The notes beneath the pieces are model-generated. The model searched no databases and was not told the origin of the DNA. It saw only the letters and a program-made list of their open reading frames with translations. Both the position numbers and the translations under genes were made by a program. A DNA stretch of 64,000 nucleotides, taken from the NCBI RefSeq assembly GCF_002028405.1, contig NZ_CP020046.1, positions 2,294,001 through 2,358,000 of the forward strand, written 5' to 3'. Positions within the stretch are counted from its first letter, which is position 1. The number at the start of each line of letters is the position of its first letter. The DNA comes from Thiomonas intermedia. Its GTDB lineage: Bacteria; Pseudomonadota; Gammaproteobacteria; Burkholderiales; Burkholderiaceae_C. Shown here in pieces: positions 1-64,000 of this stretch.

Positions 1-434
1 ACCAGACCGGCTATATGCACAACCGTCTGCGCATGGTGGTGGCGAGCTTTCTGACCAAGGATCTGGGCATCGACTGGCGCTGGGGTGAGCGCTACTTCGC
101 CGACCATCTCAACGACTTCGACCTCGCGGCCAACAACGGCGGCTGGCAATGGGCCGCGAGCAGCGGCTGCGACGCCCAGCCGTATTTCCGCATCTTCAAC
201 CCGGTGTCGCAAAGCGAGAAGTTCGATGCCAACGGCGATTTCATCCGCCGCTACGTCCCCGAGCTGGCCGCCCTTTCCGCCCGCGACATTCATGCGCCGT
301 GGAAGGTGCCGGGGGCCTTGCTGCAGGCCGCCGGGGTCGGGCTGGGGGTCACGTATCCCGCGCCCATCGTGCGACACGATCTGGCGCTGGCCGAAACGCT
401 GGAGCGCTACGCGGTGGTGAAGGGCGCGGTCTGA
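1..434 (+). CDS. phrB: Deoxyribodipyrimidine photolyase, C-terminal part (5' end outside window)
   Basis: This is the end of a DNA photolyase, the FAD enzyme that repairs UV-induced pyrimidine dimers with blue light. The frame is open from base 3 and ends at a TGA at 432-434, so about 144 residues are visible. They belong to the FAD-binding helical domain: TGYMHNRLRM, the W-R-W-GE-YF stretch, NGGWQWAASSGCDAQPYFRIF and NPVSQSEKFD are hallmark segments of class I CPD photolyases and cryptochromes. The antenna (MTHF) domain lies outside the window. Photolyase genes are often light-induced, but this one is about 51 kb from the CarH/LitR regulator and its promoter is not visible, so no link can be shown. 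It converges on chpA with only 18 bases between the stops. Confidence 0.95.
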   Translation, partial: QTGYMHNRLRMVVASFLTKDLGIDWRWGERYFADHLNDFDLAANNGGWQWAASSGCDAQPYFRIFNPVSQSEKFDANGDFIRRYVPELAALSARDIHAPWKVPGALLQAAGVGLGVTYPAPIVRHDLALAETLERYAVVKGAV

Positions 435-452
435 GGCCCTGTGCCGTGCTTC

Positions 453-3400
453 TCAGGTCTGCGACGAAGCGCCGGACGCGGTGAAGGTCTGGATCAGATC
501 GAGCAGTTCGGTTTCGGAGTAAGGCTTGCCCAGGTAGTGATTGACCCCGAGCTGCGCGGCGTAATTGCGGTGCTTGTCGGCGATGCGCGAGGTGATCATG
601 ATGATGGGCAGCTTGTGCAGCCGCGCATCGGCGCGGATATTGCGCGTCAGGTCGAAGCCGTCCATGCGCGGCATCTCGATGTCGAGCAGGATGACGTCGG
701 GCAGGGAGGTGGTCTGCTGCAGCTGTTCCAGCGCGTCGAGGCCGTCCTTGGCGAGCTGCACGAGATAGCCGTTGCGCGCCAGGAAGCGCTGGGTCACCCG
801 GCGCACGGTGATGGAGTCGTCCACCACCATGATGAGGGGCGCAGCGCCCGGCGCTGCCGCCGCGGGGGGCGTTCCGGCACGTTGGTCCGAGATGGAGGGG
901 ACGGGCTCGCTTGCGGCCGTGCGCGACGCCGGCGCAAGAAGCGCGGCCTGCATCTGCTCGGCGGCGCTGGCGCCATACACCGAGGCGAGGGCCACCGGGT
1001 TGTAGATTAGCGCGGCGTCGCCGTTGGGCAGCACCGAGATGCCGGCCAGACCCGGCACGCGCGCCAGTTGCGGGCCGAGGTTCTTCACCACCACTTCGCG
1101 GTTGCCCACCACTTCATCGACCTGGATGGCGACCCGCTGCGTGGCACTGCGTATCACCACGACCGGCACGCTCTTGCCCAGGGGCTCGCCGCTGGCGCCC
1201 GACTGTCCGAGCAGCGCGCCCAGCCAGTAGAACGGCAGGGTGCTGTCGGCATAGTCGATGCTCAGGCTGCGCGCGGCACTGGCGATCTGTTCGGGCTTGA
1301 AGCGCAGCACGATGTCCACCAGATTGGCGGGCACGGCATACAGCGCGGAGCCCGTGCGCAGCAAGACCACATGGGTGATGGCCGTGGTCAGCGGCAGCAG
1401 CAGGGTGAAGCGCGCCCCGGCGCCTGGCTGGTTGTCGAGCAGTACGCGGCCGCCGAGGGCGTTGACTTCGGTGCGCACCACATCGAGCCCGACGCCGCGT
1501 CCGGCCACGGCCGTGGTGCTCTCGGCGCTGCTGAAGTGGGGGCGGAACACCAGTTGGGCGAGATCCTCGTCGGAGAAAGGCTGGTCGGGCGCGACGAGCC
1601 CGAGTTGTTCGGCCTTGGCGCGAATGGCGGTGTAGTTCAGCCCGCGGCCGTCGTCGGCGAGGGTGATGACCACCTCGTTGCCATCCTGGCGCAGGGTCAG
1701 GGTGATCGTGCCCACCGGGGGCTTGCCCTCGGCCTGACGCTCTTCGGCGGTCTCGATGCCGTGCGCCACGGCGTTGCGCAGCAAGTGGTCGAAGCTGCCT
1801 GAGACCCGTTCGAGCACGCCGCGATCGAGCTCGATGGTGCCGCCGACGATTTCGAGGCGCACGGCCTTGTTCAGATCTTTGGCGGCCTGGCGCACGGTGC
1901 GGTACAGGCGTTCGGACAGGCTGTCGAACTCGACCATGCGGGTGCGCAGCAGATCGCGCTGCAGCTCGCGGGTCTGACGGGCCTGGCGGGTCATGTCGTC
2001 GTCGACTTCGCGCAGCAGGCGGCCCAGGGTGCCTTGCACCATGGCGATGTCGTTGACCGACTCGGCCATCATGCGGGTGAGTTCCTGCGCGCGGGTGAAA
2101 CGATCGAACTCAAGGGGGTCGAAGTCGCGGTTCTCGTCGCGCGCGGCCTGGACCTGCGCGGTCATCTGCGCCTCGGCCTGAATTTCGATCTCGCGCACCT
2201 GCTGGCGCAGGCGCTCGAGGTTGTCGCTCAGATCGCCCACCGAGGTGCGAATGGCGGCGATCTCGTTTTCCAGCCGGGCCCGCGAGATGGTGATTTCACC
2301 GGCCTGGTTGACCAGGCGGTCGAGCAGGCCTGCACGCACCCGCACGGCCTGGGCGGCAATGCGCGGTGCGAGGACGCGGGCCGCCGGCTCGGCAGCGACA
2401 GGCGGGGAGGTCTCGTGCATGGCCGTCGCGGCGGCGGGAGCCTCGGCCCCGGAGGATGGTGTGAACACCTCGGACTGGCTGGCCGCAGGGGCATCGCTGA
2501 GCTGGCTTTCGCCGCGTTGCGCCGCGCCGCAGAGGCGGTCGAACCGGGTGTTGAGATGGTCGAACCGGCCCAGCAATTCGGTCAGGTCGGCCTCGCTCAC
2601 CGGGGCGTTGGCCGTGAGGCTGTCGATGTCCGATTCGAGGCTGTGCGCCAGGTCGCCCAGCTGCATGGCGCCCGCCATGCGAGCGCTGCCCTTGAGGGTG
2701 TGCAGGGCGCGCATGGCCTGCGCTGCGGGGGCGGGGTCCATCGGGTGTTGTTCCCACTGCCGCAGGCTGGCGGCCAGGGCGGGCAGCAGCTCATTGGCCT
2801 CTTCCTCGAAGATCGGGAAGAGATCGGGGTCGATGCTGTCGATCAGCTGGTCGGGCGCCGAGGTGAACGAGGGCGCCGCGGCTTCGGGCTGGGACGCGGG
2901 CTCGCTGGTCGCGATGGGTTCGGGCGTCCAGGTTGGGGGGGCTTCCCACGATGGGGCGGTGGTCAAGGGTGTCGGCGCGATCGCCGCCTCGGCAGCGAAG
3001 TCCGGCTCGGGGATCGTGGACGCCGGAGCGGCCGCATCGGCGGATGGATTGCCGCGGGCCAGCGCGGCTTCGCGCAGGGCATCGAGCCGGGCCAACAGCT
3101 CGGATTGCACGGGTTTGAGGAAGCCCGCAGCAAACTGATGCAGCAACTGCTTGATGTCGCTGCTCGCCTGCGCCAGCGCGTCGAGATCGGCGGGACGGGC
3201 GGTGTCTGCGGGCTGGTCGAGCAGGGCGTCGAGCGCATGCTCGGTCTGGCTCGCCAGCTCGGCCACGCTGCGCAGGCCGACGGTGGCGGAGCTGCCGGCA
3301 AGCTTGTGTGCGGCGATGACGGCGGCATCGCCCAGGGACAGGGCAGGATCGGTCAGCCAGGCGTGGATCTCGCTGTGCAGATGGCGCGAGAGCTCGTCGG

Positions 3401-6383
3401 CTTCGGCGAGGTAGATGTTGTAGAGCGGGGTCGGGATGCGCAGATCGCCGATCTGCCGGTAGCCGGGCTCGTCTTCCTCGGTCGTGGCCGTTTCGTCGGG
3501 CGCCAGATCATCCGCCAGGTCGGCGTCCGCTGGCGCGGAGGCAGGCCCTGCGGAGGCTGCGGCCGGGGGCACGAGTTCGGAGTCAGGGGCTGGGAGCTCG
3601 AGATCAATGCCTTCGAACAGCGCGTTGAAATCGGTCGGCTCGTGATGAAGCGTCGGCTCGTCGTCGACGAGTTGGCTGGGCGGCGGCACCTCGGATGCGC
3701 CAGGCGTTGCGGCCTCCGGCCCGGTGGAGGACAGGAAGAGGTGATCGGGCAGGTCGGTGAAATTCGGCCCGGCCTCTGCGGGGTGGGGCGCCGTCTCGGC
3801 TGTGGGCGCCTCGACCGGCAGATCGAACAAGGTGGGCAGGGGCCCGAAGGGCGTTTCGGCTGGCGCCTCGGCCGTTTGCGCAGGCAACTCGGCCGTCGCG
3901 GTCTGCGGCATGTCGACCGCGTCTCCCGCGGCGAAGGCGTCGGCGGCTTGCCGCAATGCGTCGCTGGTGAAGGGCCCCGCGCTGCCTTGCTGGATCGCTT
4001 CGGTCCAGTGGCCGAGTTGGGTGAGTGCCTGTTCGGCGAGCACGAGCAACTCGGGCGAGGCCCGATGCTGGTCGGCGATCTGCTGGTTGAACACCTGTTC
4101 GAGCGCCCAGGCCGCTTCGCCGTAGTCGCGCAATCCGACCATGCGGGAGCTGCCCTTGAGGGTGTGGAAGGCGCGGCGCAGGCTGGCGAGCGCGCCTTCG
4201 TCTTCGAGATGCGCATGCAACTGCTGCACCTGTTCGTGGCCGTTGCCGATGACTTCCCGTGCTTCTTCCAGGAAGATGTCGATCAGCTCCTGCTGCTCGT
4301 CGTCGTCGGAAGGGGCGGGCGCAGCGGGTGCGGCGGTTTCGACAGGGGCGGCCGACAGGGGCTCGGCCATCGCCTCGCCCGACATCGGCGGCAGGGTGTC
4401 GGCTTCGAGCGACGGTGGCTGCGGCTCGGGGCTGGCGGCCTGGAGCAGTTGCGCGGGCATATCGGGCACACCGGCCAGCGCGGCTTCTGCGCGCAGCTGC
4501 GCCAGACGCTGCTGGGTTTCATCCGCAGAGAGGCCCTGGGCGATGTCGTCCTTGAGCTGCTGCGCCGCGTGTTCGACGTCCTGCTGCAGGGTGGGCGGCG
4601 CGGTGCGCCGGGTGGAGGGCACGACGGCGCGCAGCTCTTTCTTGTCGTCGTCGAACACGAACAGGGTTTTGGCCAGCTCGGGCTGATAGGACAGCATGTC
4701 CACCAGGAAGCCGAGCACGCCGATATTGCTGGCCAGGGCGTCGAAGCGCCGGCTGTCGGGCAGAGCGTCTTCGGCCACGAGACTGTCGATCTCGGTGCGC
4801 AGATAGCTCAGGGCATGGCTGGCGACATCCAGCCCGAGCACGGAGAACACGCCGCGCATCTGGGCCAGCAGATGCGGCACTTGCGCCAGGTCGGGCTTCT
4901 GCGAGGGATCGCGGAAGTAGGCGTCGAGCAGCTTCTCGACGGTGTTCATGTCGGCGCGCAACTCCTGCACCACGCTGCCCATGGTCTGGGTCTCGGAGGC
5001 CTGGCGGAACAGGTCTTCCATCCAGCCGGCAAGCGGGTCGGGCGTTAGGCCGTCGGCGCTTTGGCCGAGGCGGTGGGCGAGGATCTGCGACCGCTCCAGA
5101 AACCGCTGCTCTTCCGGACGGAAATGGGCGAAGGTGATTTCGAGGAACAGGATGGCCGTGGCGACATCGAGTGCACGTTCGGGGGTGAGAAAGTCGGCCT
5201 GGGCACCGATTTTCTTGAACAGGGCCGATAGCGCCTGCGGCAGCACTTCGCTGCCCGGCGCCAGGGTGTGCAGAGGCTGGCTCAGCGCCTGCGCCAGCTC
5301 GGTCAGGCGCCCGATGCGCGTGGTGTCGAGAGGGGTCTGGGCATGGCCGGCCAGGGCGCTCCAGGCATCGCGCAGGGTCTGCACGCGCTTTCTGACCTGC
5401 TGCACCAGCGCCGGATCGATCAGGCCGAAATGGCTCTGGTGGTAGTCGGCAAACGGTGCGGCGGCGAGGTGAAGCCGGTTGTCGATGACCCGCAGCACGG
5501 GCAGCGTTTGTGCCGTGATGTCGCCGCTGCCGTGAAGGGCCTGGGCGCAGAAGAAGGTCAGGTCGTGCCCCAAACGCTGCGGCGCCGGGCTTTGTCCCTG
5601 CAGCTGGCTGCGCAGTTGCAGATTGAGCCGGTTGAGCAGCCGCTTGATGTCGAGATCGGGCGTGAGCAGGCCCCGTTCGATGGCCTCGAACAGGCCGCGT
5701 GCCAGCCACCACAGACTGGCCGTCGGCCCCTGGCTGCTGCCCTGGGCGCGTTGCGCCACGGCATCGAGGGTCTGCATCGCCTGGGCCGTCTGCTGGCCGC
5801 GCAGCACGTGCAGCAAGCCCATTTCGAACTGGGCCCGGTCTTCCGGACTGAGCGCGGCACCGTGGGCGGTGGACGGGGCGTCAGGCCAGGTCCAGTCGTA
5901 GTCCCAGAGATCGGCGGGATGGATGCGTTCGGCCTGCGCCAGCTCCATCAGGTCGCGGTATTGCGGATACAGCTTGAGTGCGGGCTCGTTCTTGCCGGCG
6001 CGTTGCGCCTCAAGGAAGTCGACCAGGGCGTTGAAGCCGGCGTCAAAGCGCTGCAGCGCCGCGGCGTCGAGCTTTTCCGGGTGGTCGATCAGGCGATCCA
6101 GCGCGTTCTCGGCGGCCTGCATCAACCTCGCCGCACCGAAGAAACCCAGCAGCTCGATGGCCCCCGCGGCCTGGTGCACCTGGGTGCGCGCGGTGCGCAG
6201 CCCCGTCTTCTCGGCCTGGGCCGATCCGAGCACGCCGTCGTCCTGCTGCTGCGCGGCGCGTTTGAGTGCGGTGCGGGCCGATTGCAGGTTGTCGCTGATC
6301 TGATCGAGCAGCCAGGCCAGAGGCCCCATGTCCGTCTCAGGGGCGGATGCCACGGCGGTATTCGAAGCGGGGACTGTGTTCAT
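453..6383 (-). CDS. chpA: ChpA/PilL hybrid sensor histidine kinase of the type IV pilus chemosensory system
   Basis: A CheA-like kinase controlling type IV pilus motility, about 1976 residues (Pseudomonas ChpA is longer). The N-terminal half has a degenerate Hpt-like helical bundle followed by three canonical Hpt domains with phosphorylatable His near residues 740 (HTLKGSSR), 1026 (HKLAGSS) and 1228 (HTLKGSAR), separated by long Pro/Ala/Glu linkers. Next come a dimerisation helix pair, a CheA-type ATPase with N-box Asn near 1537 (LLRNAVAHG) and a GRGVGLDVV box, then a CheW-like domain. A C-terminal receiver carries the acceptor Asp near 1901 (LLDIEMPRMDG). I chose the ATG at 6383 (MNTVPASN) because a longer reading would run back into pilJ. 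It is the last gene of pilG-H-I-J-chpA. No CheB or CheR gene is adjacent. Confidence 0.96.
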   Translation of the reverse strand: MNTVPASNTAVASAPETDMGPLAWLLDQISDNLQSARTALKRAAQQQDDGVLGSAQAEKTGLRTARTQVHQAAGAIELLGFFGAARLMQAAENALDRLIDHPEKLDAAALQRFDAGFNALVDFLEAQRAGKNEPALKLYPQYRDLMELAQAERIHPADLWDYDWTWPDAPSTAHGAALSPEDRAQFEMGLLHVLRGQQTAQAMQTLDAVAQRAQGSSQGPTASLWWLARGLFEAIERGLLTPDLDIKRLLNRLNLQLRSQLQGQSPAPQRLGHDLTFFCAQALHGSGDITAQTLPVLRVIDNRLHLAAAPFADYHQSHFGLIDPALVQQVRKRVQTLRDAWSALAGHAQTPLDTTRIGRLTELAQALSQPLHTLAPGSEVLPQALSALFKKIGAQADFLTPERALDVATAILFLEITFAHFRPEEQRFLERSQILAHRLGQSADGLTPDPLAGWMEDLFRQASETQTMGSVVQELRADMNTVEKLLDAYFRDPSQKPDLAQVPHLLAQMRGVFSVLGLDVASHALSYLRTEIDSLVAEDALPDSRRFDALASNIGVLGFLVDMLSYQPELAKTLFVFDDDKKELRAVVPSTRRTAPPTLQQDVEHAAQQLKDDIAQGLSADETQQRLAQLRAEAALAGVPDMPAQLLQAASPEPQPPSLEADTLPPMSGEAMAEPLSAAPVETAAPAAPAPSDDDEQQELIDIFLEEAREVIGNGHEQVQQLHAHLEDEGALASLRRAFHTLKGSSRMVGLRDYGEAAWALEQVFNQQIADQHRASPELLVLAEQALTQLGHWTEAIQQGSAGPFTSDALRQAADAFAAGDAVDMPQTATAELPAQTAEAPAETPFGPLPTLFDLPVEAPTAETAPHPAEAGPNFTDLPDHLFLSSTGPEAATPGASEVPPPSQLVDDEPTLHHEPTDFNALFEGIDLELPAPDSELVPPAAASAGPASAPADADLADDLAPDETATTEEDEPGYRQIGDLRIPTPLYNIYLAEADELSRHLHSEIHAWLTDPALSLGDAAVIAAHKLAGSSATVGLRSVAELASQTEHALDALLDQPADTARPADLDALAQASSDIKQLLHQFAAGFLKPVQSELLARLDALREAALARGNPSADAAAPASTIPEPDFAAEAAIAPTPLTTAPSWEAPPTWTPEPIATSEPASQPEAAAPSFTSAPDQLIDSIDPDLFPIFEEEANELLPALAASLRQWEQHPMDPAPAAQAMRALHTLKGSARMAGAMQLGDLAHSLESDIDSLTANAPVSEADLTELLGRFDHLNTRFDRLCGAAQRGESQLSDAPAASQSEVFTPSSGAEAPAAATAMHETSPPVAAEPAARVLAPRIAAQAVRVRAGLLDRLVNQAGEITISRARLENEIAAIRTSVGDLSDNLERLRQQVREIEIQAEAQMTAQVQAARDENRDFDPLEFDRFTRAQELTRMMAESVNDIAMVQGTLGRLLREVDDDMTRQARQTRELQRDLLRTRMVEFDSLSERLYRTVRQAAKDLNKAVRLEIVGGTIELDRGVLERVSGSFDHLLRNAVAHGIETAEERQAEGKPPVGTITLTLRQDGNEVVITLADDGRGLNYTAIRAKAEQLGLVAPDQPFSDEDLAQLVFRPHFSSAESTTAVAGRGVGLDVVRTEVNALGGRVLLDNQPGAGARFTLLLPLTTAITHVVLLRTGSALYAVPANLVDIVLRFKPEQIASAARSLSIDYADSTLPFYWLGALLGQSGASGEPLGKSVPVVVIRSATQRVAIQVDEVVGNREVVVKNLGPQLARVPGLAGISVLPNGDAALIYNPVALASVYGASAAEQMQAALLAPASRTAASEPVPSISDQRAGTPPAAAAPGAAPLIMVVDDSITVRRVTQRFLARNGYLVQLAKDGLDALEQLQQTTSLPDVILLDIEMPRMDGFDLTRNIRADARLHKLPIIMITSRIADKHRNYAAQLGVNHYLGKPYSETELLDLIQTFTASGASSQT

Positions 6384-6432
6384 GCCGGAAAACGCGAGGG
6401 GCGGACGTTGGGATGCAAACGAGGGAGGCGGG

Positions 6433-8643
6433 TCAGTTGATCTTGAAGCGCGACACCGACTGGCGCAGATCATCGGCGACGCGCGCCAGATCGCGCACCA
6501 GCGAGGCGGTGGACCGGGTACCGTCGGAGGTCTGCTCGGTCACGGTGAAAATGGTCTGGATGTTGTCGGCCACCTTGTTGGCCGAGCTCGCCTCGACCTG
6601 GGTCTGTTGCGAGATCTGCGTGATCAGCTCGGCCAGTTGGCGCGAAACCTGGTCGATCTGGGCCAGCGCCGTACCGGCGTTGTCGGCCAGCTTGGCCCCT
6701 TCGACCACGCCCTGGGTACTCTTTTCCATGGCGGCCACGGCGTCCTGCGTGTCGGTCTGAATGGTGCGCACCAGCGCGGCGATCTGCTTGGCGGATTCGG
6801 CCGAGCGTTCGGCCAGCCGCTGCACTTCCTCAGCCACCACCGAGAAGCCGCGACCTGCTTCACCCGCGGACGCGGCCTGAATCGCCGCGTTCAAGGCCAG
6901 CACGTTGGTCTGTTCGGTGATGTCGGAAATCAGCTCGGTGATTTCGCCGATCTCCTGCGACGACTCGCCCAGCCGCTTGATGCGCTTGGAGGTGTCCTGG
7001 ATCTGTTCGCGGATGCTGTTCATGCCGTCGATGGAGTTGCGCACCGCCTGCTGGCCCTGCTCGGCGGCCTGCAGCGACTGGTTTGCCACCTGGGCCGATT
7101 GCTGGGCCTGGACCGAGACCTGGTTGATGCGCTGCGCCATGTCCAGCACCGACTGGCCGGTTTCACGGATCTTCTGGAGCTGCTCGTCCGCGCTGCGCAT
7201 CAGGCGGTCGGACGTGGTCTGCGCCTGAGAGGCGCCTTCGCCCACCTGGTCGGCGGTCTGCTGCACCTGTCCCACCAGGGTGCGCAGTTCTTCGACCGTG
7301 TAGTTGACCGAGTCGGCGATGGCCCCGGTGATGTCTTCGGTCACGGTGGCCTCCTGGGTGAGGTCGCCTTCGGCCACGGTCTGCAGCTCGTTCATCAGCC
7401 GCAGAATGGCCGCCTGATTGGATTCGTTGGTGCGCCGGGCCTCCAGCTCCTGGCGTTCGGTCTGCCGACGCTGCAGTTCCACCAGGGTGGCGCGCTGGCG
7501 CGCCTCGTTGAGCATGATGTAGATCAGGTCGGCCGCGGCGATGATGGCCAGCAGACCCAGCACGGCGATGAACACGATCGCGGGCCAGCTCACCCCGGTG
7601 CGGGCGGAATAAAGGCCCTGCAGTCGATTGAGATCTTCGTACAACTGGCCTGACGCCGTCTGCACGGCGTTCTGCGCCTCACGCGCCGAGGCCAGGCCAG
7701 GCAGGTTGGCGAGCAGGGTGCGCGCGGCGGTTTCGGTTTTGGCGTAGGTCTGGATCAGGCTTTGCAGCTGCTGGCGCGATTGCGGATCGGTAAGCGCCGA
7801 AAGCTGCAGGTCGGCATTGCCGCCCAGCAGACCCTTGGTCAGGTCGCTGAAAGTGCTCAGATCCTTGCCCAGGGTGAAGACGGCCTCGGGCCGCACGCCT
7901 TGAAACGACAGGAAGGCATTGGCCGACTTGTCGATGCGCTGGGTCAGCATGGAGAGCTGGCTGGCCGCATTGATGTTGCTCGAAGGTGCGTGCTGCTGCA
8001 ACAGCAGCGAGGTGAGTGTTTCAGCGCTGTCGAGCAGGGCATCGGTCTGGCGGTTGATGTCGGTGAGCTGTTGTGCGGTGGTGGTCAGCACGTCTTCCTG
8101 CTTGATGAGCAGATTGGCGTTCTTCACGCTGGTCTCGGCGGCCGGCCCGATCTTGTCGAGCAGCGCCTGGCCGCCGACGGGAACGTTGGTCTGCTGCAAC
8201 ACGGCGACTTCGGACTTGAGCGCTTCAGCACTGGAGCGCACCGTGTCGAACGCATCCTTGTTGCCCAGAAGCGCCGCGTTCATCGCCCGCGCCAGACGCT
8301 GCGACTGGGTCAGCGCCGAGCCCGAGGCCTCCAGCTGGCGCGCCGAATCGGAGGTGCCGCGCAGCACCACGATCAGGGTCAGACCGAGCAGGACCAGGGA
8401 GATGATGAGCAGCACCCCGAAGAACCGCTGCTGCTGCGCCAGCAGCATGCGGCTGATCATGGGCAGGCGCAGAATCAGCGGCCGATTGCCCTGGGCCTGA
8501 TGCAGCGCGGAGGCAGGGTCGCCGATGCTGGAATCGATCTGCAGGGTTTCCTGTCCACCCCGGCCGAGGGCCGCCGGGGCAATTTCGGTGTCGCCTTGCG
8601 ATTCGTTGTTTTTCGTTCCGAAAAGGGACGAGAGTAAGGACAT
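6433..8643 (-). CDS. pilJ: PilJ, methyl-accepting chemotaxis protein of the type IV pilus system
   Basis: A 736-residue membrane chemoreceptor feeding the ChpA kinase. After a roughly 70-residue cytoplasmic N-terminus there is a transmembrane helix near residues 75-96. A long periplasmic region rich in helices follows, with a second transmembrane helix near 352-377. The cytoplasmic part has a HAMP-like segment and a signalling coiled coil whose hairpin tip ([12 protein letters not shown], about residues 577-588) is near-invariant in chemoreceptors. GGAG sits five bases before the ATG. It lies between pilI and chpA on the same strand, with 49 bases to chpA. In the family this receptor senses pilus tension or surface contact. 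That role is taken from the family and is not visible here. Confidence 0.96.
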
Positions 8644-8747
8644 GACCGCTCCGTGAAGACTGATGGACGTAGGGGAGGCAAACCGTTCGAGATCGGTTTA
8701 CGAAAGAAAACAGGGAAAGGACGTCATCCGATGATTCACACCTTGTC

Positions 8748-9260
8748 TCAGGTGACGTTCAGGAAGTGCTCGTTCTCGGCCAGGGCCAGAAGATCGACTT
8801 CGTTCCAGAGGTTGTGCTCTGCATCGCGGTAGGCGGCGCCCAGCCAGGGGCGGGAAACATCGCGGGCGGCATCCGGGTCTTTCTGCAGTTGATCCGGGTT
8901 GCGCAGGCCCACAAGTTGATCGACCAGCAGGGCCGTGTTGAGATCGAGCGCGGAGGCGAACTGGATCAGCCGCGCCTGCGGCGTCAACCCGTTGGAGCCG
9001 TCGCCCAGAAAACGGCCCAGGTGCACGACACCGCAGACCTGGCCGCGCAGGCTGGCCAGGCCCAGAAACCAGGGCGAGGCGTGGGGCAGCGGGGCGCAGT
9101 GCTGCATCGGCGAAATTTCGCCGGAGAACTCCAGCGGCAGCAGCAAGCGCCACTGCCCCGCCATCACGGCCAGCCAGCGCGAAGGGGCCTGCCCGCTCTG
9201 TGCGGCCGTCAGGCGTTGGGCGAGGTGGGACTGGAATTCGCGCAGCGAGGCTCGGGACAT
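8748..9260 (-). CDS. pilI: PilI, CheW-like coupling protein
   Basis: A 170-residue protein with a single CheW fold (for example the LASLRGQVCGVVHLGRFLG segment) that should couple the PilJ receptor to the ChpA kinase. The identification rests on both the fold-like pattern and its position between pilH and pilJ, which is the conserved order. The N-terminus has a short helical extension (SLREFQSHLAQRL) common in PilI. No strong Shine-Dalgarno sequence precedes the ATG at 9260, so the start is less certain than the frame. The 104-base gap to pilJ contains no other gene. Confidence 0.9.
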   Translation of the reverse strand: MSRASLREFQSHLAQRLTAAQSGQAPSRWLAVMAGQWRLLLPLEFSGEISPMQHCAPLPHASPWFLGLASLRGQVCGVVHLGRFLGDGSNGLTPQARLIQFASALDLNTALLVDQLVGLRNPDQLQKDPDAARDVSRPWLGAAYRDAEHNLWNEVDLLALAENEHFLNVT

Positions 9261-9299
9261 GGGCGACAGGTTCGAGGGAGTAATCGGGCGGACGCTGGC

Positions 9300-9665
9300 T
9301 CAGACGATGGCGCGGATCTTGTCGAGCAGATCGGTGGCGTTCACCGGCTTGATGACGTAGTCGGACGCACCCTGGCGCATGGCCCAGACCTTGTCGGTCT
9401 CGAGCTTCTTGCTGGTGCACATGATGACGGGGATGCCGGAGTAGGCCGGATCGCGCGTGATCTGGCGGGTGAGCTGAAAGCCGTTCTGACCCGGCATCAC
9501 CACGTCCATCAGAATCAGATCGGGCTTGACGGCGGCCAGCATGGCCATGGCCTGCTCGCCGTTCTCGGCCGTGTTCACGCTGTAGCCGTGCTTGGTCAGC
9601 AGGTCGGACAGGAAGTACAGCTCGGTCTTGGAATCGTCGACGATGAGGATGTTGTGTACGGACAT
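9300..9665 (-). CDS. pilH: PilH, CheY-like response regulator
   Basis: A stand-alone receiver domain of 121 residues. The acidic pair D10-D11, the phospho-acceptor D54 (LILMDVVMPG), the Thr/Ser in IMCTSKK and the C-terminal KPV lysine are all present, so it should be phosphorylated by ChpA. In Pseudomonas, PilH opposes or drains phosphate from PilG and affects pilus retraction. It is the second gene of the pil chemosensory operon, 21 bases downstream of pilG. It was told apart from PilG by position and by the shorter N-terminus. Confidence 0.93.
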   Translation of the reverse strand: MSVHNILIVDDSKTELYFLSDLLTKHGYSVNTAENGEQAMAMLAAVKPDLILMDVVMPGQNGFQLTRQITRDPAYSGIPVIMCTSKKLETDKVWAMRQGASDYVIKPVNATDLLDKIRAIV

Positions 9666-9686
9666 GGCAGTCGAAGGGTGGGGCGA

Positions 9687-10085
9687 TCAGGTGCTGGAGA
9701 GGGCGGCGTTCAGATGGCGTTTGACCGCGTCGAGCAACTGGTCTTTCGTGAAGGGCTTGGTCAGGTAATCCTGGGCGCCGACCATTCGGCCCCGAGCCTT
9801 GTCGAACACGCCGTCCTTGCTGGACAGCATGACCATGGGGATGTGGGCGAACTTGCCGCTGCGACGAATCACGGCCACGGTCTGATAGCCGTCGAGCCGG
9901 GGCATCAGAATGTCGCAGAAGATCAGATCGGGGCTGTGATCGTTGACCTTGGACAGGGCATCGAACCCGTCTTCGGCGAGCAGCACCTCGTAACCCGCCT
10001 GCTTGAGAAAGATCTCGGCACTGCGGCGGATGGTGTTGCTGTCATCGATGACCAACACTTTGAATGGGCTGGTAGGCGCAACCAT
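9687..10085 (-). CDS. pilG: PilG, CheY-like response regulator
   Basis: A 132-residue receiver-only protein, first in the pilGHIJ-chpA operon. D14-D15 and the phospho-acceptor D58 (LIFCDILMPRLDG) are visible, with SSKDG and a KPF lysine later. In the family it promotes pilus extension, in part through the motor ATPase PilB and adenylate cyclase. Two in-frame ATGs lie six bases apart (10091 and 10085). I prefer 10085 because the AAGGA box then lies five bases upstream, whereas it would touch the first ATG. Confidence 0.94.
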   Translation of the reverse strand: MVAPTSPFKVLVIDDSNTIRRSAEIFLKQAGYEVLLAEDGFDALSKVNDHSPDLIFCDILMPRLDGYQTVAVIRRSGKFAHIPMVMLSSKDGVFDKARGRMVGAQDYLTKPFTKDQLLDAVKRHLNAALSST

Positions 10086-10142
10086 GCACATCCTTTGCGA
10101 TAGAGGAAAAGGAAAAACGCTGCGGTGACTTGCCGTTCCCGA

Positions 10143-10322
10143 TTAAACCGGCACCATCTCGAAATCTTCTTTGCGTGCACCGCACTCGGGGCAGGTCCAG
10201 TTCATCGGAACATCCGCCCAGCGCGTGCCTGGTGCAATGCCGCTTTCTGGATGGCCTTCGGCTTCGAAGTAAATGAAGCCGCAGATCAGGCACATCCAAC
10301 TGCAAAAGTCTTGTTTGTCCAC
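10143..10322 (-). CDS. Rubredoxin
   Basis: A small one-iron electron-transfer protein. Two Cys pairs form the Fe site: MCLICG and CPECG. Between them is the typical FIYFEAEG...GIAPGTRWADVP stretch, followed by the usual KEDFEMV ending. The start is unclear. The GTG at 10322 keeps the conserved aromatic residue just before the first CxxC (SWMC), whereas the ATG at 10295 would begin directly at MCLICG and give only 50 residues. A GTG at 10391 is also in frame but adds non-homologous sequence. A rubredoxin just upstream of pilG is a common arrangement in Burkholderiales. Its partner oxidoreductase is not in view. Confidence 0.9.
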   Translation of the reverse strand: MDKQDFCSWMCLICGFIYFEAEGHPESGIAPGTRWADVPMNWTCPECGARKEDFEMVPV

Positions 10323-10474
10323 AGCGTATCGGGGTAAGAGAGAAGATTCAACGATTCTAGGGTTTGATGTTGCATTTTGACCCAAGACCACGCCTTCATG
10401 CGCAAGCCGTGTGACAGATCAAGGCGAAGGTTTGCCAGGCTTGCGCCGCCGCGCCTGGGCACTACCATGCCGTC

Positions 10475-11341
10475 ATGATGACCGAATCCACAGAATCCCC
10501 TCCCGCCGTGATGTTCTTCAACGCCGCCGACCCCAGCGGCAGTGCGGGGCTCGCGGCCGATCTGGCATCGTGCTCGGCCGTGGGCTGCCATCCCTTGCCC
10601 GTCACCACCGCGCTCTGGGTGCGAGACACCGCGGAGATCTTCGACACCATCGAGATCGAGGCCGATGCGGTGGTGGAGCAGGCGCGGGCCGTGCTCGAAG
10701 ATGTCGAGATTTCCGCCTGGAAGGTCGGGTTCCTGGGCAGCGTCGATGTGGTCAATGCCGTGGCCGAATTGCTGGCGGACTACAGCCAGGTGCCGCTCGT
10801 GACCTATGCCGGCAATTTCCATGTGCTCGACGAGTCGCAGACCGACGACTACATCAAGGCCATGCAGGACCTCATCCTGCCGCAAACCCGCGTGCTCACC
10901 GGCAACCAGAGTGCACTCACTCAGTTGCTGCTGCCCGAATGGGAGGGCGAGGCGCCGCCCACGCTCGACGCGCTGATGCAGAAGTCGCAGCAACTGGGCG
11001 TGCAATACCTGCTTGTCACGGGCATCGTGGCCAGCGAGGGCAAGGTCGAGAACGTGCTGATGAGTCCCAGGCGCGTGCTCCTGCGCGAGAGTTTCGAGCT
11101 GTTCGAGGCCGGGTTCACCGGCGCCGGCGATACCTTGTCGGCGGTGCTCACGGCGATTCTGGCCAATGGCGCCAAGCTCGATCAGGCCGTCCACGAGGCC
11201 ATCGAATACCTCGATCACTGTCTCGATTTTGGCTATCGCCCCGGCATGGGCCAGGTCGTCCCCGACCGTTTCTTCTGGGCCCAGCCCACCGACGAGGACG
11301 ACGAGATGCCGGGCGAGCCGGGCACGCCGACCTTGCAGTGA
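10475..11341 (+). CDS. thiD: Hydroxymethylpyrimidine/phosphomethylpyrimidine kinase (ThiD type)
   Basis: A 288-residue ribokinase-fold kinase that phosphorylates HMP and HMP-P for thiamine pyrophosphate synthesis. The order of conserved parts matches ThiD: an N-terminal glycine-rich substrate region (DPSGSAGLAADL), the strand-turn PLPVTTALWVRDT, WKVGFLGS, and the C-terminal anion-hole motif GAGDTLSAVL with the catalytic Asp. Against canonical ThiD the first motif is degenerate (SGSAG in place of SGGAG), and the protein ends in a short acidic tail (DEDDEMPGEPG). It is divergent from rubredoxin/pilG and followed by hemL after 111 bases. Substrate preference within the HMP kinases cannot be decided from sequence alone. 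Confidence 0.85.
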   Translation: MMTESTESPPAVMFFNAADPSGSAGLAADLASCSAVGCHPLPVTTALWVRDTAEIFDTIEIEADAVVEQARAVLEDVEISAWKVGFLGSVDVVNAVAELLADYSQVPLVTYAGNFHVLDESQTDDYIKAMQDLILPQTRVLTGNQSALTQLLLPEWEGEAPPTLDALMQKSQQLGVQYLLVTGIVASEGKVENVLMSPRRVLLRESFELFEAGFTGAGDTLSAVLTAILANGAKLDQAVHEAIEYLDHCLDFGYRPGMGQVVPDRFFWAQPTDEDDEMPGEPGTPTLQ

Positions 11342-11452
11342 CCTTGAAGGCGTTCGGCATTCCGCGGCCCGCGCGCCAGACAGACCGTCCGTAAGTCATT
11401 TGATGTCCATCGCCCTGCTCGTCGGGGCGATTTCCATTCAAGAAAGAGCACC

Positions 11453-12742
11453 ATGTCCATCACGAACCAGCAACTGTTCGATCGCGCCCAGCGCACCATC
11501 CCCGGAGGGGTCAACTCGCCTGTGCGCGCCTTCCGTCAGGTCGGAGGCGTACCGCGTTTCATCGACCGCGCTGAAGGGCCCTACATGATCGACGCCGAGG
11601 GCACGCGCTACATCGACTACATCGGATCGTGGGGCCCCATGATTGCCGGCCATGCCCACCCGGACGTGACCGCCGCGGTGCAGAAGGCCGCCACGCGTTC
11701 GCTGAGTTTCGGTGCGCCCACGGCCGACGAGATCGACATGGCCGAAGCCATCTGCAAGCTCATGCCCGCGGTGGAGCAGGTGCGCCTGGTGTCCAGCGGG
11801 ACCGAGGCGGGCATGAGCGCCATCCGCCTGGCGCGCGGCTTCACCGGGCGTGATGCCATCGTCAAGTTCGAGGGGTGCTACCACGGCCATGCCGACAGCC
11901 TGCTGGTCAAGGCGGGCTCTGGCCTGCTCACCTTCGGCAATCCGAGTTCGGGCGGCGTGCCGGCCGATCTGGCCAAGCACACCCTGGTGCTGGAGTTCAA
12001 CAACATCGCTCAGATCGAGGAACTGTTCGCCAAGCGCGGCAGCGAGATCGCCTGCGTCATCGTCGAGCCCATCGCCGGCAATATGAATTTCATCCGCGGC
12101 ACGCAGGCCTGGCACCAGCGGCTGCGTGAGCTTTGCACCGAACATGGCGCCATGCTGGTGTGGGACGAAGTGATGACCGGATTCCGCGTGGCCCTGGGCG
12201 GGGCGCAGCAGGTCTACGGTATTCGCCCCGATCTGGTGGTGATGGGCAAGGTGATCGGCGGCGGCATGCCGCTGGCGGCTTTCGGCGGACGGGCGGACGT
12301 GATGGCGAAGCTGTCGCCGCTGGGGTCGGTCTATCAGGCCGGCACGCTGTCGGGCAATCCGCTGGCGGTCGCGGCGGGCATGGCGCAGTTGCGTCTGATT
12401 CAGCAGCCCGGGTTCTACGAGCGCCTGAGCGCCGCGACGCAGAAGCTGATGCGCGGCCTGGATGCCGCTGCCGAGCGGCACGGCGTGCCGTTCCGTACCG
12501 ACTCGGAAGGCGGCATGTTCGGCTTCTATTTCTCCACCCGGCTTCCGCAGAACTATCCCGACATGGCCGATGCCGATGTCGAGATCTTCAAGCGCTTTTT
12601 CCACGCCATGCTCGATCGCGGCGTGTATCTGGCACCGAGCATGTTCGAGGCGGGTTTCGTCTCGGCGGCGCACGACGACGCCGTGATCGACGCCACGCTG
12701 CAGGCGGCCGACGGCGCGTTCAGAGACTTGGCGGCTCGCTGA
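11453..12742 (+). CDS. hemL: Glutamate-1-semialdehyde 2,1-aminomutase
   Basis: A PLP enzyme of the C5 tetrapyrrole pathway that converts glutamate-1-semialdehyde to 5-aminolevulinate, 429 residues (normal for the family). The N-terminus [13 protein letters not shown] is diagnostic of Hem[17 protein letters not shown] binds the PLP phosphate, [10 protein letters not shown] holds the ring-nitrogen Asp, and the Schiff-base lysine is K266 in [12 protein letters not shown]. The ATG at 11453 follows an AAGAAAGAG stretch. It sits next to thiD, as in many Burkholderiales. A GC-rich palindromic repeat (12751 onward) follows the stop and could serve as its terminator. Confidence 0.97.
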
Positions 12743-12750
12743 GCGAGCAC

Positions 12751-12836
12751 GGAAAAACGCCGGGCCGTCCCAAGTTTTTCCAGCCCCCTCGGGGGGCAGC
12801 GCAGGCGCAGCCGGAGCGTGGGGGCAACAGTCCTAG
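12751..12836. repeat. Family A dispersed palindromic repeat (hemL-mtgA intergenic)
   Basis: Two palindromes lie in the gap between the convergent hemL and mtgA genes. The first has arms GGAAAAAC / GTTTTTCC around the core GCCGGGCCGTCCCAAG (12751-12781). The second is GCCCCCTCGGGGGGC, followed by a GAGCGTGGGGGCAAC end. The first core recurs inverted at 27933-27967, and the second half recurs in tandem at 17416-17683, so this copy links both halves of one element. It may act as a bidirectional terminator. Confidence 0.8.
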
Positions 12837-13549
12837 CGGGGGATCTGCACGTCCCACTGCCGCGCGGCGATCACCGCGGTGCGGCCATTCATATAGGGCG
12901 AATACAGGCGCTTCTGATAGATGCGCGGTGCGGGCAGCATGACGGCCAGCCTGGCGGCCTGCGACGGGCTCAGGCGCGCGGCGCTGGTGTGAAAGTAGGT
13001 CTGCGCAGCGGCTTCGGCGCCGTAAAGGCCATGGCCCCATTCCACGCTGTTGAGGTAGATCTCCAGAATGCGGCGCTTGCCCAGAATGCCTTCGAGCATG
13101 AAGGTGATGACCAGCTCCTGGCCCTTGCGCAGGTAGTCGCGCTCGGGCGAGAGGAACAGGTTTTTGGCGAGCTGCTGCGTGATGGTCGAGCCGCCCACGA
13201 TCTTGCCGCGGCGCTCGAAGTGGCGGCTGTGGTTGCGGTCCCAGGCGCTCTGGATGGCGTCCCAGTCCACACCGTCGTTGGTGAGGAAGGTCGCGTCTTC
13301 AGAGGCTACGACGGCCCGTTTGAGATGCGGGCTGATCGCGTCGTAAGACACCCAGTCGTGCTGCCATGCCACTGTGTCGCCGCTGCGCAGCATGCGCAGT
13401 TCGGCGGCGCGCATGAAGGTGGAGCTGGAGGGCGGAATCACTGCCCACAGCGCGATGCGCAGGGCGAAGTAGGCTTGCAGCACGACGCCGGAGAGGATGA
13501 ACAGCCACAACAAGCGGCGCCACAGCGGCGCGGAAGCGTTCTTGCGCAT
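12833..13549 (-). CDS. mtgA: Monofunctional peptidoglycan glycosyltransferase
   Basis: A 238-residue GT51 enzyme that polymerises lipid II into glycan strands at the inner membrane. An N-terminal transmembrane anchor (about residues 9-32) is followed by the catalytic Glu E84 in VVASEDATF, then GGSTITQQLAKNLFL, RKGQELVITFMLEGILGK and RILEIYLNSVEWG, the five signature blocks of the family. There is no transpeptidase domain. I place the start at 13549 (MRKNASAPL), two bases after the aroE stop, because the reading frame extends upstream only as an overlap with aroE. It is the last gene of the RNB-TonB-aroE-mtgA unit. Confidence 0.96.
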   Translation of the reverse strand: MRKNASAPLWRRLLWLFILSGVVLQAYFALRIALWAVIPPSSSTFMRAAELRMLRSGDTVAWQHDWVSYDAISPHLKRAVVASEDATFLTNDGVDWDAIQSAWDRNHSRHFERRGKIVGGSTITQQLAKNLFLSPERDYLRKGQELVITFMLEGILGKRRILEIYLNSVEWGHGLYGAEAAAQTYFHTSAARLSPSQAARLAVMLPAPRIYQKRLYSPYMNGRTAVIAARQWDVQIPR

Positions 13550-13551
13550 GG

Positions 13552-14406
13552 TCAGGACGAGGGGGCGGCGGTGATTTCGGCCCGCAGCGTGGCGAGTACC
13601 GGGGCGGTGTCCGGCGCTTCGCCATGCCACAGGGTGTAGCTCTGCGCGGCTTGCTCGACCAGCATGCCCAGACCGTCCCAGGCGCGGGCGCCGGCGGCGC
13701 GGGCCTGGGCGACGAAAGGCGTGTCGTGTGCGCCGTACATCATGTCGTAAGCCCACTGCCCGGGCTGCAGAACGCCTGCGGGCAGATCGAGGGTGCGGCC
13801 GCCAAGGCTTGCCGCCGTGGCATTGATGACGCCATCGGCCCAGCGTGTCGGCGGATCGAGCACGACCTGCAGATCGACGCCGTGTTGCGCGGCCAGGGCA
13901 CTGTGGCGCGCGGCCAGGGCCTGCGCTTTTTCGGCGCTGCGATTCCACAGCGCGATCGCTCGCGTGCCGGCTGCGATCAGTGGGCTCAGCACGCCGCTCG
14001 CCGCACCGCCGGCCCCAAGCAGCAGCACGCGCTGGCCTTGCAGTGGCGCGTGGGCATCGGCAGCAAGCACGCGCGACAGATCGCGCACCAGGCCGATGCC
14101 ATCGGTGTTGTCGCCCCACAAGCCGCCCTCGTCCCAGCCGAGGGTGTTGACCGCCTGGGCCAGTTGCGCGGCCGGGCTGCGGCGGGCGCACAGTCGCCAG
14201 GCGTCGAACTTGAAGGGCACCGTGATATTGGCGCCGCAGCCGCCTTCGGCATGGAAGGCGCCAAGCGCCGTGTCCAGCCCATCCACCGGGGCGAGCCTTG
14301 CCTCGTAACGCAGCGCGACCCCGGTCTGCTCGGCGAACAGGGCGTGGATGCGTGGGGAGCGGCTATGGGCGATGGGATTGCCGAACACGGCGTAGAGCGG
14401 GGTCAT
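13552..14406 (-). CDS. aroE: Shikimate 5-dehydrogenase
   Basis: A 284-residue NADP-dependent enzyme reducing 3-dehydroshikimate to shikimate in aromatic amino acid synthesis. The N-terminal substrate site reads VFGNPIAHSRSPRIH and GANITVPFKFDA, with the catalytic Lys in VPFK. The nucleotide-binding turn is LLGAGGAASGVL and the NxT-type segment is WNRSAEKA. The C-terminal DMMYG and Q-A(A)-Q-S regions are also present. It lies between a TonB-like gene and mtgA in a tightly spaced minus-strand unit, with two bases to mtgA. Confidence 0.96.
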   Translation of the reverse strand: MTPLYAVFGNPIAHSRSPRIHALFAEQTGVALRYEARLAPVDGLDTALGAFHAEGGCGANITVPFKFDAWRLCARRSPAAQLAQAVNTLGWDEGGLWGDNTDGIGLVRDLSRVLAADAHAPLQGQRVLLLGAGGAASGVLSPLIAAGTRAIALWNRSAEKAQALAARHSALAAQHGVDLQVVLDPPTRWADGVINATAASLGGRTLDLPAGVLQPGQWAYDMMYGAHDTPFVAQARAAGARAWDGLGMLVEQAAQSYTLWHGEAPDTAPVLATLRAEITAAPSS

Positions 14407-14422
14407 CGTGCGGTCTCCCGGG

Positions 14423-15307
14423 TCAGGGGGTGGCTTGCGCCGGGCTTTGCGGGGCCTGGACGGCGGTTTCCAGACCTTGTGTGCGGGTGAAGCGGAATCG
14501 CGAGATCACCACGATCTGATCGGCCTGCCTGAGCATGGCGTCGGTGAAGCGGCCATAGGGTTGCGCAGCCTCCACGATGGCGCGGGCCTGGCGGTCGAGC
14601 GTGGGGTTGCCCGAACTTTGCACCACGTCGGCGGCGATGAGACGCCCGTTGGCGCCGATGGTGATCGACATGATGAGGCTGCCATACAGCTTGTTGCCGC
14701 CGCTTTGCGGAAACTCGCGGGTGCCCAGGGTTTCAATTCTGGTGCGCAGCTTGTCGTAATACAGTGCGTAGGCGGCTTCGCGGGTGGACGGGCCGATGAA
14801 GCGGCGGCGCGGCTTGGCGTTCTGCTGCTGGATCTGGCGCTCGATGGCGCCGAGCAGGTCGAGCAGCTGGCGGCGCTTCTGCTCCAGCGCCTGCTGCCGC
14901 TCGGGGTTGCTTTCCTGCCGCACGGTCTGGGCCAGCTGCACGATCTGCTGCCGGACCTGGGTGAGCAATTGCTGCTGCTTCTGCTCCAGCGCCGAAAGGC
15001 TGCGCTGCTGATTGACCGCGGCGTCGCCGTGCGACATATCCGCCGTGAAGGGCAGCGGCGTGGTGGCCAGGCCCTTGTTGGCGTCGCCGCCGCCGTCGAG
15101 GTTGGCCTGGGCGATGGCCTGGGGCTTGGCGGGAGCGTCGTCGGTGCGCTGGTTCACCAGCACCACGTCGAGCGGCGCGTTGTCGAACAGGCGGTTGAAG
15201 GTCTGCGGCGCGGCAAAGCGCAGACTCAACAGGGCCGCATGCACCCCGATCGAGGCGATCAGGGCCCATTGCAGAGGGCTGAGGGAGCGCAGGCGTAGGG
15301 CGGGCAC
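14423..15307 (-). CDS. TonB C-terminal-domain protein (energy-transducer-like)
   Basis: A 294-residue inner-membrane protein. One N-terminal transmembrane helix (about residues 10-30) is followed by a Gln-rich predicted coiled coil (repeated QQ/LEQKRRQLLDLL pattern, about 115-185). A C-terminal TonB-like domain carries the YGSLIMSITIGANGRL and SSGNPTLDRQA segments. Unlike classical TonB, it has no long Pro-Glu/Pro-Lys spacer and a coiled coil takes its place. No ExbB/ExbD genes are adjacent. I use the GTG at 15307, because all upstream in-frame ATGs would overlap the end of the RNB nuclease gene. This gene lies between the nuclease and aroE in many Burkholderiales. The function is unproven. 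Confidence 0.8.
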   Translation of the reverse strand: MPALRLRSLSPLQWALIASIGVHAALLSLRFAAPQTFNRLFDNAPLDVVLVNQRTDDAPAKPQAIAQANLDGGGDANKGLATTPLPFTADMSHGDAAVNQQRSLSALEQKQQQLLTQVRQQIVQLAQTVRQESNPERQQALEQKRRQLLDLLGAIERQIQQQNAKPRRRFIGPSTREAAYALYYDKLRTRIETLGTREFPQSGGNKLYGSLIMSITIGANGRLIAADVVQSSGNPTLDRQARAIVEAAQPYGRFTDAMLRQADQIVVISRFRFTRTQGLETAVQAPQSPAQATP

Positions 15308-15338
15308 GGCGGTGGCGGCAGGATGGACGGCGGCGATT

Positions 15339-17387
15339 CTACGAAGCCTGCCGGGAGGCTTCGGCGCCCGGTTCGGTCTCGGCCTCCTCGGTGTCCACGG
15401 CCACGCTGATGGGCGCGGCCAGGGCCACGGTGTCTTCTTCGTCTTCCGTTTCGGCCCCCGCCTCGATGGCCAACTGTGGCAGGTCGATCTGGCTGAGCAC
15501 GCGGCCAAAGACCTCCAGGGTGATCAGATCGGTGCCGGTGATGCGCACCTGCACACGGGTGTTGCGGGGCAGGTCTTGTGCGCCCACGGCGGTGAACACC
15601 AGCGGCAGGCCGTCCACCCGAACGGCGCCCTCGCGCAGCACGCTGGCGTCGAAGGTGTCGAGCCCCTGCTGGGCCAGATACCGCAGCGTCCAGTAGCGCT
15701 CGAGCGCCGACTGGTGGGTGGCATAGGCCTTGTAGGTGTCTTCGAACGACTCGACGATGGCGAACAGCAGCGGGTCGCGCGGCTTGAACGGCGCCTGCAG
15801 CAGTGCGGTCTTGCCGAAGCGGGCGCAGGCGATGAGCTGACCCTGATTGAGCAGATCGACGTAGCGCCGCAGCGGCGAGGTGCACCAGGCATACTGCGCC
15901 ACGCCCAGCCCCTGGTGCGGCGCGGGCTTGAGGCCCATGCGGGTGCGCAGATTGGCGCCGAAGCCGCTCTGGCTGCGGTAGATGCCGGGCATGCCCAGCT
16001 CGGCCAGCCAGCCGCCCCAGGTCGCATTGGCCAGAATCATCAGCTCGGCGACGATGGTATCGAGCGGCGCGCCGCGCCGGCGCGGCTCGATGCGCACGGT
16101 TGCGGCCTCGGCGCCGCGCTCCCGCCCGTCGATGCGGAAGGTGTAGTCCACCCCGCCGACGCGCTCGGGTTTGCCGCGCACCTGTTCGCGGCCGCGCTTG
16201 AGCGCCTGCGCGAACGTCCATAGCCAGGCCAGTTCCTTGGCATGTGGGTAGCTTTGCGCCGCCGGGTCTGCCGCAAGAGCGTCTTCGGTGACCGCGTCAT
16301 CGAGCTGGTCGTGGCGCAGATTGCTGACCATGTGCACCTGCTCCACGCGGGTTTCGAACGCGGTGGCCTGCAGGTCGGCGCCGACCGTGCAATACAGCGA
16401 CAGCGCCGGGCAGTCGCGTCCGGCTTCCAGGGTGAAGGTCTGCACCAGGGCGTCGGGCAGCATGGTGATCTTGTCGCCCGGCATATAGACGGTGGACAGC
16501 CGGTTGCGGGCGACCTGCTCCCAGCCGGAATCACGCGTCAGGGCCAGCGCCGGCGCGGCAATGTGGATGCCAAGACGCACCCGGCCATCCTCCAGCCATT
16601 GCAGCGAGAAGGCGTCGTCGATTTCGGTGGTCGCCGAGTCGTCGATGCTGAACGCCGGGGCGGCGGCCAGCGGCAGCGCTTCGGCCAGGGACGGCACGGG
16701 CAACACCGGAAAATCGGTGCCCTTGGGAAAGCGCTCCAGCAGAAAGCGCTGCATGTGGAAGGCCCACGGCGAGGCGATGGCGCCGGCCTCGCGCAGCAGG
16801 GTGAGGGCGCCATGACCGGTCTGTTTCACCGCCAGCGCCACCGTCTTGAATTCCGGACTGTTCTTGTCCGGTCTGAACAGAATCTGATAGAGCTTCTCGG
16901 CAATCTCAGGCGGGCAGCGGCCCGCGGCCAGTTCTGCCGCGGAAGTCTCGATCTGGCGAAGCTGCTCTTCTTTGCGGGCGATGGCCGCCAGCGCCGCCTG
17001 CACCTGCGTTGCCGGCGCCTTGCGGAACTGGCCACCACGGCCGCGGCGCTGGAAGTAGTGCGGTGCGCCAAACAGCCGCAGCAGAATGGCCGCGCGCTGG
17101 CCGCCATCGGGCGTGCCGCCGTAGTAATCGGCCGCCACCTGCTCGAAATGGAATTCGTCCTCCGGCGCGAACTCCCAAAGCAGATCGAGATCGAGCCCGT
17201 CCTGCTGGGCCTGGGCCCAGGCCATCAGTTCGGCGGGCGTCGGTTGGTCGAACCGCACCAGCGCCTGGGCCGACTTGATCTTCTGACGCTTGCCCGAATC
17301 AAGTTCGACCTGCAGACTGGCCTCGGCCTCGCTCATGACGCGGCCCGCGTGGAACTTGCCGCCATCTTCAAACAACACATTACTCAA
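15339..17387 (-). CDS. RNB-domain exoribonuclease (RNase II/R family)
   Basis: A 682-residue 3'-5' exoribonuclease. The catalytic RNB domain begins near the motif SIDDSATTEIDDAFSLQWL, whose aspartates bind the two Mg ions. RLGIHIAA follows, then the STVYMPGDKITMLP stretch that appears in all RNB enzymes. The N-terminal part (about 1-230) is an OB/winged-helix-like region unlike E. coli RNase II or R, and it is shared with the short RNB proteins of Burkholderiales. The C-terminus has an S1-like end and an acidic tail. It is first in the unit RNB-TonB-aroE-mtgA, with 31 bases to the next gene. Confidence 0.92.
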   Translation of the reverse strand: MSNVLFEDGGKFHAGRVMSEAEASLQVELDSGKRQKIKSAQALVRFDQPTPAELMAWAQAQQDGLDLDLLWEFAPEDEFHFEQVAADYYGGTPDGGQRAAILLRLFGAPHYFQRRGRGGQFRKAPATQVQAALAAIARKEEQLRQIETSAAELAAGRCPPEIAEKLYQILFRPDKNSPEFKTVALAVKQTGHGALTLLREAGAIASPWAFHMQRFLLERFPKGTDFPVLPVPSLAEALPLAAAPAFSIDDSATTEIDDAFSLQWLEDGRVRLGIHIAAPALALTRDSGWEQVARNRLSTVYMPGDKITMLPDALVQTFTLEAGRDCPALSLYCTVGADLQATAFETRVEQVHMVSNLRHDQLDDAVTEDALAADPAAQSYPHAKELAWLWTFAQALKRGREQVRGKPERVGGVDYTFRIDGRERGAEAATVRIEPRRRGAPLDTIVAELMILANATWGGWLAELGMPGIYRSQSGFGANLRTRMGLKPAPHQGLGVAQYAWCTSPLRRYVDLLNQGQLIACARFGKTALLQAPFKPRDPLLFAIVESFEDTYKAYATHQSALERYWTLRYLAQQGLDTFDASVLREGAVRVDGLPLVFTAVGAQDLPRNTRVQVRITGTDLITLEVFGRVLSQIDLPQLAIEAGAETEDEEDTVALAAPISVAVDTEEAETEPGAEASRQAS

Positions 17388-17415
17388 TCGGATACTCCGT
17401 CAAAAGAAACAGAAC

Positions 17416-17683
17416 GCGCAGCCCGCCCGGCCGCCCGAAGGGCCGCGCCGCCCCCTCGGGGGGCAGCGAATGCCATGAGCGTGGGGGCAACGAGCGCGGC
17501 CCGCCCGGCCGCCCGAAGGGCCGCGCCGCCCCCTCGGGGGGCAGCGAATGCCATGAGCGTGGGGGCAACGAGCGCGGCCCGCCCCGCCGCCCGCCCCCCC
17601 CCCGGCAACGAGCGCGGCCCGCCCGGCCGCCCGAAGGGCCGCGCCGCTCCCTCGGGGGGCAGCGAATGCAATGAGCGTGGGGG
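17416..17683. repeat. Family A tandem array, 78-bp unit (fills a 305-base gene-free gap)
   Basis: The region 17388-17692 has no gene. It holds a tandem array: unit 1 at 17416-17493 and unit 2 at 17494-17571 are 78 bp each and differ at one base. A third unit (17572-17611) has lost about 38 internal bases and contains a run of ten C. A fourth (17612-17683) has a few substitutions. Each full unit contains CCGCCCGAAGGGCCGCG, the palindrome CCCCCTCGGGGGG and an end like GAGCGTGGGGGCAAC. The second half matches the element at 12784-12836. All frames crossing it are low-complexity and I do not call them as genes. Confidence 0.9.
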
Positions 17684-17692
17684 CTCTCACTC

Positions 17693-18445
17693 TCATAGCG
17701 TCATTCCGCCATCGACCTCGATCACGGTGCCGCTGATGTAGCGGGCGTCGCGGCTGGCGAGAAAGGCGTACACGCTGGCCACGTCTTCGGGCTGGCCGAG
17801 CTGGCGCAGGGGGACGCGCTCGGCCATCTGCGCGATCACCTTTTCGGGGACCGTGGCGATCATGGGTGTCTGGATGAAGCCGGGCGCCACCGCGTTGACC
17901 CGGATGCCCTTGGGCCCGAGTTCGCGCGCCCAGGTCTTGGTCATGGCGATGATGCCGGCTTTGCTCGCGGCGTAGTTGGTCTGGCCGAAGTTGCCGTAGA
18001 GCGCCACCACGCTGGAGGCATTGAGGATGACGCCGCTGCCGCGCGCGATCATGTGCGGCGCGACGATTTGGGTGCAGCGAAACACGGCCCGCAGGTTCAC
18101 GTCGATCACGGCGTCGAACTGTTCGTCGGTCATACTCACCAGCCGGGCGTCGCGGGTGATGCCCGCGTTGTTGATCAGCACGTCGATCTGGCCGAACCGG
18201 GCGATGGCGGCGTCCACCAGCGCGGTGAATGCGCCGCGGTCGGCCACGTCGAGGGCCTGGGCGAGCACCGGCGTGCCTTCGGCGCGCAGGGCGTCGGCGA
18301 CCGGATTCAGGGTGTCGGCATGGCGGTCGCACAACACCAGGCTGGCGCCTTGCGCGGCGAAGGTGTGCGCGGTGGCCAGCCCGATGCCTTGCGCCGCGCC
18401 GGTGATGAGAGCGATTTGGCCTTGGAGTCGCATGGGAGCAGTCAT
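17693..18445 (-). CDS. 3-oxoacyl-ACP / acetoacetyl-CoA reductase (FabG-like SDR)
   Basis: A 250-residue classical short-chain dehydrogenase. The NAD(P)-binding turn is TGAAQGIGLA, the NNAG motif follows, and the catalytic Ser (NASSVVALYGN) and YAASK Tyr-Lys pair are intact. The C-terminus reads ISGTVIEVDGGMTL, as in FabG and PhaB/PhbB. The sequence cannot separate a fatty-acid role from a polyhydroxybutyrate role, and no acp, fabD or phaC gene is adjacent. It overlaps the upstream esterase gene by four bases, which indicates translational coupling. It ends ten bases from the tandem repeat array. Confidence 0.9.
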   Translation of the reverse strand: MTAPMRLQGQIALITGAAQGIGLATAHTFAAQGASLVLCDRHADTLNPVADALRAEGTPVLAQALDVADRGAFTALVDAAIARFGQIDVLINNAGITRDARLVSMTDEQFDAVIDVNLRAVFRCTQIVAPHMIARGSGVILNASSVVALYGNFGQTNYAASKAGIIAMTKTWARELGPKGIRVNAVAPGFIQTPMIATVPEKVIAQMAERVPLRQLGQPEDVASVYAFLASRDARYISGTVIEVDGGMTL

Positions 18446-19086
18446 GGAAGTGGCGTCTCAATCGGCCGGGCGGGTGCGAGGCACCAGCGCAGCACGGTAT
18501 CTAAGTGGCGATCGGCATAGTCGGAAAGCGCATGGTCGCCCCCCGGCAGCACGGTGCAGTGCGCCCCGCGGTAGCGGGCCGCCATGTCACGCCAGTCGAG
18601 CACTTCGTCGCCCTGGGCGATCAACACGACATAGCGCTGCGGCTCGGGGACCGGGGCGCTCAGGTCGCCGACCTGCAGCGCCCGCAGTTCGTCCACATGC
18701 GCCGCGGTGAAGTCGAAGCGCAGCGTGGGGTCGTGCCAGGCGGCGAGGCTGCCGATCTGGCCGCACAGATCGCGGGCCGGATCGACCGCGGGATTGATCA
18801 GCGCCGCCCGCGCCTGCAGGGTGTGGGCCAGCCAGGTGGCGTAAAAGCCGCCGAGCGAGCTGCCGATGAGGCGCAGGTCGTCGCCTTTCACCGATCCCAG
18901 CAGATCCAGGCACAAGTCCATCGCGTCGCGCGGCGATGGAGGGAGCTGGGGGCACAGCCAGCGCACGGCAGGCTCGCCCAGGGCTTCGCGCTGGGCGTTG
19001 AGCTGCGCCACGCGCAAGGCCGTGGCGCGCGCCTTGGCGGATTGGGGCGATGAGCGAAAACCGTGGAGATAGAGCAGGGTGGGCAT
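18442..19086 (-). CDS. YqiA/YcfP-type alpha/beta-fold esterase
   Basis: A 214-residue small alpha/beta hydrolase. It begins LLYLHGFRSSPQSAKA, the start pattern of the YqiA (UPF0227) family. The nucleophile elbow is GSSLGGFYA. The acid lies near the GDEVLDW stretch and the catalytic His in PGGDHALSDY. YqiA of E. coli is an esterase with activity on palmitoyl-CoA and short esters. The substrate here is unknown. It overlaps the downstream FabG-like gene by four bases (18442-18445), so the two are probably co-translated. Confidence 0.87.
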   Translation of the reverse strand: MPTLLYLHGFRSSPQSAKARATALRVAQLNAQREALGEPAVRWLCPQLPPSPRDAMDLCLDLLGSVKGDDLRLIGSSLGGFYATWLAHTLQARAALINPAVDPARDLCGQIGSLAAWHDPTLRFDFTAAHVDELRALQVGDLSAPVPEPQRYVVLIAQGDEVLDWRDMAARYRGAHCTVLPGGDHALSDYADRHLDTVLRWCLAPARPIETPLP

Positions 19087-19168
19087 GGGGCGGATTCGGC
19101 GCGGCGCGATCGGGCGCCGCCCCCGAATGCTACCCGTCGGCGCCCTGCGCGCCGGGTTTGGCGGCGGC

Positions 19169-19657
19169 TCAGCCCCTGGCGGGTGCCGAGGTGCGCGCGG
19201 GGTCGGCCCCGGCCTGGCCGTCTTCTTCGGGCCAGTCGCGGATATAGGCCTTGAGCATCTGGTTCTCGAAGTCCTGTTCGCGGACCACGGCCATGGCCAC
19301 GTCGTGGAAGGAAATCACGCCCAGCAGCGCGTCATTCTGCATCACCGGGATGTAGCGGGTGCCGCTGTCGAGCATGGTGCGGCGCAGGGTGTCCAGGGTG
19401 GTTTCCGGGCCGCAGACTTCGTAGTGCGTGTCCATGCGCTCGGACACGATATGACCGCCCAAGGCTCCTTCGCCTTCGGCCACGGCCTCCATCACTTCGG
19501 CAAACGTGAGCAGGCCGACGAGCTTGCCGTGCTCCATGACCACCAGCGAGCCGATGTCATGTTGCGCCATGGTCTGCACCGCCTGCAGCAGGCTGGCCTG
19601 GGGCGGCACGGTGAAGAGCACATGGCCCTTCACCCGCAAAATGTCGCTGACTTTCAT
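19169..19657 (-). CDS. CBS-domain pair protein
   Basis: A 162-residue protein consisting almost entirely of two CBS domains, one near residues 1-65 (VSDILRVKG ... GSLVVMEHGKLVGLLTF) and one near 75-145 (MDTHYEVCGPETTL ... RYIPVMQNDALLGVISFHDV). Such stand-alone pairs bind adenine nucleotides and act as energy or redox sensors, but their partners differ between species. The C-terminal tail is Ala/Pro rich. It stands alone, with a promoter-sized gap on its 5' side that it shares with the divergent hydrolase gene. Confidence 0.92.
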   Translation of the reverse strand: MKVSDILRVKGHVLFTVPPQASLLQAVQTMAQHDIGSLVVMEHGKLVGLLTFAEVMEAVAEGEGALGGHIVSERMDTHYEVCGPETTLDTLRRTMLDSGTRYIPVMQNDALLGVISFHDVAMAVVREQDFENQMLKAYIRDWPEEDGQAGADPARTSAPARG

Positions 19658-19772
19658 GGCGTTCTCCTCTGATTTTCAGTGGGTGAAATATAGTCAGTGC
19701 ATCCCGCACTCACCAGAGGTCATTCCCGCAGGTCGGGTGCGCCTCGGTTCACCTCCGGAATCACGCCTCGTC

Positions 19773-20546
19773 ATGTCTGCCCACCATCCCTCTTCGCTTC
19801 CCCTCATCTTGCTCCACGGGGCGGGGGGCGACGCCAGCGTCTGGGCGGCGCAGGCCGACTGGCTGACGGCGCGCGGCTGGCAGTGCCTGCCGCTGGAACT
19901 GCCCGCGCACGGCGCCACGCCGGCGCCGCCGCTCGGCAGCATCGAGCGCATGGCCGACTGGGTCTGGGCGCAGCTCGACGCCCGCCAGATCGGCCCGGTG
20001 GTGCTGGCGGGGCACAGCATGGGTTCGCTGATTGCGCTGCAGGCCGCCGGGCAGCGTCCCGGTCAGCTTCGGGGTCTGGCGCTGCTGGGCACGGCGTTTC
20101 CGATGCGCGTCTCGCCCCGGCTGCTGGCGCAGGCGGAGCAGGCCCCGGAGGAGGCGATCGCCAATGTGGTGCGGTGGTCGTACGCCCAGGCCGAGCCCCT
20201 CAGCCCCGCACCGGGATTCCAGTCGCCGCAGGCCTACCGCGAGTTGCTGCTGCGGCAGCAGACGCACTGGGCCGGGGGCAGCGTGCTGGCCACGGACCTG
20301 ACGGCCTGCGATCGCTATTCGGGCGGTGACGCCGCCGCGCGCTCCTGGGGCGGCCCCACCCTGTTTCTGCTCGGCGAGCACGACCGCATGACGCCTGCAG
20401 CCCAGGCCGACGACCTGCGCGCCGCCTTGCCGCGCCACCGCACGGTGCTGCTCGACTGTGGTCACAACCTCATGGCGGAGGCGCCGCACGCCGTGGCCCA
20501 TGCGCTGGCCGACTGGATGGAGCGCGAACTCGGCCTGGCCGGTTGA
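19773..20546 (+). CDS. Alpha/beta hydrolase
   Basis: A 257-residue hydrolase of the alpha/beta fold. LILLHGAGGDASVW forms the oxyanion region, the nucleophile elbow is GHSMGS, the acid lies in LLGEHDRMTP and the catalytic His in LDCGHNLMAEAPH. The substrate is not predictable. I use the ATG at 19773 (MSAHHPSSL), because the earlier in-frame ATG would place the start inside the divergent CBS gene. Its last 85 bases overlap the 3' end of the convergent DUF2917 gene. Confidence 0.88.
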   Translation: MSAHHPSSLPLILLHGAGGDASVWAAQADWLTARGWQCLPLELPAHGATPAPPLGSIERMADWVWAQLDARQIGPVVLAGHSMGSLIALQAAGQRPGQLRGLALLGTAFPMRVSPRLLAQAEQAPEEAIANVVRWSYAQAEPLSPAPGFQSPQAYRELLLRQQTHWAGGSVLATDLTACDRYSGGDAAARSWGGPTLFLLGEHDRMTPAAQADDLRAALPRHRTVLLDCGHNLMAEAPHAVAHALADWMERELGLAG

Positions 20547-20833
20547 GGGCGCGGGGCGGCGGCGTCGTTCAGACGCACCCGTGCCGTGCCCCGCCAGACG
20601 GTCATCACCACCCGGCCGCTGCCGCGCACCACATACGCCTCGCCGTCGCGCAGGAACACATCCTCGGGCTGGCCTTCCTCGGTGAGCCAGAGGCAAGGGT
20701 CGCTGCAGGGCGATGCCGGGGCGCGCGCCGATTCGATCCGCAGGCTTTGCCCGGCGGCGCGCCGCAGCGACAGCGAGTCGCCGAGTTGCAAATCAATCCA
20801 GTCACGCTGGATGGACACTTCGGTATGCCGCAT
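20462..20833 (-). CDS. DUF2917 domain protein
   Basis: A 123-residue protein. The central part (LQLGDSLSLRRAAGQSLRIES...CLWLTEEGQPEDVFLRDGEAYVVRGSGRVVMT) has the pattern of DUF2917, a small cupin-like domain common in Burkholderiales and of unknown function. I chose the ATG at 20833 (MRHTEVS) because GGAGAG lies a few bases upstream. The ATG at 20851 is a second choice. The gene is divergent from a LysR regulator, a recurrent pairing that suggests the regulator controls it. The C-terminal tail of about 30 residues is low-complexity and is encoded in the overlap with the convergent hydrolase gene, so it may not be functionally constrained. Confidence 0.78.
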   Translation of the reverse strand: MRHTEVSIQRDWIDLQLGDSLSLRRAAGQSLRIESARAPASPCSDPCLWLTEEGQPEDVFLRDGEAYVVRGSGRVVMTVWRGTARVRLNDAAAPRPQPARPSSRSIQSASAWATACGASAMRL

Positions 20834-20972
20834 GATGCTCTCCGTTAGCATGTGAAAAAGGCATGAAATAAGCCGGGGTTGAAAGGGCGGTGAGTCGTTT
20901 TTCGGCCTTTCATGAAGAGGAAGTTTAGGCAACAAGCCCCCTTGGAAAAAGCGCAAATAGGGAAGGTTCATC

Positions 20973-21989
20973 ATGCAAAAAAGCGATGATTCGGGCGCAC
21001 GGCCGCCAGGCCCCGCCGCGCGTGCCATACCGCGCAGCCGTCAGATCGACGCGGGGCATCTGCGCGGATTCGAAGCCGCGGCGCGTCTCGGAGGCTTTAC
21101 CGCCGCGGCGGACGCGCTGGCGCTGACCCAGTCGGCCCTCAGCCGTCAGATCCAGACGCTGGAGGCCCAGGTGGGCGTGCCGCTGTTCACCCGCGAGGGG
21201 CCGCGGGTGCGCCTGTCTCCCGCGGGCGAGCAGTTCGCCGCGGTGGTGCGGCAGGCGCTGCACCAGCTCGATACGGCGGTGGAAGGGCTGCGCGCCAGCC
21301 AGGGACGTCCCCGGGTGCAGATCACGACCTTTGCCTCGATGGCCAGCCAGTGGCTGATTCCCCGTCTGGGCGAATTCCAGGCCATCCATCCCGATATCGA
21401 CATTGCCGTCGAAACCTTCGACAACCTCAGCGACCTGGAAAGCGGCGGGCTGGACCTCGCCATCCGCCGCCTGCGCAGCGACAACCCGCTGGCCCAGGCG
21501 CCCGGCACCACGTTTCTCTTCGGCGAGGAGATCACCCCGGTCTGCAGCCCGGCGCTGGCGCAGAGCGGCCGGGCGCCTACTGGCCTGGAAGATCTGCCCC
21601 GCTGCGTCTGGATCGACGACGTGCGGGCGCATGGCGCGCCGCCCATCGCCCGCGCCAATATGCAGGCCCTGTCCTGGGGCGGCTGGTATGCGGGGCTGGG
21701 CCTGCCGCAGCCCGAACCGCAACGCTGGCTGCGGTTCAACTACACCTATCAGGTCATCCAGGCCGCGGTGGCGGGGCAGGGTGTGGCGATGGGGCAGATC
21801 GGCCTCATCCGCGACCTGCTGGCGGCGGGCACCCTGATCGCCCCGGTGGGGCGGCGCGTCGATGCCGGCTATGGCTATTACCTGGCCACCCGCGCCGGAT
21901 CGCCGCAGCGGCCCGAGGTCGCGGCCATGCTGGCCTGGCTGCAGCAGCAGTTCACCGCGTGGCGCGAGATCGATATCGGCGGCGGCTGA
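20973..21989 (+). CDS. LysR-family transcriptional regulator (GcvA-like)
   Basis: A 338-residue LysR regulator. The winged helix-turn-helix is at about residues 28-85 (FEAAARLGGFTAAADALALTQSALSRQI), followed by the linker helix and a periplasmic-binding-protein-like effector domain (ITTFASMASQWLIPRLGEF..., VAGQGVAMGQIGLI). The profile resembles GcvA-type members. It has an unusual N-terminal extension of about 25 residues rich in Pro/Arg. The gene diverges from the DUF2917 gene with about 140 bases between starts. LysR proteins usually act on the divergent neighbour, so DUF2917 is the likely target. The effector is unknown. Confidence 0.92.
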   Translation: MQKSDDSGARPPGPAARAIPRSRQIDAGHLRGFEAAARLGGFTAAADALALTQSALSRQIQTLEAQVGVPLFTREGPRVRLSPAGEQFAAVVRQALHQLDTAVEGLRASQGRPRVQITTFASMASQWLIPRLGEFQAIHPDIDIAVETFDNLSDLESGGLDLAIRRLRSDNPLAQAPGTTFLFGEEITPVCSPALAQSGRAPTGLEDLPRCVWIDDVRAHGAPPIARANMQALSWGGWYAGLGLPQPEPQRWLRFNYTYQVIQAAVAGQGVAMGQIGLIRDLLAAGTLIAPVGRRVDAGYGYYLATRAGSPQRPEVAAMLAWLQQQFTAWREIDIGGG

Positions 21990-22014
21990 CCTTTCCTGGC
22001 GCCGCCGCCAGGGC

Positions 22015-22947
22015 TCAATGGCCCGCGGGATGCAGGGGGTGGCGCAGGCGTTGGAGTGCGTGAAGCGAAAGGGCTTTGGCACCGTCGCGCCAGGTGCTGT
22101 CGCCCACCGGCTTGGGGTGCTTCAGCCCCAGACGGCGCAGCCGGGCATTGAACTGGTGCGCGGCGGTGTCGCGGTCGGAGTGGCGGGTGCGAAAGGTGAA
22201 CGCCAGCGAGACCGAGAGGTTGGAATGCGTCCACACCCGGTGCGGCGCAATGAAGGGATGGTGCACCCCCAGACCCGGCCGCAGCGAGAAGTGCAGGGCG
22301 CGCTCTTCGAACTCGGGTCTGTAGGGCGGGCGGGCGCCCTCGTAGGCCAGCAGCCGGTCTTTCTGCGCCGGGTCCATGATGAACGGGTCGGACGGGTCCC
22401 AGAGATCGACGGTCTTCTCCCCGCGAATCTGCAGCAGAAAGTTCATCTCCCGGTCCATGTGATACGGCGTGACGGCGCCCTGCGCCGAGATGAACACATA
22501 GGTCGAATACCAGGTGATGTGCGGGTCGAGCGGGTGGGTGTGCGCGGCGAGTTCCGCCAGCAGGCCTTCGATGTGGGGCCGGTACAGCGCGTCCTGCTCG
22601 GGGTTGTTGAGACAGACATAACCGTGCAGGGGCTCGAAATGCGCCAGCAGGTGTTCGAGCGTCAGGCCGTCGCCGGCGCGGGCGAAGGACGCGTCGAAAT
22701 CGGCATCGGGTGCGATGTCGCCGCGACGGAACTTCACCTGGCGCGCGGGCAGGCGGCGTGCCAGATCGAACAAGGCGTCGATGCCGAACATCGGGTGCTC
22801 GTTCAGGAGATGGTTCACCAGGAACGGGCGGCGGTTGTAATGCGCCTGCATCCGGCCGGCGTCGAACTGCAGCCAGTGCTCGGGGCTTTGTTGTCCGCGC
22901 TGCAGCAGGCGCGCGTACTGCTCGGAACCGACGTATTCACCCAGCAT
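22015..22947 (-). CDS. Cupin/JmjC-like Fe(II)-2-oxoglutarate oxygenase family protein
   Basis: A 310-residue protein with a JmjC/cupin_8-like core. The metal-binding pattern looks present: TPYHMDREMNFLLQIRGEK supplies His-x-Asp, and the distal His lies in APHRVWTHSN. WDPSDPFIMDP follows the first motif as in this group. Relatives hydroxylate protein or small-molecule substrates, but none is assigned here. A longer N-terminal region (about 1-130) has no recognisable domain. It stands alone: LysR converges on it, and mnmC follows after 179 bases that hold no gene. Confidence 0.75.
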   Translation of the reverse strand: MLGEYVGSEQYARLLQRGQQSPEHWLQFDAGRMQAHYNRRPFLVNHLLNEHPMFGIDALFDLARRLPARQVKFRRGDIAPDADFDASFARAGDGLTLEHLLAHFEPLHGYVCLNNPEQDALYRPHIEGLLAELAAHTHPLDPHITWYSTYVFISAQGAVTPYHMDREMNFLLQIRGEKTVDLWDPSDPFIMDPAQKDRLLAYEGARPPYRPEFEERALHFSLRPGLGVHHPFIAPHRVWTHSNLSVSLAFTFRTRHSDRDTAAHQFNARLRRLGLKHPKPVGDSTWRDGAKALSLHALQRLRHPLHPAGH

Positions 22948-23126
22948 GTTGGGCTCCAGGGAGAGTTTGGGATCCTTTCACACGGCACCCACCGTGGATT
23001 CGTCCCATTTGTTCAGTTCAATTTACAAACGCCGGGGCAGGCTGTCCATACGGGAGATCGCGCGTGCCCTCGACTTGTGGGGTGGGCCGGGGCGGGAAGT
23101 CGTCTCGAAGCTCAACGAGCGCTCGA

Positions 23127-25118
23127 TCAAGAGGCCGCGCCGTGCCGCAGTCGCCGCAAGGCCACGCGGGCCGGGTCGAGGGCATCGGCCAGATCGGTTT
23201 CGAGGGGCAGGGGCGTGCCTTCGAGCGTGGCGACCAGAAATTCGGCCAGCAGCGGTGCCAGGGTGAGCCCGCGCGATCCCAGGCCCGCGCACACGGCCAG
23301 ACCGGGCAGCCGGGGCAGTTCGTGCAATTGCTTGCCCGCGGCACGCTGCGGCTTGGCCCGCAGCGGCGCAAGGTCGGCCAGGGGGCCGCAATAGGGCAGG
23401 CGGTCTGTGCTGGCGGCGCGGACGCCGGCGAAGTGGCGCAGGGCGCCGACATGGTCCGGCCGAGGGGGCGAGGTGGTGAGCGCGCTCAGGCCCGCGCGGT
23501 TGTGCTGCCAGGCCTGTTCGGGCGTGAGGGACTGATCGTCGGTCTCGAAGGTGGCGCCGATCAGCAGCCAGTCGTGATGGGCGTCGACCTGGGCGGCTGG
23601 ATCGCCGGCGTCTTGCAGCAGGCGCGCCGCGGCTTCAGGCAGGCGCAGCACATAGCCGCTTCCCATCCACGGTTGGCTGAGATCCCGCAGCGCGGGCCAC
23701 AACCGCGCGGGCAGCGCCTGCGCCTGACCGCGCAGGGCACGCAAGGGCAGCCAGTCGGGGCCCGGAATCAGGCCGCTGGCGGCGAGCAGATGAGGGGTTT
23801 GCAGGGCGGTCGCCAGCACGATCTGCGGGGCGCGGGCCAGGCTGTGCCCCGCAGCGTCGAGCACGTTCCAGGACGCGCCGTCGTGCCGCAACCGGGCCAT
23901 CTGCACGCCGCAGCGCAGGGTGATCCGCGGCGACGCCAGCCAGGCCGCGCAGACCGCCTGATTGGCCAGGACGGCGCTGTCCACCTGCCATCCCGCTTCG
24001 GTCCATTGCGCCATCTCCGGGGGGAGTTGCACGGTGCGCCGCCAGTCCTGCATGCGCCGGGCTTCGGCGGCATCGGCCGGGGTGAGCGTGGCGGGGACGA
24101 ACTGCGCGAGGTCAGCCGCATCGGGCGGCAGGGCGCGGCGCAAGGCGGCCATGCCGGCGCGGGTGAGGCGCGAGAGCAGGTTGTCGTCCGCCGAGGGCTG
24201 CAGGTGAGCCAGGCCCGCGGGCATGGCCGAGCCGCCGCGGGCCGGATGCGCGCCGGCTTCGAGGACGTCGACCGTCCAGCCGCTGCGCGCCAGGGCGTGG
24301 GCGCAGGCGGCGCCGGCAAGCCCGGCGCCGATGACCACGGCGTGCCGGGGCAGGGCGGCGGGCCAAGGCGTGGGCAGGGTGTGGCGGGTGCGTTTCCAGA
24401 CCGGGTTGAACGTGGCCTGCAATCGTTGCTGCTTGCCGCCCCAGCCAGGCTGCAGGGCGAGCTCGAAACCGGCCTGGCTCAGTCCCTTTTGCACCGCATG
24501 GGCCACGGTGTAGCTGGCGGCGGGGGCGCCGGGCCGGGTCAACCGGGCCAGCGCGCGGAACAGTTCGGGCGTCCACAGGGCGGGGTTGCGCGCCGGGGCG
24601 AAGCCGTCGAGGTAGAGCGCGTCCGCCGCCAGCTTGAGCCGTGGCGCCAGATCGGTGGCGTCGCCGAAGGCCAGCAGCAGATGCACGCGGGCGTCGTCGA
24701 GCTCGATGCGGTGCAGGCCGCGCACGGGCGGGGGCCAATGCGCGGCGAGCTCGGCGGCGAGGGACTGCAGCTCGGGCGGCGCGTGTCGCAGCAGATCGGC
24801 GGCTCGCACCGGATGCAGCTCCAGACTGACGTAGTCGAGCCGCGCGCAGCGCACCGGGTCGGCGCGCCACGCCGCCCAGGTGGCCAGAAAATTCACCCCC
24901 AGGCCGAAGCCGGTTTCCAGGATGGTGAACTGATCGCGGCCGGCCCAGCGCGCGGGCGAGTCGAGCAGGCCGCAGCCCTGCAGATACACGGCGCGCGCCT
25001 GCCCGAGGGCACCGGCGCGGCTGGCGTAGACGTCGCCGTAGCGGGCGCTGGCAAGCTGGCCGCTGGCGTCGGGCGCGAGATCGGCTTCGTCCAGAAGCGG
25101 GCTGGAGGGCGGCTTCAA
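23127..25118 (-). CDS. mnmC: Bifunctional tRNA 5-methylaminomethyl-2-thiouridine synthase MnmC
   Basis: A 663-residue two-domain enzyme that completes mnm5s2U34 in tRNAs for Lys, Glu and Gln. The N-terminal methyltransferase domain (about 1-240) has the SAM motif ILETGFGLGVNFLATW and the LYLDGFAPARNPALWTPELF block. The C-terminal FAD oxidoreductase domain (about 255-650) starts with the dinucleotide turn HAVVIGAGLAGAACAHALARSGW and ends with the GLGSRGLTLAPLLAE segment. Both halves look intact, so it should carry out demodification of cmnm5 and the subsequent methylation. It follows the 5-formyl-THF cyclo-ligase gene by 18 bases. The two tRNA-Lys genes in this window are expected substrates. 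Confidence 0.96.
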   Translation of the reverse strand: MKPPSSPLLDEADLAPDASGQLASARYGDVYASRAGALGQARAVYLQGCGLLDSPARWAGRDQFTILETGFGLGVNFLATWAAWRADPVRCARLDYVSLELHPVRAADLLRHAPPELQSLAAELAAHWPPPVRGLHRIELDDARVHLLLAFGDATDLAPRLKLAADALYLDGFAPARNPALWTPELFRALARLTRPGAPAASYTVAHAVQKGLSQAGFELALQPGWGGKQQRLQATFNPVWKRTRHTLPTPWPAALPRHAVVIGAGLAGAACAHALARSGWTVDVLEAGAHPARGGSAMPAGLAHLQPSADDNLLSRLTRAGMAALRRALPPDAADLAQFVPATLTPADAAEARRMQDWRRTVQLPPEMAQWTEAGWQVDSAVLANQAVCAAWLASPRITLRCGVQMARLRHDGASWNVLDAAGHSLARAPQIVLATALQTPHLLAASGLIPGPDWLPLRALRGQAQALPARLWPALRDLSQPWMGSGYVLRLPEAAARLLQDAGDPAAQVDAHHDWLLIGATFETDDQSLTPEQAWQHNRAGLSALTTSPPRPDHVGALRHFAGVRAASTDRLPYCGPLADLAPLRAKPQRAAGKQLHELPRLPGLAVCAGLGSRGLTLAPLLAEFLVATLEGTPLPLETDLADALDPARVALRRLRHGAAS

Positions 25119-25136
25119 GCGGCGTGCAACAGGCGT

Positions 25137-25757
25137 TCAGTCGACCAGGGTGAGCGAGAGCGCGTCCAGGCCGTATAGGCCGTCTTCGGTCAGCACCAGA
25201 TCCATGAGCTGGTCGTGGGGCTGCATGTCGAGCTGATGCAGCTCGCAACAGGCGTAGCTCAGGCCCACGGTGTAGACCTCTTCGCGGCCGGCGAGGTAGC
25301 GGTCGTAATAGCCGCCGCCGTAGCCCAGGCGCAGCCCGACGTCGGCGAAGCCCACGCAGGGCACGAGCAGGGTGGTGGGGCTGAGGGCGGCCTGGCCCGT
25401 CGGCTCGGCAATGCCGTAGGGGCCGGGCTGCAGCGGTTCGCCGGGCGCCCAGGCGATGAAGGTCATGGCCTTGGTCGCCTCTTGGACCCGGGGCAGGGCG
25501 AGGGTGCATTCGGGATGCGCGGCCCGCCACTTCGCCAGGGTGGGCAGCGGGTCGAATTCCCCGCGCGTGGCGCAGTAGGCGCCGAGCGTTTCGGGCTCCA
25601 GGGCGTCGAGCACCTGCAGCAGACGCTCGGCCAGTTCGGCGTCGCGTCGCTCCCGGTCGGTCAGCGCCTGGCGCCTGGTGATCAGTTCGCGTCGCAGATC
25701 GGCCCTCAAATGCTGAGGTTGTTCTGGGGACAATGGGTCGTACAGGGGCGGGTTCAC
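25137..25757 (-). CDS. 5-formyltetrahydrofolate cyclo-ligase
   Basis: A protein of about 206 residues that converts 5-formyl-THF to 5,10-methenyl-THF with ATP. The N-terminal LRADLRRELITRRQAL helix, the LALPRVQ segment and the glycine-rich LGYGGGYYDRYLA motif that binds ATP-Mg are characteristic. There is no ATG at the expected N-terminus. The GTG at 25757 is the best candidate, and TTG codons slightly downstream are alternatives. The start lies only 15 bases from the start of the divergent slt gene, so at least one promoter must lie inside the neighbouring gene. mnmC follows on the same strand. Confidence 0.88.
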   Translation of the reverse strand: MNPPLYDPLSPEQPQHLRADLRRELITRRQALTDRERRDAELAERLLQVLDALEPETLGAYCATRGEFDPLPTLAKWRAAHPECTLALPRVQEATKAMTFIAWAPGEPLQPGPYGIAEPTGQAALSPTTLLVPCVGFADVGLRLGYGGGYYDRYLAGREEVYTVGLSYACCELHQLDMQPHDQLMDLVLTEDGLYGLDALSLTLVD

Positions 25758-25772
25758 GGTAAGCTGCGTCCT

Positions 25773-27869
25773 ATGAGGATCGATGGGTTGTTGCCGCTTA
25801 TTTTGCGCCGCTCCGGCAGCTTGGGGCTGGTCTTGGGTTTGAGTCTGTTGGCGCCGCTGGCGCGGGCGCAGGCGGCGCCCATCACCGCCAGCGGCGCGGC
25901 CCCTGCGGTGCAGGCCAGTGCGAGCGCGGCGCCGGTGGTCATGCCGGCGATGCCGGTCATTCCAGTCGATCAGGCGCAGCTGCTGCTCGCCGCGCAGAAG
26001 GCCGCGCAGCGGGGCGACCCGCAGCCCGCACTCGACGCCTTGCCGCAACTCAGGGGCACCCTGCTCGAACCCTGGGTGGCCTACTGGGCGATCAAGCCCA
26101 CCCTCAACGAAGCCACGCAGCAGGACTTCGAGGCCTTCGCCCGCGCCCATCCGCACACCTATGTGCTCGACCGCCTGCGCAACGACTGGCTGCTCGAACT
26201 GGGCAAGCGCGAAGACTGGGCCGATTTCAACCGCGTGTATCCGCACTTCATCATGCGCGACGATCCGCAGGTGCAGTGCTATGACCTTCAGAGCCAGTAC
26301 GTCACCGCGCATGCCGACGTGACGGCGCAGGTCTTCAAGCTGTGGATGGACCAGCGTTACGGCGGCGCCGGCTGCAACAGTGCGGCCACCGCCCTGCTGA
26401 AAGACGGCGCCATGCCGCGCGACATGCTGTGGCAGCGCATGCGGCGGTTCTACGACGACGGCCGTGCCAAGCAGGCGCGCGATCTGCTTGCGCCCTTCCT
26501 GCCCGCCGGCAGTTGGCGCATTCTGGCCCAGACCGATACCGATGCGGTGCGCTATGTCCTCGATGTGGTGCGCAGAGGGCCGTCGGCCGCCATCGCCAAC
26601 GCCGATCAGCGTCAATACCTGATGCTGGCGTTGCTGAGCATGGCGCGGCAAGACCCGGGCCAGGCCGCGCGGCTGCTGCAGGACAACTTCTCCGCACTGC
26701 CCGCTCCAGACCGCGCCCAGCTCTGGGGTCGCATCGGTCTGTCCGCCGCGCTCAATCTGCAACCGGAAGCGGCCAGCTGGTTCGCCCGCATGGGTCAGGC
26801 CGACCCGACTTACCTGCCTTCGCCCACGGTGCTGGAGTGGCAGGCCCGCGCTGCCCTGCGGGTGCAGAACTGGGCCCTGGTGCGCAAGGCCACCCGCACC
26901 TTGATCGACCAGGGCGACCAAGACCCGGCCTGGCCCTACTGGCACGCCCGCGCGCTCGAAAAGCTGGGTCACCCCATCGAAGGCCGGGCGCTGCTGGCCG
27001 AGGTGGCCAACCCCTGGGATTTCTACGGCCAGCTCGCCACCGACGCGCTGGGCATGAAGATCAGCCTGCCGCCCTCGCTGCCGCCAGCGCCGCTGGCCGC
27101 CGTGGCGCAGCAGGCGTTGCGCCCGGGTTTGCAGCGCTCGCTGGCGCTGTTCAGCATCGACCTGCGCTTTGATGCGGTGCGCGAATGGAACTTCTCGCTG
27201 CGCGGGCTGGATGATCGCCAGATGCAGGCCGCCGCCGAGCTGGCCTGCCAGCAGCAGCTCTGGGATCGCTGCATCAACACCAGCGAACGGGTGAAGGGCG
27301 GGGTGGACATCGCCCAGCGCTACGCCATGCCGTATCGCGAGGCCATCGGCAACGCCTCCAGGGCCGAAGACGTGAACGAGGCCTTCCTCTACGGCCTGAT
27401 CCGCCAGGAGTCGCGCTTCATCGCCAACATCAAGTCGTGGGTCGGTGCTTCGGGGCTGATGCAGCTCATGCCGGCGACCGCCAAACTGGTGGCCCGCAAG
27501 ATCGGCCTTGCCGGTTACAGCCACGACCAGATCGCCGACGTGGGAGTGAATGTGCAACTCGGCAGCGCCTATCTGGGCGGCTTGCTGCAGCAGTTCAACG
27601 GCTCCGAGGCGCTGGCCGCCGCGGGTTACAACGCCGGGCCGGGGCGGCCCCTGCGCTGGCGCAATATGGGCCTGCCCGATCAGCCGCTGCTGCCCGGCGC
27701 CGTCTTTGCCGAGAACATCCCCATCGCCGAAACCCGCGACTACGTGAAGCGCGTGCTGGCCAATGCCACGGTGTACGCGGCCATCCTCAGCGGCAAGCCG
27801 CAGTCGCTCAAGGCGCGTCTGGGCGATGTCGGTTCGTCGGACGCCATGCTGGCCAGCAATCAACCCTGA
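25773..27869 (+). CDS. slt: Soluble lytic murein transglycosylase (Slt70-like)
   Basis: A 698-residue periplasmic enzyme that cleaves peptidoglycan glycan strands with anhydro-ring formation. A signal peptide (about 1-34, ending ARAQA) is followed by a long superhelical alpha domain (LPQLRGTLLEPWVAYW ... repeats of Ala-rich helices). The lysozyme-like catalytic domain has the Glu at residue 546 (GLIRQESRF). SWVGASGLMQLMPATA and YNAGPGRPLRW are the family 1A motifs. I use the ATG at 25773 (MRIDGLLP), because the longer frame reads backwards through the folate gene and gives no signal peptide. A family A repeat follows the stop. Confidence 0.95.
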   Translation: MRIDGLLPLILRRSGSLGLVLGLSLLAPLARAQAAPITASGAAPAVQASASAAPVVMPAMPVIPVDQAQLLLAAQKAAQRGDPQPALDALPQLRGTLLEPWVAYWAIKPTLNEATQQDFEAFARAHPHTYVLDRLRNDWLLELGKREDWADFNRVYPHFIMRDDPQVQCYDLQSQYVTAHADVTAQVFKLWMDQRYGGAGCNSAATALLKDGAMPRDMLWQRMRRFYDDGRAKQARDLLAPFLPAGSWRILAQTDTDAVRYVLDVVRRGPSAAIANADQRQYLMLALLSMARQDPGQAARLLQDNFSALPAPDRAQLWGRIGLSAALNLQPEAASWFARMGQADPTYLPSPTVLEWQARAALRVQNWALVRKATRTLIDQGDQDPAWPYWHARALEKLGHPIEGRALLAEVANPWDFYGQLATDALGMKISLPPSLPPAPLAAVAQQALRPGLQRSLALFSIDLRFDAVREWNFSLRGLDDRQMQAAAELACQQQLWDRCINTSERVKGGVDIAQRYAMPYREAIGNASRAEDVNEAFLYGLIRQESRFIANIKSWVGASGLMQLMPATAKLVARKIGLAGYSHDQIADVGVNVQLGSAYLGGLLQQFNGSEALAAAGYNAGPGRPLRWRNMGLPDQPLLPGAVFAENIPIAETRDYVKRVLANATVYAAILSGKPQSLKARLGDVGSSDAMLASNQP

Positions 27870-27892
27870 GCCCGGCTTTGGTGCCATCTGAG

Positions 27893-27967
27893 CGGCCCCA
27901 GGGTCGGCTCGCCGACCCGCCCCCCGTGGGGGTCAAGGAAACTTGGGGCGGCCCGGCGTTTCCTTGA
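27893..27967. repeat. Family A dispersed palindromic repeat downstream of slt
   Basis: Three stacked palindromes occupy the gap after slt: GGGTCGGC/GCCGACCC (27901-27918), CCCCCGTGGGGG (27921-27932) and arms TCAAGGAAAC/GTTTCCTTGA around a GGGCGGCCCGGC core (27933-27967). The last, read on the minus strand, matches the core AACGCCGGGCCG(C/T)CCCAAGTT of the element at 12751. It may terminate slt transcription. Confidence 0.8.
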
Positions 27968-28042
27968 GAGCGGCCACGAAACAACATGGACTGAGGCGGC
28001 TTCTGGCACACTTGGCGTTGTCCCGATCTTCCAGGAACTCTC

Positions 28043-29032
28043 ATGCAGCAGAACATTCTCGTCATCGGCGGCAGCGGCTTCATCGGCAGTCGTCTGGTCA
28101 ATGCCCTGTCGCTGGCCAATCATTTCGTCACCGTGCCCACGCGCCGTCGGCAGCGCGCCCGGCATCTGGTGCAACTGCCCTTGGTCGACGTGGTCGAGAC
28201 CGACGTGCACGACGATGCCAAGCTGGCCAAACTGGTTGCCGGGCGCGATGCGGTGGTCAACCTCGTGGGCATTCTGCACGGCAAGCGCGGGCAGCCCTAT
28301 GGCGCCGATTTCGCCCGTGCCCATGTCGATCTGCCGCGCCGCATCGCCGCGGCCTGCGCCCGGCAGGGCGTGCGCCGTCTGGTGCACATGAGCGCGCTCG
28401 GCGCCGATCGTGACGGTCCTTCGATGTATCTGCGTTCCAAGGGTGCGGGCGAGGCCGCGATCCGTGCGCAGCAGGGCATCGACTTCACGCTCTTCCGGCC
28501 CTCGGTGGTGTTCGGTCCAGAAGATCAATTCCTCAATACCTTCGCCCAGTTGCAGCGCCTGTTTCCCATCGTGCCGCTGGCCGGGGCGAAAACACGCTTT
28601 GCTCCGGTGTGGGTGGGCGATGTGGTCACGGCCTTCGTCAACAGCCTGGTGGGGCCGCGGGCGCGCGACACCGTGGGCAAGACCTACGCGCTGTGTGGCC
28701 CCAAGGTCTACACCCTGGCCGAACTGGTGCGCCTGTGCGGCCACTACGCGCGGGTGGACGGGGGTTGCGGCCGTCCCGTCGTCGCCCTGCCCGACGCGCT
28801 GGGCCGTCTGCAGGCCGCGTTGCTGGAGCTGGCGCCCGGCGACCCCTTGATGAGCCGCGACAACCTCGACTCGATGAAGGTCGACAGCGTGTGCGGCGGC
28901 GATCTCCCGGGCTTTGCCGCCGAGCTGGGCGTGGCGCATCCCGAATCGGTCGAGGCCATGGCGCCGACCTATCTCGACCCGCGTCGGCAGGAGTCGGAAT
29001 ACGGCTCGATGCGCGCTACGGCGGGGCGCTGA
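28043..29032 (+). CDS. NDUFA9-like NAD(P)-binding protein (atypical SDR)
   Basis: A 329-residue extended/atypical short-chain dehydrogenase. The Rossmann turn ILVIGGSGFIGSRLV opens the protein, and DAVVNLVGILHG and LVHMSALGAD follow. The catalytic Tyr-x-x-x-Lys is replaced in the pattern YLRSKGAG. This matches the complex I NDUFA9 subunit-like family found across proteobacteria, where no reaction is established. Roles in ubiquinone synthesis or sugar-nucleotide chemistry have been suggested for relatives. It lies alone between slt and a glutathione S-transferase gene. Confidence 0.85.
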   Translation: MQQNILVIGGSGFIGSRLVNALSLANHFVTVPTRRRQRARHLVQLPLVDVVETDVHDDAKLAKLVAGRDAVVNLVGILHGKRGQPYGADFARAHVDLPRRIAAACARQGVRRLVHMSALGADRDGPSMYLRSKGAGEAAIRAQQGIDFTLFRPSVVFGPEDQFLNTFAQLQRLFPIVPLAGAKTRFAPVWVGDVVTAFVNSLVGPRARDTVGKTYALCGPKVYTLAELVRLCGHYARVDGGCGRPVVALPDALGRLQAALLELAPGDPLMSRDNLDSMKVDSVCGGDLPGFAAELGVAHPESVEAMAPTYLDPRRQESEYGSMRATAGR

Positions 29033-29146
29033 ACTTCTCATCCCGGCGACCATGCGGCGACTGCATGGTGGGCATGCGAAAAATCGGTTTGGCGACTGCA
29101 GGGCTCGGCGGGACAATGGACCGACAGAATCCCGGGAACCCTGTCC

Positions 29147-29815
29147 ATGTTCATCCTGCATATCGGCAACAAGAATTACTCCTCCTGGTCCATGCGCCCC
29201 TGGGTGGCCATGACCGCCTTTGGCATTCCCTTTGAAGAGCGCCAGCACTGGCTGGACACGCCCGCGTTCGCCGCGCAAGTGCCACTGCTCTCGCCCGTGG
29301 CGCGCGTGCCTATTCTGGAAGACGGCGCGCTGCGCATCTGGGACACCCTGGCCATTGGCGAATACCTTGCCGAGCGGTTTCCGCAGCATGCCCTCTGGCC
29401 CAGGGATGCGGCGGCCCGCGCCCGGGCGCGCAGCCTGTGCGCCAGCATGCACAGCGGTTTCGCGGCGCTGCGCGAGCACATGGTGATGAATATCGAGGCC
29501 GATCTGCCGGGCCGCGGCTGGAACCCCGCCGTGCAGCGCGACATCGACCAGATTCTGCTCATGTGGCAGAGCGCCTTGCAGACCAGCGGCGGCCCCTTTC
29601 TGTTCGGTGCGTTCGGCGTGGCCGATGCGTTCTACGCCCCGGTCTGCATGCGGTTTCTCACCTACCGCCCCGAGCTGCCGGACTGGGCCTGGGCTTATGT
29701 GCAAGCCGTCGCCGACCATCCGGCGGTGGCCAGGTGGACCGGGCAGGCGCGCGCCGAGCATGTGTTCTTGCCGGCGGATGAACCCTACCGAAGCGAGCCC
29801 GATCGAACGGCTTGA
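29147..29815 (+). CDS. Glutathione S-transferase family protein
   Basis: A 222-residue GST-fold protein. The thioredoxin-like N-domain contains NKNYSSWSMRPWVAM, where Ser is the likely glutathione-activating residue. VARVPILEDG carries the cis-Pro, and IWDTLAIGEYLAERFP provides the gamma-Glu contact. The helical C-domain has the AFGVADAFYAPVCMRF segment typical of a zeta/YfcF-like group. The substrate is unknown. The ATG at 29147 lies 114 bases after the preceding gene, and the Rep-type helicase gene follows after 72 bases. Confidence 0.9.
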   Translation: MFILHIGNKNYSSWSMRPWVAMTAFGIPFEERQHWLDTPAFAAQVPLLSPVARVPILEDGALRIWDTLAIGEYLAERFPQHALWPRDAAARARARSLCASMHSGFAALREHMVMNIEADLPGRGWNPAVQRDIDQILLMWQSALQTSGGPFLFGAFGVADAFYAPVCMRFLTYRPELPDWAWAYVQAVADHPAVARWTGQARAEHVFLPADEPYRSEPDRTA

Positions 29816-29887
29816 AAAGGGCATCACGGTTGGGTCGGCGACGGGGTGAAAGGCTAGACTGCACCGCTTTGCGTCTTCGTCAGCCTC

Positions 29888-31888
29888 ATGCTCAACGCCG
29901 CCCAGGAACGTGCCGTCGCCCATCTCTCCGGGCCTTGCCTCGTCATCGCCGGGGCGGGTAGCGGCAAGACGCGGGTGATCACGCACAAGATCGGGCGGCT
30001 GCTGCGCGCCGGGCTCGAGCCTGACCAGATCGCGGCGATCACTTTCACCAACAAGGCCGCGGCCGAAATGCGCGAGCGTGCGGCGCAACTGGTGGACAAG
30101 CGCGGCGTGGCCGGCAAGCTCGCCATCTCGACCTTCCACGCCCTGGGCGTGCGCATGTTGCGCGAAAGCGGCGAGGCGTTGGGGCTCAAGCCCAAGTTCT
30201 CCATCCTCGCCGCCGACGACGTCACCGGTCTGCTGCGCGATGCCGGGGCCACGACCGACAACGCCCAGGCCCGTCGCTGGCAGTGGACCATCAGCCTGTG
30301 GAAAAACGCCATGCTCACGCCCGAGGCAGCGGCGCGCGTGGCCGAGAACGACGACGAGCGCGTGGCCGCCAAGGTCTACGCGCGTTATGCCGACATGCTC
30401 CAGGCCTATCAGGCCGTCGATTTCGACGATCTGATCTGGCTGCCCGTCACCCTGCTGCAGCAGCACGCCGAGGTGCGCGAGCACTGGCAGAGCAAGCTGC
30501 GCTATCTGCTGGTGGACGAATACCAGGACACCAACGCCGCGCAGTACGACCTGCTGCGCCTGCTGGTCGGCGACAAAGGCCGCTTCACCGCGGTGGGCGA
30601 CGACGACCAGAGCATCTACGGCTGGCGCGGCGCCACGCTCGACAATCTGCGCCGCCTGGAGACCGACTGGCCCGCGCTCGAAGTCATCAAGCTGGAACAG
30701 AACTACCGCTCGACCAATGCCATTCTGCGGGCGGCCAACGCCATCATCCAGAGCAACCCCAAGCTCTACCCCAAGAGCCTGTGGAGCGAGCATGGCGAGG
30801 GCGAGGCGGTGGAGGTGCGCGCCGCGCAGAACGAAGACGAAGAGGCGCAGATGGTGGTCGCGCGCATCCAGGCGCTGCGCAGCGGCCGCAATGCCGAGTT
30901 GGCGCACATCGCCGTGCTCTACCGCGCCAATCACCAGTCGCGCCCGCTGGAGCAGGCGCTGCGCCGCGCCAACATCCCCTACGTCGTCAGCGGTGGGCAG
31001 AGTTTTTTCGACCGTGCCGAGATCAAGGACGTCTGCGCCTATCTGCGGCTGCTGGCCAATTCCGACGACGATCCCGCCTTTCTGCGCGCCGTCACCACGC
31101 CGCGCCGGGGCATCGGGCCGCAAACCCTGGCGGCGCTGAGCACCTTCGCCGGGCAATGGAAGATCTCGCTGTTCGAGGCGCTGTTCCGCGATTCGATGCC
31201 CGCCGCAGTGGGCGCGCGACCCGCCGATCATCTGCGCGAGTTCGGGCGTCTGCTGCACGACATCGAGTGGCGTGCCCGCACCGCGCCGGCCGGTGAGCTG
31301 CTGCGCGAGATGCTCGAGACCATCGGCTTTCGCGCCTGGCTGGAAGAGCACAGCGACAACCCGCGCGAGGCCGAGCAGCGCTGGAAGAACGTCGACGACT
31401 TCTGCGGCTGGATCGAGCGCAAGGCTGAAGAAGACAAGGTCGGCCTCACCCAGATCGCCCAGACCATTTCGCTCATCACCCAGTTGCAGGAGCGCGGCGA
31501 CCAGCGCGACGCCGTGACCCTGTGCACCCTGCACGCCGCCAAGGGGCTGGAGTGGCCGCATGTGGTGCTGGCCGGATGCGAGGAGGGGCTGCTGCCCTTC
31601 TTCACCGAGGAGCGGCCGCTGTCGGCAACGGCGCTGGAGGAAGAGCGGCGCCTGATGTATGTGGGCGTGACCCGTGCGCGCCAGACCCTGGTGCTGAGCT
31701 GGTGCAGCAAGCGCAAGCAGGGCCGCGGCGCAGCGGGACGCACGCCCAGCCGCTTCATCGGCGAAATGCAGACCGGTCAGCCCAAGGTCAGCAACAAGGA
31801 GGCCGCCATGGCCCGCATCGCCGCCTTGCGCAGCCGCCTGGACGCGGCGGTGGAAGAGGTGTCAGTGCCGGGCGACGCCAAGACCTGA
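29888..31888 (+). CDS. rep: ATP-dependent DNA helicase Rep (UvrD/Rep superfamily 1A)
   Basis: A 666-residue 3'-5' helicase that removes roadblocks ahead of the replisome. Helicase motifs appear in order: Q-motif LNAAQERAV, Walker A AGAGSGKTRV, Ia TFTNKAAAEM, II LLVDEYQDTN, III GDDDQSIYGWRGA, IV LEQNYRS, V VTLCTLHAAKGLEW and VI RRLMYVGVTRAR. The length and the QDTN form fit Rep rather than the longer UvrD with its C-terminal extension. Start codon ATG at 29888 (MLNAAQERAV). A 208-base gap before fadD follows. Confidence 0.94.
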   Translation: MLNAAQERAVAHLSGPCLVIAGAGSGKTRVITHKIGRLLRAGLEPDQIAAITFTNKAAAEMRERAAQLVDKRGVAGKLAISTFHALGVRMLRESGEALGLKPKFSILAADDVTGLLRDAGATTDNAQARRWQWTISLWKNAMLTPEAAARVAENDDERVAAKVYARYADMLQAYQAVDFDDLIWLPVTLLQQHAEVREHWQSKLRYLLVDEYQDTNAAQYDLLRLLVGDKGRFTAVGDDDQSIYGWRGATLDNLRRLETDWPALEVIKLEQNYRSTNAILRAANAIIQSNPKLYPKSLWSEHGEGEAVEVRAAQNEDEEAQMVVARIQALRSGRNAELAHIAVLYRANHQSRPLEQALRRANIPYVVSGGQSFFDRAEIKDVCAYLRLLANSDDDPAFLRAVTTPRRGIGPQTLAALSTFAGQWKISLFEALFRDSMPAAVGARPADHLREFGRLLHDIEWRARTAPAGELLREMLETIGFRAWLEEHSDNPREAEQRWKNVDDFCGWIERKAEEDKVGLTQIAQTISLITQLQERGDQRDAVTLCTLHAAKGLEWPHVVLAGCEEGLLPFFTEERPLSATALEEERRLMYVGVTRARQTLVLSWCSKRKQGRGAAGRTPSRFIGEMQTGQPKVSNKEAAMARIAALRSRLDAAVEEVSVPGDAKT

Positions 31889-32096
31889 GCTTCGACCGCA
31901 TGCCTTGCCTCGCACCTCCGCCTTGCATCCCTCCCCGCCTGGGGGCAACGCGGGTGCAGAAGCGGCGTTAACAGGCCCTTGACCCCACTCGGTGCATTGC
32001 CCTAGCCGAAACATGTCGAATCGGCTATGTTCCAAAAATCGAACGGGCGTGCTTTTTCCCGTTGCGCTGCATTCAAAACAACGCAGGAGACAGTTC

Positions 32097-33764
32097 ATGG
32101 AGCGGATCTGGCTGGCGAACTATCCCGCAGGCGTGCCTGCGGATATCGACCCGGAAATTTTTTCCAATGTGGACGCGCTCATGACGCGCAGCTTCAAGGC
32201 CTACGCCGAGCGCCCGGCCTATGCCTTCATGGGGCACAAGACCAGCTACGCGCAGTGGGATGCGCAAAGCACCGCACTGGCCGCCTATTTCCAGTCGCTC
32301 GGGCTCAAGCAGGGCGACCGCGTGGCGCTGATGATGCCCAATGTGCCGCAATACCCGGCGGCGGTTGCCGCCGTCTTGCGCGCCGGTTTGGTGGTGGTCA
32401 ATGTCAACCCGCTCTACACCCCGCGCGAACTCGAACACCAGCTCAAGGACAGCGGCGCTCTGGCCATCGTCATTCTGGAGAACTTCGCCCACACCCTGCA
32501 GCAGGTCATCGCGCGCACGTCGGTGCGGCATGTGGTGGTGGCGAACATGGGCGAAACGCTGGGCTTTCCGCTGGGGCCCATCGTCAACTATGTGGTGCGG
32601 CACAAGAAAAAGCTCGTGCCAGCCTGGTCGCTGCCCGGCCATGTGTCGTGGAAGGCGGCGCTCAGAAAAGGGGCGGAACTGTCCTTCAGCCGACCGCAAG
32701 TCAGTGCGGACGACGTGGCCCTGCTGCAGTACACCGGCGGCACCACCGGCGTGGCCAAGGGCGCCACGCTGACGCACCGCAACATCGTCGCCAACATCCT
32801 GCAGTCGGCGGCCTGGTATGGCCCGGCCCTGGGCAAGCTGCCCGAGGGCAAGCAGCTGGGCACCATCTGCGCGTTGCCGCTCTATCACATCTTCGCCTTC
32901 ACCGTCATCATGATGCTCAGCGCCTATGAGGGCGGCATGATGATCCTCATCCCCAATCCGCGCGACCTTCCGGGCACGCTCAAGGAGCTGGCGAAGTACG
33001 AAGTGCATTCCTTCCCCGCGGTGAACACCCTGTTCAACGGCCTGCTCAATCACCCGGATTTCGACAAGGTGAACTGGCGCACGCTGATGCTCAGCGTGGG
33101 CGGCGGCATGGCGGTGCAGGAGGCCGTGGCCCGGCGCTGGCTGGAGCGCACCGGCTGCCCGATCTGCGAGGGCTACGGCCTGTCGGAGACGTCGCCGTCG
33201 GCGATCTGCAACCCGACCGACACCGACCGCTACAGCGGCACCATCGGCATGCCGATTCCGTCCACCGAACTGCAACTGGTGGACGACAGCGGCCGCGAGG
33301 TGGCGCCGGGCCTGCCTGGCGAGATTGCGCTGCGTGGACCGCAGGTCATGCGCGGCTACTGGAACCGTCCCGAAGAGACCGCGGCAACCTTTACCTCCGA
33401 GGGTTTTCTGCGCACGGGCGACATCGGCGAGGTCGATGACCGGGGCTTCGTGAAGATCATCGACCGCAAGAAGGACATGATTCTGGTATCGGGCTTCAAC
33501 GTCTATCCCAACGAGGTCGAGGGCGTCGCCGTCATGCACCCCGGCGTGCTCGAAGCCGCCGCCATCGGCGTGCCCGACGCGAATTCGGGCGAGGCGGTGA
33601 AGCTGTTCGTGGTGAAGAAAGATCCCGGGCTGACTGAAGCGCAACTGCGCGACTTCCTGCACGAGCAGCTCACCGGCTACAAGCGGCCACGCTACATCGA
33701 ATTCCGCGGCGACCTGCCCAAGACGCCCGTGGGCAAAATCCTGCGGCGCGAGCTCCGGTCCTGA
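32097..33764 (+). CDS. fadD: Long-chain fatty acid-CoA ligase
   Basis: A 555-residue acyl-CoA synthetase that activates fatty acids with ATP through an acyl-AMP intermediate. The P-loop YTGGTTGVAKGATLTHRN, the A5-type YGLSETSP, the adenine/ribose Asp in FLRTGDIGEVD and the fatty acyl-CoA signature LVSGFNVYPNEVE are all intact, as is the C-terminal catalytic Lys in TPVGKILRREL. CAGGAGA lies nine bases before the ATG at 32097 (MERIWLANY), which decides the start. The gap before it (31889-32096) holds no gene. The gene ends nine bases from the convergent PAS-GGDEF-EAL gene. Confidence 0.95.
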   Translation: MERIWLANYPAGVPADIDPEIFSNVDALMTRSFKAYAERPAYAFMGHKTSYAQWDAQSTALAAYFQSLGLKQGDRVALMMPNVPQYPAAVAAVLRAGLVVVNVNPLYTPRELEHQLKDSGALAIVILENFAHTLQQVIARTSVRHVVVANMGETLGFPLGPIVNYVVRHKKKLVPAWSLPGHVSWKAALRKGAELSFSRPQVSADDVALLQYTGGTTGVAKGATLTHRNIVANILQSAAWYGPALGKLPEGKQLGTICALPLYHIFAFTVIMMLSAYEGGMMILIPNPRDLPGTLKELAKYEVHSFPAVNTLFNGLLNHPDFDKVNWRTLMLSVGGGMAVQEAVARRWLERTGCPICEGYGLSETSPSAICNPTDTDRYSGTIGMPIPSTELQLVDDSGREVAPGLPGEIALRGPQVMRGYWNRPEETAATFTSEGFLRTGDIGEVDDRGFVKIIDRKKDMILVSGFNVYPNEVEGVAVMHPGVLEAAAIGVPDANSGEAVKLFVVKKDPGLTEAQLRDFLHEQLTGYKRPRYIEFRGDLPKTPVGKILRRELRS

Positions 33765-33773
33765 CAACAGGCC

Positions 33774-36296
33774 CTAGTCGGCCCTGGGTTCCCGCAGATC
33801 GTGCAGCAGGTTCAGCGCCTGCTGCACGTTGAGCGCGCGCGAGAACACCCAGCCCTGAATCATCGGGCAGCCGGCGCGTTCCAGCCAGAGCAGGTCGGCC
33901 AGTGTCTCCACGCCTTCGGCCACGACTTCCAGGTTCAGCGTTTTGGCCATGGTGAGCGTGGCCCGGGCGATGGCCGCCTTGAAACGGTCGGCGCTCACCC
34001 CGGCGGCGATGGCGCGGTCGAGCTTGATTTGCGAGACCGGCAGGCGGGTGAGGTAGCCCAGATTGGAGTAGCCCGCGCCGAAATCGTCGAGCGCGAGCTG
34101 CACGCCCATGCTCTGAAACGCATCGAGCACGGCGAGCAGGTCGGGGTTGTGTTCGATCTCCACGTTTTCGGTGAGTTCGAGCACCAGCCTCTCCGCTGGA
34201 ATGCCGTAACCCGCTGCCGCCTCCGTCATGCAGGACACACAGGCGTTGACATGCAACTGGCGCGGCGACACGTTGTACGCCATCGTGCCCTCGAAGCCCT
34301 GCTCCTTGCGTAGCCGGGCGAAGCCCTCCAGCGCGACCGACATCATCACCGGACCGAAGCTGTCGAGCAGTCCGCTGTCGGTGAGGATGGAGATGAACTC
34401 GTCGGGCTGCACGCGCTCGCCGTTGCCGCGCGTCCACCGGGCCAGGGCTTCGAAGCCGGTGATCCGATAGGCGCTGCGCAGGGTTTCGAGACTGGCCGAC
34501 TCGTCGTGCAGCAGCACGCTCTGCAGCCGCGACCAGATGGGCTGGAAATGGACCTCGAAACGGTGATGGGCGATGGCTGCGCGCAACTCCTCTTCAAGCT
34601 GCAGACGCCGCTCGATGCGCAACTGCAGCGCCACCGAGAACGACTCCACGCGATTGCGGCCCAGCATCTTCGATTCGTGCAGCGCCGCGTCGGCGCGGCC
34701 CACCAGCTCGGCGGTGCTGTGGCCATGCTGCGGAAACACCGCCACGCCGATGCTGGTGCTGAACTGCAGGGTGCGTCCGCCGTGCTCGATGGGCTCGCTG
34801 AGCTTGTCCTGCACCACGGCAGCGATGCGCATGGCTTCGGCCGCGTCGTGCGCGTCCCGCGCCAGAATGAGGAACTCGTCGCCGCCGAACCGGGCGGCCG
34901 TGTTGTTGGGGCGGGCGAGCTGCACCAGGCGCTTGGCCGTCTCGATCAGGGTCTGGTCGCCCACGGCGTGGCCCAGGGCATCGTTGATCAGCTTGAAACG
35001 GTCGAGGCCGATGAACAGCACCGCAAAGCACTGCCCCGGCGGGGTCACGGCGATGGCGTCTTCGACGTGCTTCTCAAACAGGGTGCGGTTGGCCAGGCCG
35101 GTGAGCGTGTCGCGGTAGGCCGCGAGTTCGAGCTTCTCCTCGGCCTGATGCGCCTGGGTGACGTCGCGCACCACGCCGCGATAGCCCTGAAACAGACCGA
35201 GATGATCGATGATCGGCGCGGCATCGACACGCCACCACAGCAGCGCGGCGTCTTTCTCCAGCCGGAACGGCACGACCAGATCGCGTACCTCCTGGTGCTC
35301 TTCCATGAGAAAGCGCAGCTGCGCCCACTCAGGCGAGAACTCCTGTCCCGGGTAGAGCGCGGCCAGGCTGGCACCGACCAGGTTCAGGCTGGCCAGCGGC
35401 GACTCTTCGGAGCGTCTCGAACTGCGTGAGATGTAGGTCAGCACGCCTTCGGGGTCCGACTCCCAGAACCATTCGTTCGACAGCTCGGCCAGCATGCGGA
35501 AGCGGCTTTCGCTGCGGTTCAGCCGGGTCTGCGTCTGCCGCAGTTCGGTGATGTCCCAGGTCAGGCCGAAGATGCGCGTGGCCACGCCGTCGGTGCCCCG
35601 TTCGCGCACCATGCCGTGGTTCATCGTCGTCACCATCTGGCCGTCGGCGCGGATGAAGCGCGTCTCCACCGTCTGCACGAAACCGTCGGGCGCGCTGATG
35701 CGCGCGATGGCCTGCTCCAGTGCCGGCAGATCGGCCGGCACCACATGCCCCATCCACTCGGGAATGGTGAACGTCTTGGGCTCATGCCGGTGCGCTTCGT
35801 CGAGCCAGTTCTGCTCGGCGTGAAGTTGCCCGGTCTGCAGGTCGAGTTCCCAGATGGTCAGCCCGGGGCTGGTGCGCAGCAGGTCGAGCGAGGAGTCGCC
35901 GGCATGCAGGCGCGTGGTGTCCTGCATGAAGCAGAAGTACCCCGGAACGACGCCATGTTCATCGACGGGAAAGGGCACCAGCCGCACCTGCAGCCAGGCG
36001 CCGCCATGGCGGCCCGAGAGGTGGGACTGGCGCTCGTATTGCGTGATCTGGCCACGCAGCACCGAGGCGACCTGCGGGGCGATGGACTGCATCGCCGCTG
36101 CGGACACCATCTGCTCCAAGGGCTGACCGCGCAAGGCCTCGGCCGACTGGCCCAGCCAGTTCGCATAGGCGGTGTTGCAATACAAAAGTCGGCTCTGAGC
36201 GTCGAAGCAGGCCGCCATCAAGGGCAAATGCTCCGCCCACCGTGCGATGTCCTGGCACCAGGATTCAGCCTTCAGGGGTGGTATGTCGAACGCCAT
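33774..36296 (-). CDS. PAS-GGDEF-EAL cyclic-di-GMP turnover protein
   Basis: An 840-residue soluble sensor with no transmembrane helix. There are three PAS-type segments in the first 390 residues, then a GGDEF domain (RDTLTGLANRTLF ... RFGGDEFLIL) and an EAL domain (TGFEALARW, LELTENVEIEH, LDDFGAGYSNLGYL, VVAEGVET). Both catalytic signatures are intact, so synthesis and hydrolysis of c-di-GMP are both possible. The RxxD inhibitory site expected just before GGDEF is absent (PNNTAARFGGDEF), so product inhibition at that site is not expected. It is divergent from a lipoprotein gene across a 272-base gap. A link to the pilus system in this window is plausible but not shown. Confidence 0.93.
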   Translation of the reverse strand: MAFDIPPLKAESWCQDIARWAEHLPLMAACFDAQSRLLYCNTAYANWLGQSAEALRGQPLEQMVSAAAMQSIAPQVASVLRGQITQYERQSHLSGRHGGAWLQVRLVPFPVDEHGVVPGYFCFMQDTTRLHAGDSSLDLLRTSPGLTIWELDLQTGQLHAEQNWLDEAHRHEPKTFTIPEWMGHVVPADLPALEQAIARISAPDGFVQTVETRFIRADGQMVTTMNHGMVRERGTDGVATRIFGLTWDITELRQTQTRLNRSESRFRMLAELSNEWFWESDPEGVLTYISRSSRRSEESPLASLNLVGASLAALYPGQEFSPEWAQLRFLMEEHQEVRDLVVPFRLEKDAALLWWRVDAAPIIDHLGLFQGYRGVVRDVTQAHQAEEKLELAAYRDTLTGLANRTLFEKHVEDAIAVTPPGQCFAVLFIGLDRFKLINDALGHAVGDQTLIETAKRLVQLARPNNTAARFGGDEFLILARDAHDAAEAMRIAAVVQDKLSEPIEHGGRTLQFSTSIGVAVFPQHGHSTAELVGRADAALHESKMLGRNRVESFSVALQLRIERRLQLEEELRAAIAHHRFEVHFQPIWSRLQSVLLHDESASLETLRSAYRITGFEALARWTRGNGERVQPDEFISILTDSGLLDSFGPVMMSVALEGFARLRKEQGFEGTMAYNVSPRQLHVNACVSCMTEAAAGYGIPAERLVLELTENVEIEHNPDLLAVLDAFQSMGVQLALDDFGAGYSNLGYLTRLPVSQIKLDRAIAAGVSADRFKAAIARATLTMAKTLNLEVVAEGVETLADLLWLERAGCPMIQGWVFSRALNVQQALNLLHDLREPRAD

Positions 36297-36568
36297 TCGC
36301 CGGAATGTCTTCGCGGAAAGATCAAAAGTTGACCGGCTGATGGTTCGACAGGGCGATCATCAGCGTCTTTCATATCAGCAGGCACGGATTTGTAAAGTCT
36401 AAAGCAAGCCACGCCTTTGCGGACGTATTGCGCACGATCGCACAAAAAAGTGTCAATTTTTGAAACACTTGAAAAACAGCCTCGATGAAAGTTGGACAAT
36501 TTCAAGCGCAGCCTCCCCCATTCGGGAGGGCATGATTTGATCTAGACCAGAAAACCATCGGAGGGGAT
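36297..36568. other. Divergent intergenic region without a gene
   Basis: This 272-base stretch is noticeably richer in A/T than its flanks and separates the divergent c-di-GMP gene and the poly-glycine lipoprotein gene. It should hold both promoters. A GGAGGGG ribosome-binding site lies just before the lipoprotein ATG. A 77-codon minus-strand frame here has no recognisable features and I do not call it. I see no clear operator palindrome. Confidence 0.5.
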
Positions 36569-37303
36569 ATGAACAACGGAATGTGGCGTTACCGACACGC
36601 GGCCGCGCTGGGCCTGGTGGCCTTGCTGGCGGGGTGTGGGGGGGGAGGGGGCGGAGGGGGCGGAGGGGGGGCGCCGACGCCGCCCTCCAATAATCAGTCT
36701 CAATGCACCCTGTTCTATGGTTTGTCAGGGAGGGTTTTGGACGGCTCGGGAGCTGGGGTTTCTGGTGTCTACGTCACCGCGACGAATGCGCTCACGCAGC
36801 AGGTTTGTTCAACATCCACTAACCCAACAGGAAGCGATGGCAGTTATGTCCTGCCAATTGGTAGCTGCGGAAATGCGACATCGGTGACCGTGAGTGCGCC
36901 GTTAAACAATACAACCGTCTCGAACAATTGGAGTTCGTGCCAACCCGTGAATGGAGTGAACCTGACACCGAGTACGACCTCGGGTGTCGCCGCTTACCAA
37001 GGGACCTGGTCGGCGACCTACTCTTCCAAATTACAGACTGGCGGAGATTCCGGTAGTTGTTCGGTCGTAGTGAATGCGGATGGTGTGATCGACCCAGCAC
37101 AGAATGCGAACAACTGCACATCCAGCATCTCAGGTCAATTCACCCTGACGGGTGCGCTGAATGATCAGGGGCAGTTTGCTGGGACGACCAGTTCCGGCGC
37201 GTCCTACATTGGGCAATTCGACGCGACCAGCAAGTCGGCAAATGGCACATGGCAGAACAGCGGCAATACGGACAACGGGCCATGGCAAGCCTCATTGCCG
37301 TGA
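36569..37303 (+). CDS. Poly-glycine lipoprotein with a carboxypeptidase-regulatory-like domain
   Basis: A 244-residue exported lipoprotein. Signal peptide with lipobox LLAGC, acylated Cys at residue 23. It is followed at once by eleven glycines encoded by a G-rich stretch containing runs of eight and seven G. After a Pro/Thr linker comes a carboxypeptidase-regulatory-like beta-sandwich (LSGRVLDGSGAGVSGVYVTATN ... GSDGSYVLPIGSC). A Ser/Thr/Asn/Gly-rich beta region with paired Cys follows (GSCSVVVNADG ... GQFTLTGAL). Composition and lower GC differ from the neighbours, suggesting recent acquisition or relaxed selection. GGAGGGG precedes the ATG and a strong terminator follows. Function unknown. 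An outer-membrane or surface location is likely. Confidence 0.85.
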   Translation: MNNGMWRYRHAAALGLVALLAGCGGGGGGGGGGGAPTPPSNNQSQCTLFYGLSGRVLDGSGAGVSGVYVTATNALTQQVCSTSTNPTGSDGSYVLPIGSCGNATSVTVSAPLNNTTVSNNWSSCQPVNGVNLTPSTTSGVAAYQGTWSATYSSKLQTGGDSGSCSVVVNADGVIDPAQNANNCTSSISGQFTLTGALNDQGQFAGTTSSGASYIGQFDATSKSANGTWQNSGNTDNGPWQASLP

Positions 37304-37320
37304 GCACAGATTGACTTGAA

Positions 37321-37357
37321 TGGAAACAGGCCGCCCCGCGCGGCCTGTTTCCATTTT
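37321..37357 (+). terminator. Rho-independent terminator after the lipoprotein gene
   Basis: A perfect 14-bp stem (TGGAAACAGGCCGC with GCGGCCTGTTTCCA) closes a five-base loop and is followed by TTTT. It starts 18 bases after the lipoprotein stop codon and ends 26 bases before the cca start. Confidence 0.92.
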
Positions 37358-37382
37358 GCTGCTGCCTTTTACACTGCCCTCC

Positions 37383-38651
37383 ATGTCTTCTTCTTTCGCC
37401 CATCCTCCCGGCCAGGCCTATGTGGTGGGCGGCGCGGTGCGTGATGCCTTGCTGGGGCGGCCGCATGGCGACCGCGACTGGGTGGTGGTGGGGGCGACGC
37501 CGCAGCAGATGATCGAGGTCGGCTTCGTGCCGGTGGGGCGCGACTTTCCGGTGTTTCTGCATCCGCTCACCCACGAGGAGTACGCCCTGGCGCGCACCGA
37601 GCGCAAGACGGCGCCGGGCTATCGGGGCTTTGTCGTGCACGCGGCGCCCGAGGTCACGCTGGAGGAGGACCTGCTGCGCCGCGATCTGACGATCAATGCC
37701 ATGGCGCGGTCTGCCGAGGGTGCGCTCATCGACCCTTACGGCGGCCAGCGCGATCTGCAGGCACGGGTGTTGCGGCATGTGTCGCCCGCGTTTGCGGAAG
37801 ATCCGGTGCGCATTCTGCGGCTGGCGCGGTTCGCGGCGCGGTTCGGCGATTTTTCGGTCGCGCCTGAAACCCTGGACCTGATGCGTCACATGGTGGAAGC
37901 GGGCGAGGTGGATGCGCTGGTGCCCGAGCGGGTGTGGCAGGAACTGGCGCGCGGTCTGATGGAGCCGCAGCCGCAGCGCCTGTTCGCCGTGCTGCGCGAA
38001 TGCGGCGCGCTGGCGCGGCTGCTGCCGGAAGTGGACCGTCTGTGGGGCGTGCCGCAGCGGGCCGATTACCACCCCGAGATCGACACTGGCGTGCACGTCA
38101 TGATGGTGCTGCAGGCCGCCGTTGCGCTCGATGCGCCGCTGGCCGTGCGCTGGGCCTGCCTGATGCACGATCTGGGCAAAGGCACGACGCCCGCAGACGT
38201 GTTGCCGCGCCACATCGGCCACGAGCAGCGCAGCGTGGCGCTGGCGGCTGCGGTGGCGCGAAGGCTGCGGGTGCCGACCGACTGCGCCGAGCTGGCCGCC
38301 CTGGTGGCCGCCGAGCACGGCAATATTCACCGCTGCCTGGGCTTCGGTGCCGAGGCCACGCTGCGCCTGCTGCAGCGCTGCGATGCGCTGCGGCGCCCTG
38401 AGCGGTTCGCCCAGGCGCTGCAGGCCTGCGAGGCCGATCACCGCGGGCGTGGCGGCGACTTCCCGCAGCAGCCCTATCCCCAGCGTGCGCGGCTGCTGGC
38501 GGCGCTGGCGGCGGCGCAGGGCGTGGACGCGGGGGTGATCGCCCAGCGGGTCACGCAGTCCGGCGGCAAGCCCGCGGCCATCGCGCAGGCGCTGCAGGTT
38601 GCCCGAGAGCAGGCACTGACGCGCGCGCTGGAACTCAGGGAGGAAGGCTGA
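37383..38651 (+). CDS. cca: CCA tRNA nucleotidyltransferase (multifunctional, with HD domain)
   Basis: A 422-residue class II enzyme that adds or repairs the CCA end of tRNAs. The head domain shows [13 protein letters not shown] and the metal-binding GDRDWVVVG, then [10 protein letters not shown] and the neck motif [18 protein letters not shown]. The C-terminal HD domain (HDLGKGTTP) gives the bacterial enzyme phosphohydrolase activity toward 2',3'-cyclic ends. I place the start at 37383 ([10 protein letters not shown]), because an upstream ATG would begin inside the terminator stem of the previous gene. Its stop overlaps the next start (TGATG at 38649-38653). Confidence 0.95.
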
Positions 38652-40996
38652 TGCGTGCGCGGCATCGACTCGGCGCACTGCTGTTCTGCGTCGCCCTAGG
38701 GGGCGTGTTGGGGGCAGGTGCAGCCCAGGCGGCGCCCGCGAACCGGCTGGCCCTCTCGCACGATCCCTACCTGCTGGAACACGCCCACGATCCGGTGGAC
38801 TGGTACCCGTGGGGACCGCAGGCCCTGGAGAAGGCGCGGCGCGAGAACAAGCCCATCTATCTCTCCATCGGCTACTCCGCCTGCTACTGGTGTCATGTGG
38901 CGCAGCGCGAGCTGTATCGCGACCCGCGTATCGCCGCGCTGATGAACCGCTGGTTCGTCAACGTTCTGGTTGACCGTGAGCAGCGGCCCGACATCGACCA
39001 CATCTACATGCTGGCGCGGCAGATCATGACGCGCGACAGCGGTTGGCCGAACAACGTTTTTCTCACCCCCGATCTGCAGCCGTTCTACATCGGCAGCTAC
39101 TTCCCGCCCAAGACCACGGCGCAGCAGACGGGCTTTCCCATCCTGCTCGCCACGCTGCACAAGAACTGGACCGAGCATCCGGCCGAGGTCAAGCGCATCG
39201 CCGCCCAGATCGCCCAGGCGATGCAGGCCGCGGCCGTGGCTGGGGAAGCCTCGGCGCCCATCGATGCGGCTGGATGGACGCAGACCGCGCAGGCCGAGGC
39301 CCTGCAGCGCTTCGATGCCCTCGACGGCGGTTTTGCCCCGGCCACCACGGCCGCGCGCTTTCCGCAGCCGCCGCTGCTGGCATGGCTGCTGACCCGCGGC
39401 GCCGCGGGCCATCCGAAGGACACGCAGGCCGCCGTGTTCACCCTGCAGGCCATGTCGCAGGGCGGGCTGATGGATCAGCTCGGCGGCGGCTTTCGCCGCT
39501 ACGCCGTCGATCCCGGCTGGTCGGTGCCGCATTTCGAGATGATGCTGGCGGACAACGCCCAGCTGCTCTCGGTCTATGCGCGGGCCTACGCGCAGACCCG
39601 TCTGCCCGACCTGCGCTGGACCGCGCAGCGCACCGCCGACTTTCTGCTGCGCGAACTGCGCCTGCCCCAGGGCGTGTTCGCCACGTCCATCGCCGCCGAA
39701 ACCGGCGGGGTGGAGGGCGCCACCGATCTGTGGACCAAGGCCCAGATTGGCGCCGTGCTCGGCAAGGCGCAGACCGCGTCGTGGTTCGCGCTTTACGACC
39801 TGACGCCGCTGCATGCCGGCGCGCAAGAAGGCGTGCTGCGCCAGCGGCGCGACGTGGCCGAGCGTTTGCTGCGCGAAGGGCAGTTGGCCGCGCGCCTGCA
39901 ACAACTGGCGCCGTCGCGCCGCGCCCTGCTTGCCGCGCGTAACCGGCGGCCGCAGCCGCGGCGCGACGACAAGATCGTCATCGCCGACAACGCCCTGGCC
40001 ATCCGCGCGCTGGCCCAGGCCGGCATGGCGCTGGACGACCGCGAGCTGATCGCTGCCGCGGTGCGCGCGGCCGACTGGACCTGGCAGCACGCCTGGAACC
40101 CGCGCCAGCGTCTGCTGGTGCATCAATGGGTGGGCCGCCACCCAGGCCATCCGGGCTTTCTCGACGACTACGCCGAACTCGCTCGGGCCTATCTCACCCT
40201 CGCCAGCGTGCAGCCCGATGCACGGTGGAGCCAGCGCGCCGGCGATCTGGCCGCAGCCATGCTGACGCGCTTCGCCGCGCCAGACGGCAGCCTGCGTTCG
40301 GCTCCCACATCCGATGCCCTGCCGTTCCCCACGCCCTTGCAGGGCGATGTGCACCGACCCTCCGGCCAGAGCGCGGCCCTGGCCGTGCTGGTCGATCTCG
40401 CCCAGCGCACCGGACAGGCGCATGGGGCCGAGGCCGCGCGCCGCGCACTGCGCCCCATGGCGCTGCAGGTCTCGGCCCGTCCGCTGGACTGGCCCGATCT
40501 GCTGCAGACGCTGGACAGCGCCGCCGGGCGCGCGGTCTGGCCGTCGTCGCCAGCCGCGCGGCTGGCGCGGCCTGCCGACTGCGCCGGTCTGCCGCAAGGC
40601 GCCTGCTCGTCCGATCGGGTCAGCGTGCAGTGGCTGGGCGGTGCAACCGGAGGCCAAGGCGAGACCTTGCAGTTGCGCATCGCGCCCGGTTTCCACATCA
40701 ACGCCCACCCCGCTTCGGCACCGAATCTGATCGCCACGACCGTGCTGGCGGGCGGGCGGGCGCTGGCCGGGGTGCGCTACCCGCCGCCGCAGTCGTTCCG
40801 TCCCGCCTTCGCGCCGCAGGGCATCGCGGTGTGGGAGGGGCAGCCGAGGCTGGAACTGCCTACGCTCACGCCTGCCCAACGCGACACCCTGGCGCTGCGG
40901 GTGCAGGCCTGCAACGCCACGACCTGTCTGGCGCCGAGCGTGCTGCCGATTTCAACCTCCCCACCCCAGCCCTCCCCACGCGTGGGGAGGGAGTAA
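38651..40996 (+). CDS. Exported DUF255 thioredoxin-like protein with a DsbD-N-like C-terminal domain
   Basis: A 781-residue protein of the DUF255 (YyaL/SPATA20) family. The thioredoxin-like N-terminus reads [21 protein letters not shown] and [16 protein letters not shown], with the CxxC cysteines at 78 and 81. A six-hairpin-glycosidase-like helical middle follows. Most relatives are cytosolic, but this one has a clear signal peptide (about 1-28, AAQAAPA). The last 160 residues ([13 protein letters not shown]..., [16 protein letters not shown]) resemble the DsbD N-terminal thiol-exchange domain. A role in periplasmic thiol chemistry is therefore an inference. The last dozen residues ([12 protein letters not shown]) and the TAA are encoded by a family B repeat. 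Confidence 0.82.
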
Positions 40997-41146
40997 ACAC
41001 GTCACGGTGTGGGTGGGGAGGCGCTTACGCGGACTGCGCGCAGCGTTGTCTCCTCCTCCCCTACCCTGTGCGGGAGGGGCAAGCCGGAGGTCGCGCGCAG
41101 CGCCGTTCTCACCTCCCCCACATCGTGGGGGAGGGCGGGAGGGGGA
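40955..41146. repeat. Family B hairpin repeats (CTCCC...GGGAG)
   Basis: At least three hairpin units of the form CCTCCCC-loop-GGGGAGG lie between the DUF255 gene and lapA, separated by the spacer GCTTACGCGGACTGCGCGCAGCG. The first (40955-40993) is inside the coding sequence and supplies its stop codon. The last ends one base before the lapA stop codon. The same spacer and hairpins form the tandem array at 45442-45775. Confidence 0.85.
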
Positions 41147-41147
41147 A

Positions 41148-41606
41148 TCAGCCCATCAGCCGCGGCGTCCCTGTTTTTTGCAGGCGGTCGTCAAGCTCGC
41201 CCAGGGTGGCGTTGATGCCGTTGGCCTGGGCTTCGATGGCGCTGCGCAGTTCGCGGTCGAGCTGATCGACGCGGGACAGCAGCGCTTGCTGGTCAGCGCT
41301 GTGCAGCTGACGCAATTCGTCGAAACGCGAGGCCTCGGCCTTGTCGGCCAGTTCACGCTGTGCCTTGAGTTCCTTGGCCACGCGGCGCGATTCACCCATC
41401 ATGCCGGCCTGCAGCACGACGATGTAGACCAGGAAGACGGCCGCCAGCGCCACGATCAGCGCGAGCATGATCAGCCCCAGCGGCGCCCTCGCCGAGGCGA
41501 AGCCCAGCGACAGATCGGTGGGCGCCATCAACACGCCCCAGTTCAGTACGGAAAAGAGGGCGATGAGCACCATTACCAGAATGACCAGGCCGCTGCGCAG
41601 ATTCAT
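41148..41606 (-). CDS. LapA-domain inner-membrane protein
   Basis: A 152-residue protein with the LapA (DUF1049) architecture. There are two N-terminal transmembrane helices (about residues 5-24 and 42-66), followed by a charged cytoplasmic coiled coil (RRVAKELKAQRELADKAEASRFDELRQL). Members assist lipopolysaccharide assembly together with LapB, but no lapB is adjacent here. The C-terminus ends right at a family B repeat. It diverges from isocitrate dehydrogenase across a 103-base gap. Confidence 0.82.
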   Translation of the reverse strand: MNLRSGLVILVMVLIALFSVLNWGVLMAPTDLSLGFASARAPLGLIMLALIVALAAVFLVYIVVLQAGMMGESRRVAKELKAQRELADKAEASRFDELRQLHSADQQALLSRVDQLDRELRSAIEAQANGINATLGELDDRLQKTGTPRLMG

Positions 41607-41709
41607 GTTCGCTCCTTCTCGTTGGTTGTGTTCGCTACAGTTTAGGGAATCACACGCCCCACGGCACGACCCTTGCTAGATGGGGTGACCCCCTCTACCG
41701 GAGACTTCA

Positions 41710-42741
41710 ATGAGCACCCGCATTCCCGCCACCCTGATCGCCGGAGACGGCATCGGCCCCGAGATCATGGACGCCACCCTGGCCGCACTCGACGCGCTTG
41801 AGGCGCCCTTCGAGTGGGACTCGCAGGTCGCCGGCCTGGGCGGGGTGAAGACGGCGGGCGACCCGCTGCCCGCGGCCACGCTGGCCAGCATCCGCACCAC
41901 GCGGCTGGCGCTCAAGGGGCCGCTGGAAACGCCCTCGGGCGGCGGCTATCGCTCCAGCAACGTCCGCCTGCGCGAGGCGTTCAAGTTGTACGCCAATATG
42001 CGGCCCACCAAGACCCTGATCCCTGGCGGGCGCTATGACGATGTCGATCTGCTGGTGTTCCGGGAGAATGTGGAAGGCCTGTACATGGGCTACGAGCACT
42101 ACATCCCGATCGACGGCGATCCGCACGCCGTGGCCATCGCCACCGGGGTGAACACGCGCCAGGGCGCGCGCAACATCCTCGACTACACCTTCCGCACCGC
42201 CATCGCCCTGGGGCGCAAGAAGGTCACGGTGGTGCACAAGGCCAACATCATGAAGGCGCTCACCGGCATCTTCCTGGAAACGGCCTACATGCTGCACAAG
42301 GAGAAGTACGCCGATCAGATCGAGCTCAATGATGTGATCGTCGACGCCTGCTGCATGAAGCTGGTCATCAACCCGTGGCAGTTCGACACCCTGGTGACGA
42401 CCAATCTGTTCGGCGACATTCTGTCGGATCTGGCCGCCGGTCTGGTGGGCGGGCTGGGCATGGCGCCCGGTGCCAACATTGGCGAAGACGCGGCCATTTT
42501 CGAGGCGGTGCACGGCTCGGCCCCCGACATCGCGGGCAAGGGCATCGCCAATCCCATTGCGCTGATGCTGGCGGCCGCCCTCATGCTCGACCACGTCGAT
42601 CTGCACGACAAGGCCGGCCGCCTGCGCCAGGCCATCTCCGACACCCTGAATGTCGACAAGATCCGCACCGGCGATCTGGGCGGGCGGGCCAATACCAAGG
42701 CCTTCACGGACGCGATCATCAGCCGCATCAACAACGGCTGA
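41710..42741 (+). CDS. icd: NAD-dependent isocitrate dehydrogenase
   Basis: A 343-residue member of the isocitrate/isopropylmalate dehydrogenase family. It begins with TLIAGDGIGPEI. The substrate loop LETPSGGGYRSSNVRLREAF carries the Ser-x-x-Asn-x-x-Leu-Arg pattern of isocitrate rather than isopropylmalate enzymes. RENVEGLYMG, TTNLFGDILSD and the NAD-site HGSAPDIAGKGIANP are present. The short length and the Asp in the cofactor loop point to NAD rather than NADP. It probably feeds the TCA cycle. It ends seven bases from the convergent SDR gene at the 3' end of the putative light-regulated run. Confidence 0.9.
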   Translation: MSTRIPATLIAGDGIGPEIMDATLAALDALEAPFEWDSQVAGLGGVKTAGDPLPAATLASIRTTRLALKGPLETPSGGGYRSSNVRLREAFKLYANMRPTKTLIPGGRYDDVDLLVFRENVEGLYMGYEHYIPIDGDPHAVAIATGVNTRQGARNILDYTFRTAIALGRKKVTVVHKANIMKALTGIFLETAYMLHKEKYADQIELNDVIVDACCMKLVINPWQFDTLVTTNLFGDILSDLAAGLVGGLGMAPGANIGEDAAIFEAVHGSAPDIAGKGIANPIALMLAAALMLDHVDLHDKAGRLRQAISDTLNVDKIRTGDLGGRANTKAFTDAIISRINNG

Positions 42742-42748
42742 GGCGCGC

Positions 42749-43510
42749 TCACAGTCCGGTGAACCGGCTGACGACGCGGAAATACAGCCCGCGCGGCAGC
42801 AGGCGCAGCAGTTTGAGCCACAGGGTGAAGCGGCGCGGGAAGTGGATGTCGAAGCGCCCCGCCTCCAGTCCGGCCAGGATGGCGTCAGCCGCCTGCTCGG
42901 GGCTGATGAGCGCGGGCATGGCAAACGTGTTCTGCGCCGTCAGCGGGGTTTCGACGAAGCCCGGATTGATCACATGCACCCCGACGCCCTGCGGATGCAG
43001 ATCGAGATAGAGCGTTTCGGCAAGGTTGATCAGCGCCGCCTTGGTCGGGCCGTAGGCGAGCGCCTGCGGCAATCCGCCCAGGCCGGCCACGCTGCTGACG
43101 AGGGCGATATGGCCCGAGCGCTGGGCGTTGAAGACCGGCAGCGCCGCATCCAGCGCGTGCAGCGCACCGCGGTAGTTCACGTCGTCGTGCTGCAAGGCCG
43201 CGGCTAGGTCGAAGGCGGCGGCGCGCATGGGCCGGTAGGTGCCTGCGCAATACAGCAGCAGGTCGAGACCGCCCCAGGCGTGCTGCAGGGTCTGCATGGC
43301 GGCGTGCAGCGCCGGCGCATCGGTCACGTCCAGGGGAAGGGCCAGGGCGCCCTCGATGTGCTGCAAGGCCTGGGCATTGCGTGCCGACACGGCCACCCGG
43401 GCGCCGCGCCGCAGCAGCGCATCGGCGCAAGCGCGGCCGATGCCGGTGGACGCGCCGATCACCCACACGCGGCGGCCCTTCCAGCCGTCGATGCGCGGGT
43501 TCAGACTCAT
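42749..43510 (-). CDS. Short-chain dehydrogenase of the CFA/DUF3833 cluster
   Basis: A 253-residue SDR. The cofactor turn IGASTGIGRACADALL, catalytic Ser in VSSVAGLGG and YGPTK Tyr-Lys pair are intact. The C-terminal HVINPGFVETPLTAQN fits a classical SDR acting on lipophilic substrates. I choose the ATG at 43510 (MSLNPRIDG), which gives a four-base overlap with the DUF3833 gene. It is the last gene of a nine-gene minus-strand run that includes a CFA-synthase-like enzyme and a FAD oxidoreductase, so a fatty-acid or lipid substrate is likely but unproven. Confidence 0.88.
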   Translation of the reverse strand: MSLNPRIDGWKGRRVWVIGASTGIGRACADALLRRGARVAVSARNAQALQHIEGALALPLDVTDAPALHAAMQTLQHAWGGLDLLLYCAGTYRPMRAAAFDLAAALQHDDVNYRGALHALDAALPVFNAQRSGHIALVSSVAGLGGLPQALAYGPTKAALINLAETLYLDLHPQGVGVHVINPGFVETPLTAQNTFAMPALISPEQAADAILAGLEAGRFDIHFPRRFTLWLKLLRLLPRGLYFRVVSRFTGL

Positions 43511-44085
43511 GGCTTGTGGAAGGACAGGAACACGCTGCCCACCTTGAAGCCGAACTTGGTGATGACCGAATGGTTGAGCAGCACATGGTCGTCCATCAGG
43601 TACATCCAGTCGTCGAGCTGCACGTGATAGATCGTGCCATCGACCGGCAGCGCCAGGGTGTAGTGCCAGTTCAGCGCGTTGCCCGCCGCGCGGCCGATGG
43701 CCTCGCCGATCACATCGCCCGCGGTACCGACGTAGCGCTTCTCGCCGTCTTTCTCCGGCAGCTCGCGGAGGGTCCAGATGCGCTCCTGCTTGGCGCCGTC
43801 GTGGTAGACGAAGTGCTCGTCGAGCGTGCCCACGTCGCCCTTCCACGAGGCGTCGATGGTGACGTGAAAACGCCGCGTCATCTTGCCCGAGCGGTCGAAC
43901 ACGATGCCCACCGCCGTGAGCCGTCCGTTGAAATACTGCTTGAGATCGAGCGCGGGCGTCTGCCCGCGGTAGGCCAGCGGCGTGACATTGGCGCAGCCCG
44001 ACAGCAGGCTGATGCCCAGAACGGCGGCCAGCAGCCAGCCACGGCGGAAGGACAGCCAGGAACGCAAAGCAAAAAAGGACGACAT
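43507..44085 (-). CDS. DUF3833 lipoprotein
   Basis: A 192-residue protein. The signal peptide ends in the lipobox LLSGC (Cys 31). The body has the DUF3833 pattern, including QYFNGRLTAVGIVFDRSGKM and the WHYTLALPVDGTIYHVQLDDW segment. DUF3833 genes sit next to CFA-synthase-like genes in many proteobacteria. Members resemble lipocalin-type beta folds and may bind lipid at the membrane. I use the ATG at 44085 (MSSFFAL) because GGAGAG lies seven bases upstream. An ATG five codons earlier would place that site inside the gene. It overlaps the SDR gene by four bases. Confidence 0.87.
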   Translation of the reverse strand: MSSFFALRSWLSFRRGWLLAAVLGISLLSGCANVTPLAYRGQTPALDLKQYFNGRLTAVGIVFDRSGKMTRRFHVTIDASWKGDVGTLDEHFVYHDGAKQERIWTLRELPEKDGEKRYVGTAGDVIGEAIGRAAGNALNWHYTLALPVDGTIYHVQLDDWMYLMDDHVLLNHSVITKFGFKVGSVFLSFHKP

Positions 44086-44100
44086 GGGACCACTCTCCAT

Positions 44101-45402
44101 TCAGGAAGCCAAGGGAGCCGCGCCTGACCGTGCACGCACAAAAAAGTGCCAGAGCAGACCGGCGGAAGCAAGTTTGAGCATCGAGGGCAGCAGGCAGTAC
44201 GCCACCACCAGCGGCGGCAGCGTGCCGGTTTCAATCGTGCCCGGCCGGTAGCCGAACAGCGCCAGCAGCGGCAGGGCCAGCCCCGCAGCCAGTGCGAGAT
44301 TGAGCTTGGTCGCAAAGTTCCACAACCCGAAGTAACTGCCTTCGAGGCGGTTGCCGTGGCCGCCCTCGCGTATGACCCCGGCCAGCAGGGCCGGCGGCAT
44401 CACCAGATCGGGGCCGAGCGCCGCGCCCGACAGCACCACCACCACCGCATAGCCCCAGCGATCACCCGGCTGCAGCAGCGCGGCCCAGACGAAGGCGGTC
44501 ACCGCCAGCGCCATGCCGACCAGCCAGCAGCGTGCCGCGCCAAAGCGCCGCACCGCGCGCAGCCAGGCCGGCACCAGCAGGCCGGCCGCGGCGAAATAGG
44601 CGAACAGATAGACCCCAGCGAGCACCGCCGCGTCGAGCCGGTCGCGGATGAAGAACAGCACCAGCGTGGCCGGAATCGCCGCCGCGATGCCACTGGTGAC
44701 GAAAACGGCGAGCAGGGCCACGAAGCGCCGGTTGTGCAGCGGCTCCAGCAGCGTGCGCCAGTGCAGCACGGACCTGGCCGCGTGGTGCGGCGCGGGTTCG
44801 GGCGCGCGCCACATCAGCGCGAGTCCGGCCAACAGGGCGAAGGCGAACACGACGACCAGCGCCCTGGCGCCCCCCAGTTGGGGCACCAGGGCCGCCAGCA
44901 GCACCCCGGCCAGCCCCAGACCCTCGCGCCAGGCCACGGTGCGGGCCAGTTGTGCCTCGTCAGCGCCCAGCGTGGCTCCCCAGGCCTGGTGCACGATGGA
45001 CGCCGCGCTGAAGCCCAGATAGGTGAGCAACAGTGCGCCGACGAACGCCAGCGTGAACGCGCCGCTTTCATCGCCGAAGGGCAGCAGCGCGGGCAAGGCG
45101 AACAGCGCGGCAAAGCCGATGAACATCAGCACGCAGGCGGCGATCAGCGCGGGTTTGGCCTGGCCGCGCCGCAGCAGATGATCGGCCAGCCGTCCCAGCC
45201 AGGGGTCGAACAGCGCGTCGGCAAAGCGGGTGATCAGCAGCACCGCCCCGAGGTAGCCCAGCGGCACCGCGTAGCGCGTGGCGTAATGCTCCGGCAGATA
45301 CACATAAAGCGGCAGGGCGACGAAGGCGAACGCCAGACTGGGAGCCCCGTAGCGCAATAGCGCGAGCGAGCCCGTGCTCGGGGCAGTCCGGCACTCTCTC
45401 AT
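44101..45402 (-). CDS. MFS transporter, GPH (MelB-like) family
   Basis: A 433-residue membrane transporter with about twelve helices. The N-terminal RFADALFDPWLGRLAD is the MelB/GPH-type loop 2-3 signature with the cation-binding Asp residues. Transporters of this subgroup occur with CFA-synthase-like, DUF3833 and chalcone-isomerase-like genes in other proteobacteria. The substrate is unknown, and an export role for lipid-derived products is only a guess. I place the start at 45402 (MRECRTAP), because the upstream frame is translated repeat. The DUF3833 gene follows within 15 bases. The gap on its 5' side is filled with the family B array. Confidence 0.87.
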   Translation of the reverse strand: MRECRTAPSTGSLALLRYGAPSLAFAFVALPLYVYLPEHYATRYAVPLGYLGAVLLITRFADALFDPWLGRLADHLLRRGQAKPALIAACVLMFIGFAALFALPALLPFGDESGAFTLAFVGALLLTYLGFSAASIVHQAWGATLGADEAQLARTVAWREGLGLAGVLLAALVPQLGGARALVVVFAFALLAGLALMWRAPEPAPHHAARSVLHWRTLLEPLHNRRFVALLAVFVTSGIAAAIPATLVLFFIRDRLDAAVLAGVYLFAYFAAAGLLVPAWLRAVRRFGAARCWLVGMALAVTAFVWAALLQPGDRWGYAVVVVLSGAALGPDLVMPPALLAGVIREGGHGNRLEGSYFGLWNFATKLNLALAAGLALPLLALFGYRPGTIETGTLPPLVVAYCLLPSMLKLASAGLLWHFFVRARSGAAPLAS

Positions 45403-45441
45403 GGTGCGTTCAGGGTTCTGGCAGGGTGTGGCTTGAGACGG

Positions 45442-45775
45442 CACCTCCCCACCCCGGCCCTCCCCACGGGTGGGGAGGGAGCAAAGACGGCACCTCCCCC
45501 AGTGCGTAGGGGGCTGGGAGGGCTTACGCAGATCACGCACAGCGCCTTCTACTTCCCCCCGCCTTGTGGGGAGGCGTGGAGGGCTTACGCAGATTGCGCG
45601 CAGCGCTTTCTCCTCCTCCCTCGTCTTGTGGGAGAGGCTGGGAGGGCTTACGCAGATTGCGTACAGCGCTTTCTCCTCCTCCCTCGTCTTGTGGGAGAGG
45701 CTGGGAGGGCTTACGCAGATTGCGCGCAGCGCTTTCTCCTCCTCCCCCACCTTGTGGGGGAGGCTGGGAGGGGGA
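45442..45775. repeat. Family B tandem hairpin array (main content of a 422-base gap)
   Basis: No gene lies between 45403 and 45824. Tandem units begin with GCTTACGCAGATTGCGCGCAG at 45522, 45583, 45646 and 45709 (spacing 61, 63 and 63). Each carries a hairpin of the form CTCCTCCCTC-GTCTTGTG-GGAGAGG. Two further hairpins with the same arms precede them from 45442. The units at 45583, 45646 and 45709 are almost identical. The array sits inside the minus-strand CFA gene run, between the chalcone-isomerase-like gene and the MFS gene, so readthrough RNA would contain at least five stem-loops. Confidence 0.9.
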
Positions 45776-45824
45776 GCCCTTGCATGGCGTGGCCCATGAA
45801 ACCTTCATCCTGTTCATCTCCGGG

Positions 45825-46427
45825 TCATGGGGATGCCGACGCCCTGGCCAGCAGCGCCTTGCGCAGATCGGGCGCAGGCGTTTGGGGCGACAGCCAGATG
45901 GAGAAGAACGCCCGGGCGAAGGCCGTGCCGCCCTCGGCACCGCGCAGGGCGCCGTTGAAGTAGAAGCGCGACTGTGCCGGTGCAGCGCCCGCTGGGGTGA
46001 ACACGCCGGTCAGGGTATCGCCTTCGGCTACGTCGGGAAACAGGCGCTGCATGGCCTGCAGCCAGGCGCTGCGCTGCTGCGGCCCGCCTTCACCGAGCTT
46101 GCGCATTTCTTCCTCCGAACGCGCTGCGATGTCGGCGCCCTTGAGGCTGCGGGCATAGCGCAGTTGCAGGGCGAAAGGGGCGTCGCCCAGTTCCGCGCCC
46201 AGCCCCTGGGGTCCGACCCAGAGCGTGGCGCGATAGACGAGAAAGCCGAAGTAGCGAAACTCGCCACTGCCCGAGAGCCGCGCCCCGGCCATCTCGGCGC
46301 GCACCTCCTCGGGGATGTCCGCCGCTGTTTGCGCCAGCACGGGCAGGGGCAGGGCCGTGGCCGTCGCGGCCAGCAGCAGGTGGCGACGCGTCAGGCCACG
46401 GCGGCTGCGTTCAGCGTGGGCGGGCAT
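45825..46427 (-). CDS. Chalcone isomerase-like (CHI_2) exported protein
   Basis: A 200-residue protein. The N-terminus RRGLTRRHLLLAATATALPLPVLA is an export signal with Tat-like arginines. The mature part matches the bacterial chalcone-isomerase-like domain (GEFRYFGFLVYRATLWV, FALQLRYARSLKGADIA, FNGALRGAEGGTAFARAFFSIWL). This domain binds fatty acids in relatives. No flavonoid chemistry is implied. It overlaps the CFA-synthase gene by 17 bases and belongs to the same run. The DUF2878 gene often found at this place in other species is absent. Confidence 0.83.
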   Translation of the reverse strand: MPAHAERSRRGLTRRHLLLAATATALPLPVLAQTAADIPEEVRAEMAGARLSGSGEFRYFGFLVYRATLWVGPQGLGAELGDAPFALQLRYARSLKGADIAARSEEEMRKLGEGGPQQRSAWLQAMQRLFPDVAEGDTLTGVFTPAGAAPAQSRFYFNGALRGAEGGTAFARAFFSIWLSPQTPAPDLRKALLARASASP

Positions 46428-47682
46428 GGCGCAGGGTGAACTGCCACACGTTGGTCGAGCCCTGGCTGAAGCCGGCTTCGCAATAGGCGAGGTAGAAGGT
46501 CCACAGCCGCACGAAGCGATCGTCGAAACCCTGGGTGCGAACGGCGTCGAGTTGGGCCGTGAAGCGCTCGCGCCACAGGGCCAGGGTGCGGGCATAGTCG
46601 GGGCCGAAGGCCAGTTCCTCGACAACTTCCAGCCCGGCGGCCTCGGCCTGGGCCATGAAGGCCGCGCGCGAGGGCAGCATGCCGCCGGGAAAGATGTAGC
46701 GCTGGATGAAGTCGGTGCCGCGACGGTAATCGTCGAACAGATCGTCGGCGATGGTGATGGTCTGGATGCAGGCGCGGCCACCGGGCTTGAGATGGCGCGA
46801 CAAGGTGCGGAAAAAACCCGGCCAGTACGCCTCGCCCACGGCCTCGAACATCTCGATGGAGGCCACGCCGTCATAGCCCTCGGGCGGGGCGAGGCGGTCG
46901 AGGTCGCGGTAGTCGCACAGTTCCAGCCGCGCCTGGGGGAGGGCGTTCGCGAGCCGGTCGCGGGCGTAGTCGAGCTGTTCGGTGGACAGGGTGATGCCGT
47001 CCATGTGCAGGCCGCGCTGCTGGCCTGCCTCGGCCAGTCCGCCCCAGCCGCAGCCGATCTCGAGCACGCGTGCGCCTGGCTGAAGTTGCAACTGGTCGAG
47101 CACGCGGCCGTACTTGGCGTTCTGGGCCTGCTCCAGCGTCTGCGCGGCATGGCCGCTGAACAGGGCGCTGGAATAGGTCATGCCCGGGTCGAGCCAGAGA
47201 CGATAGAAGGCGTTGCCGATGTCGTAGTGCGCGTGGATGTTGTCGCGGCTCCCGGCACGGCTGTTGCGGCGCAGAAGGTGCCGGATGCGGTCGGGCAGCC
47301 GGCCCAGCAGGCTGCCGTGCAGGGCGCGGGCGATGATGTCGCGGTTGGCGGCCAGCAGTTCGAGCAGGGCGGGCAGATCGGGCGTGTCCCAGGCGCGCCG
47401 CGTCCAGGCCTCGGCGAAGGCCATATCGCCGCGCCGCAGCACCTCGCCCATCACGCGCCAGTCGTGCAGGGTGACTTCGACGTGCGGGCCCTGGGTGTCG
47501 TGGCCGAAGTGGCGCCAGATGCCGTCCGGCCCGTGCAGATCGAGTCGGCCGATCTGCAGGCGCTCGAGCAGACGCATCACGCCGCGCGCGGCCAGCGGCG
47601 GGGGGCGCCGCCGGGTGCCGACGACGGCCACGCCGGAGGACACGGGGGAAAGCGGGGAGAGGGTGCGGTGGCGGGCGCTCAT
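46411..47682 (-). CDS. Cyclopropane-fatty-acid-synthase-like SAM methyltransferase
   Basis: A 423-residue enzyme of the CFA synthase family, which transfers a methyl group from SAM to unsaturated acyl chains of membrane phospholipids. An N-terminal domain (about 1-130) precedes HYDIGNAFYRLWLDPGMTYSSALF, the SAM-binding motif VLEIGCGWGGLAEAG, and the active-site block VASIEMFEAVGEAYWPGFF. The C-terminal WRERF ... WTFYLAYCEAGF is also typical. Its neighbours (FAD oxidoreductase, DUF1365, chalcone-isomerase-like) match gene sets linked to modified or furan fatty acids, so the product may differ from a plain cyclopropane. Start and stop overlap both neighbours (ATGA at 47679-47682). Confidence 0.92.
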   Translation of the reverse strand: MSARHRTLSPLSPVSSGVAVVGTRRRPPPLAARGVMRLLERLQIGRLDLHGPDGIWRHFGHDTQGPHVEVTLHDWRVMGEVLRRGDMAFAEAWTRRAWDTPDLPALLELLAANRDIIARALHGSLLGRLPDRIRHLLRRNSRAGSRDNIHAHYDIGNAFYRLWLDPGMTYSSALFSGHAAQTLEQAQNAKYGRVLDQLQLQPGARVLEIGCGWGGLAEAGQQRGLHMDGITLSTEQLDYARDRLANALPQARLELCDYRDLDRLAPPEGYDGVASIEMFEAVGEAYWPGFFRTLSRHLKPGGRACIQTITIADDLFDDYRRGTDFIQRYIFPGGMLPSRAAFMAQAEAAGLEVVEELAFGPDYARTLALWRERFTAQLDAVRTQGFDDRFVRLWTFYLAYCEAGFSQGSTNVWQFTLRHARPR

Positions 47683-48479
47683 GATCGGCTCACAAAGGGG
47701 TCGGGAGGGAGGGGCTTGGCATGGAAGGGCACACGCTTGCGCCACAGCTTGAACGCCTGCCAGTGAATGCGTGCCATCACGCCAAAGCTGTGCAGCGGGT
47801 GGCGCAGCAAGGCCATGCGGGCGCGCGCGGCGGTGAGCGGCGTCAGTGCGCCGCTGAGGCTGGTCTCGATGAGCGGGCCGGCGTCGTCGTCGTGGTCGAT
47901 GCGCAGGACGAGGCGCGCGGGCGTGGTCGTCGTGCTGCGCAGAAAGCGAAACCGGTAGCTGCCTTCGACCGTGCAGAACGGCGAGACGTGGAACACCTTG
48001 CGGGCGCTGTATGGCGCGCCCCACTGCAGATGGTCGCAGCCCGGATCGGGGGTGAGCAGGTAGCAGTGGCGTTCGCCGAAGGTGTTGTTCACTTCGGCCA
48101 CGGCGCAGCGCAGGCTGCCGTCGGCGCGTTCGCAATACCAGAGGCTCACGGGCTTGAAGGCATAGCCCCAGAGCCGCGGGAAGGTCTGCAGCCAGATCTC
48201 GCCGTCGGCGTCGGCAAGGCCTTCGGCCGCCAGCAGGGATTCGAGCCAGGCCAGGCTGTCGCCGCGGCCGTCGCCGTGATCGGCATCGTAAAAACTCATG
48301 GCGCCGAAGCGGTTGCGGGCGATGGGCAGCAGCGTGGCGTCGCGGGCCAGGCTGCGCATGGGCAGCAGCAGAAACATCGCGCGATAGCTGAACGCATGCG
48401 TCGTCGGCCGCAGGCGGCGGTGCCGCACCGGACCGCTGCCCAGAAGCGGGCGGTTCGGCGCGGCGTCGGCAGTGGCCAT
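47679..48479 (-). CDS. DUF1365 protein
   Basis: A 266-residue protein. The N-terminal GPVRHRRLRPTTHAFSYRAMF, the FGAMSFYDADHGDG block, LWGYAFKPVSLWYC and KVFHVSPFCTVEGSYRF are hallmarks of DUF1365. The family is nearly always encoded next to a FAD amine-oxidase-like protein and a CFA-synthase-like enzyme, and no reaction has been proved for it. The ATG at 48479 has GAAGG nine bases upstream. A GTG at 48494 that overlaps the previous stop (GTGA) is an alternative and would fit the coupling seen in the rest of the run. Confidence 0.9.
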   Translation of the reverse strand: MATADAAPNRPLLGSGPVRHRRLRPTTHAFSYRAMFLLLPMRSLARDATLLPIARNRFGAMSFYDADHGDGRGDSLAWLESLLAAEGLADADGEIWLQTFPRLWGYAFKPVSLWYCERADGSLRCAVAEVNNTFGERHCYLLTPDPGCDHLQWGAPYSARKVFHVSPFCTVEGSYRFRFLRSTTTTPARLVLRIDHDDDAGPLIETSLSGALTPLTAARARMALLRHPLHSFGVMARIHWQAFKLWRKRVPFHAKPLPPDPFVSRS

Positions 48480-48490
48480 GGTGTCCGCCT

Positions 48491-49795
48491 TCACGCCGCC
48501 AGGGCGCGGTGCGCGGGTTGGGCGTCCACGTCGGACATCAGGGCCTGCGCCGCATCAAGGCCCGATTTCAGGCCGTCTTCATGAAAGCCATAGCCGCACC
48601 AGGCGCCGCAGAAATAGCTGTGCTGCCGCCCCTGAAGGGCCGGTACGCGCTGCTGCGCGGCGATCGCGGCCTGATCGAAAATGGGATGGGCATAGTCGAT
48701 CTCGCGCAGCACCGTGTGCTGCGCCGGTTCGCGCAGCGGGTTGAGCGAGACCACGATGGGACGCTGCGTGGGCAGCGGCTGCAGCTTGTTGAGCAGGTAG
48801 TGCAGACACACGGTGGGGGCCTGGTCGCCATGTGCCGGGCCGCTTTCGTAATTCCACGCCGCCCAGGCGCGGCGCGCGCGCGGCAGCAGGCTGGTGTCGG
48901 TATGCAGCAGGGCGCGATTGGGCTGGTAGCGTATCGCGCCGAGCACCTCGCGCTCGTCCTGGCTGGGCGCATCGAGCAGGGCCAGGGCCTGGTCGCTGTG
49001 GCAGGCAAAGATCACCCGGTCGAACCAGATCGGGCCTTCATGGGTGTGCACCTCGACGCCGTCGTCGTGCCGCGTCACCCGCTGCACCGGGGTGCGCAGG
49101 CGCGCGTCGGGCAGTTGGGCGAGCATCTTCTGCACATACTGCCGGGCGCCGCCGCGCACGGTGAACCACTGGGGCCGGTTGTTGACTTGCAGCAGCCCGT
49201 GGTTGTCGCAGAAGCGCACCAGCGTGACCAGCGGAAAGTCGAGCATCTGGCCCGGGGGGCACGACCAGATGCAGGCGGTCATCGGCAGCAGATACCAGTG
49301 CAGAAACGGCTCGCCGTAGCCTTCGCGCCGCAGGTATTGGCCCACGGTGAGGGGGGGGTCGAGTTCGGCTTGGGGCCGCCGGGCCAGCGCCGTGGCTTCG
49401 CGGTTGAAGCGCAGGATGTCGCGCAGCATGCGCCAGAAGGCGGGCCGCGTCAGGTTGCGCCGCTGGGCGAAAACGGTGTCCAGACTGGAGCCGCTCCATT
49501 CCAGGGCGTTGCCGCCGGGCAGCGGGGTCTGCACCGAGAACGACATGTCGGAAGTCGCCAGCGGGACGTTCAGCTCGGCGAACAGCGCCTGCAGCCGAGG
49601 GTAGGTGCGCTCGTTGAGCACGAGAAAGCCCGTGTCCACGGCGAAGGGCATTTCGCCGGGCAGATCGACATCCACCGTGTGGGTATGGCCGCCGAAATGC
49701 GAGCCGGCCTCGAACAGCGTGATCTGGGCGTGATGGCGCAGGGCCCACGCCGCCCCGAGGCCTGAAATACCGGTTCCGATGATGGCAATGCGCAT
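48491..49795 (-). CDS. FAD-dependent amine oxidase-like oxidoreductase
   Basis: A 434-residue flavoprotein. The N-terminal dinucleotide fold reads IAIIGTGISGLGAAWALRHH, the FAD-contact ETGGR-equivalent is AGSHFGGHTHTVDVD, and VDTGFLVLNERTYP is typical of this subgroup. The C-terminus SYFCGAWCGYGFHEDGLKSGLDAA closes the FAD site. Members next to CFA-synthase-like genes are thought to oxidise or desaturate fatty-acyl chains. It is followed directly by DUF1365 and preceded by folE2 within 21 bases. Confidence 0.92.
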   Translation of the reverse strand: MRIAIIGTGISGLGAAWALRHHAQITLFEAGSHFGGHTHTVDVDLPGEMPFAVDTGFLVLNERTYPRLQALFAELNVPLATSDMSFSVQTPLPGGNALEWSGSSLDTVFAQRRNLTRPAFWRMLRDILRFNREATALARRPQAELDPPLTVGQYLRREGYGEPFLHWYLLPMTACIWSCPPGQMLDFPLVTLVRFCDNHGLLQVNNRPQWFTVRGGARQYVQKMLAQLPDARLRTPVQRVTRHDDGVEVHTHEGPIWFDRVIFACHSDQALALLDAPSQDEREVLGAIRYQPNRALLHTDTSLLPRARRAWAAWNYESGPAHGDQAPTVCLHYLLNKLQPLPTQRPIVVSLNPLREPAQHTVLREIDYAHPIFDQAAIAAQQRVPALQGRQHSYFCGAWCGYGFHEDGLKSGLDAAQALMSDVDAQPAHRALAA

Positions 49796-49816
49796 GGTCT
49801 TGGCTCCCTGGCCGCG

Positions 49817-50632
49817 TCAGGGTTTGCGGCCTTCCACCAAGGCATACGCCGAATGGTTGTGGATGGATTCAAAGTTCTCCGATTCCACGGTGTAGGCGGC
49901 CACGCGTTCGTCGCGCTCCAGCGCCACCGCGACATCGCGCACCAGGTCTTCGACAAATTTGGGGTGGTCGTAGGCCCGCTCGGTGACGTACTTTTCGTCC
50001 GGCCGTTTGAGCAGGCCCCAAAGCTCGCAGGAGGCCGCCGTCTCGGCGATGCGGATCTGCTCGTCCAGCCCCAGATCGCCGCGCAGCGTGGCGCCGATGG
50101 TGACGTGCGAGCGCTGGTTGTGCGCGCCGTAATTGGAGATTTCCTTCGAGCACGGGCAAAGGCTGGTGACCGGCACTTGCACCTTCTGCACCAGCGTCGT
50201 CGCCCCGGCTTTTTGCTCCGCGCGCAGGGTGACCTCGTAGTCCATCAGACTCTCCACACCCGACACCGGCGCGGCCTTGCGCGCGAAGTAGGTGAAGCGC
50301 GCCGTGATGGCGCCCTCGCTGGCCTGCAGGCGCACCAGCATGTGCTGTAGCAGGATGCCGAGCTGCGGCGCATCGAGCGGTTCAGGGTGCGCTTCGAGCA
50401 TCTCGATGAAGCGCGACATGTGCGTGCCCTTCACCTCGGGCGGCAGCGCCACCGTCATCTCGAACGTGCCCACGCTGGGCTGCACGCCCTGCGCGGAACG
50501 GATCTGCACCGGGTAGCGCACATCGCGCACCCCGACCTGCTGAATGGCAATGTGGCGCAGGTCGGGTGTGGCCTGCACATCGGGCAGGGCGGCGGCTGCG
50601 GCCTGGGCAAACAGTTTTTCCGGTGCGTTCAT
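49817..50632 (-). CDS. folE2: GTP cyclohydrolase I, type IB (FolE2)
   Basis: A 271-residue metal-flexible GTP cyclohydrolase that makes 7,8-dihydroneopterin triphosphate for folate, tetrahydropterin and queuosine-type pathways. The metal-ligand Cys lies in [19 protein letters not shown], and other FolE2 blocks are [12 protein letters not shown] and [15 protein letters not shown]. It sits inside the run controlled from the CarH-like regulator region, between glutathione peroxidase and the FAD oxidoreductase. GTP cyclohydrolase genes are among light-induced genes in some pseudomonads (literature knowledge), perhaps to supply pterin or antioxidant needs. queC, at 59546, is another user of this product. 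Confidence 0.95.
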
Positions 50633-50689
50633 GGCGGGGCTTTCAAGGCGGGGTGGGGAAGGGTTGAGCCGAGGTGAAACCCAGGAGGA

Positions 50690-51286
50690 TCAGGGCTTCT
50701 GGGCAAGCAGGGCCTTGATCTTGGCGACGAAGTCCTTGTTGTCCGGCGAGGTCAGGCTGGGGTAGACGCCGGCGACCTTGCCGTCGCGCCCGATCAGGTA
50801 CTTGTAGAAGTTCCACTTGGGCTGATCGCCCGTGGCCAGGATGAGTTGTTCATACAGCGCGTTGGGCCGGGGCTCGGTCACATGCGAGGGCGCGAACATC
50901 GGAAACTGGACGTTGTAGGTGTCCTTGCAGAAGGCGGCGATCTTGGTGTTGTTGTCCATCTCCTGGTGGAAGTCGTTCGACGGAAATCCCAGCACCACCA
51001 GGCCCTGTTTGCCGTATTCGCGGTACAGCGCCTCCAGTCCCTTGTACTGCGGGGTGAAGCCGCAGTAGCTGGCGGTGTTCACGACCAGAATGACCTTGCC
51101 CGCGTACTGGCACAGGCTTTGCGGCTTGTCGTCCTGCAGCCGCGGGAAGGTCTTGTTGAGCAGGGCGGGGCAGGTGGCCGCGGTCGCCGGGGCTGATTCG
51201 GCGGCTGCGGCCGAAGGGGCGAACGCGAGAGAACCCGCCACACACATCATGGCGGCGAACAGGCGGAAGGGGGCGGACACAGACAT
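50690..51286 (-). CDS. Exported glutathione peroxidase (Cys type)
   Basis: A 198-residue peroxidase. A signal peptide (about 1-29, SAAAAES) is followed by the glutathione-peroxidase fold. The peroxidatic residue is Cys 75 in NTASYCGFTPQYKGLEAL, not selenocysteine. GFPSNDFHQEM supplies the Gln-equivalent region and WNFYKYLIGRDG the catalytic Trp-Asn. An extra pair of Cys (about 39 and 59) lies near the N-terminus. The ATG at 51286 is preferred over the TTG two codons earlier. It is the first gene of the minus-strand run. The nearest palindrome (51312-51324) lies 26 bases upstream of its start, so it is probably directly controlled by the divergent CarH-like regulator. Confidence 0.92.
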   Translation of the reverse strand: MSVSAPFRLFAAMMCVAGSLAFAPSAAAAESAPATAATCPALLNKTFPRLQDDKPQSLCQYAGKVILVVNTASYCGFTPQYKGLEALYREYGKQGLVVLGFPSNDFHQEMDNNTKIAAFCKDTYNVQFPMFAPSHVTEPRPNALYEQLILATGDQPKWNFYKYLIGRDGKVAGVYPSLTSPDNKDFVAKIKALLAQKP

Positions 51287-51311
51287 GGACAATTCCGATC
51301 ATGGTTGAGTT

Positions 51312-51324
51312 TTGTCTAGGACAA
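51312..51324. promoter_or_regulatory. Putative CarH/LitR operator 1
   Basis: TTGTCTAGGACAA, arms TTGTC/GACAA, 26 bases upstream of the glutathione peroxidase start. Bound regulator here would block RNA polymerase on the operon promoter. The match to operators 2 and 3 is direct; binding is inferred. Confidence 0.75.
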
Positions 51325-51364
51325 TGATGCTTGAGATCCTTGATGCTTCCAAGCGGATCACTCT

Positions 51365-51377
51365 TTGTCCTGGACAA
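51365..51377. promoter_or_regulatory. Putative CarH/LitR operator 2
   Basis: TTGTCCTGGACAA, a perfect palindrome with arms TTGTCC/GGACAA around a central T. It begins 53 bases from operator 1, about five helical turns, which would allow cooperative binding on one DNA face. The TTGTCC arm could also serve as a -35-like element. Confidence 0.75.
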
Positions 51378-51497
51378 TGGAGGGGTTATCAGGTTTTCGA
51401 CAGGCGGTCTTAATATGCCATTACGTCGGGTTCTCGGGAACGGATTCAGCCGCGTCACGCAGGCCCTGAACGTCAGGCATTTCGCCCCGGCCATCAT

Positions 51498-51510
51498 TTG
51501 TCCAGGACAT
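51498..51510. promoter_or_regulatory. Putative CarH/LitR operator 3
   Basis: TTGTCCAGGACAT ends 11 bases before the regulator start codon. Eleven of thirteen bases match operator 2. Its position suggests autoregulation of the regulator gene. Confidence 0.72.
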
Positions 51511-51521
51511 GACTTTTTTCG

Positions 51522-52535
51522 ATGAATGACCTCACTCTGAACCCCGCCCTGCCGCTCGGCATCGCTGCTGTGGAGCGCGACACCGGGATCGGCAAAGACA
51601 CGCTGCGGGTGTGGGAGCGACGCTATGGATTTCCGCAGCCCGAACGCAACGGCGCGGGCGACCGCCTGTATCCGGAGGCCCAGGTCGAGCGGTTGCGGCT
51701 GATCAGGCGTTTGCTCGATGTCGGGCATCGTCCGGCGCAGATCGTCGCGCTGCCCATCGAGCAGCTCGATGCCCTGGCGCGCGGCCGCGGCGTGTTGACC
51801 GATGCCACCGTGGCCCCCGGGGCCAGATCGGCCGCGCCGGAACCCGCCGACAGCCCCATGGTCAGCGCCTATCTCGCCCTACTCAAGCAGCACGACGCCG
51901 AACGGCTGCGCCGTGCCTTGCAGCAGGACGTCATGCGCATGGGGCTCGATCGTTTCGTCACCGAAGTCGTCGCTCCGCTCAACACCGGGGTCGGGTTGGC
52001 CTGGATGCGCGGCACGCTCGAAGTGTTCGAGGAGCATCTGTATGCCGAAGTCATCCAGCGTGTGTTGCGCAGCGCCATCGGTGCCGTTCCGCTGGGTGAG
52101 ACGGCGCAGTCACGACCCAAGGTGCTGATGACCACCGTGCCCCAGGAGCCGCATGTTCTGGGCCTGCTGATGGCCGAGGCCATGCTGGTGCTGGAGGGCT
52201 GCCGCTGCGTGCAACTCGGCGCGCAGCTTCCGCTGGGCGATATGTCGAGGGCGGTCCAGGCGCATGCGGCCGATGTGCTGGTGCTGAGCTTTTCGCCCCT
52301 GCTGCAGGCCGCGCAGGTGCTCGATGCCCTGGCGGAGCTGCGGGGCCGTCTGCCCGGGTCCATCGAGCTGTGGGTGGGCGGCTCCAACCCAGCGCTGCGC
52401 AAGCGTTTGCCCGATGGCGTGCGGGTGGCGAAGGCGCTGGGCGATCTGGGGCCCTGCGTGCACGACTGGCGCGAACGTCACCGCAGTCCGTCCACCACCG
52501 ATCTGCTGATGTCGAAACCTCAGTCGCGCGACTGA
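51522..52535 (+). CDS. MerR-family adenosylcobalamin photoreceptor regulator (CarH/LitR type)
   Basis: A 337-residue regulator. The N-terminal MerR winged helix (about 11-80) contains the family signature TLRVWERRYGFPQPERN. After a linker (about 90-110) comes the cobalamin-binding four-helix plus Rossmann unit. The upper-face motif W-x9-E-H is complete (W161, E171, H172), and the lower axial ligand motif E-x-H-x-x-G is present (E209, H211, G214). These are the defining residues of CarH/LitR photoreceptors, which bind operators as a B12-loaded tetramer in the dark and release them after light cleaves the Co-C bond. It is divergent from the antioxidant/lipid gene run, and three matching palindromes lie between. 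Its end overlaps convergent clcB by 16 bases. Confidence 0.93.
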   Translation: MNDLTLNPALPLGIAAVERDTGIGKDTLRVWERRYGFPQPERNGAGDRLYPEAQVERLRLIRRLLDVGHRPAQIVALPIEQLDALARGRGVLTDATVAPGARSAAPEPADSPMVSAYLALLKQHDAERLRRALQQDVMRMGLDRFVTEVVAPLNTGVGLAWMRGTLEVFEEHLYAEVIQRVLRSAIGAVPLGETAQSRPKVLMTTVPQEPHVLGLLMAEAMLVLEGCRCVQLGAQLPLGDMSRAVQAHAADVLVLSFSPLLQAAQVLDALAELRGRLPGSIELWVGGSNPALRKRLPDGVRVAKALGDLGPCVHDWRERHRSPSTTDLLMSKPQSRD

Positions 52536-53944
52536 TCGGGGTTGCGCGGGTTGAGGCCCTGCGGGGCGCCTTCGGTGTCGCCGGCCGGCGCTTCTGAGGC
52601 CGATTTGCGGCCTGTGATGGCCTCGAACAGGGAAGTCTTCGAGCCGCCCTGCTCTTTCAATCCCAACGCTTCCGCATACACCGAACGCTCGCGCAGCAGA
52701 CTGCCGACCACCGAGGCCACGACGCAGGCCGGCATGGCCGCGAGCACCACGTTGTAGTTGCGGGTGATCTCGAACACCATGATGGCCGACATGGCCGGAG
52801 CATGCGTGGTGGCGGCCAGCAGACTGCCCATGCCCACCAGCACCCAGAGCGCCTGCGCATGCGAGGCATCGCCCAGCAGCAGGGTGTGTTGCACCATCAG
52901 GCCAATGGCGCCGCCGAGCATGAGGGTGGGCGTGAGCACGCCGCCGGGAATGCCCGCCGCGCTGGCCGCCGTCACCGCGACGATGCGCAGCACGAACACC
53001 AGGGCCAGCGTGGACAGCGCCCAGTGATCGACCAGCATGGACTGCACCACGCTGTAGCCGTTGCCCCAGACCTCCGGGCGGATCATCGACAGCAGGCCGA
53101 TCAGCAGGCCCATCAGCCCCATGCGCAGCGGCAGAAAGCCGATCAGCGGCTGATAGCGTCGGCGCGCCGTATCGAGCAGCCACAGAAAGGCCGGGCCCAG
53201 CAGGCCCGCGAGCAGGCCGATGAACACCGCGTCGAGCAGGTCGGAAAAGCCCACGACCGGAATGACGTGCGACAGATACAGCGGCCCGGTGGCAAACAGC
53301 GCCTGGGTGGTGAGCTCCCCCATCACGGCGGCCACCAGCACGGCGGCGATCTCGCGCAGCGCCAGCCCGCCCAGAATGATTTCAGCGACGAACAGGGTGC
53401 CGGCGATCGGCGCGTGATAGGCGCCGGCAAAGCCCGCGGCGGCTCCGCAGGCCACGATGAGGCGGCGGTGCGCCGCGTCGGTCTTGGCCAGACGGCCCAG
53501 AAGCGACGACACCAGCGCCGCGAACTGGATCATGGTGCCTTCGCGGCCTATCGTGATGCCGCTGCTCACGCCCACCAGAGAGGACAGGGTGCGAGTCAGA
53601 TTCGGTCCCAGGGGCAGCATGCCATCGCCCACCCGCACCGCCTCCATGTATTCCGGTCCGCGTGGGCGCTTGATCCAGCGTTGCCCGGCCCACATGATCA
53701 AGCCGCCCAGCGTGGCCCCGGCTGCGGGAATGACCACCCTTGCCCACGAGGGCAGCCCCGTCGCGGCGGCGACCAGATGCTCCTGCTCCGAGTACAGGCG
53801 CATGATGGCGTACATCGCCTGGCGGAAGCCCCCGACCGCAATGGCCGAGACGAAGCCCACGGCGGCGCCGACCAGGGTCATGGGCACCATGGGATCGAGG
53901 TTCTGCCAGAACAGGCGCAGTCGGCCGAGCAATGCGGAAGTCAC
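52520..53944 (-). CDS. clcB: ClC-family chloride channel/transporter (ClcB-like)
   Basis: A 474-residue membrane protein of the ClC family. Selectivity-filter regions are visible: SSGITIGREGTMIQ corresponds to the GREGP segment with the gating Glu, and ASAAGIPGGVLTPTLMLGG to the GIPGG/GxFxP region. About ten to twelve hydrophobic helices are present. The C-terminal tail has no CBS domains. The missing Pro after GREG and the absence of CBS domains fit bacterial ClcB more than ClcA. Whether it works as channel or exchanger cannot be decided. It converges on the CarH-like gene with a 16-base overlap. Confidence 0.9.
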   Translation of the reverse strand: MTSALLGRLRLFWQNLDPMVPMTLVGAAVGFVSAIAVGGFRQAMYAIMRLYSEQEHLVAAATGLPSWARVVIPAAGATLGGLIMWAGQRWIKRPRGPEYMEAVRVGDGMLPLGPNLTRTLSSLVGVSSGITIGREGTMIQFAALVSSLLGRLAKTDAAHRRLIVACGAAAGFAGAYHAPIAGTLFVAEIILGGLALREIAAVLVAAVMGELTTQALFATGPLYLSHVIPVVGFSDLLDAVFIGLLAGLLGPAFLWLLDTARRRYQPLIGFLPLRMGLMGLLIGLLSMIRPEVWGNGYSVVQSMLVDHWALSTLALVFVLRIVAVTAASAAGIPGGVLTPTLMLGGAIGLMVQHTLLLGDASHAQALWVLVGMGSLLAATTHAPAMSAIMVFEITRNYNVVLAAMPACVVASVVGSLLRERSVYAEALGLKEQGGSKTSLFEAITGRKSASEAPAGDTEGAPQGLNPRNPDQSRD

Positions 53945-54109
53945 AGGGAAGACTCACTTTCCCGAGGCGCCTGAAATGCAGGCCTATCGATGGATGAAGG
54001 CATTTGAATTGATCAAAATGATATCGGCTTCCATCCGGTTCAGGGGTGAGCAATCGTGAACGCGGCGTTCAGCCATCGCGATGAGCGGCAGCCGCTAAGC
54101 TTTGCGCCC

Positions 54110-54589
54110 ATGCACTTCCTCGACAAGATCGTCCCCTCCGACCAGCTCGATGCGCGGCTTGCGGCCCTGCCGCGTCCGGTCGTCTTCACCAACGGGGTGT
54201 TCGACATCCTGCACCGCGGCCATGTCATTTATCTGGCGGCGGCCCGCGCCCTGGGCGCCAGCCTGGTGCTGGGCCTGAACGCCGATGTCTCCGTGCGCCT
54301 GCTCGGCAAGGGGCCGGAGCGCCCGCTCAACGCGCAGGACGACCGCGCCGCCGTGCTCGCCGCGCTCGAAAGCGTCAGCCTCGTCACCCTGTTCGAGGAG
54401 CGCATGCCCCTGGCCCTGATCGAGCGCGTGCGGCCCGACATCTACGTCAAGGGCGGCGACTACGACATGACCACCCTGGCCGAAACCGCGCTGGTGCAGA
54501 GCTGGGGCGCGCGCGCCGTGGCCATCCCTTTTGTCGAGGGACGCTCCACCACCGCGCTGGTCCAGCGCATCCGCGGCGGGTCGGCATGA
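54110..54589 (+). CDS. rfaE2: D-glycero-beta-D-manno-heptose 1-phosphate adenylyltransferase
   Basis: A 159-residue stand-alone nucleotidyltransferase matching the C-terminal half of E. coli HldE/RfaE. It makes ADP-heptose for the lipopolysaccharide inner core. VFTNGVFDILHRGHVIYL contains the HxGH signature, and YVKGGDYDMTTLAE and PFVEGRSTTALVQRI complete the family pattern. The ATG at 54110 (MHFLDKIV) is preferred over a GTG at 54056. The kinase half is not in this window. It overlaps the HAD gene by four bases (ATGA). Confidence 0.92.
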   Translation: MHFLDKIVPSDQLDARLAALPRPVVFTNGVFDILHRGHVIYLAAARALGASLVLGLNADVSVRLLGKGPERPLNAQDDRAAVLAALESVSLVTLFEERMPLALIERVRPDIYVKGGDYDMTTLAETALVQSWGARAVAIPFVEGRSTTALVQRIRGGSA

Positions 54590-55062
54590 AGTCCCGTGCC
54601 GGATGGGTCGTCCCCATTCCGGGCGCCGCAACGCTCTGTCTGCGTCATCTGCTGCTCGATTTCAACGGCACGCTGGCCTATGAAGGCGCCCTGATCGAGG
54701 GCGTTGCCGAGCGCCTGGTCGCGCTCAGTCCGTTGATGGATGTCGAGGTGCTCACGGGCGACACTTACGGCACGGTCGAACGCGCTCTCGCGGGGCTGCC
54801 GGTGCGCCACACTGTGGTGGCCACCGGCGCCGACAAGGCGGCTCGCACGCGGGCCTTGCTGACGGCTGGAGTGGCCGCTGTAGGCAATGGCCGCAATGAT
54901 GTGGACATGCTCAGCCTGGCCACGCTCGGGGTGGCCGTGCTCGGCCCGGAGGGCGCGCATGCGCGCGCGCTGACGGCCGCACAGATCGTGGCGCCCGGCA
55001 TCCTCGCCGCACTCGATTTGTTCTTGCATCCCCAGCGTCTGGTTGCAGCCTTACGGCCCTGA
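54586..55062 (+). CDS. HAD-superfamily protein of the COG4087 'soluble P-type ATPase' group
   Basis: A 158-residue HAD protein. It begins VVPIPGAATLCLRHLLLDFNGTLAYEGALI. The nucleophile motif DFNGT has Asn where phosphatases have Asp, as in P-type ATPase-like HADs. VLTGDTYGT is motif II and VGNGRNDVDML is motif IV. The end LFLHPQRLVAALRP is also diagnostic. The group is proposed to be a soluble ATPase or phosphatase without a known substrate. Coupling by ATGA overlap to rfaE2 may hint at sugar-phosphate metabolism, but this is inference. Confidence 0.85.
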   Translation: MKSRAGWVVPIPGAATLCLRHLLLDFNGTLAYEGALIEGVAERLVALSPLMDVEVLTGDTYGTVERALAGLPVRHTVVATGADKAARTRALLTAGVAAVGNGRNDVDMLSLATLGVAVLGPEGAHARALTAAQIVAPGILAALDLFLHPQRLVAALRP

Positions 55063-55167
55063 ACCGGAATGTCGGTGTATTTGCCGTCCATCATGCCCTT
55101 TGCTGCGATGCGCACTACCATGCTCTCTCGGAAGTCGTGTTTTTTTCACCCCTTTCAGGAGTTCACC

Positions 55168-55479
55168 ATGACCAAGTCTGCCAAGTCCACCCAAGAGATC
55201 AAATCCGACGTCGCCCTCGTGATCGACCACGCAGAAGATCTGCTCAAACAGGCTGCGGCGACCACCGGTGAGCACGCCGCCGAACTGCAGCGTCGCGGCA
55301 TGAATCTGCTGCGTCAGGCAGCCGAAAAGGCGCAGGACCTGCAGGATGCCGTGGTCGAGCGCAGCAAGGCCGCCGCCCAGGCCACCGACGACTATGTGCA
55401 TGACCATCCGTGGAAGGCCATCGGCATGGCCGCGGCCGTCGGACTGGCCGTGGGCCTGCTGATCAACCGCGGCCGCTGA
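55168..55479 (+). CDS. DUF883 (ElaB/YqjD-like) membrane-anchored protein
   Basis: A 103-residue protein. An amphipathic helical region (about 5-75, AEDLLKQAAATTGEHAAELQRRGM...) is followed by the short linker DDYVHDHPWKAIG and a C-terminal transmembrane helix (AAAVGLAVGLLINR). This is the ElaB/YqjD/DUF883 layout. E. coli homologues bind ribosomes at the membrane in stationary phase. CAGGAG lies six bases before the ATG at 55168. It forms a set with the next two genes. Confidence 0.9.
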   Translation: MTKSAKSTQEIKSDVALVIDHAEDLLKQAAATTGEHAAELQRRGMNLLRQAAEKAQDLQDAVVERSKAAAQATDDYVHDHPWKAIGMAAAVGLAVGLLINRGR

Positions 55480-55493
55480 ACTCGCGCGAGGCC

Positions 55494-55889
55494 ATGTCAA
55501 ACGACGCGCACACCGGCCAGCCCGAAGGCCTGGGTGCGGCCTGGCAGCGGCTGATCGGCAGCGCGGCCTCGCTGCTGCAAAGCCGCATTGAGCTGGCCAG
55601 CATCGAGCTGGCCGAAGAGCGTCAGCGGCTTCTGGTCCTGCTCGTGCTCGGCGCGGTTGCGGTGCTGTTCGGACTGCTCGCCGTGGGCAGTCTCACGGCG
55701 CTGCTGGTCATCCTGTTCTGGGACCGCAGCCACTGGCTGGTGCTGACCGTGCTCTGCGTGCTTGACTTTGGCGTCGCGGCTTACTGTCTTTATCGCATAC
55801 GCCAGGCGATCGAACAGGCGCCCGTGCCGTTCGCCGCCACCCGTGCCGAGCTGGCCAAGGATGCCGCCGTGTGGCGCGCCCGTTCCTGA
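55494..55889 (+). CDS. YqjE-like (phage holin superfamily III) membrane protein
   Basis: A 131-residue protein. The segment LGAAWQRLIGSAASLLQSRIELASIELAEERQRL leads into two transmembrane helices (about 45-68 and 75-98), the pattern of YqjE. The holin name of the domain is historical. No phage genes surround it. Start ATG at 55494 (MSNDAHTGQ), 15 bases after the DUF883 stop. Its 3' end lies 14 bases before the next start. Function unknown. Confidence 0.88.
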   Translation: MSNDAHTGQPEGLGAAWQRLIGSAASLLQSRIELASIELAEERQRLLVLLVLGAVAVLFGLLAVGSLTALLVILFWDRSHWLVLTVLCVLDFGVAAYCLYRIRQAIEQAPVPFAATRAELAKDAAVWRARS

Positions 55890-55903
55890 GTGGCCTTGTC
55901 GCC

Positions 55904-56287
55904 ATGAGTCTGCCTTCCTCCGACTTCACCCGGCAGTTGCCCGCTTCGGTGCGCAAGCAACTGCTGGTTGCGCGCATCGCAGTTGAACGGGTGGAGTTCG
56001 TCCAGGCGGTCGAACAGTTCCGCGACAGCGTTCAGCCGGCCCACATGGTGCGCAAGGCCTTGTCGGGCTCGGTGCTGGGTTCGCTCAATCCGGCGAACTC
56101 GCTGCTGCGCCTGCTCGACTTCACCCGCGGCCATCCCTATGTCGGGTCATTGATGGGCTCGGTGATCTCGCTCTTGCTGCGCAAGCGCCTGGTGCGTTCC
56201 GTGTTCACACGCCTGCTGAAAATGGGCTTGCTCGGCGGGGCCATGTACGGCATCCGGCAGTTCCTGTCCAAGGACCGCACGCGCTGA
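55904..56287 (+). CDS. Hypothetical protein, third gene of the yqjD-yqjE-like set
   Basis: A 127-residue protein without a domain I can name. It has an N-terminal charged helix (RKQLLVARIAVERVEFVQAVEQFRD), a middle part (AHMVRKALSGSVLGSLNPANS) and a C-terminal region with basic and weakly hydrophobic helices (GSVISLLLRKRLVRSVFTRLLKMGLLGGAMYGIRQFL). Its position matches yqjK of enterobacteria, but the sequence is not clearly YqjK. The ATG at 55904 is chosen over a GTG at 55871 that overlaps the previous gene. A strong terminator follows. Confidence 0.72.
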   Translation: MSLPSSDFTRQLPASVRKQLLVARIAVERVEFVQAVEQFRDSVQPAHMVRKALSGSVLGSLNPANSLLRLLDFTRGHPYVGSLMGSVISLLLRKRLVRSVFTRLLKMGLLGGAMYGIRQFLSKDRTR

Positions 56288-56329
56288 ACCGTTCCTGAGC
56301 GCGGCCGTGTGGCGGCCCCGCCAAAACAA

Positions 56330-56360
56330 AAAAAGGCCCAGTGTCGCACTGGGCCTTTTT
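56330..56360 (+). terminator. Rho-independent terminator after the yqj-like set
   Basis: AAAAAGGCCCAGTG-TCG-CACTGGGCCTTTTT is a perfect hairpin with a three-base loop and A/T tails on both sides, so it can work in both directions. On the minus strand it also lies downstream of the toxin gene. Confidence 0.93.
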
Positions 56361-56438
56361 CATGCATGGGCGGCGTGAAGTTTACAACCAGACCACTCGC
56401 CATTAGAGCCAATGAGCACTGCTGCGTGTTGCCGCAAT

Positions 56439-56780
56439 TCAAGCACCAAGCAGCCTTCTTGCCAACACTGACTGCATATCGCGGCGCCCATCAGCAATCA
56501 GGTGAACGATGACTTGGCTTCCCGTAGTGCGGTAAATCAAGCGGTATGGTTTGAAGAAGATCTGGCGATATTCTTTGATCCCAAGGCCGACCAGTTCCTT
56601 CGGATAGCTACCGCGTTCCGGGAATTTGGACAGACTCTCCGCAACGTCCATCAACTCATCCAGCACATGGTTGGCGTTGGGCACACAATCGAATTCGGAG
56701 AGGTAGTCGTGGGTGGCCTCCAAATCCTGCTCCGCGCCCTTGGTGAGCAGAACATCGAACGTGGCCGACGTGCCTGCCAT
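56439..56780 (-). CDS. RelE/ParE-family toxin
   Basis: A 113-residue toxin of a type II toxin-antitoxin pair. The pattern LLTKGAEQDLEATHDYLSEF, FPERGSYPKEL, YRQIFFKPYRLIYRTTGSQVIVHLIADGRRD is that of the RelE/ParE fold, with the C-terminal basic residues that contact RNA or gyrase. It follows the antitoxin with a one-base stop-start overlap (TGATG), the usual order. Whether it cleaves mRNA at the ribosome (RelE) or blocks gyrase (ParE) is not decidable from this sequence. Confidence 0.92.
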   Translation of the reverse strand: MAGTSATFDVLLTKGAEQDLEATHDYLSEFDCVPNANHVLDELMDVAESLSKFPERGSYPKELVGLGIKEYRQIFFKPYRLIYRTTGSQVIVHLIADGRRDMQSVLARRLLGA

Positions 56781-57055
56781 CAGACTGCGGCTCGCTTGGT
56801 GCGGAGACGGGCAACAACGTCAGCCATAGGCCTAACCTTGCCAGCGGCGGCATCCTGATTGCCCAGCGCAAGGATTTTTAGAAGTGCCAGGGTTTCTTGC
56901 GTCTCTTCGAACGAGGCGACGTCTTGCAGGACAGCCTTAGCCTCACCGTTTTGGGTGATCACCATCGGTTCGCGCTGTTCCGCAAGGTGCGAGAGAACCT
57001 CGGCGGCGTTGGCTTTGAGATAGCTGATCGGCTTGACTTGTGATGAGTAGCGCAT
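56780..57055 (-). CDS. Phd/YefM-family antitoxin
   Basis: A 91-residue antitoxin. The N-terminal DNA-binding part reads VKPISYLKANAAEVLSHLAEQREPMVITQNGEAKAVL, the Phd/YefM signature. The C-terminal half (QETLALLKILALGNQDAAAGKVRPM) should wrap the toxin. I use the ATG at 57055 (MRYSSQVKP), with GGAG upstream. Antitoxins of this type repress their own operon, and phased repeats just upstream are a likely operator. Confidence 0.92.
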   Translation of the reverse strand: MRYSSQVKPISYLKANAAEVLSHLAEQREPMVITQNGEAKAVLQDVASFEETQETLALLKILALGNQDAAAGKVRPMADVVARLRTKRAAV

Positions 57056-57078
57056 GGCGGTGCTCCAGATGCTTTCAG

Positions 57079-57106
57079 GTCTTAATATAGTCTTTTTATG
57101 GTCTTT
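57079..57106 (-). promoter_or_regulatory. Toxin-antitoxin promoter with phased GTCTT repeats
   Basis: Three GTCTT direct repeats (AAGAC on the minus strand) start at 57079, 57090 and 57101, exactly 11 bases apart, so they face the same side of the helix. A TATATT -10-like box on the minus strand (57089-57084) lies between the first two. The arrangement suits antitoxin autorepression. Binding is inferred. Confidence 0.6.
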
Positions 57107-57242
57107 CCACGAGGTGCGAAGACAGGTCAAACCGAGAAAAAAGAGAGGTTTGGGGCGCAAAAACGGCTGGAAACACCGACTTCAGGCAGAACCCCGCAAT
57201 ACGGCCGCAGCCCGCGCCAACACTGGCGTCTGCGGCCCATAA

Positions 57243-57272
57243 GCAAAAAGCCAGCGCGAGGCTGGCTTTTGC
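57243..57272 (-). terminator. Terminator downstream of the tRNA-Lys genes
   Basis: On the minus strand, GCAAAAGCCAGC and GCTGGCTTTTTGC form a stem with a five-base loop (CTCGC) and a T-run. It lies five bases after the CCA end of tRNA-Lys(CTT), so it ends the tRNA transcript. Confidence 0.88.
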
Positions 57273-57276
57273 AATT

Positions 57277-57352
57277 TGGTGGGTTGTGACAGGCTCGAAC
57301 TGTCGACCTACGGATTAAGAGTCCGCTGCTCTACCAACTGAGCTAACAACCC
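57277..57352 (-). tRNA. tRNA-Lys (anticodon CTT)
   Basis: A 76-base tRNA with encoded CCA. The acceptor stem GGGTTGT pairs with ACAACCC. D-loop AGCTCAGTTGGTAGAGC, anticodon loop CTCTTAA (CTT), T-loop GTTCGAGC. All four stems pair. It lies downstream of the second tRNA-Lys and shares a terminator with it. Confidence 0.97.
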
Positions 57353-57394
57353 TGATGTCTGATCGCTTGAGTGAAGATCTTAACTGAGGCAGTT

Positions 57395-57470
57395 TGGTGG
57401 GTCGTGCGTGACTCGAACACGCGACCAACGGATTAAAAGTCCGCTGCTCTACCGACTGAGCTAACGACCC
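57395..57470 (-). tRNA. tRNA-Lys (anticodon TTT)
   Basis: A 76-base tRNA with encoded CCA. The acceptor stem GGGTCGT pairs with ACGACCC. D-loop AGCTCAGTCGGTAGAGC, anticodon loop CTTTTAA (TTT), T-loop GTTCGAGT. Its wobble U is the site modified by the mnm5s2U pathway, whose last enzyme MnmC is encoded at 23127. It precedes tRNA-Lys(CTT) by 42 bases. Confidence 0.97.
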
Positions 57471-57479
57471 CCACAGAAA

Positions 57480-58298
57480 TCAAGCCCGCAATCTTAGCAC
57501 GGCGTCGAGTGCGCGCGCGACCAACATCATGCCCATGGAGGCGGTCACCATCACGCTGGAGCCGAAGCCGGCACAGTTCAGGCTGTTGTCGGGCTGGGAG
57601 GTTGTCTCGCCGGGCAGGACGCAGGCGTCGGTGTCCGGACGGACGATGGCTTCCTTGCTAAAGGCGCAGAGCACGCCGATGCGGCCGCTGCGAGGCGCGC
57701 CATGCTGGCGGCGCAACTGGTATCGCACATTGGCCAGCAGCGGGTCATGCGTGACTTCGGAGAGATCGGCGCATTGCAAGGCGTCGGCGTGCCGCTTGCC
57801 GCCAGCGGCGCCGGCCATGAACAGGGACTGGCGGCGCTGCAGGCAAAGCGCGGCCAAGGCGGCCTTGGCGCGCACCTGATCGCAGCAATCGAGTACGAGT
57901 TGGGCGTCGGCCGGGATCAGCGCGGCTGCATTGTCGGCATCGACGAACTCCTCCACGCACGTGACGTGGCAAGCCGGATTGATGTGGGCAAACCGGTGTT
58001 CGAGCGCGCTTACCTTGGACTGGCCCAGGGTACTGTCCAGGGCCTGGATCTGCCGGTTGATGTTGGATTCGGCGACGTGATCGAGATCGATGAGGGTGAG
58101 GCGGCCCACGCCGCTGCGGGCGAGCGCCTCTGCGGCCCACGAACCCACGCCGCCCACGCCGACGACGACCGCATGCGCCTGGGCAATGCGCGCCGCGCCG
58201 CTGGCGCCGTACAGCCGCGCCATTCCACCGAACCGTCGGCTCAGGTCCGCAGTTTCGGCATCGATGGTCGAGGGCGCGTACGGCGCGGCAGAGTGCAT
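57480..58298 (-). CDS. tcdA: tRNA threonylcarbamoyladenosine dehydratase
   Basis: A 272-residue E1/ThiF-like enzyme that cyclises t6A37 to ct6A in tRNAs reading ANN codons, with ATP. The nucleotide-binding fold is AVVVGVGGVGSWAAEALARSG, then LIDLDHVAESNINRQ with the catalytic Arg, and DCCDQVRAKAAL. The end (TSQPDNSLNCAGFGSSVMVTASMG) is typical of TcdA/CsdL. The ATG at 58298 (MHSAAPYAP) is preferred over a GTG at 58322, which overlaps the upstream gene. Lys tRNAs encoded next door carry t6A and are likely substrates. Confidence 0.93.
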   Translation of the reverse strand: MHSAAPYAPSTIDAETADLSRRFGGMARLYGASGAARIAQAHAVVVGVGGVGSWAAEALARSGVGRLTLIDLDHVAESNINRQIQALDSTLGQSKVSALEHRFAHINPACHVTCVEEFVDADNAAALIPADAQLVLDCCDQVRAKAALAALCLQRRQSLFMAGAAGGKRHADALQCADLSEVTHDPLLANVRYQLRRQHGAPRSGRIGVLCAFSKEAIVRPDTDACVLPGETTSQPDNSLNCAGFGSSVMVTASMGMMLVARALDAVLRLRA

Positions 58299-58311
58299 CG
58301 GGCCGAAGGCT

Positions 58312-59427
58312 TCAGGCGGCACGCTCGACGCGCCAGGCCTGGTACTTCACCCCGAGCACGGCGCCGCCGACGATGGAGAGAAACGCGATCCAGCTGGTGA
58401 TCGACAGCGTGGACACGCCGCTCATTCCCTGGCCGATGGTGCAGCCCAGAGCCGTCACGCCGCCGATGCCCATCAGCGCTCCGCCGACCAGATGATTGGC
58501 CGTGTCTTCCGCGCCGCGAAACCCCTCCCAGCGGAACTGCCGGGTGATCAACGCCATGCCGGCCGAGCCCGCGATCACGCCGAACACCGAGACGACGCCC
58601 AGGGTCAGCACATTGCTCGCATCGCTGTACATCATGAACCAGAACAGGGTGTAGGCCAGCGGCGCGACAAAGCTCAGCGATTCCATCTTGTTGTTCTGCG
58701 TGCCGAGGTAGGCGGCCTGCAGGGTTTGCGGGTCTTCGGCCAGAAAGCCCAGCTTGCCCGACAGGAACCACACGCCCACGATCACCGCGCCAAGCCCGAA
58801 TCCGGCCAGCAGGTTGTTCGTGTTGCGGAATTCGCGGGCGCTTAGGGCCCAGATGCCCAGCAGAAGTCCCACACCCAGGCCGAGCGCCACTTGCAGGCTG
58901 GGCAGCGACAGTCCGGTGGCGTGGGCGACGATGGCCGGCAGATCCTGCGGGCCCGAGAGGTTCAGCGCCACCTTGTCGAACACGCGCACCCGCACCTCGG
59001 CGGTGATGCCGCGCAGCGTGATGTAGGCGAACACCCCGATCATCATGAACACGACCACGGCCTTCAGATTGCCCTCGCCGATGCGCACCAGGGTCTTGCT
59101 GCCGCAGCCCGATGCCAGCACCATGCCGAAGCCAAACAGCAAGCCCCCCACCATGGCCGAGAGCCACAGGACCTTGGCGGTGGTGTAGATGGTCTGGGAC
59201 GCATCGATCACGCCACCGGCGGCCAGCAAGTTGAAACCGATGGTGGCCGTGGCGATGGCCAGCACCCACATGCGCATGCGCATCCACGAGCCCATGTTGA
59301 CGATGTCGCTCACCGAACCCATGGTGCAAAAGCGCGTGCGCTGCATGATGGCGCCAAACACCAGGCTCAGCGCGAAGCCGCCCCAGAGAACGGTGGCATT
59401 GATGGCGTGAACGGATACGGACGGCAT
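58312..59427 (-). CDS. YeeE/YedE family sulfur-compound transporter
   Basis: A 371-residue membrane protein with about nine to ten helices. It carries the conserved Cys-containing motifs of the YeeE/YedE (DUF395) family: TRFCTMGSVSDIV, MVLASGCGSKTLVRIGEGN and TALGCTIGQGMSG. In the characterised relative TsuA, such cysteines pass thiosulfate through the pore. Thiosulfate uptake is therefore the leading hypothesis and would suit a sulfur-using bacterium. It precedes tcdA in the same direction. The adjacent TusA/YeeD-like partner often seen elsewhere is absent. Confidence 0.88.
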   Translation of the reverse strand: MPSVSVHAINATVLWGGFALSLVFGAIMQRTRFCTMGSVSDIVNMGSWMRMRMWVLAIATATIGFNLLAAGGVIDASQTIYTTAKVLWLSAMVGGLLFGFGMVLASGCGSKTLVRIGEGNLKAVVVFMMIGVFAYITLRGITAEVRVRVFDKVALNLSGPQDLPAIVAHATGLSLPSLQVALGLGVGLLLGIWALSAREFRNTNNLLAGFGLGAVIVGVWFLSGKLGFLAEDPQTLQAAYLGTQNNKMESLSFVAPLAYTLFWFMMYSDASNVLTLGVVSVFGVIAGSAGMALITRQFRWEGFRGAEDTANHLVGGALMGIGGVTALGCTIGQGMSGVSTLSITSWIAFLSIVGGAVLGVKYQAWRVERAA

Positions 59428-59507
59428 GGCGTGTGCAGGAAAAGAAGGCGGGGACGCATTTGTCCCCTGGCATCACCCTATTGTTCCACGGCCCTGCTCC
59501 GCAAGGT

Positions 59508-59536
59508 GATGGCATGGGCGTTTGCCCATCGCCATC
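59508..59536. other. Stem-loop downstream of queC
   Basis: GATGGCATGGGC, loop GTTT, GCCCAT-C-GCCATC: a 12-bp stem with one bulged base, ten bases beyond the queC stop. There is no T-run, so a Rho-independent role is uncertain. Confidence 0.4.
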
Positions 59537-59545
59537 GCGGCCATC

Positions 59546-60259
59546 TCAGTCCCCGATGGCGTGTTGATAGCGGGTGGTGTCGGGCACGCCGGCGTCGGCG
59601 AAGCCCTGGGCGCGGATGCGGCAGGCATCGCAACGCCCACAGGCGCGGCCTTGGGCATCGGCCTGGTAGCAGCTCACCGTCATGGCGTAGTCCACGCCGA
59701 GGCGAAGGCCGGTGCGGATGATGTCGGCCTTGCTCAGCGCGATGATGGGCGCCTGCACCCGGATTGCCTGGCCTTCGATGGCCGCCTTCGTCGCCAGATT
59801 GGCCAGACGCTCGAACGCCGCCACATACTCGGGGCGGCAGTCGGGGTAGCCGGAGTAATCGACCGCATTGGCGCCGTAAAACAAATGCCGCGCACCCAGC
59901 ACTTCCGCCCAGCTCAGGGCGAGCGAGAGCATGACGGTATTGCGCGCCGGAACATAAGTGACGGGAATGCCGCTGCCGTGGCGGCCGTCTGTAGGCACGG
60001 CCAGCGCGGGATCGGTGAGTGCCGAGCCGCCAAAACGGCCCAGATCCAGCCGCACGATCTCATGCGCGACCGCGCCCAGCGCCGCAGCCACCCGGCGCGC
60101 TGCATCGAGTTCGGCCAGATGGCGCTGGCCGTAATCGAGCGACAGGGCGTAGCAGCGCATGCCCTGTTCGCGGGCCAGGGCCAGCACCGTGGCGGAGTCC
60201 ATGCCGCCCGAAAGCAACACCACGGCTGCTGGTGCCGCCGCGGTGTAGGCCTCGGTCAC
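59546..60259 (-). CDS. queC: 7-cyano-7-deazaguanine synthase
   Basis: A 237-residue enzyme that converts 7-carboxy-7-deazaguanine to preQ0 for queuosine synthesis. The N-terminal PP-loop reads [35 protein letters not shown] is a family block, and the C-terminal zinc site is SCYQA ... [10 protein letters not shown]. The start is a GTG that overlaps the cpoB stop (GTGA at 60256-60259). Its association with the tol-pal block is common in proteobacteria. FolE2 (49817) makes the upstream precursor. Confidence 0.95.
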
Positions 60260-61086
60260 TTCAGCTTGGCCAGCCGGTCGCGGCCGGCCTGTGCCGCTTC
60301 AGACTGCGGATAGGTTTGCACCAGGGTGTTGAGCGTCTTGCGCGCGGCGGCAATCTGCCGCACTTCGATCTGGCAGTTCGCCAGCCCCAGCATGGCCTCA
60401 GGCAGGCGCGGGTTGTTCGGGCTGTTCTGGATCAGGCCCTGAAACGTGGCGATCGCGTCCTTGTACTGCTTTTGCGCATACTGGGCATTGGCCAGCCAAT
60501 ACTGGGCATCGGCGTCATACGGGCTCGACGGATACTGCGCCAGGAAGGCCTTCAACTGCGTGGCGCTGCCCGCAAAGTCGCCGTTGCGGAACGTCGCCAC
60601 GGCCTGCTCGAACGCGGCTTTCTCGGCGGGCTGCACCGTGTAGCTCTGGCCATTGATCTGCACCTGCACCGGCTCCAGCGGCTTGAGGCGCTGCGTGAGC
60701 TGCTGCTGGCTTGTTTGCAGCTTGCCCAGGGCGTCGTTGAGCTGCTGCGTGGCGGCATCCTGCTTGCCGCGCAACTGCGCCATCTCGCTGCGCATCTGCT
60801 CGATCTGGGTGGACAGATCGAGCAGCGAATTGCGGATCTGCTGAATCTGCTGGGCCTGTTGAGCGAGCTGGTTCTGCGTGCTCTGCTGGTTTTGCGTGAG
60901 TTGCGAGCGAAGGTCCAGAATGGCGCGCCGGGCCTCGTTGTCCGGGAACATGTCGGCCCGGGCCGGCGCGGCCAGACCAATTCCCAGACCGGCGGCCAGG
61001 ACCGTCACCGACAAGGTCGTCGACAGCACCCGCCGCGCATGGCGCAGCGGGGCCACTTGACGCGAAAAGGCAAGGCCGCGGCTCAT
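60256..61086 (-). CDS. cpoB: CpoB (YbgF), Tol-Pal-associated periplasmic protein
   Basis: A 276-residue periplasmic protein that coordinates outer-membrane constriction and septal peptidoglycan synthesis. Signal peptide (about 1-44, AAPARADMF), a trimerising coiled coil (about 52-130, Gln-rich), then three TPR-like repeats in the C-terminal half ([57 protein letters not shown]). It overlaps pal (ATGA) and queC (GTGA) by four bases each, so the block is translationally coupled. Confidence 0.95.
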
Positions 61087-61631
61087 CGTTGATAGACGAT
61101 GTCGACACGACGGTTTTCGGCGTAATCAGCCTCGCTCGTGCCTTGCGCCTTGGGCTTTTCCTTGCCGAAGCTGATGGCCTCCATCTGAGCGGGCTTCACG
61201 CCGAGCAGCTCCATGCCCTTCATCACCGCATCGGCCCGCTTCTGGCCCAGGGCGAGGTTGTACTCGCGGCTGCCGCGCGCATCGGTATTGCCCTGCAGCT
61301 GCACATGAGCCTGGGGATGCTGGGTCAGGTAAGAGGCATTGACGTTGAGCACCGGGGTGTACTGGCTGTCGACCGTGTAGCTGTTAAAGCCGAAGTACAC
61401 GCTCTTGGGGACATCGGAGCCGGGGCCAGCGCCCGCATTGCTCTCGGCCGGTGCCTGCACGGCAGCGACCTGGTTCTGGCCGGCGCCGTTGGCATTGGCG
61501 CCCGCGGTGCCACTTTCAACGGAGGTGGGCGCCTTGGACTCGACCGGCGCCTGCTTGACGGGGACGGGTGAGGCGCAGCCACCAAGAGCCAGGGCGGCGG
61601 CGAGTGCGGTGAAAACCAGGGTAGAGCGCAT
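61083..61631 (-). CDS. pal: Peptidoglycan-associated lipoprotein Pal
   Basis: A 182-residue outer-membrane lipoprotein of the Tol-Pal system. The lipobox LALGGC gives an acylated Cys at residue 19. A flexible Ala/Asn/Gly region (about 25-75) precedes the OmpA-like domain, whose peptidoglycan-binding motif is NTDARGSREYNLALGQKRADAV and whose last strand is YAENRRVDIVY. The ATG at 61631 (MRSTLVF) is preferred over one two codons upstream. tolB lies upstream, and tolQ, tolR and tolA are not in view. Confidence 0.95.
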   Translation of the reverse strand: MRSTLVFTALAAALALGGCASPVPVKQAPVESKAPTSVESGTAGANANGAGQNQVAAVQAPAESNAGAGPGSDVPKSVYFGFNSYTVDSQYTPVLNVNASYLTQHPQAHVQLQGNTDARGSREYNLALGQKRADAVMKGMELLGVKPAQMEAISFGKEKPKAQGTSEADYAENRRVDIVYQR

Positions 61632-61733
61632 GTTCACGAGTTTCTCCGATCAGATCAGGGGAGGGTAGGAAAAAGGGGAGCGGTTCTAAGAAAATCGGTT
61701 TTGAATGCCGTGGGTCGAAAGGCCAGTTCAGCC

Positions 61734-63050
61734 TCAGCGATCCGGCGTCCAGGGGCCCCAACTGGGCTCGCGCACCTGCACGCCGGCCTGCGACAGGGTG
61801 GAGCGCACACGGCCGTCAATCGACACGGTCTTGAGCACCTCGCCGCCACGGCCGCCCGCAGAATAAAGCACGATCTGCCCGTTCGGGGCAAAGCTCGGGT
61901 GGCCGCAGTCGCTGCCATCGTCGAGCAACTGCGTGGCGTTGGTTTCGAGATTGATGGACCAGAGCTGAAAGCTGTTGCCCTTTTGCGAGATGTAGGCCAG
62001 CGTCTTGCCATCCGGGCTGATGGTCGGGCTGACGTTGTAGCCACCGCTGTAAGTCACGCGCTGCACGCTGCCGCCGCTCAGCCCGACCTTGTAGACCTGC
62101 GGGCCGCCGTCGCGGTCGCTGACAAAGTAAAGGCTCTGGCCGTCGGGTGAGAAAGTCGGCTCGGTGTCGATCGAGTACGAGCGCATCAACTGCCGGGGCG
62201 TGCCGCCCTTGCTCGGCATCAGATAGATCTGCGAACGGCCCGTGAGTGTGAGCACCACGGCGAGCGTGCCGCCGTCGGGCGAGAAGGCCGGCGCGCTGTT
62301 CGATCCCTTGAAATTGGCCACCATGCGGCGCGCGCCGCTGCGCACGTTCTGCAGGAAGACCACCGGCTTGCCCGTCTCGAAGGAGACGTAGGCCAGCTCC
62401 TGACCGTTGGGCGACCACACCGGCGAAAGCAGCGGCTCGCGGCTGCGCAGCGCGAACTGCGGATTGGCCCCGTCGCTGTCGGCGATGTTGAGCGAAAAGC
62501 TGTGCGGTCCCGCCTTGGTGATGTAGGCAATGCGCGTGGCAAACACCCCGCGCAGCCCGGTGAGCTTCTGATAGATGTAATCGCTGATCTTGTGCGCCGC
62601 CAAGCGCAGATCGCCCGGCATCACGGTCAGCGCCAAGCCGCCAAGGTCGGCCTGCTTCACCGCGTCCCAGAGGCGGAATTGCAACTGCCAGCGCCCACCG
62701 GCCACCTGCGCCACACTGCCACCGGCCACGGCCTCCAGGTTCTGCGAACGCCAGGCCGCGTAATTCGGCGGACCTTGCTCGGTCAGCGTCTGGCCGCCCA
62801 GATGGTTCACGGCGAAAAGCCCGCTGCGCGTGAGGTCGGCGCGCACGATGTCGGCGATCGGCTGCGGGCAATGGTTAGGGTCGCGGAAAGCGCCGATGCC
62901 CACGGGAATCTGCGTGGCGCCGATGCCCGAGACATCCACCTTGAACTGCGCCTGCGCCGAACGGCTCAGCGCGGCAAGCCCGGCCAACGAAGCAGCCCCG
63001 CGAAGAAGCGGAGTGGAGAGGGAACCTAGAACAAATCGGCGTCGCTGCAT
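61734..63050 (-). CDS. tolB: TolB, periplasmic beta-propeller protein of the Tol-Pal system
   Basis: A 438-residue periplasmic protein. A signal peptide with a twin-Arg-like start (RRRFVLGS ... AQAQF) is followed by the N-terminal alpha/beta domain (IADIVRADLTRSGLFAVNH) and a six-bladed propeller made of repeats such as LLSPVWSPNGQELAYVSFE, APAFSPDGGTLAVVL, TEPTFSPDGQSLYFVSD and SPTISPDGKTLAYIS. TolB binds Pal and the Tol inner-membrane complex. It lies 102 bases before pal. Upstream is a 180-base gap, then AT-richer DNA. Confidence 0.96.
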   Translation of the reverse strand: MQRRRFVLGSLSTPLLRGAASLAGLAALSRSAQAQFKVDVSGIGATQIPVGIGAFRDPNHCPQPIADIVRADLTRSGLFAVNHLGGQTLTEQGPPNYAAWRSQNLEAVAGGSVAQVAGGRWQLQFRLWDAVKQADLGGLALTVMPGDLRLAAHKISDYIYQKLTGLRGVFATRIAYITKAGPHSFSLNIADSDGANPQFALRSREPLLSPVWSPNGQELAYVSFETGKPVVFLQNVRSGARRMVANFKGSNSAPAFSPDGGTLAVVLTLTGRSQIYLMPSKGGTPRQLMRSYSIDTEPTFSPDGQSLYFVSDRDGGPQVYKVGLSGGSVQRVTYSGGYNVSPTISPDGKTLAYISQKGNSFQLWSINLETNATQLLDDGSDCGHPSFAPNGQIVLYSAGGRGGEVLKTVSIDGRVRSTLSQAGVQVREPSWGPWTPDR

Positions 63051-63230
63051 GGAGTGTCAATAGAGGGGCCGCGTTGCTTCAACAAGCGATCGCAAACACA
63101 GCGTTGAAATTCTAAGAAGGGCAGGAGCCCCGCCGTCGTAAAAATTCGCAAGTCTTGCTGCTTTGCGCAATTGAATCAGAACCTGGCGACAACAAGACTG
63201 AGTTGCAAATGGGGGATTGGTTCCGGCGGG

Positions 63231-64000
63231 TCACACGGAGAAGAGAATCTCTGAGCGGTGGCTAGAACCCTCCAGAAGGCCTTGCTCAGCTTTGTACGAC
63301 GATGTCGGGTTCGTCATGCGCTCGCCTAGCCGTCGAGCGTTTGCCGACTCACGATCCCGACTTGCCTCGAAGTGCCAAAGATGAAAAACCTCTGTTGACC
63401 AGTAGCCGTTGATCCGCTTGAGGCCTGCCCGCTGCAACCGCCAGACAAAGTCCGCGTCCTCGTGCCCCCATCCAACAAAAGCTTCATCAAAGCCATTGAC
63501 CTTGAAAAAATCATCTCTCCAAAGCGAAAAATTACAGCTCCTGATGCCGCTCCATTTGAAATGGGGAGATGCGTGACGCAGAAAGGGCGGAATTCTCGCG
63601 ACCATAGGAATCCATTTGTTGATCCGTCTGAAAAAACGCTGTTTCATCCAAAATAGAATTGAATTTTGAACAAGCTCCGGGCGACGAATAATTTCCTCTG
63701 TAATATCTTGATCGAGCAGAATGCGGCTGCCATTGATGAAGCAGCCCTGTCTTCTCTGATGCACATGCTGAGAAACAAAATCATGGCGCGGAATGCAATC
63801 GCCATCAAGAAAAATAAGGTAATTTCCGCCTGAGTTGAGAACCCCTTGGTTTCTCGCGGTTGATGCAGTGAAGCCGATGTCTGGGTGCCATATATATTTA
63901 ATTCTGAATGGCCATTCCTGGCTATGTAGAAAACTTTGTGTAATTTGAGTATGGCTTGCGTTTGAGCCGTCATCGGTGATAACGACTTCACTAGGTATGG
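63231..64000 (-). CDS. Family 2 glycosyltransferase (5' end outside window)
   Basis: A GT-A-fold glycosyltransferase, about 256 visible residues. The nucleotide-sugar site shows VVITDDGSN near the window edge and the DxD motif in NYLIFLDGDCIP. The C-terminal half has the galactosyltransferase-like block GFDEAFVGWGHEDADFVWRLQRAG, found in enzymes that build chondroitin-like or other polysaccharide chains. The coding DNA is clearly AT-richer than the rest of the window and uses different codons, a sign of acquisition. The frame is continuous to the window end. It is probably the first visible gene of a surface-polysaccharide locus. Confidence 0.9.
   Translation of the reverse strand, partial: IPSEVVITDDGSNASHTQITQSFLHSQEWPFRIKYIWHPDIGFTASTARNQGVLNSGGNYLIFLDGDCIPRHDFVSQHVHQRRQGCFINGSRILLDQDITEEIIRRPELVQNSILFWMKQRFFRRINKWIPMVARIPPFLRHASPHFKWSGIRSCNFSLWRDDFFKVNGFDEAFVGWGHEDADFVWRLQRAGLKRINGYWSTEVFHLWHFEASRDRESANARRLGERMTNPTSSYKAEQGLLEGSSHRSEILFSV

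Follow-up and report, generated by a model that had tools for sequence, protein, structure and literature searches.

A run of nine minus-strand genes at 42749-51286 of the analysed window (64,000 nucleotides of Thiomonas intermedia contig NZ_CP020046.1) is probably a photo-oxidative defence operon, which, judging from its sequence, would be held by light-relieved repression of the B12-dependent LitR/CarH type and would yield a furan fatty acid. The evidence gathered here comprises gene identity, conserved gene order, the ligand residues and predicted fold of the regulator, and a conserved, phased operator. Furan fatty acids are scavengers of singlet oxygen, and their regulation is best known via σE/ChrR.

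Gene content and the predicted furan fatty acid pathway

All nine genes named in the initial annotation were found to be encoded in a single direction and confirmed by Pfam matches, with the CarH-like gene divergent from them across the control region (Table 1).

Table 1. Features of the run and its control region, with predicted roles
Feature	Position	Strand	Remarks
Short-chain dehydrogenase (adh_short)	42749-43510	-	PF00106, E 2.4e-39
DUF3833 protein	43507-44100	-	PF12915, E 2e-65
MFS_2 transporter (GPH-like)	44101-45402	-	PF13347, E 2.1e-44
422-bp gap	45403-45824		Dispersed 63-bp repeat array at 45512-45772; insertion absent from four relatives
Chalcone-isomerase-like protein	45825-46427	-	Chalcone_3, PF16036, E 5.8e-09 (run on 45825-46415)
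ufaM-like SAM-dependent fatty-acyl methylase (CMAS/Cfa family)	46411-47682	-	PF02353, E 1.3e-78 (run on 46411-47766)
ufaO-like DUF1365 protein, putative furan-oxygen inserter	47679-48494	-	PF07103, E 5.4e-76
ufaD-like FAD-dependent fatty-acyl desaturase (amine-oxidase type)	48491-49795	-	PF01593, E 2.5e-20
folE2, GTP cyclohydrolase FolE2 (GCHY-1)	49817-50632	-	PF02649, E 1.4e-88; NF010200 above cut-off
Glutathione peroxidase, lead gene	50690-51286	-	PF00255, E 6.8e-27
Candidate operator site 1, TTGTCTAGGACAA	51312-51324		25 bp upstream of glutathione peroxidase start
Candidate operator site 2, TTGTCCTGGACAA	51365-51377		53 bp from site 1 (5 helical turns)
Candidate operator site 3, TTGTCCAGGACAT	51498-51510		End 11 bp before LitR start
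LitR/CarH-type regulator, divergent from the run	51522-52535	+	Domains, ligand residues, predicted fold

The glutathione peroxidase is of the Cys type and has an apparent signal peptide (both judged by eye from the translation), and is probably periplasmic. By eye, the chalcone-isomerase-like protein carries a Tat-like signal and the DUF3833 protein, with a lipobox, is a probable lipoprotein. The MFS_2 transporter scored 75 bits with TIGR00792, under the cut-off of that model. The ufaO-like gene starts with GTG or, alternatively, with ATG at 48479.

The genes for the FAD enzyme, the DUF1365 protein and the CMAS protein are all present and adjacent in the window, and match the published ufaD, ufaO and ufaM at the level of family and order, supporting the initial guess that the run makes furan-type fatty acids. 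The ufaD-like role is assigned to the FAD gene because of its family and its position beside ufaO, as in RSP1091/RSP1090. The published UfaO belongs to the DUF1365 family, and a Rhodobacter triple mutant was reported to form the furan product when given just UfaM, UfaD and UfaO of R. palustris (PMC7380195). The CMAS domain is common to Cfa, as if cyclopropane or merely methyl-branched fatty acids, and not furan acids, could be the product. However, the ufaM-like protein lies well under the equivalog cut-offs for true Cfa (235 bits vs. 400), the ufaD and ufaO genes are adjacent to its gene, with overlaps, and most relatives keep the order of the trio, so that such a product is quite unlikely. 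The AlphaFold model of the UfaO-like protein was of moderate confidence (pLDDT 75.9) and had no significant match in the PDB (best E 0.014), the top rows being mostly lipocalin-like barrels.

The gene content of the run overlaps the conserved σE-ChrR regulon, as would be expected if the singlet-oxygen system governed the operon as in Rhodobacter and LitR were a bystander. However, ChrR (TIGR02451) had no match in the Thiomonas genome (0/1; among 14 control genomes, only Caulobacter matched), and the promoter motif TGATC-N16-18-CGTAW, a consensus of the Vibrio form, occurred 0 times in the 64-kb window. With neither of them found, control by σE/ChrR is disfavoured, and we regard it as very improbable.

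The divergent regulator and its candidate operator

By its domains, ligand residues and predicted fold, the divergent regulator is classed as a B12-type CarH/LitR protein. It has an N-terminal MerR DNA-binding domain (PF13411, E 1.4e-14), a B12 helical domain (PF02607, 29.2 bits, cut-off 23) and a Rossmann domain (PF02310, 32.9 bits, cut-off 32.1). Its best PDB relatives are LitR/CarH of Thermus thermophilus, known for carotenoid control, and its predicted model matched CarH with a Foldseek E of 4.8e-17, with the B12 domain at 2.8 Å. The Wx9EH adenosyl-contact motif is present at 161 (WMRGTLEVFEEH, 161-172), and the lower-ligand residue is His211. Compared with D/ExHx2G/P-x41-SxT/V-x22-27-GG, the regulator reads EPHVLG-x41-SFS-x27-GG: the His, the spacing and the GG fit, and S replaces T/V. 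The score with the NCBIfam CarH equivalog NF052513 was 112.8 bits and did not reach the cut-off of 400. A PduO-type adenosyltransferase was matched in the Thiomonas genome, and a CobA/BtuR one was not.

In an alignment of 121 LitR homologues, the ligand His is kept in 118 and the Wx9EH residues in 119-120. The equivalent of CarH His132, the light-state ligand, is Met in Thiomonas and is His in 0/121 homologues, as if the regulator sensed the form of B12, redox or oxygen, and not light; adenosyl would then be lost without CarH-like dissociation, the signal being the AdoCbl level or cobalt oxidation. In support of that, CarH with the H132A substitution was reported to stay mostly tetrameric after light, though the same paper mentions a contrary earlier report (PMC10442372). 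Against it, the adenosyl-sensing motif is intact in nearly all homologues, the His is ascribed to "many", not all, myxobacterial CarH proteins (PMC9304148), and the gene content is photo-oxidative, with photolyase or DPRP-type genes in 32/120 LitR regions. We consider a signal other than light unlikely, and light remains our preferred reading. Photolyase itself was rejected as a member of the Thiomonas cluster, the sole PF03441 match in the genome being ~51 kb off.

The dyad TTGTC-NNN-GACAA occurs in three copies in the shared control region. Within one mismatch, it was found upstream of the LitR gene in 77/121 homologues, compared with 62/5115 control segments (1.2%). The 44/121 loci without it before LitR include 14 of the 77 loci with divergent ufaD; the remaining 63/77 have it, or 60/77 if the distance is taken from the first gene of the operon. 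A different operator for LitR genes on the ufaD strand was considered and dropped: where LitR stands on the same strand at the operon end, the same dyad precedes ufaD in 5/10 cases (≤1 mismatch) or 9/10 (≤2 mismatches). Together with the domains and fold of the regulator, the conserved dyads support B12-type CarH/LitR control via sites in the shared region, as first proposed from the sequence.

Neighbouring dyads within 110 bp of each other were 5, 6 or 7 helical turns apart in all 35/35 pairs (spacings of 52-53, 62-65 and 74-76), which suggests that a single oligomer could bridge both sites. Seven more pairs, 122-208 bp apart and including Thiomonas sites 2 and 3, showed no clear phasing. Three of the six places within one mismatch of the dyad in the Thiomonas genome belong to this control region. 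A genome-wide LitR regulon was unsupported, as 59 places matched within two mismatches and the backwards control gave 49.

The control region yielded no sigma-70 promoter. Read in the direction of LitR, 28-31% of 119 sites were followed at the right distance by a -10-like hexamer, compared with 0-13% at other offsets (-10 to 30), a hint of -35/operator overlap across the family, which was not evident in the Thiomonas window. Hexamer peaks of 15-25% were also seen at offsets -14 to -11 and, we think, stem from the operator flanks; a peak on the reverse strand probably arises when the same AT-rich box is read the other way round.

Recurrence among relatives and the extent of the transcript

The ufaD-ufaO-ufaM trio lies near 87 of the 120 LitR homologues whose regions were surveyed in the taxonomic order of Thiomonas (Burkholderiales), and the arrangement is therefore not a matter of chance; 28/120 regions had no ufa gene in the stretch examined. 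Glutathione peroxidase accompanies the trio in 32/87 regions, folE2 in 31/87 and both in 13/87. These two genes are optional members of the run, and the run is not the unusual assembly for which it was initially taken: related bacteria likewise carry versions of the gene row under a switch of this type. Counted per genome, LitR and UfaO occurred together in 103, LitR only in 16, UfaO only in 89 and neither in 191. Relatives without a strong LitR match have the operon behind other regulators, e.g., TetR, whose gene is divergent from at least 6 of 20 such ufa operons, and the dyad precedes 0/20 of them. LitR versus TetR on the ufa operon would thus offer a natural example of regulator exchange over one module.

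Four of the eight junctions in the Thiomonas run overlap (by 4, 4, 17 and 4 bp), the MFS and DUF3833 genes abut, and the genes at the other three junctions are separated by 57, 21 and 422 bp. The earlier description of the genes as mostly overlapping by 4-17 bases thus holds for half of the junctions and fails for the others. It also overlooked the stretch of 422 bp that follows the chalcone-isomerase-like gene and separates the last three genes, beginning with MFS, from the others; this gap contains 4.2 copies of the 63-bp repeat. A 201-base piece of the gap had 46 matches genome-wide. Judged by match ends, the corresponding spacing is 33-92 bp in L017, L018, L019 and L021, the four closely related loci for which both neighbouring genes could be located. 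The repeat insertion makes it doubtful that this strain has a single nine-gene transcript from one control region, as initially proposed. The run may have become two transcription units, with MFS-DUF3833-SDR removed from LitR control, which would fit the absence of the dispersed repeat from 4/4 relatives and the fold z-score of the gap (-2.34). However, a scan of the gap for promoter-like sites found none, and its terminator-like sites came to a single weak one (0.5 expected); we take such a split to be possible but somewhat doubtful.

Proposed mechanism and comparison with known systems

Published work provides the chemistry of the enzymes and the mechanism of CarH, by analogy with which the operon would function. 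In the dark, an AdoCbl-loaded LitR/CarH-type repressor on the dyads of the shared region would keep both the operon and the repressor gene itself silent. Light would break the adenosyl-cobalt bond, releasing the repressor and allowing expression of the operon. UfaM would methylate cis-vaccenoyl phospholipid chains, UfaD would desaturate them and UfaO would insert oxygen; the resulting methylated furan fatty acid would scavenge membrane singlet oxygen. The exported glutathione peroxidase would clear peroxides, FolE2 would supply pterin/folate, and the MFS, DUF3833, chalcone-isomerase-like and SDR proteins would be conserved accessories. In this scheme, we infer that light is the signal, that repression takes place at the dyads and that the lipid is made in Thiomonas.

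We tentatively suggest that a widespread betaproteobacterial branch of B12-LitR, with no His132 and with a phased-dyad operator instead of tandem repeats, has captured the furan module and diverged from CarH in its photochemistry. The photochemistry of such a branch after adenosyl loss would then have to differ from that of Thermus CarH; possibly it reads out light jointly with oxygen or B12 status. The branch would then hold a module that is held elsewhere by ChrR or by class II LitR/LOV, with a TetR-type neighbour in some relatives. A B12-type repressor on furan genes would mean that membranes are pre-armed by light sensing, not damage sensing. The conserved dyads offer a ready binding assay, and the absent His132 offers a test of the generality of the Thermus CarH mechanism.

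The order of ufaD, ufaO, the GPH-type transporter, a fourth gene and SDR is that of Rhodobacter sphaeroides RSP1091-1087 (PMC7380195, PMC7074977), given in Table 1 of PMC7074977 as two "fatty acid synthesis" proteins (UfaD, UfaO), a GPH symporter, a hypothetical protein (DUF3833 in Thiomonas) and an SDR. The same table places RSP1091-1087, folE2 (RSP1852) and ufaM (RSP2144) in the RpoE/ChrR regulon. The initially noted overlap with the singlet-oxygen regulon is thereby borne out, but the joining of a pterin enzyme loses its novelty. Unlike in Rhodobacter, ufaM, folE2 and the glutathione peroxidase gene of Thiomonas sit inside one run, and a B12-type MerR regulator takes the place of ChrR, which has no match in the genome.

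In Pseudomonas mendocina/putida, a LitR-family repressor, class II LitR, likewise controls a light-induced nine-gene polycistron, which includes SDR, FAD oxidoreductase and ufaM, and folE is light-responsive (PMC9758184), in line with the light-regulon link drawn initially. Unlike the Thiomonas type, class II LitR is held there to be non-B12-binding and relieved by a short LOV protein (PMC9758184). Its operator, T(G/A)TACA-N12-TGTA(C/T)A, is ruled out for the control region by the absence of matches within three mismatches in 51287-51521; weak matches over the window (24 vs. 6.8 expected) were spread, none of them in that region. Class III LitR of Burkholderia multivorans (Sumi 2018, via PMC9758184) is also of the LitR family, with a C-terminus described as unlike the known functional domain. 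The blue-light response of Vibrio cholerae similarly includes a light-induced CMAS-family gene and a MerR-type regulator, but there ChrR/SigmaE and the MerR protein VCA0056 act jointly (PMC5241685), whereas in Thiomonas the LitR type alone was found.

The Thiomonas regulator shares with Thermus thermophilus CarH/LitR (PDB 5C8D, 3WHP) the MerR, four-helix and Rossmann B12 domains, Wx9EH and the lower-ligand His. In contrast to the dyads, CarH operators are described as tandem 11-bp direct repeats (PMC9304148), and Thermus CarH has the His132 that all 121 homologues lack. Among the matches listed in open-licence literature, neither this operator nor a link between betaproteobacterial B12-LitR and furan genes was described. 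Taken together, the layout is common in the taxonomic order and its ingredients are published; what stands out is the layout of the operator and the missing His132 in 121 regulators.

The nine-gene run and its predicted furan-fatty-acid module

All nine genes named in the initial annotation, in the order GPx, folE2, FAD gene (ufaD-like), DUF1365 gene (ufaO-like), CMAS gene (ufaM-like), chalcone-isomerase-like gene, MFS, DUF3833 and SDR, are present on the minus strand of the window, whose source genome measures 3.34 Mb, and their identities are backed by Pfam. Their junctions had been described as mostly overlapping; overlaps were found at four of the eight, whereas the other four are gapped or abutting. 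At its other end, the divergent LitR gene overlaps tail to tail, by 16 bp, with a ClC chloride channel gene, which is a neighbour of LitR also in the surveyed loci L017–L021.

Junctions and features of the gene run and its control region (window coordinates)
Feature	Position	Strand	Description
GPx to folE2			57-bp gap
folE2 to FAD gene			21-bp gap
FAD gene to DUF1365			4-bp overlap, GTG start
DUF1365 to CMAS			4-bp overlap
CMAS to chalcone-isomerase-like			17-bp overlap
Chalcone-isomerase-like to MFS			422-bp gap
MFS to DUF3833			abutting
DUF3833 to SDR			4-bp overlap
63-bp repeat array	45512-45772		4.2 copies
UfaO/DUF1365 gene	47679-48494	minus	modelled protein
Dyad site 1	51312-51324		13-bp TTGTC-NNN-GACAA, near-perfect, between GPx and LitR
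Dyad site 2	51365-51377		13-bp TTGTC-NNN-GACAA, near-perfect, between GPx and LitR
Dyad site 3	51498-51510		13-bp TTGTC-NNN-GACAA, near-perfect, between GPx and LitR
ClC gene	52520-53944	minus	overlaps LitR at 52520-52535

The 422-bp gap contains a G+C-rich repeat array, a 201-base piece of which has 46 matches genome-wide, one of them nearby, at about 41016-41146. The repeat looks like a member of a dispersed extragenic family, and the gap itself looks like a local insertion in the window strain, because the same gap measures 33-92 bp (by match ends) in L017, L018, L019 and L021. Within it, a single weak terminator-like site was found, against 0.5 expected, and promoter-like sites were absent.

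PMC7380195 describes how Rhodobacter makes a methylated furan fatty acid: vaccenoyl chains are methylated by UfaM and desaturated by UfaD, and the DUF1365 protein UfaO inserts oxygen derived from O2; the same source reports no detectable change in the fatty acid profile upon deletion of RSP1087, RSP1088 or RSP1089. Table 1 of PMC7074977 lists RSP1091-1087 as UfaD, UfaO, a GPH symporter, a hypothetical protein and an SDR, and places them in the RpoE regulon together with ufaM (RSP2144) and folE2. The corresponding genes are found in the window in that order, the DUF3833 gene standing in the position of RSP1088, which is annotated as hypothetical. Relative to Rhodobacter, the window has two genes inserted behind ufaO, namely ufaM and the chalcone-isomerase-like gene, and two placed in front of ufaD, folE2 and GPx. 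Family, neighbourhood and gene order suggest the assignment of the window genes to the ufa pathway. The UfaO model is beta-rich with a long C-terminal helix, and its matches in the PDB were insignificant, mostly lipocalin-like (best E 0.014).

A conserved dyad at LitR-associated ufa operons

Of 399 genomes of the order, 119 have LitR homologues (E 1e-30) and 192 have UfaO (E 1e-20); 103 genomes have both, 16 LitR only, 89 UfaO only and 191 neither. From the 130 LitR places found, 120 regions were surveyed, all except the window's own place and the nine weakest. The ufaD-ufaO-ufaM trio is complete in 87, partial in 5 and absent in 28 of them, some regions ending at a contig edge. GPx accompanies the complete trio in 32 regions, folE2 in 31, and both in 13. 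The complete nine-gene order behind a divergent LitR was found in the window and 12 of the 120 regions.

Four matches to TTGTCCWGGACAA with up to two mismatches were found in the whole window (0.5 expected), and three of the six places in the genome within one mismatch of the dyad are window sites 1-3. The window and the 120 survey loci together give 121 homologues. Of these, 77 carry one or more dyads (up to one mismatch) no further than about 400 bp ahead of the LitR match; among control segments taken from these loci the count is 62 of 5115. At loci with divergent ufaD the dyad was found in 63/77, or 60/77 when counted from the first operon gene. In ten loci LitR lies at the operon end on the same strand (L160, L162, L163, L166, L167, L172, L175, L179, L183 and L185), the dyad often being degenerate. 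There it precedes ufaD and not LitR, in five loci with up to one mismatch and in nine with up to two, and three of the ten have the 53-bp spacing. These loci support the dyad as a putative operator rather than limiting it.

For comparison, 20 ufa operons were hand-picked across genera from the 89 genomes with UfaO and no LitR match at E 1e-30. All have the trio, and none has the dyad between -450 and +30 relative to the first gene. Fisher tests of this contrast gave P 5e-12 and 6e-11, values that overstate the significance because related genomes are not independent. A diverged B12-type MerR gene lies about 4.6 kb upstream of the ufa operon in L218 (1807-2715), under the LitR search threshold, and L217 has a weak partial match; therefore, these are operons without a close LitR, not without the whole family. 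A divergent TetR-family gene adjoins at least 6 of the 20 (L207, L210, L211, L213, L214 and L216; six candidates tested, six confirmed).

All 35 pairs of neighbouring dyads up to 110 bp apart have spacings of 52-53, 62-65 or 74-76 bp, corresponding to 5, 6 and 7 turns (phase test, P 0.0015 with each distinct spacing counted once). In the window, 53 bp separate site 1 from site 2, and 133 bp separate site 2 from site 3; the latter pair is one of seven more, 122-208 bp apart, with no clear phase. The sites have polarity, since the centre base is T in 34/37 second-last and A in 27/37 last sites. According to PMC9304148, the operators known for CarH consist of 11-bp direct repeats in tandem, with a TnnACA segment, and PMC9758184 gives the Pseudomonas class II LitR site as T(G/A)TACA-N12-TGTA(C/T)A. 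On visual comparison, one strand of the dyad has the TnnACA segment too, but its layout is different.

Ligand residues of the LitR regulators

The window LitR, whose closest named relatives are from Thiomonas (90% and 80% identical), has a MerR and both B12-binding domains and is closest by sequence, among PDB entries, to Thermus LitR/CarH. Its AlphaFold model (pLDDT 82.3, pTM 0.65) matched full-length CarH best in Foldseek (E 4.8e-17); the whole chain fits loosely (rmsd 22 A) with different domain placement, whereas the B12 region fits that of CarH at 2.8 A (204 columns). The protein has an intact Wx9EH motif, and its lower-ligand motif, EPHVLG-x41-SFS-x27-GG, differs from the consensus in PMC9304148 only by Ser for Thr/Val. 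Across the 121 homologues the Trp is conserved in 119, the Glu in 120, the His of EH in 119 and the lower-ligand His in 118. The latter is replaced by Ser, Arg and Asp in L156, L164 and L187, respectively, making these candidate B12-independent members.

None of the 121 has a His where CarH has His132. In Thermus, according to PMC10442372, this residue becomes the upper ligand on illumination; the paper describes H132A CarH as still mostly tetrameric in light and cites a contrary earlier report. Therefore, these regulators must either have a light-state chemistry unlike that of Thermus CarH or respond to a signal other than light alone. In the genome, a PduO-type cobalamin adenosyltransferase was matched, and no match was found to the CobA type or to ChrR.

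Proposed regulation and known relatives

The best reading is that in the dark AdoCbl-loaded LitR would bind the dyads and repress the run, and that light would switch on the synthesis of furan lipids for the membrane, together with the removal of peroxides and the supply of pterin. What the sequences show are the gene identities, the gene order, the ligand residues and the operator conservation, whereas the light response, the DNA binding and the lipid product are inferred. Specialist attention is deserved by the phasing of the dyad operator and by the lack of His132 in every one of the 121 homologues. No prior description was found among the matches listed, which do not include the Takano group's main papers on LitR. 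The arrangement is common in its order, and each main ingredient has a published relative: the Rhodobacter RpoE/ChrR regulon, Thermus CarH, the Pseudomonas class II LitR with ufaM, and Vibrio ChrR plus MerR, as described in PMC5241685.
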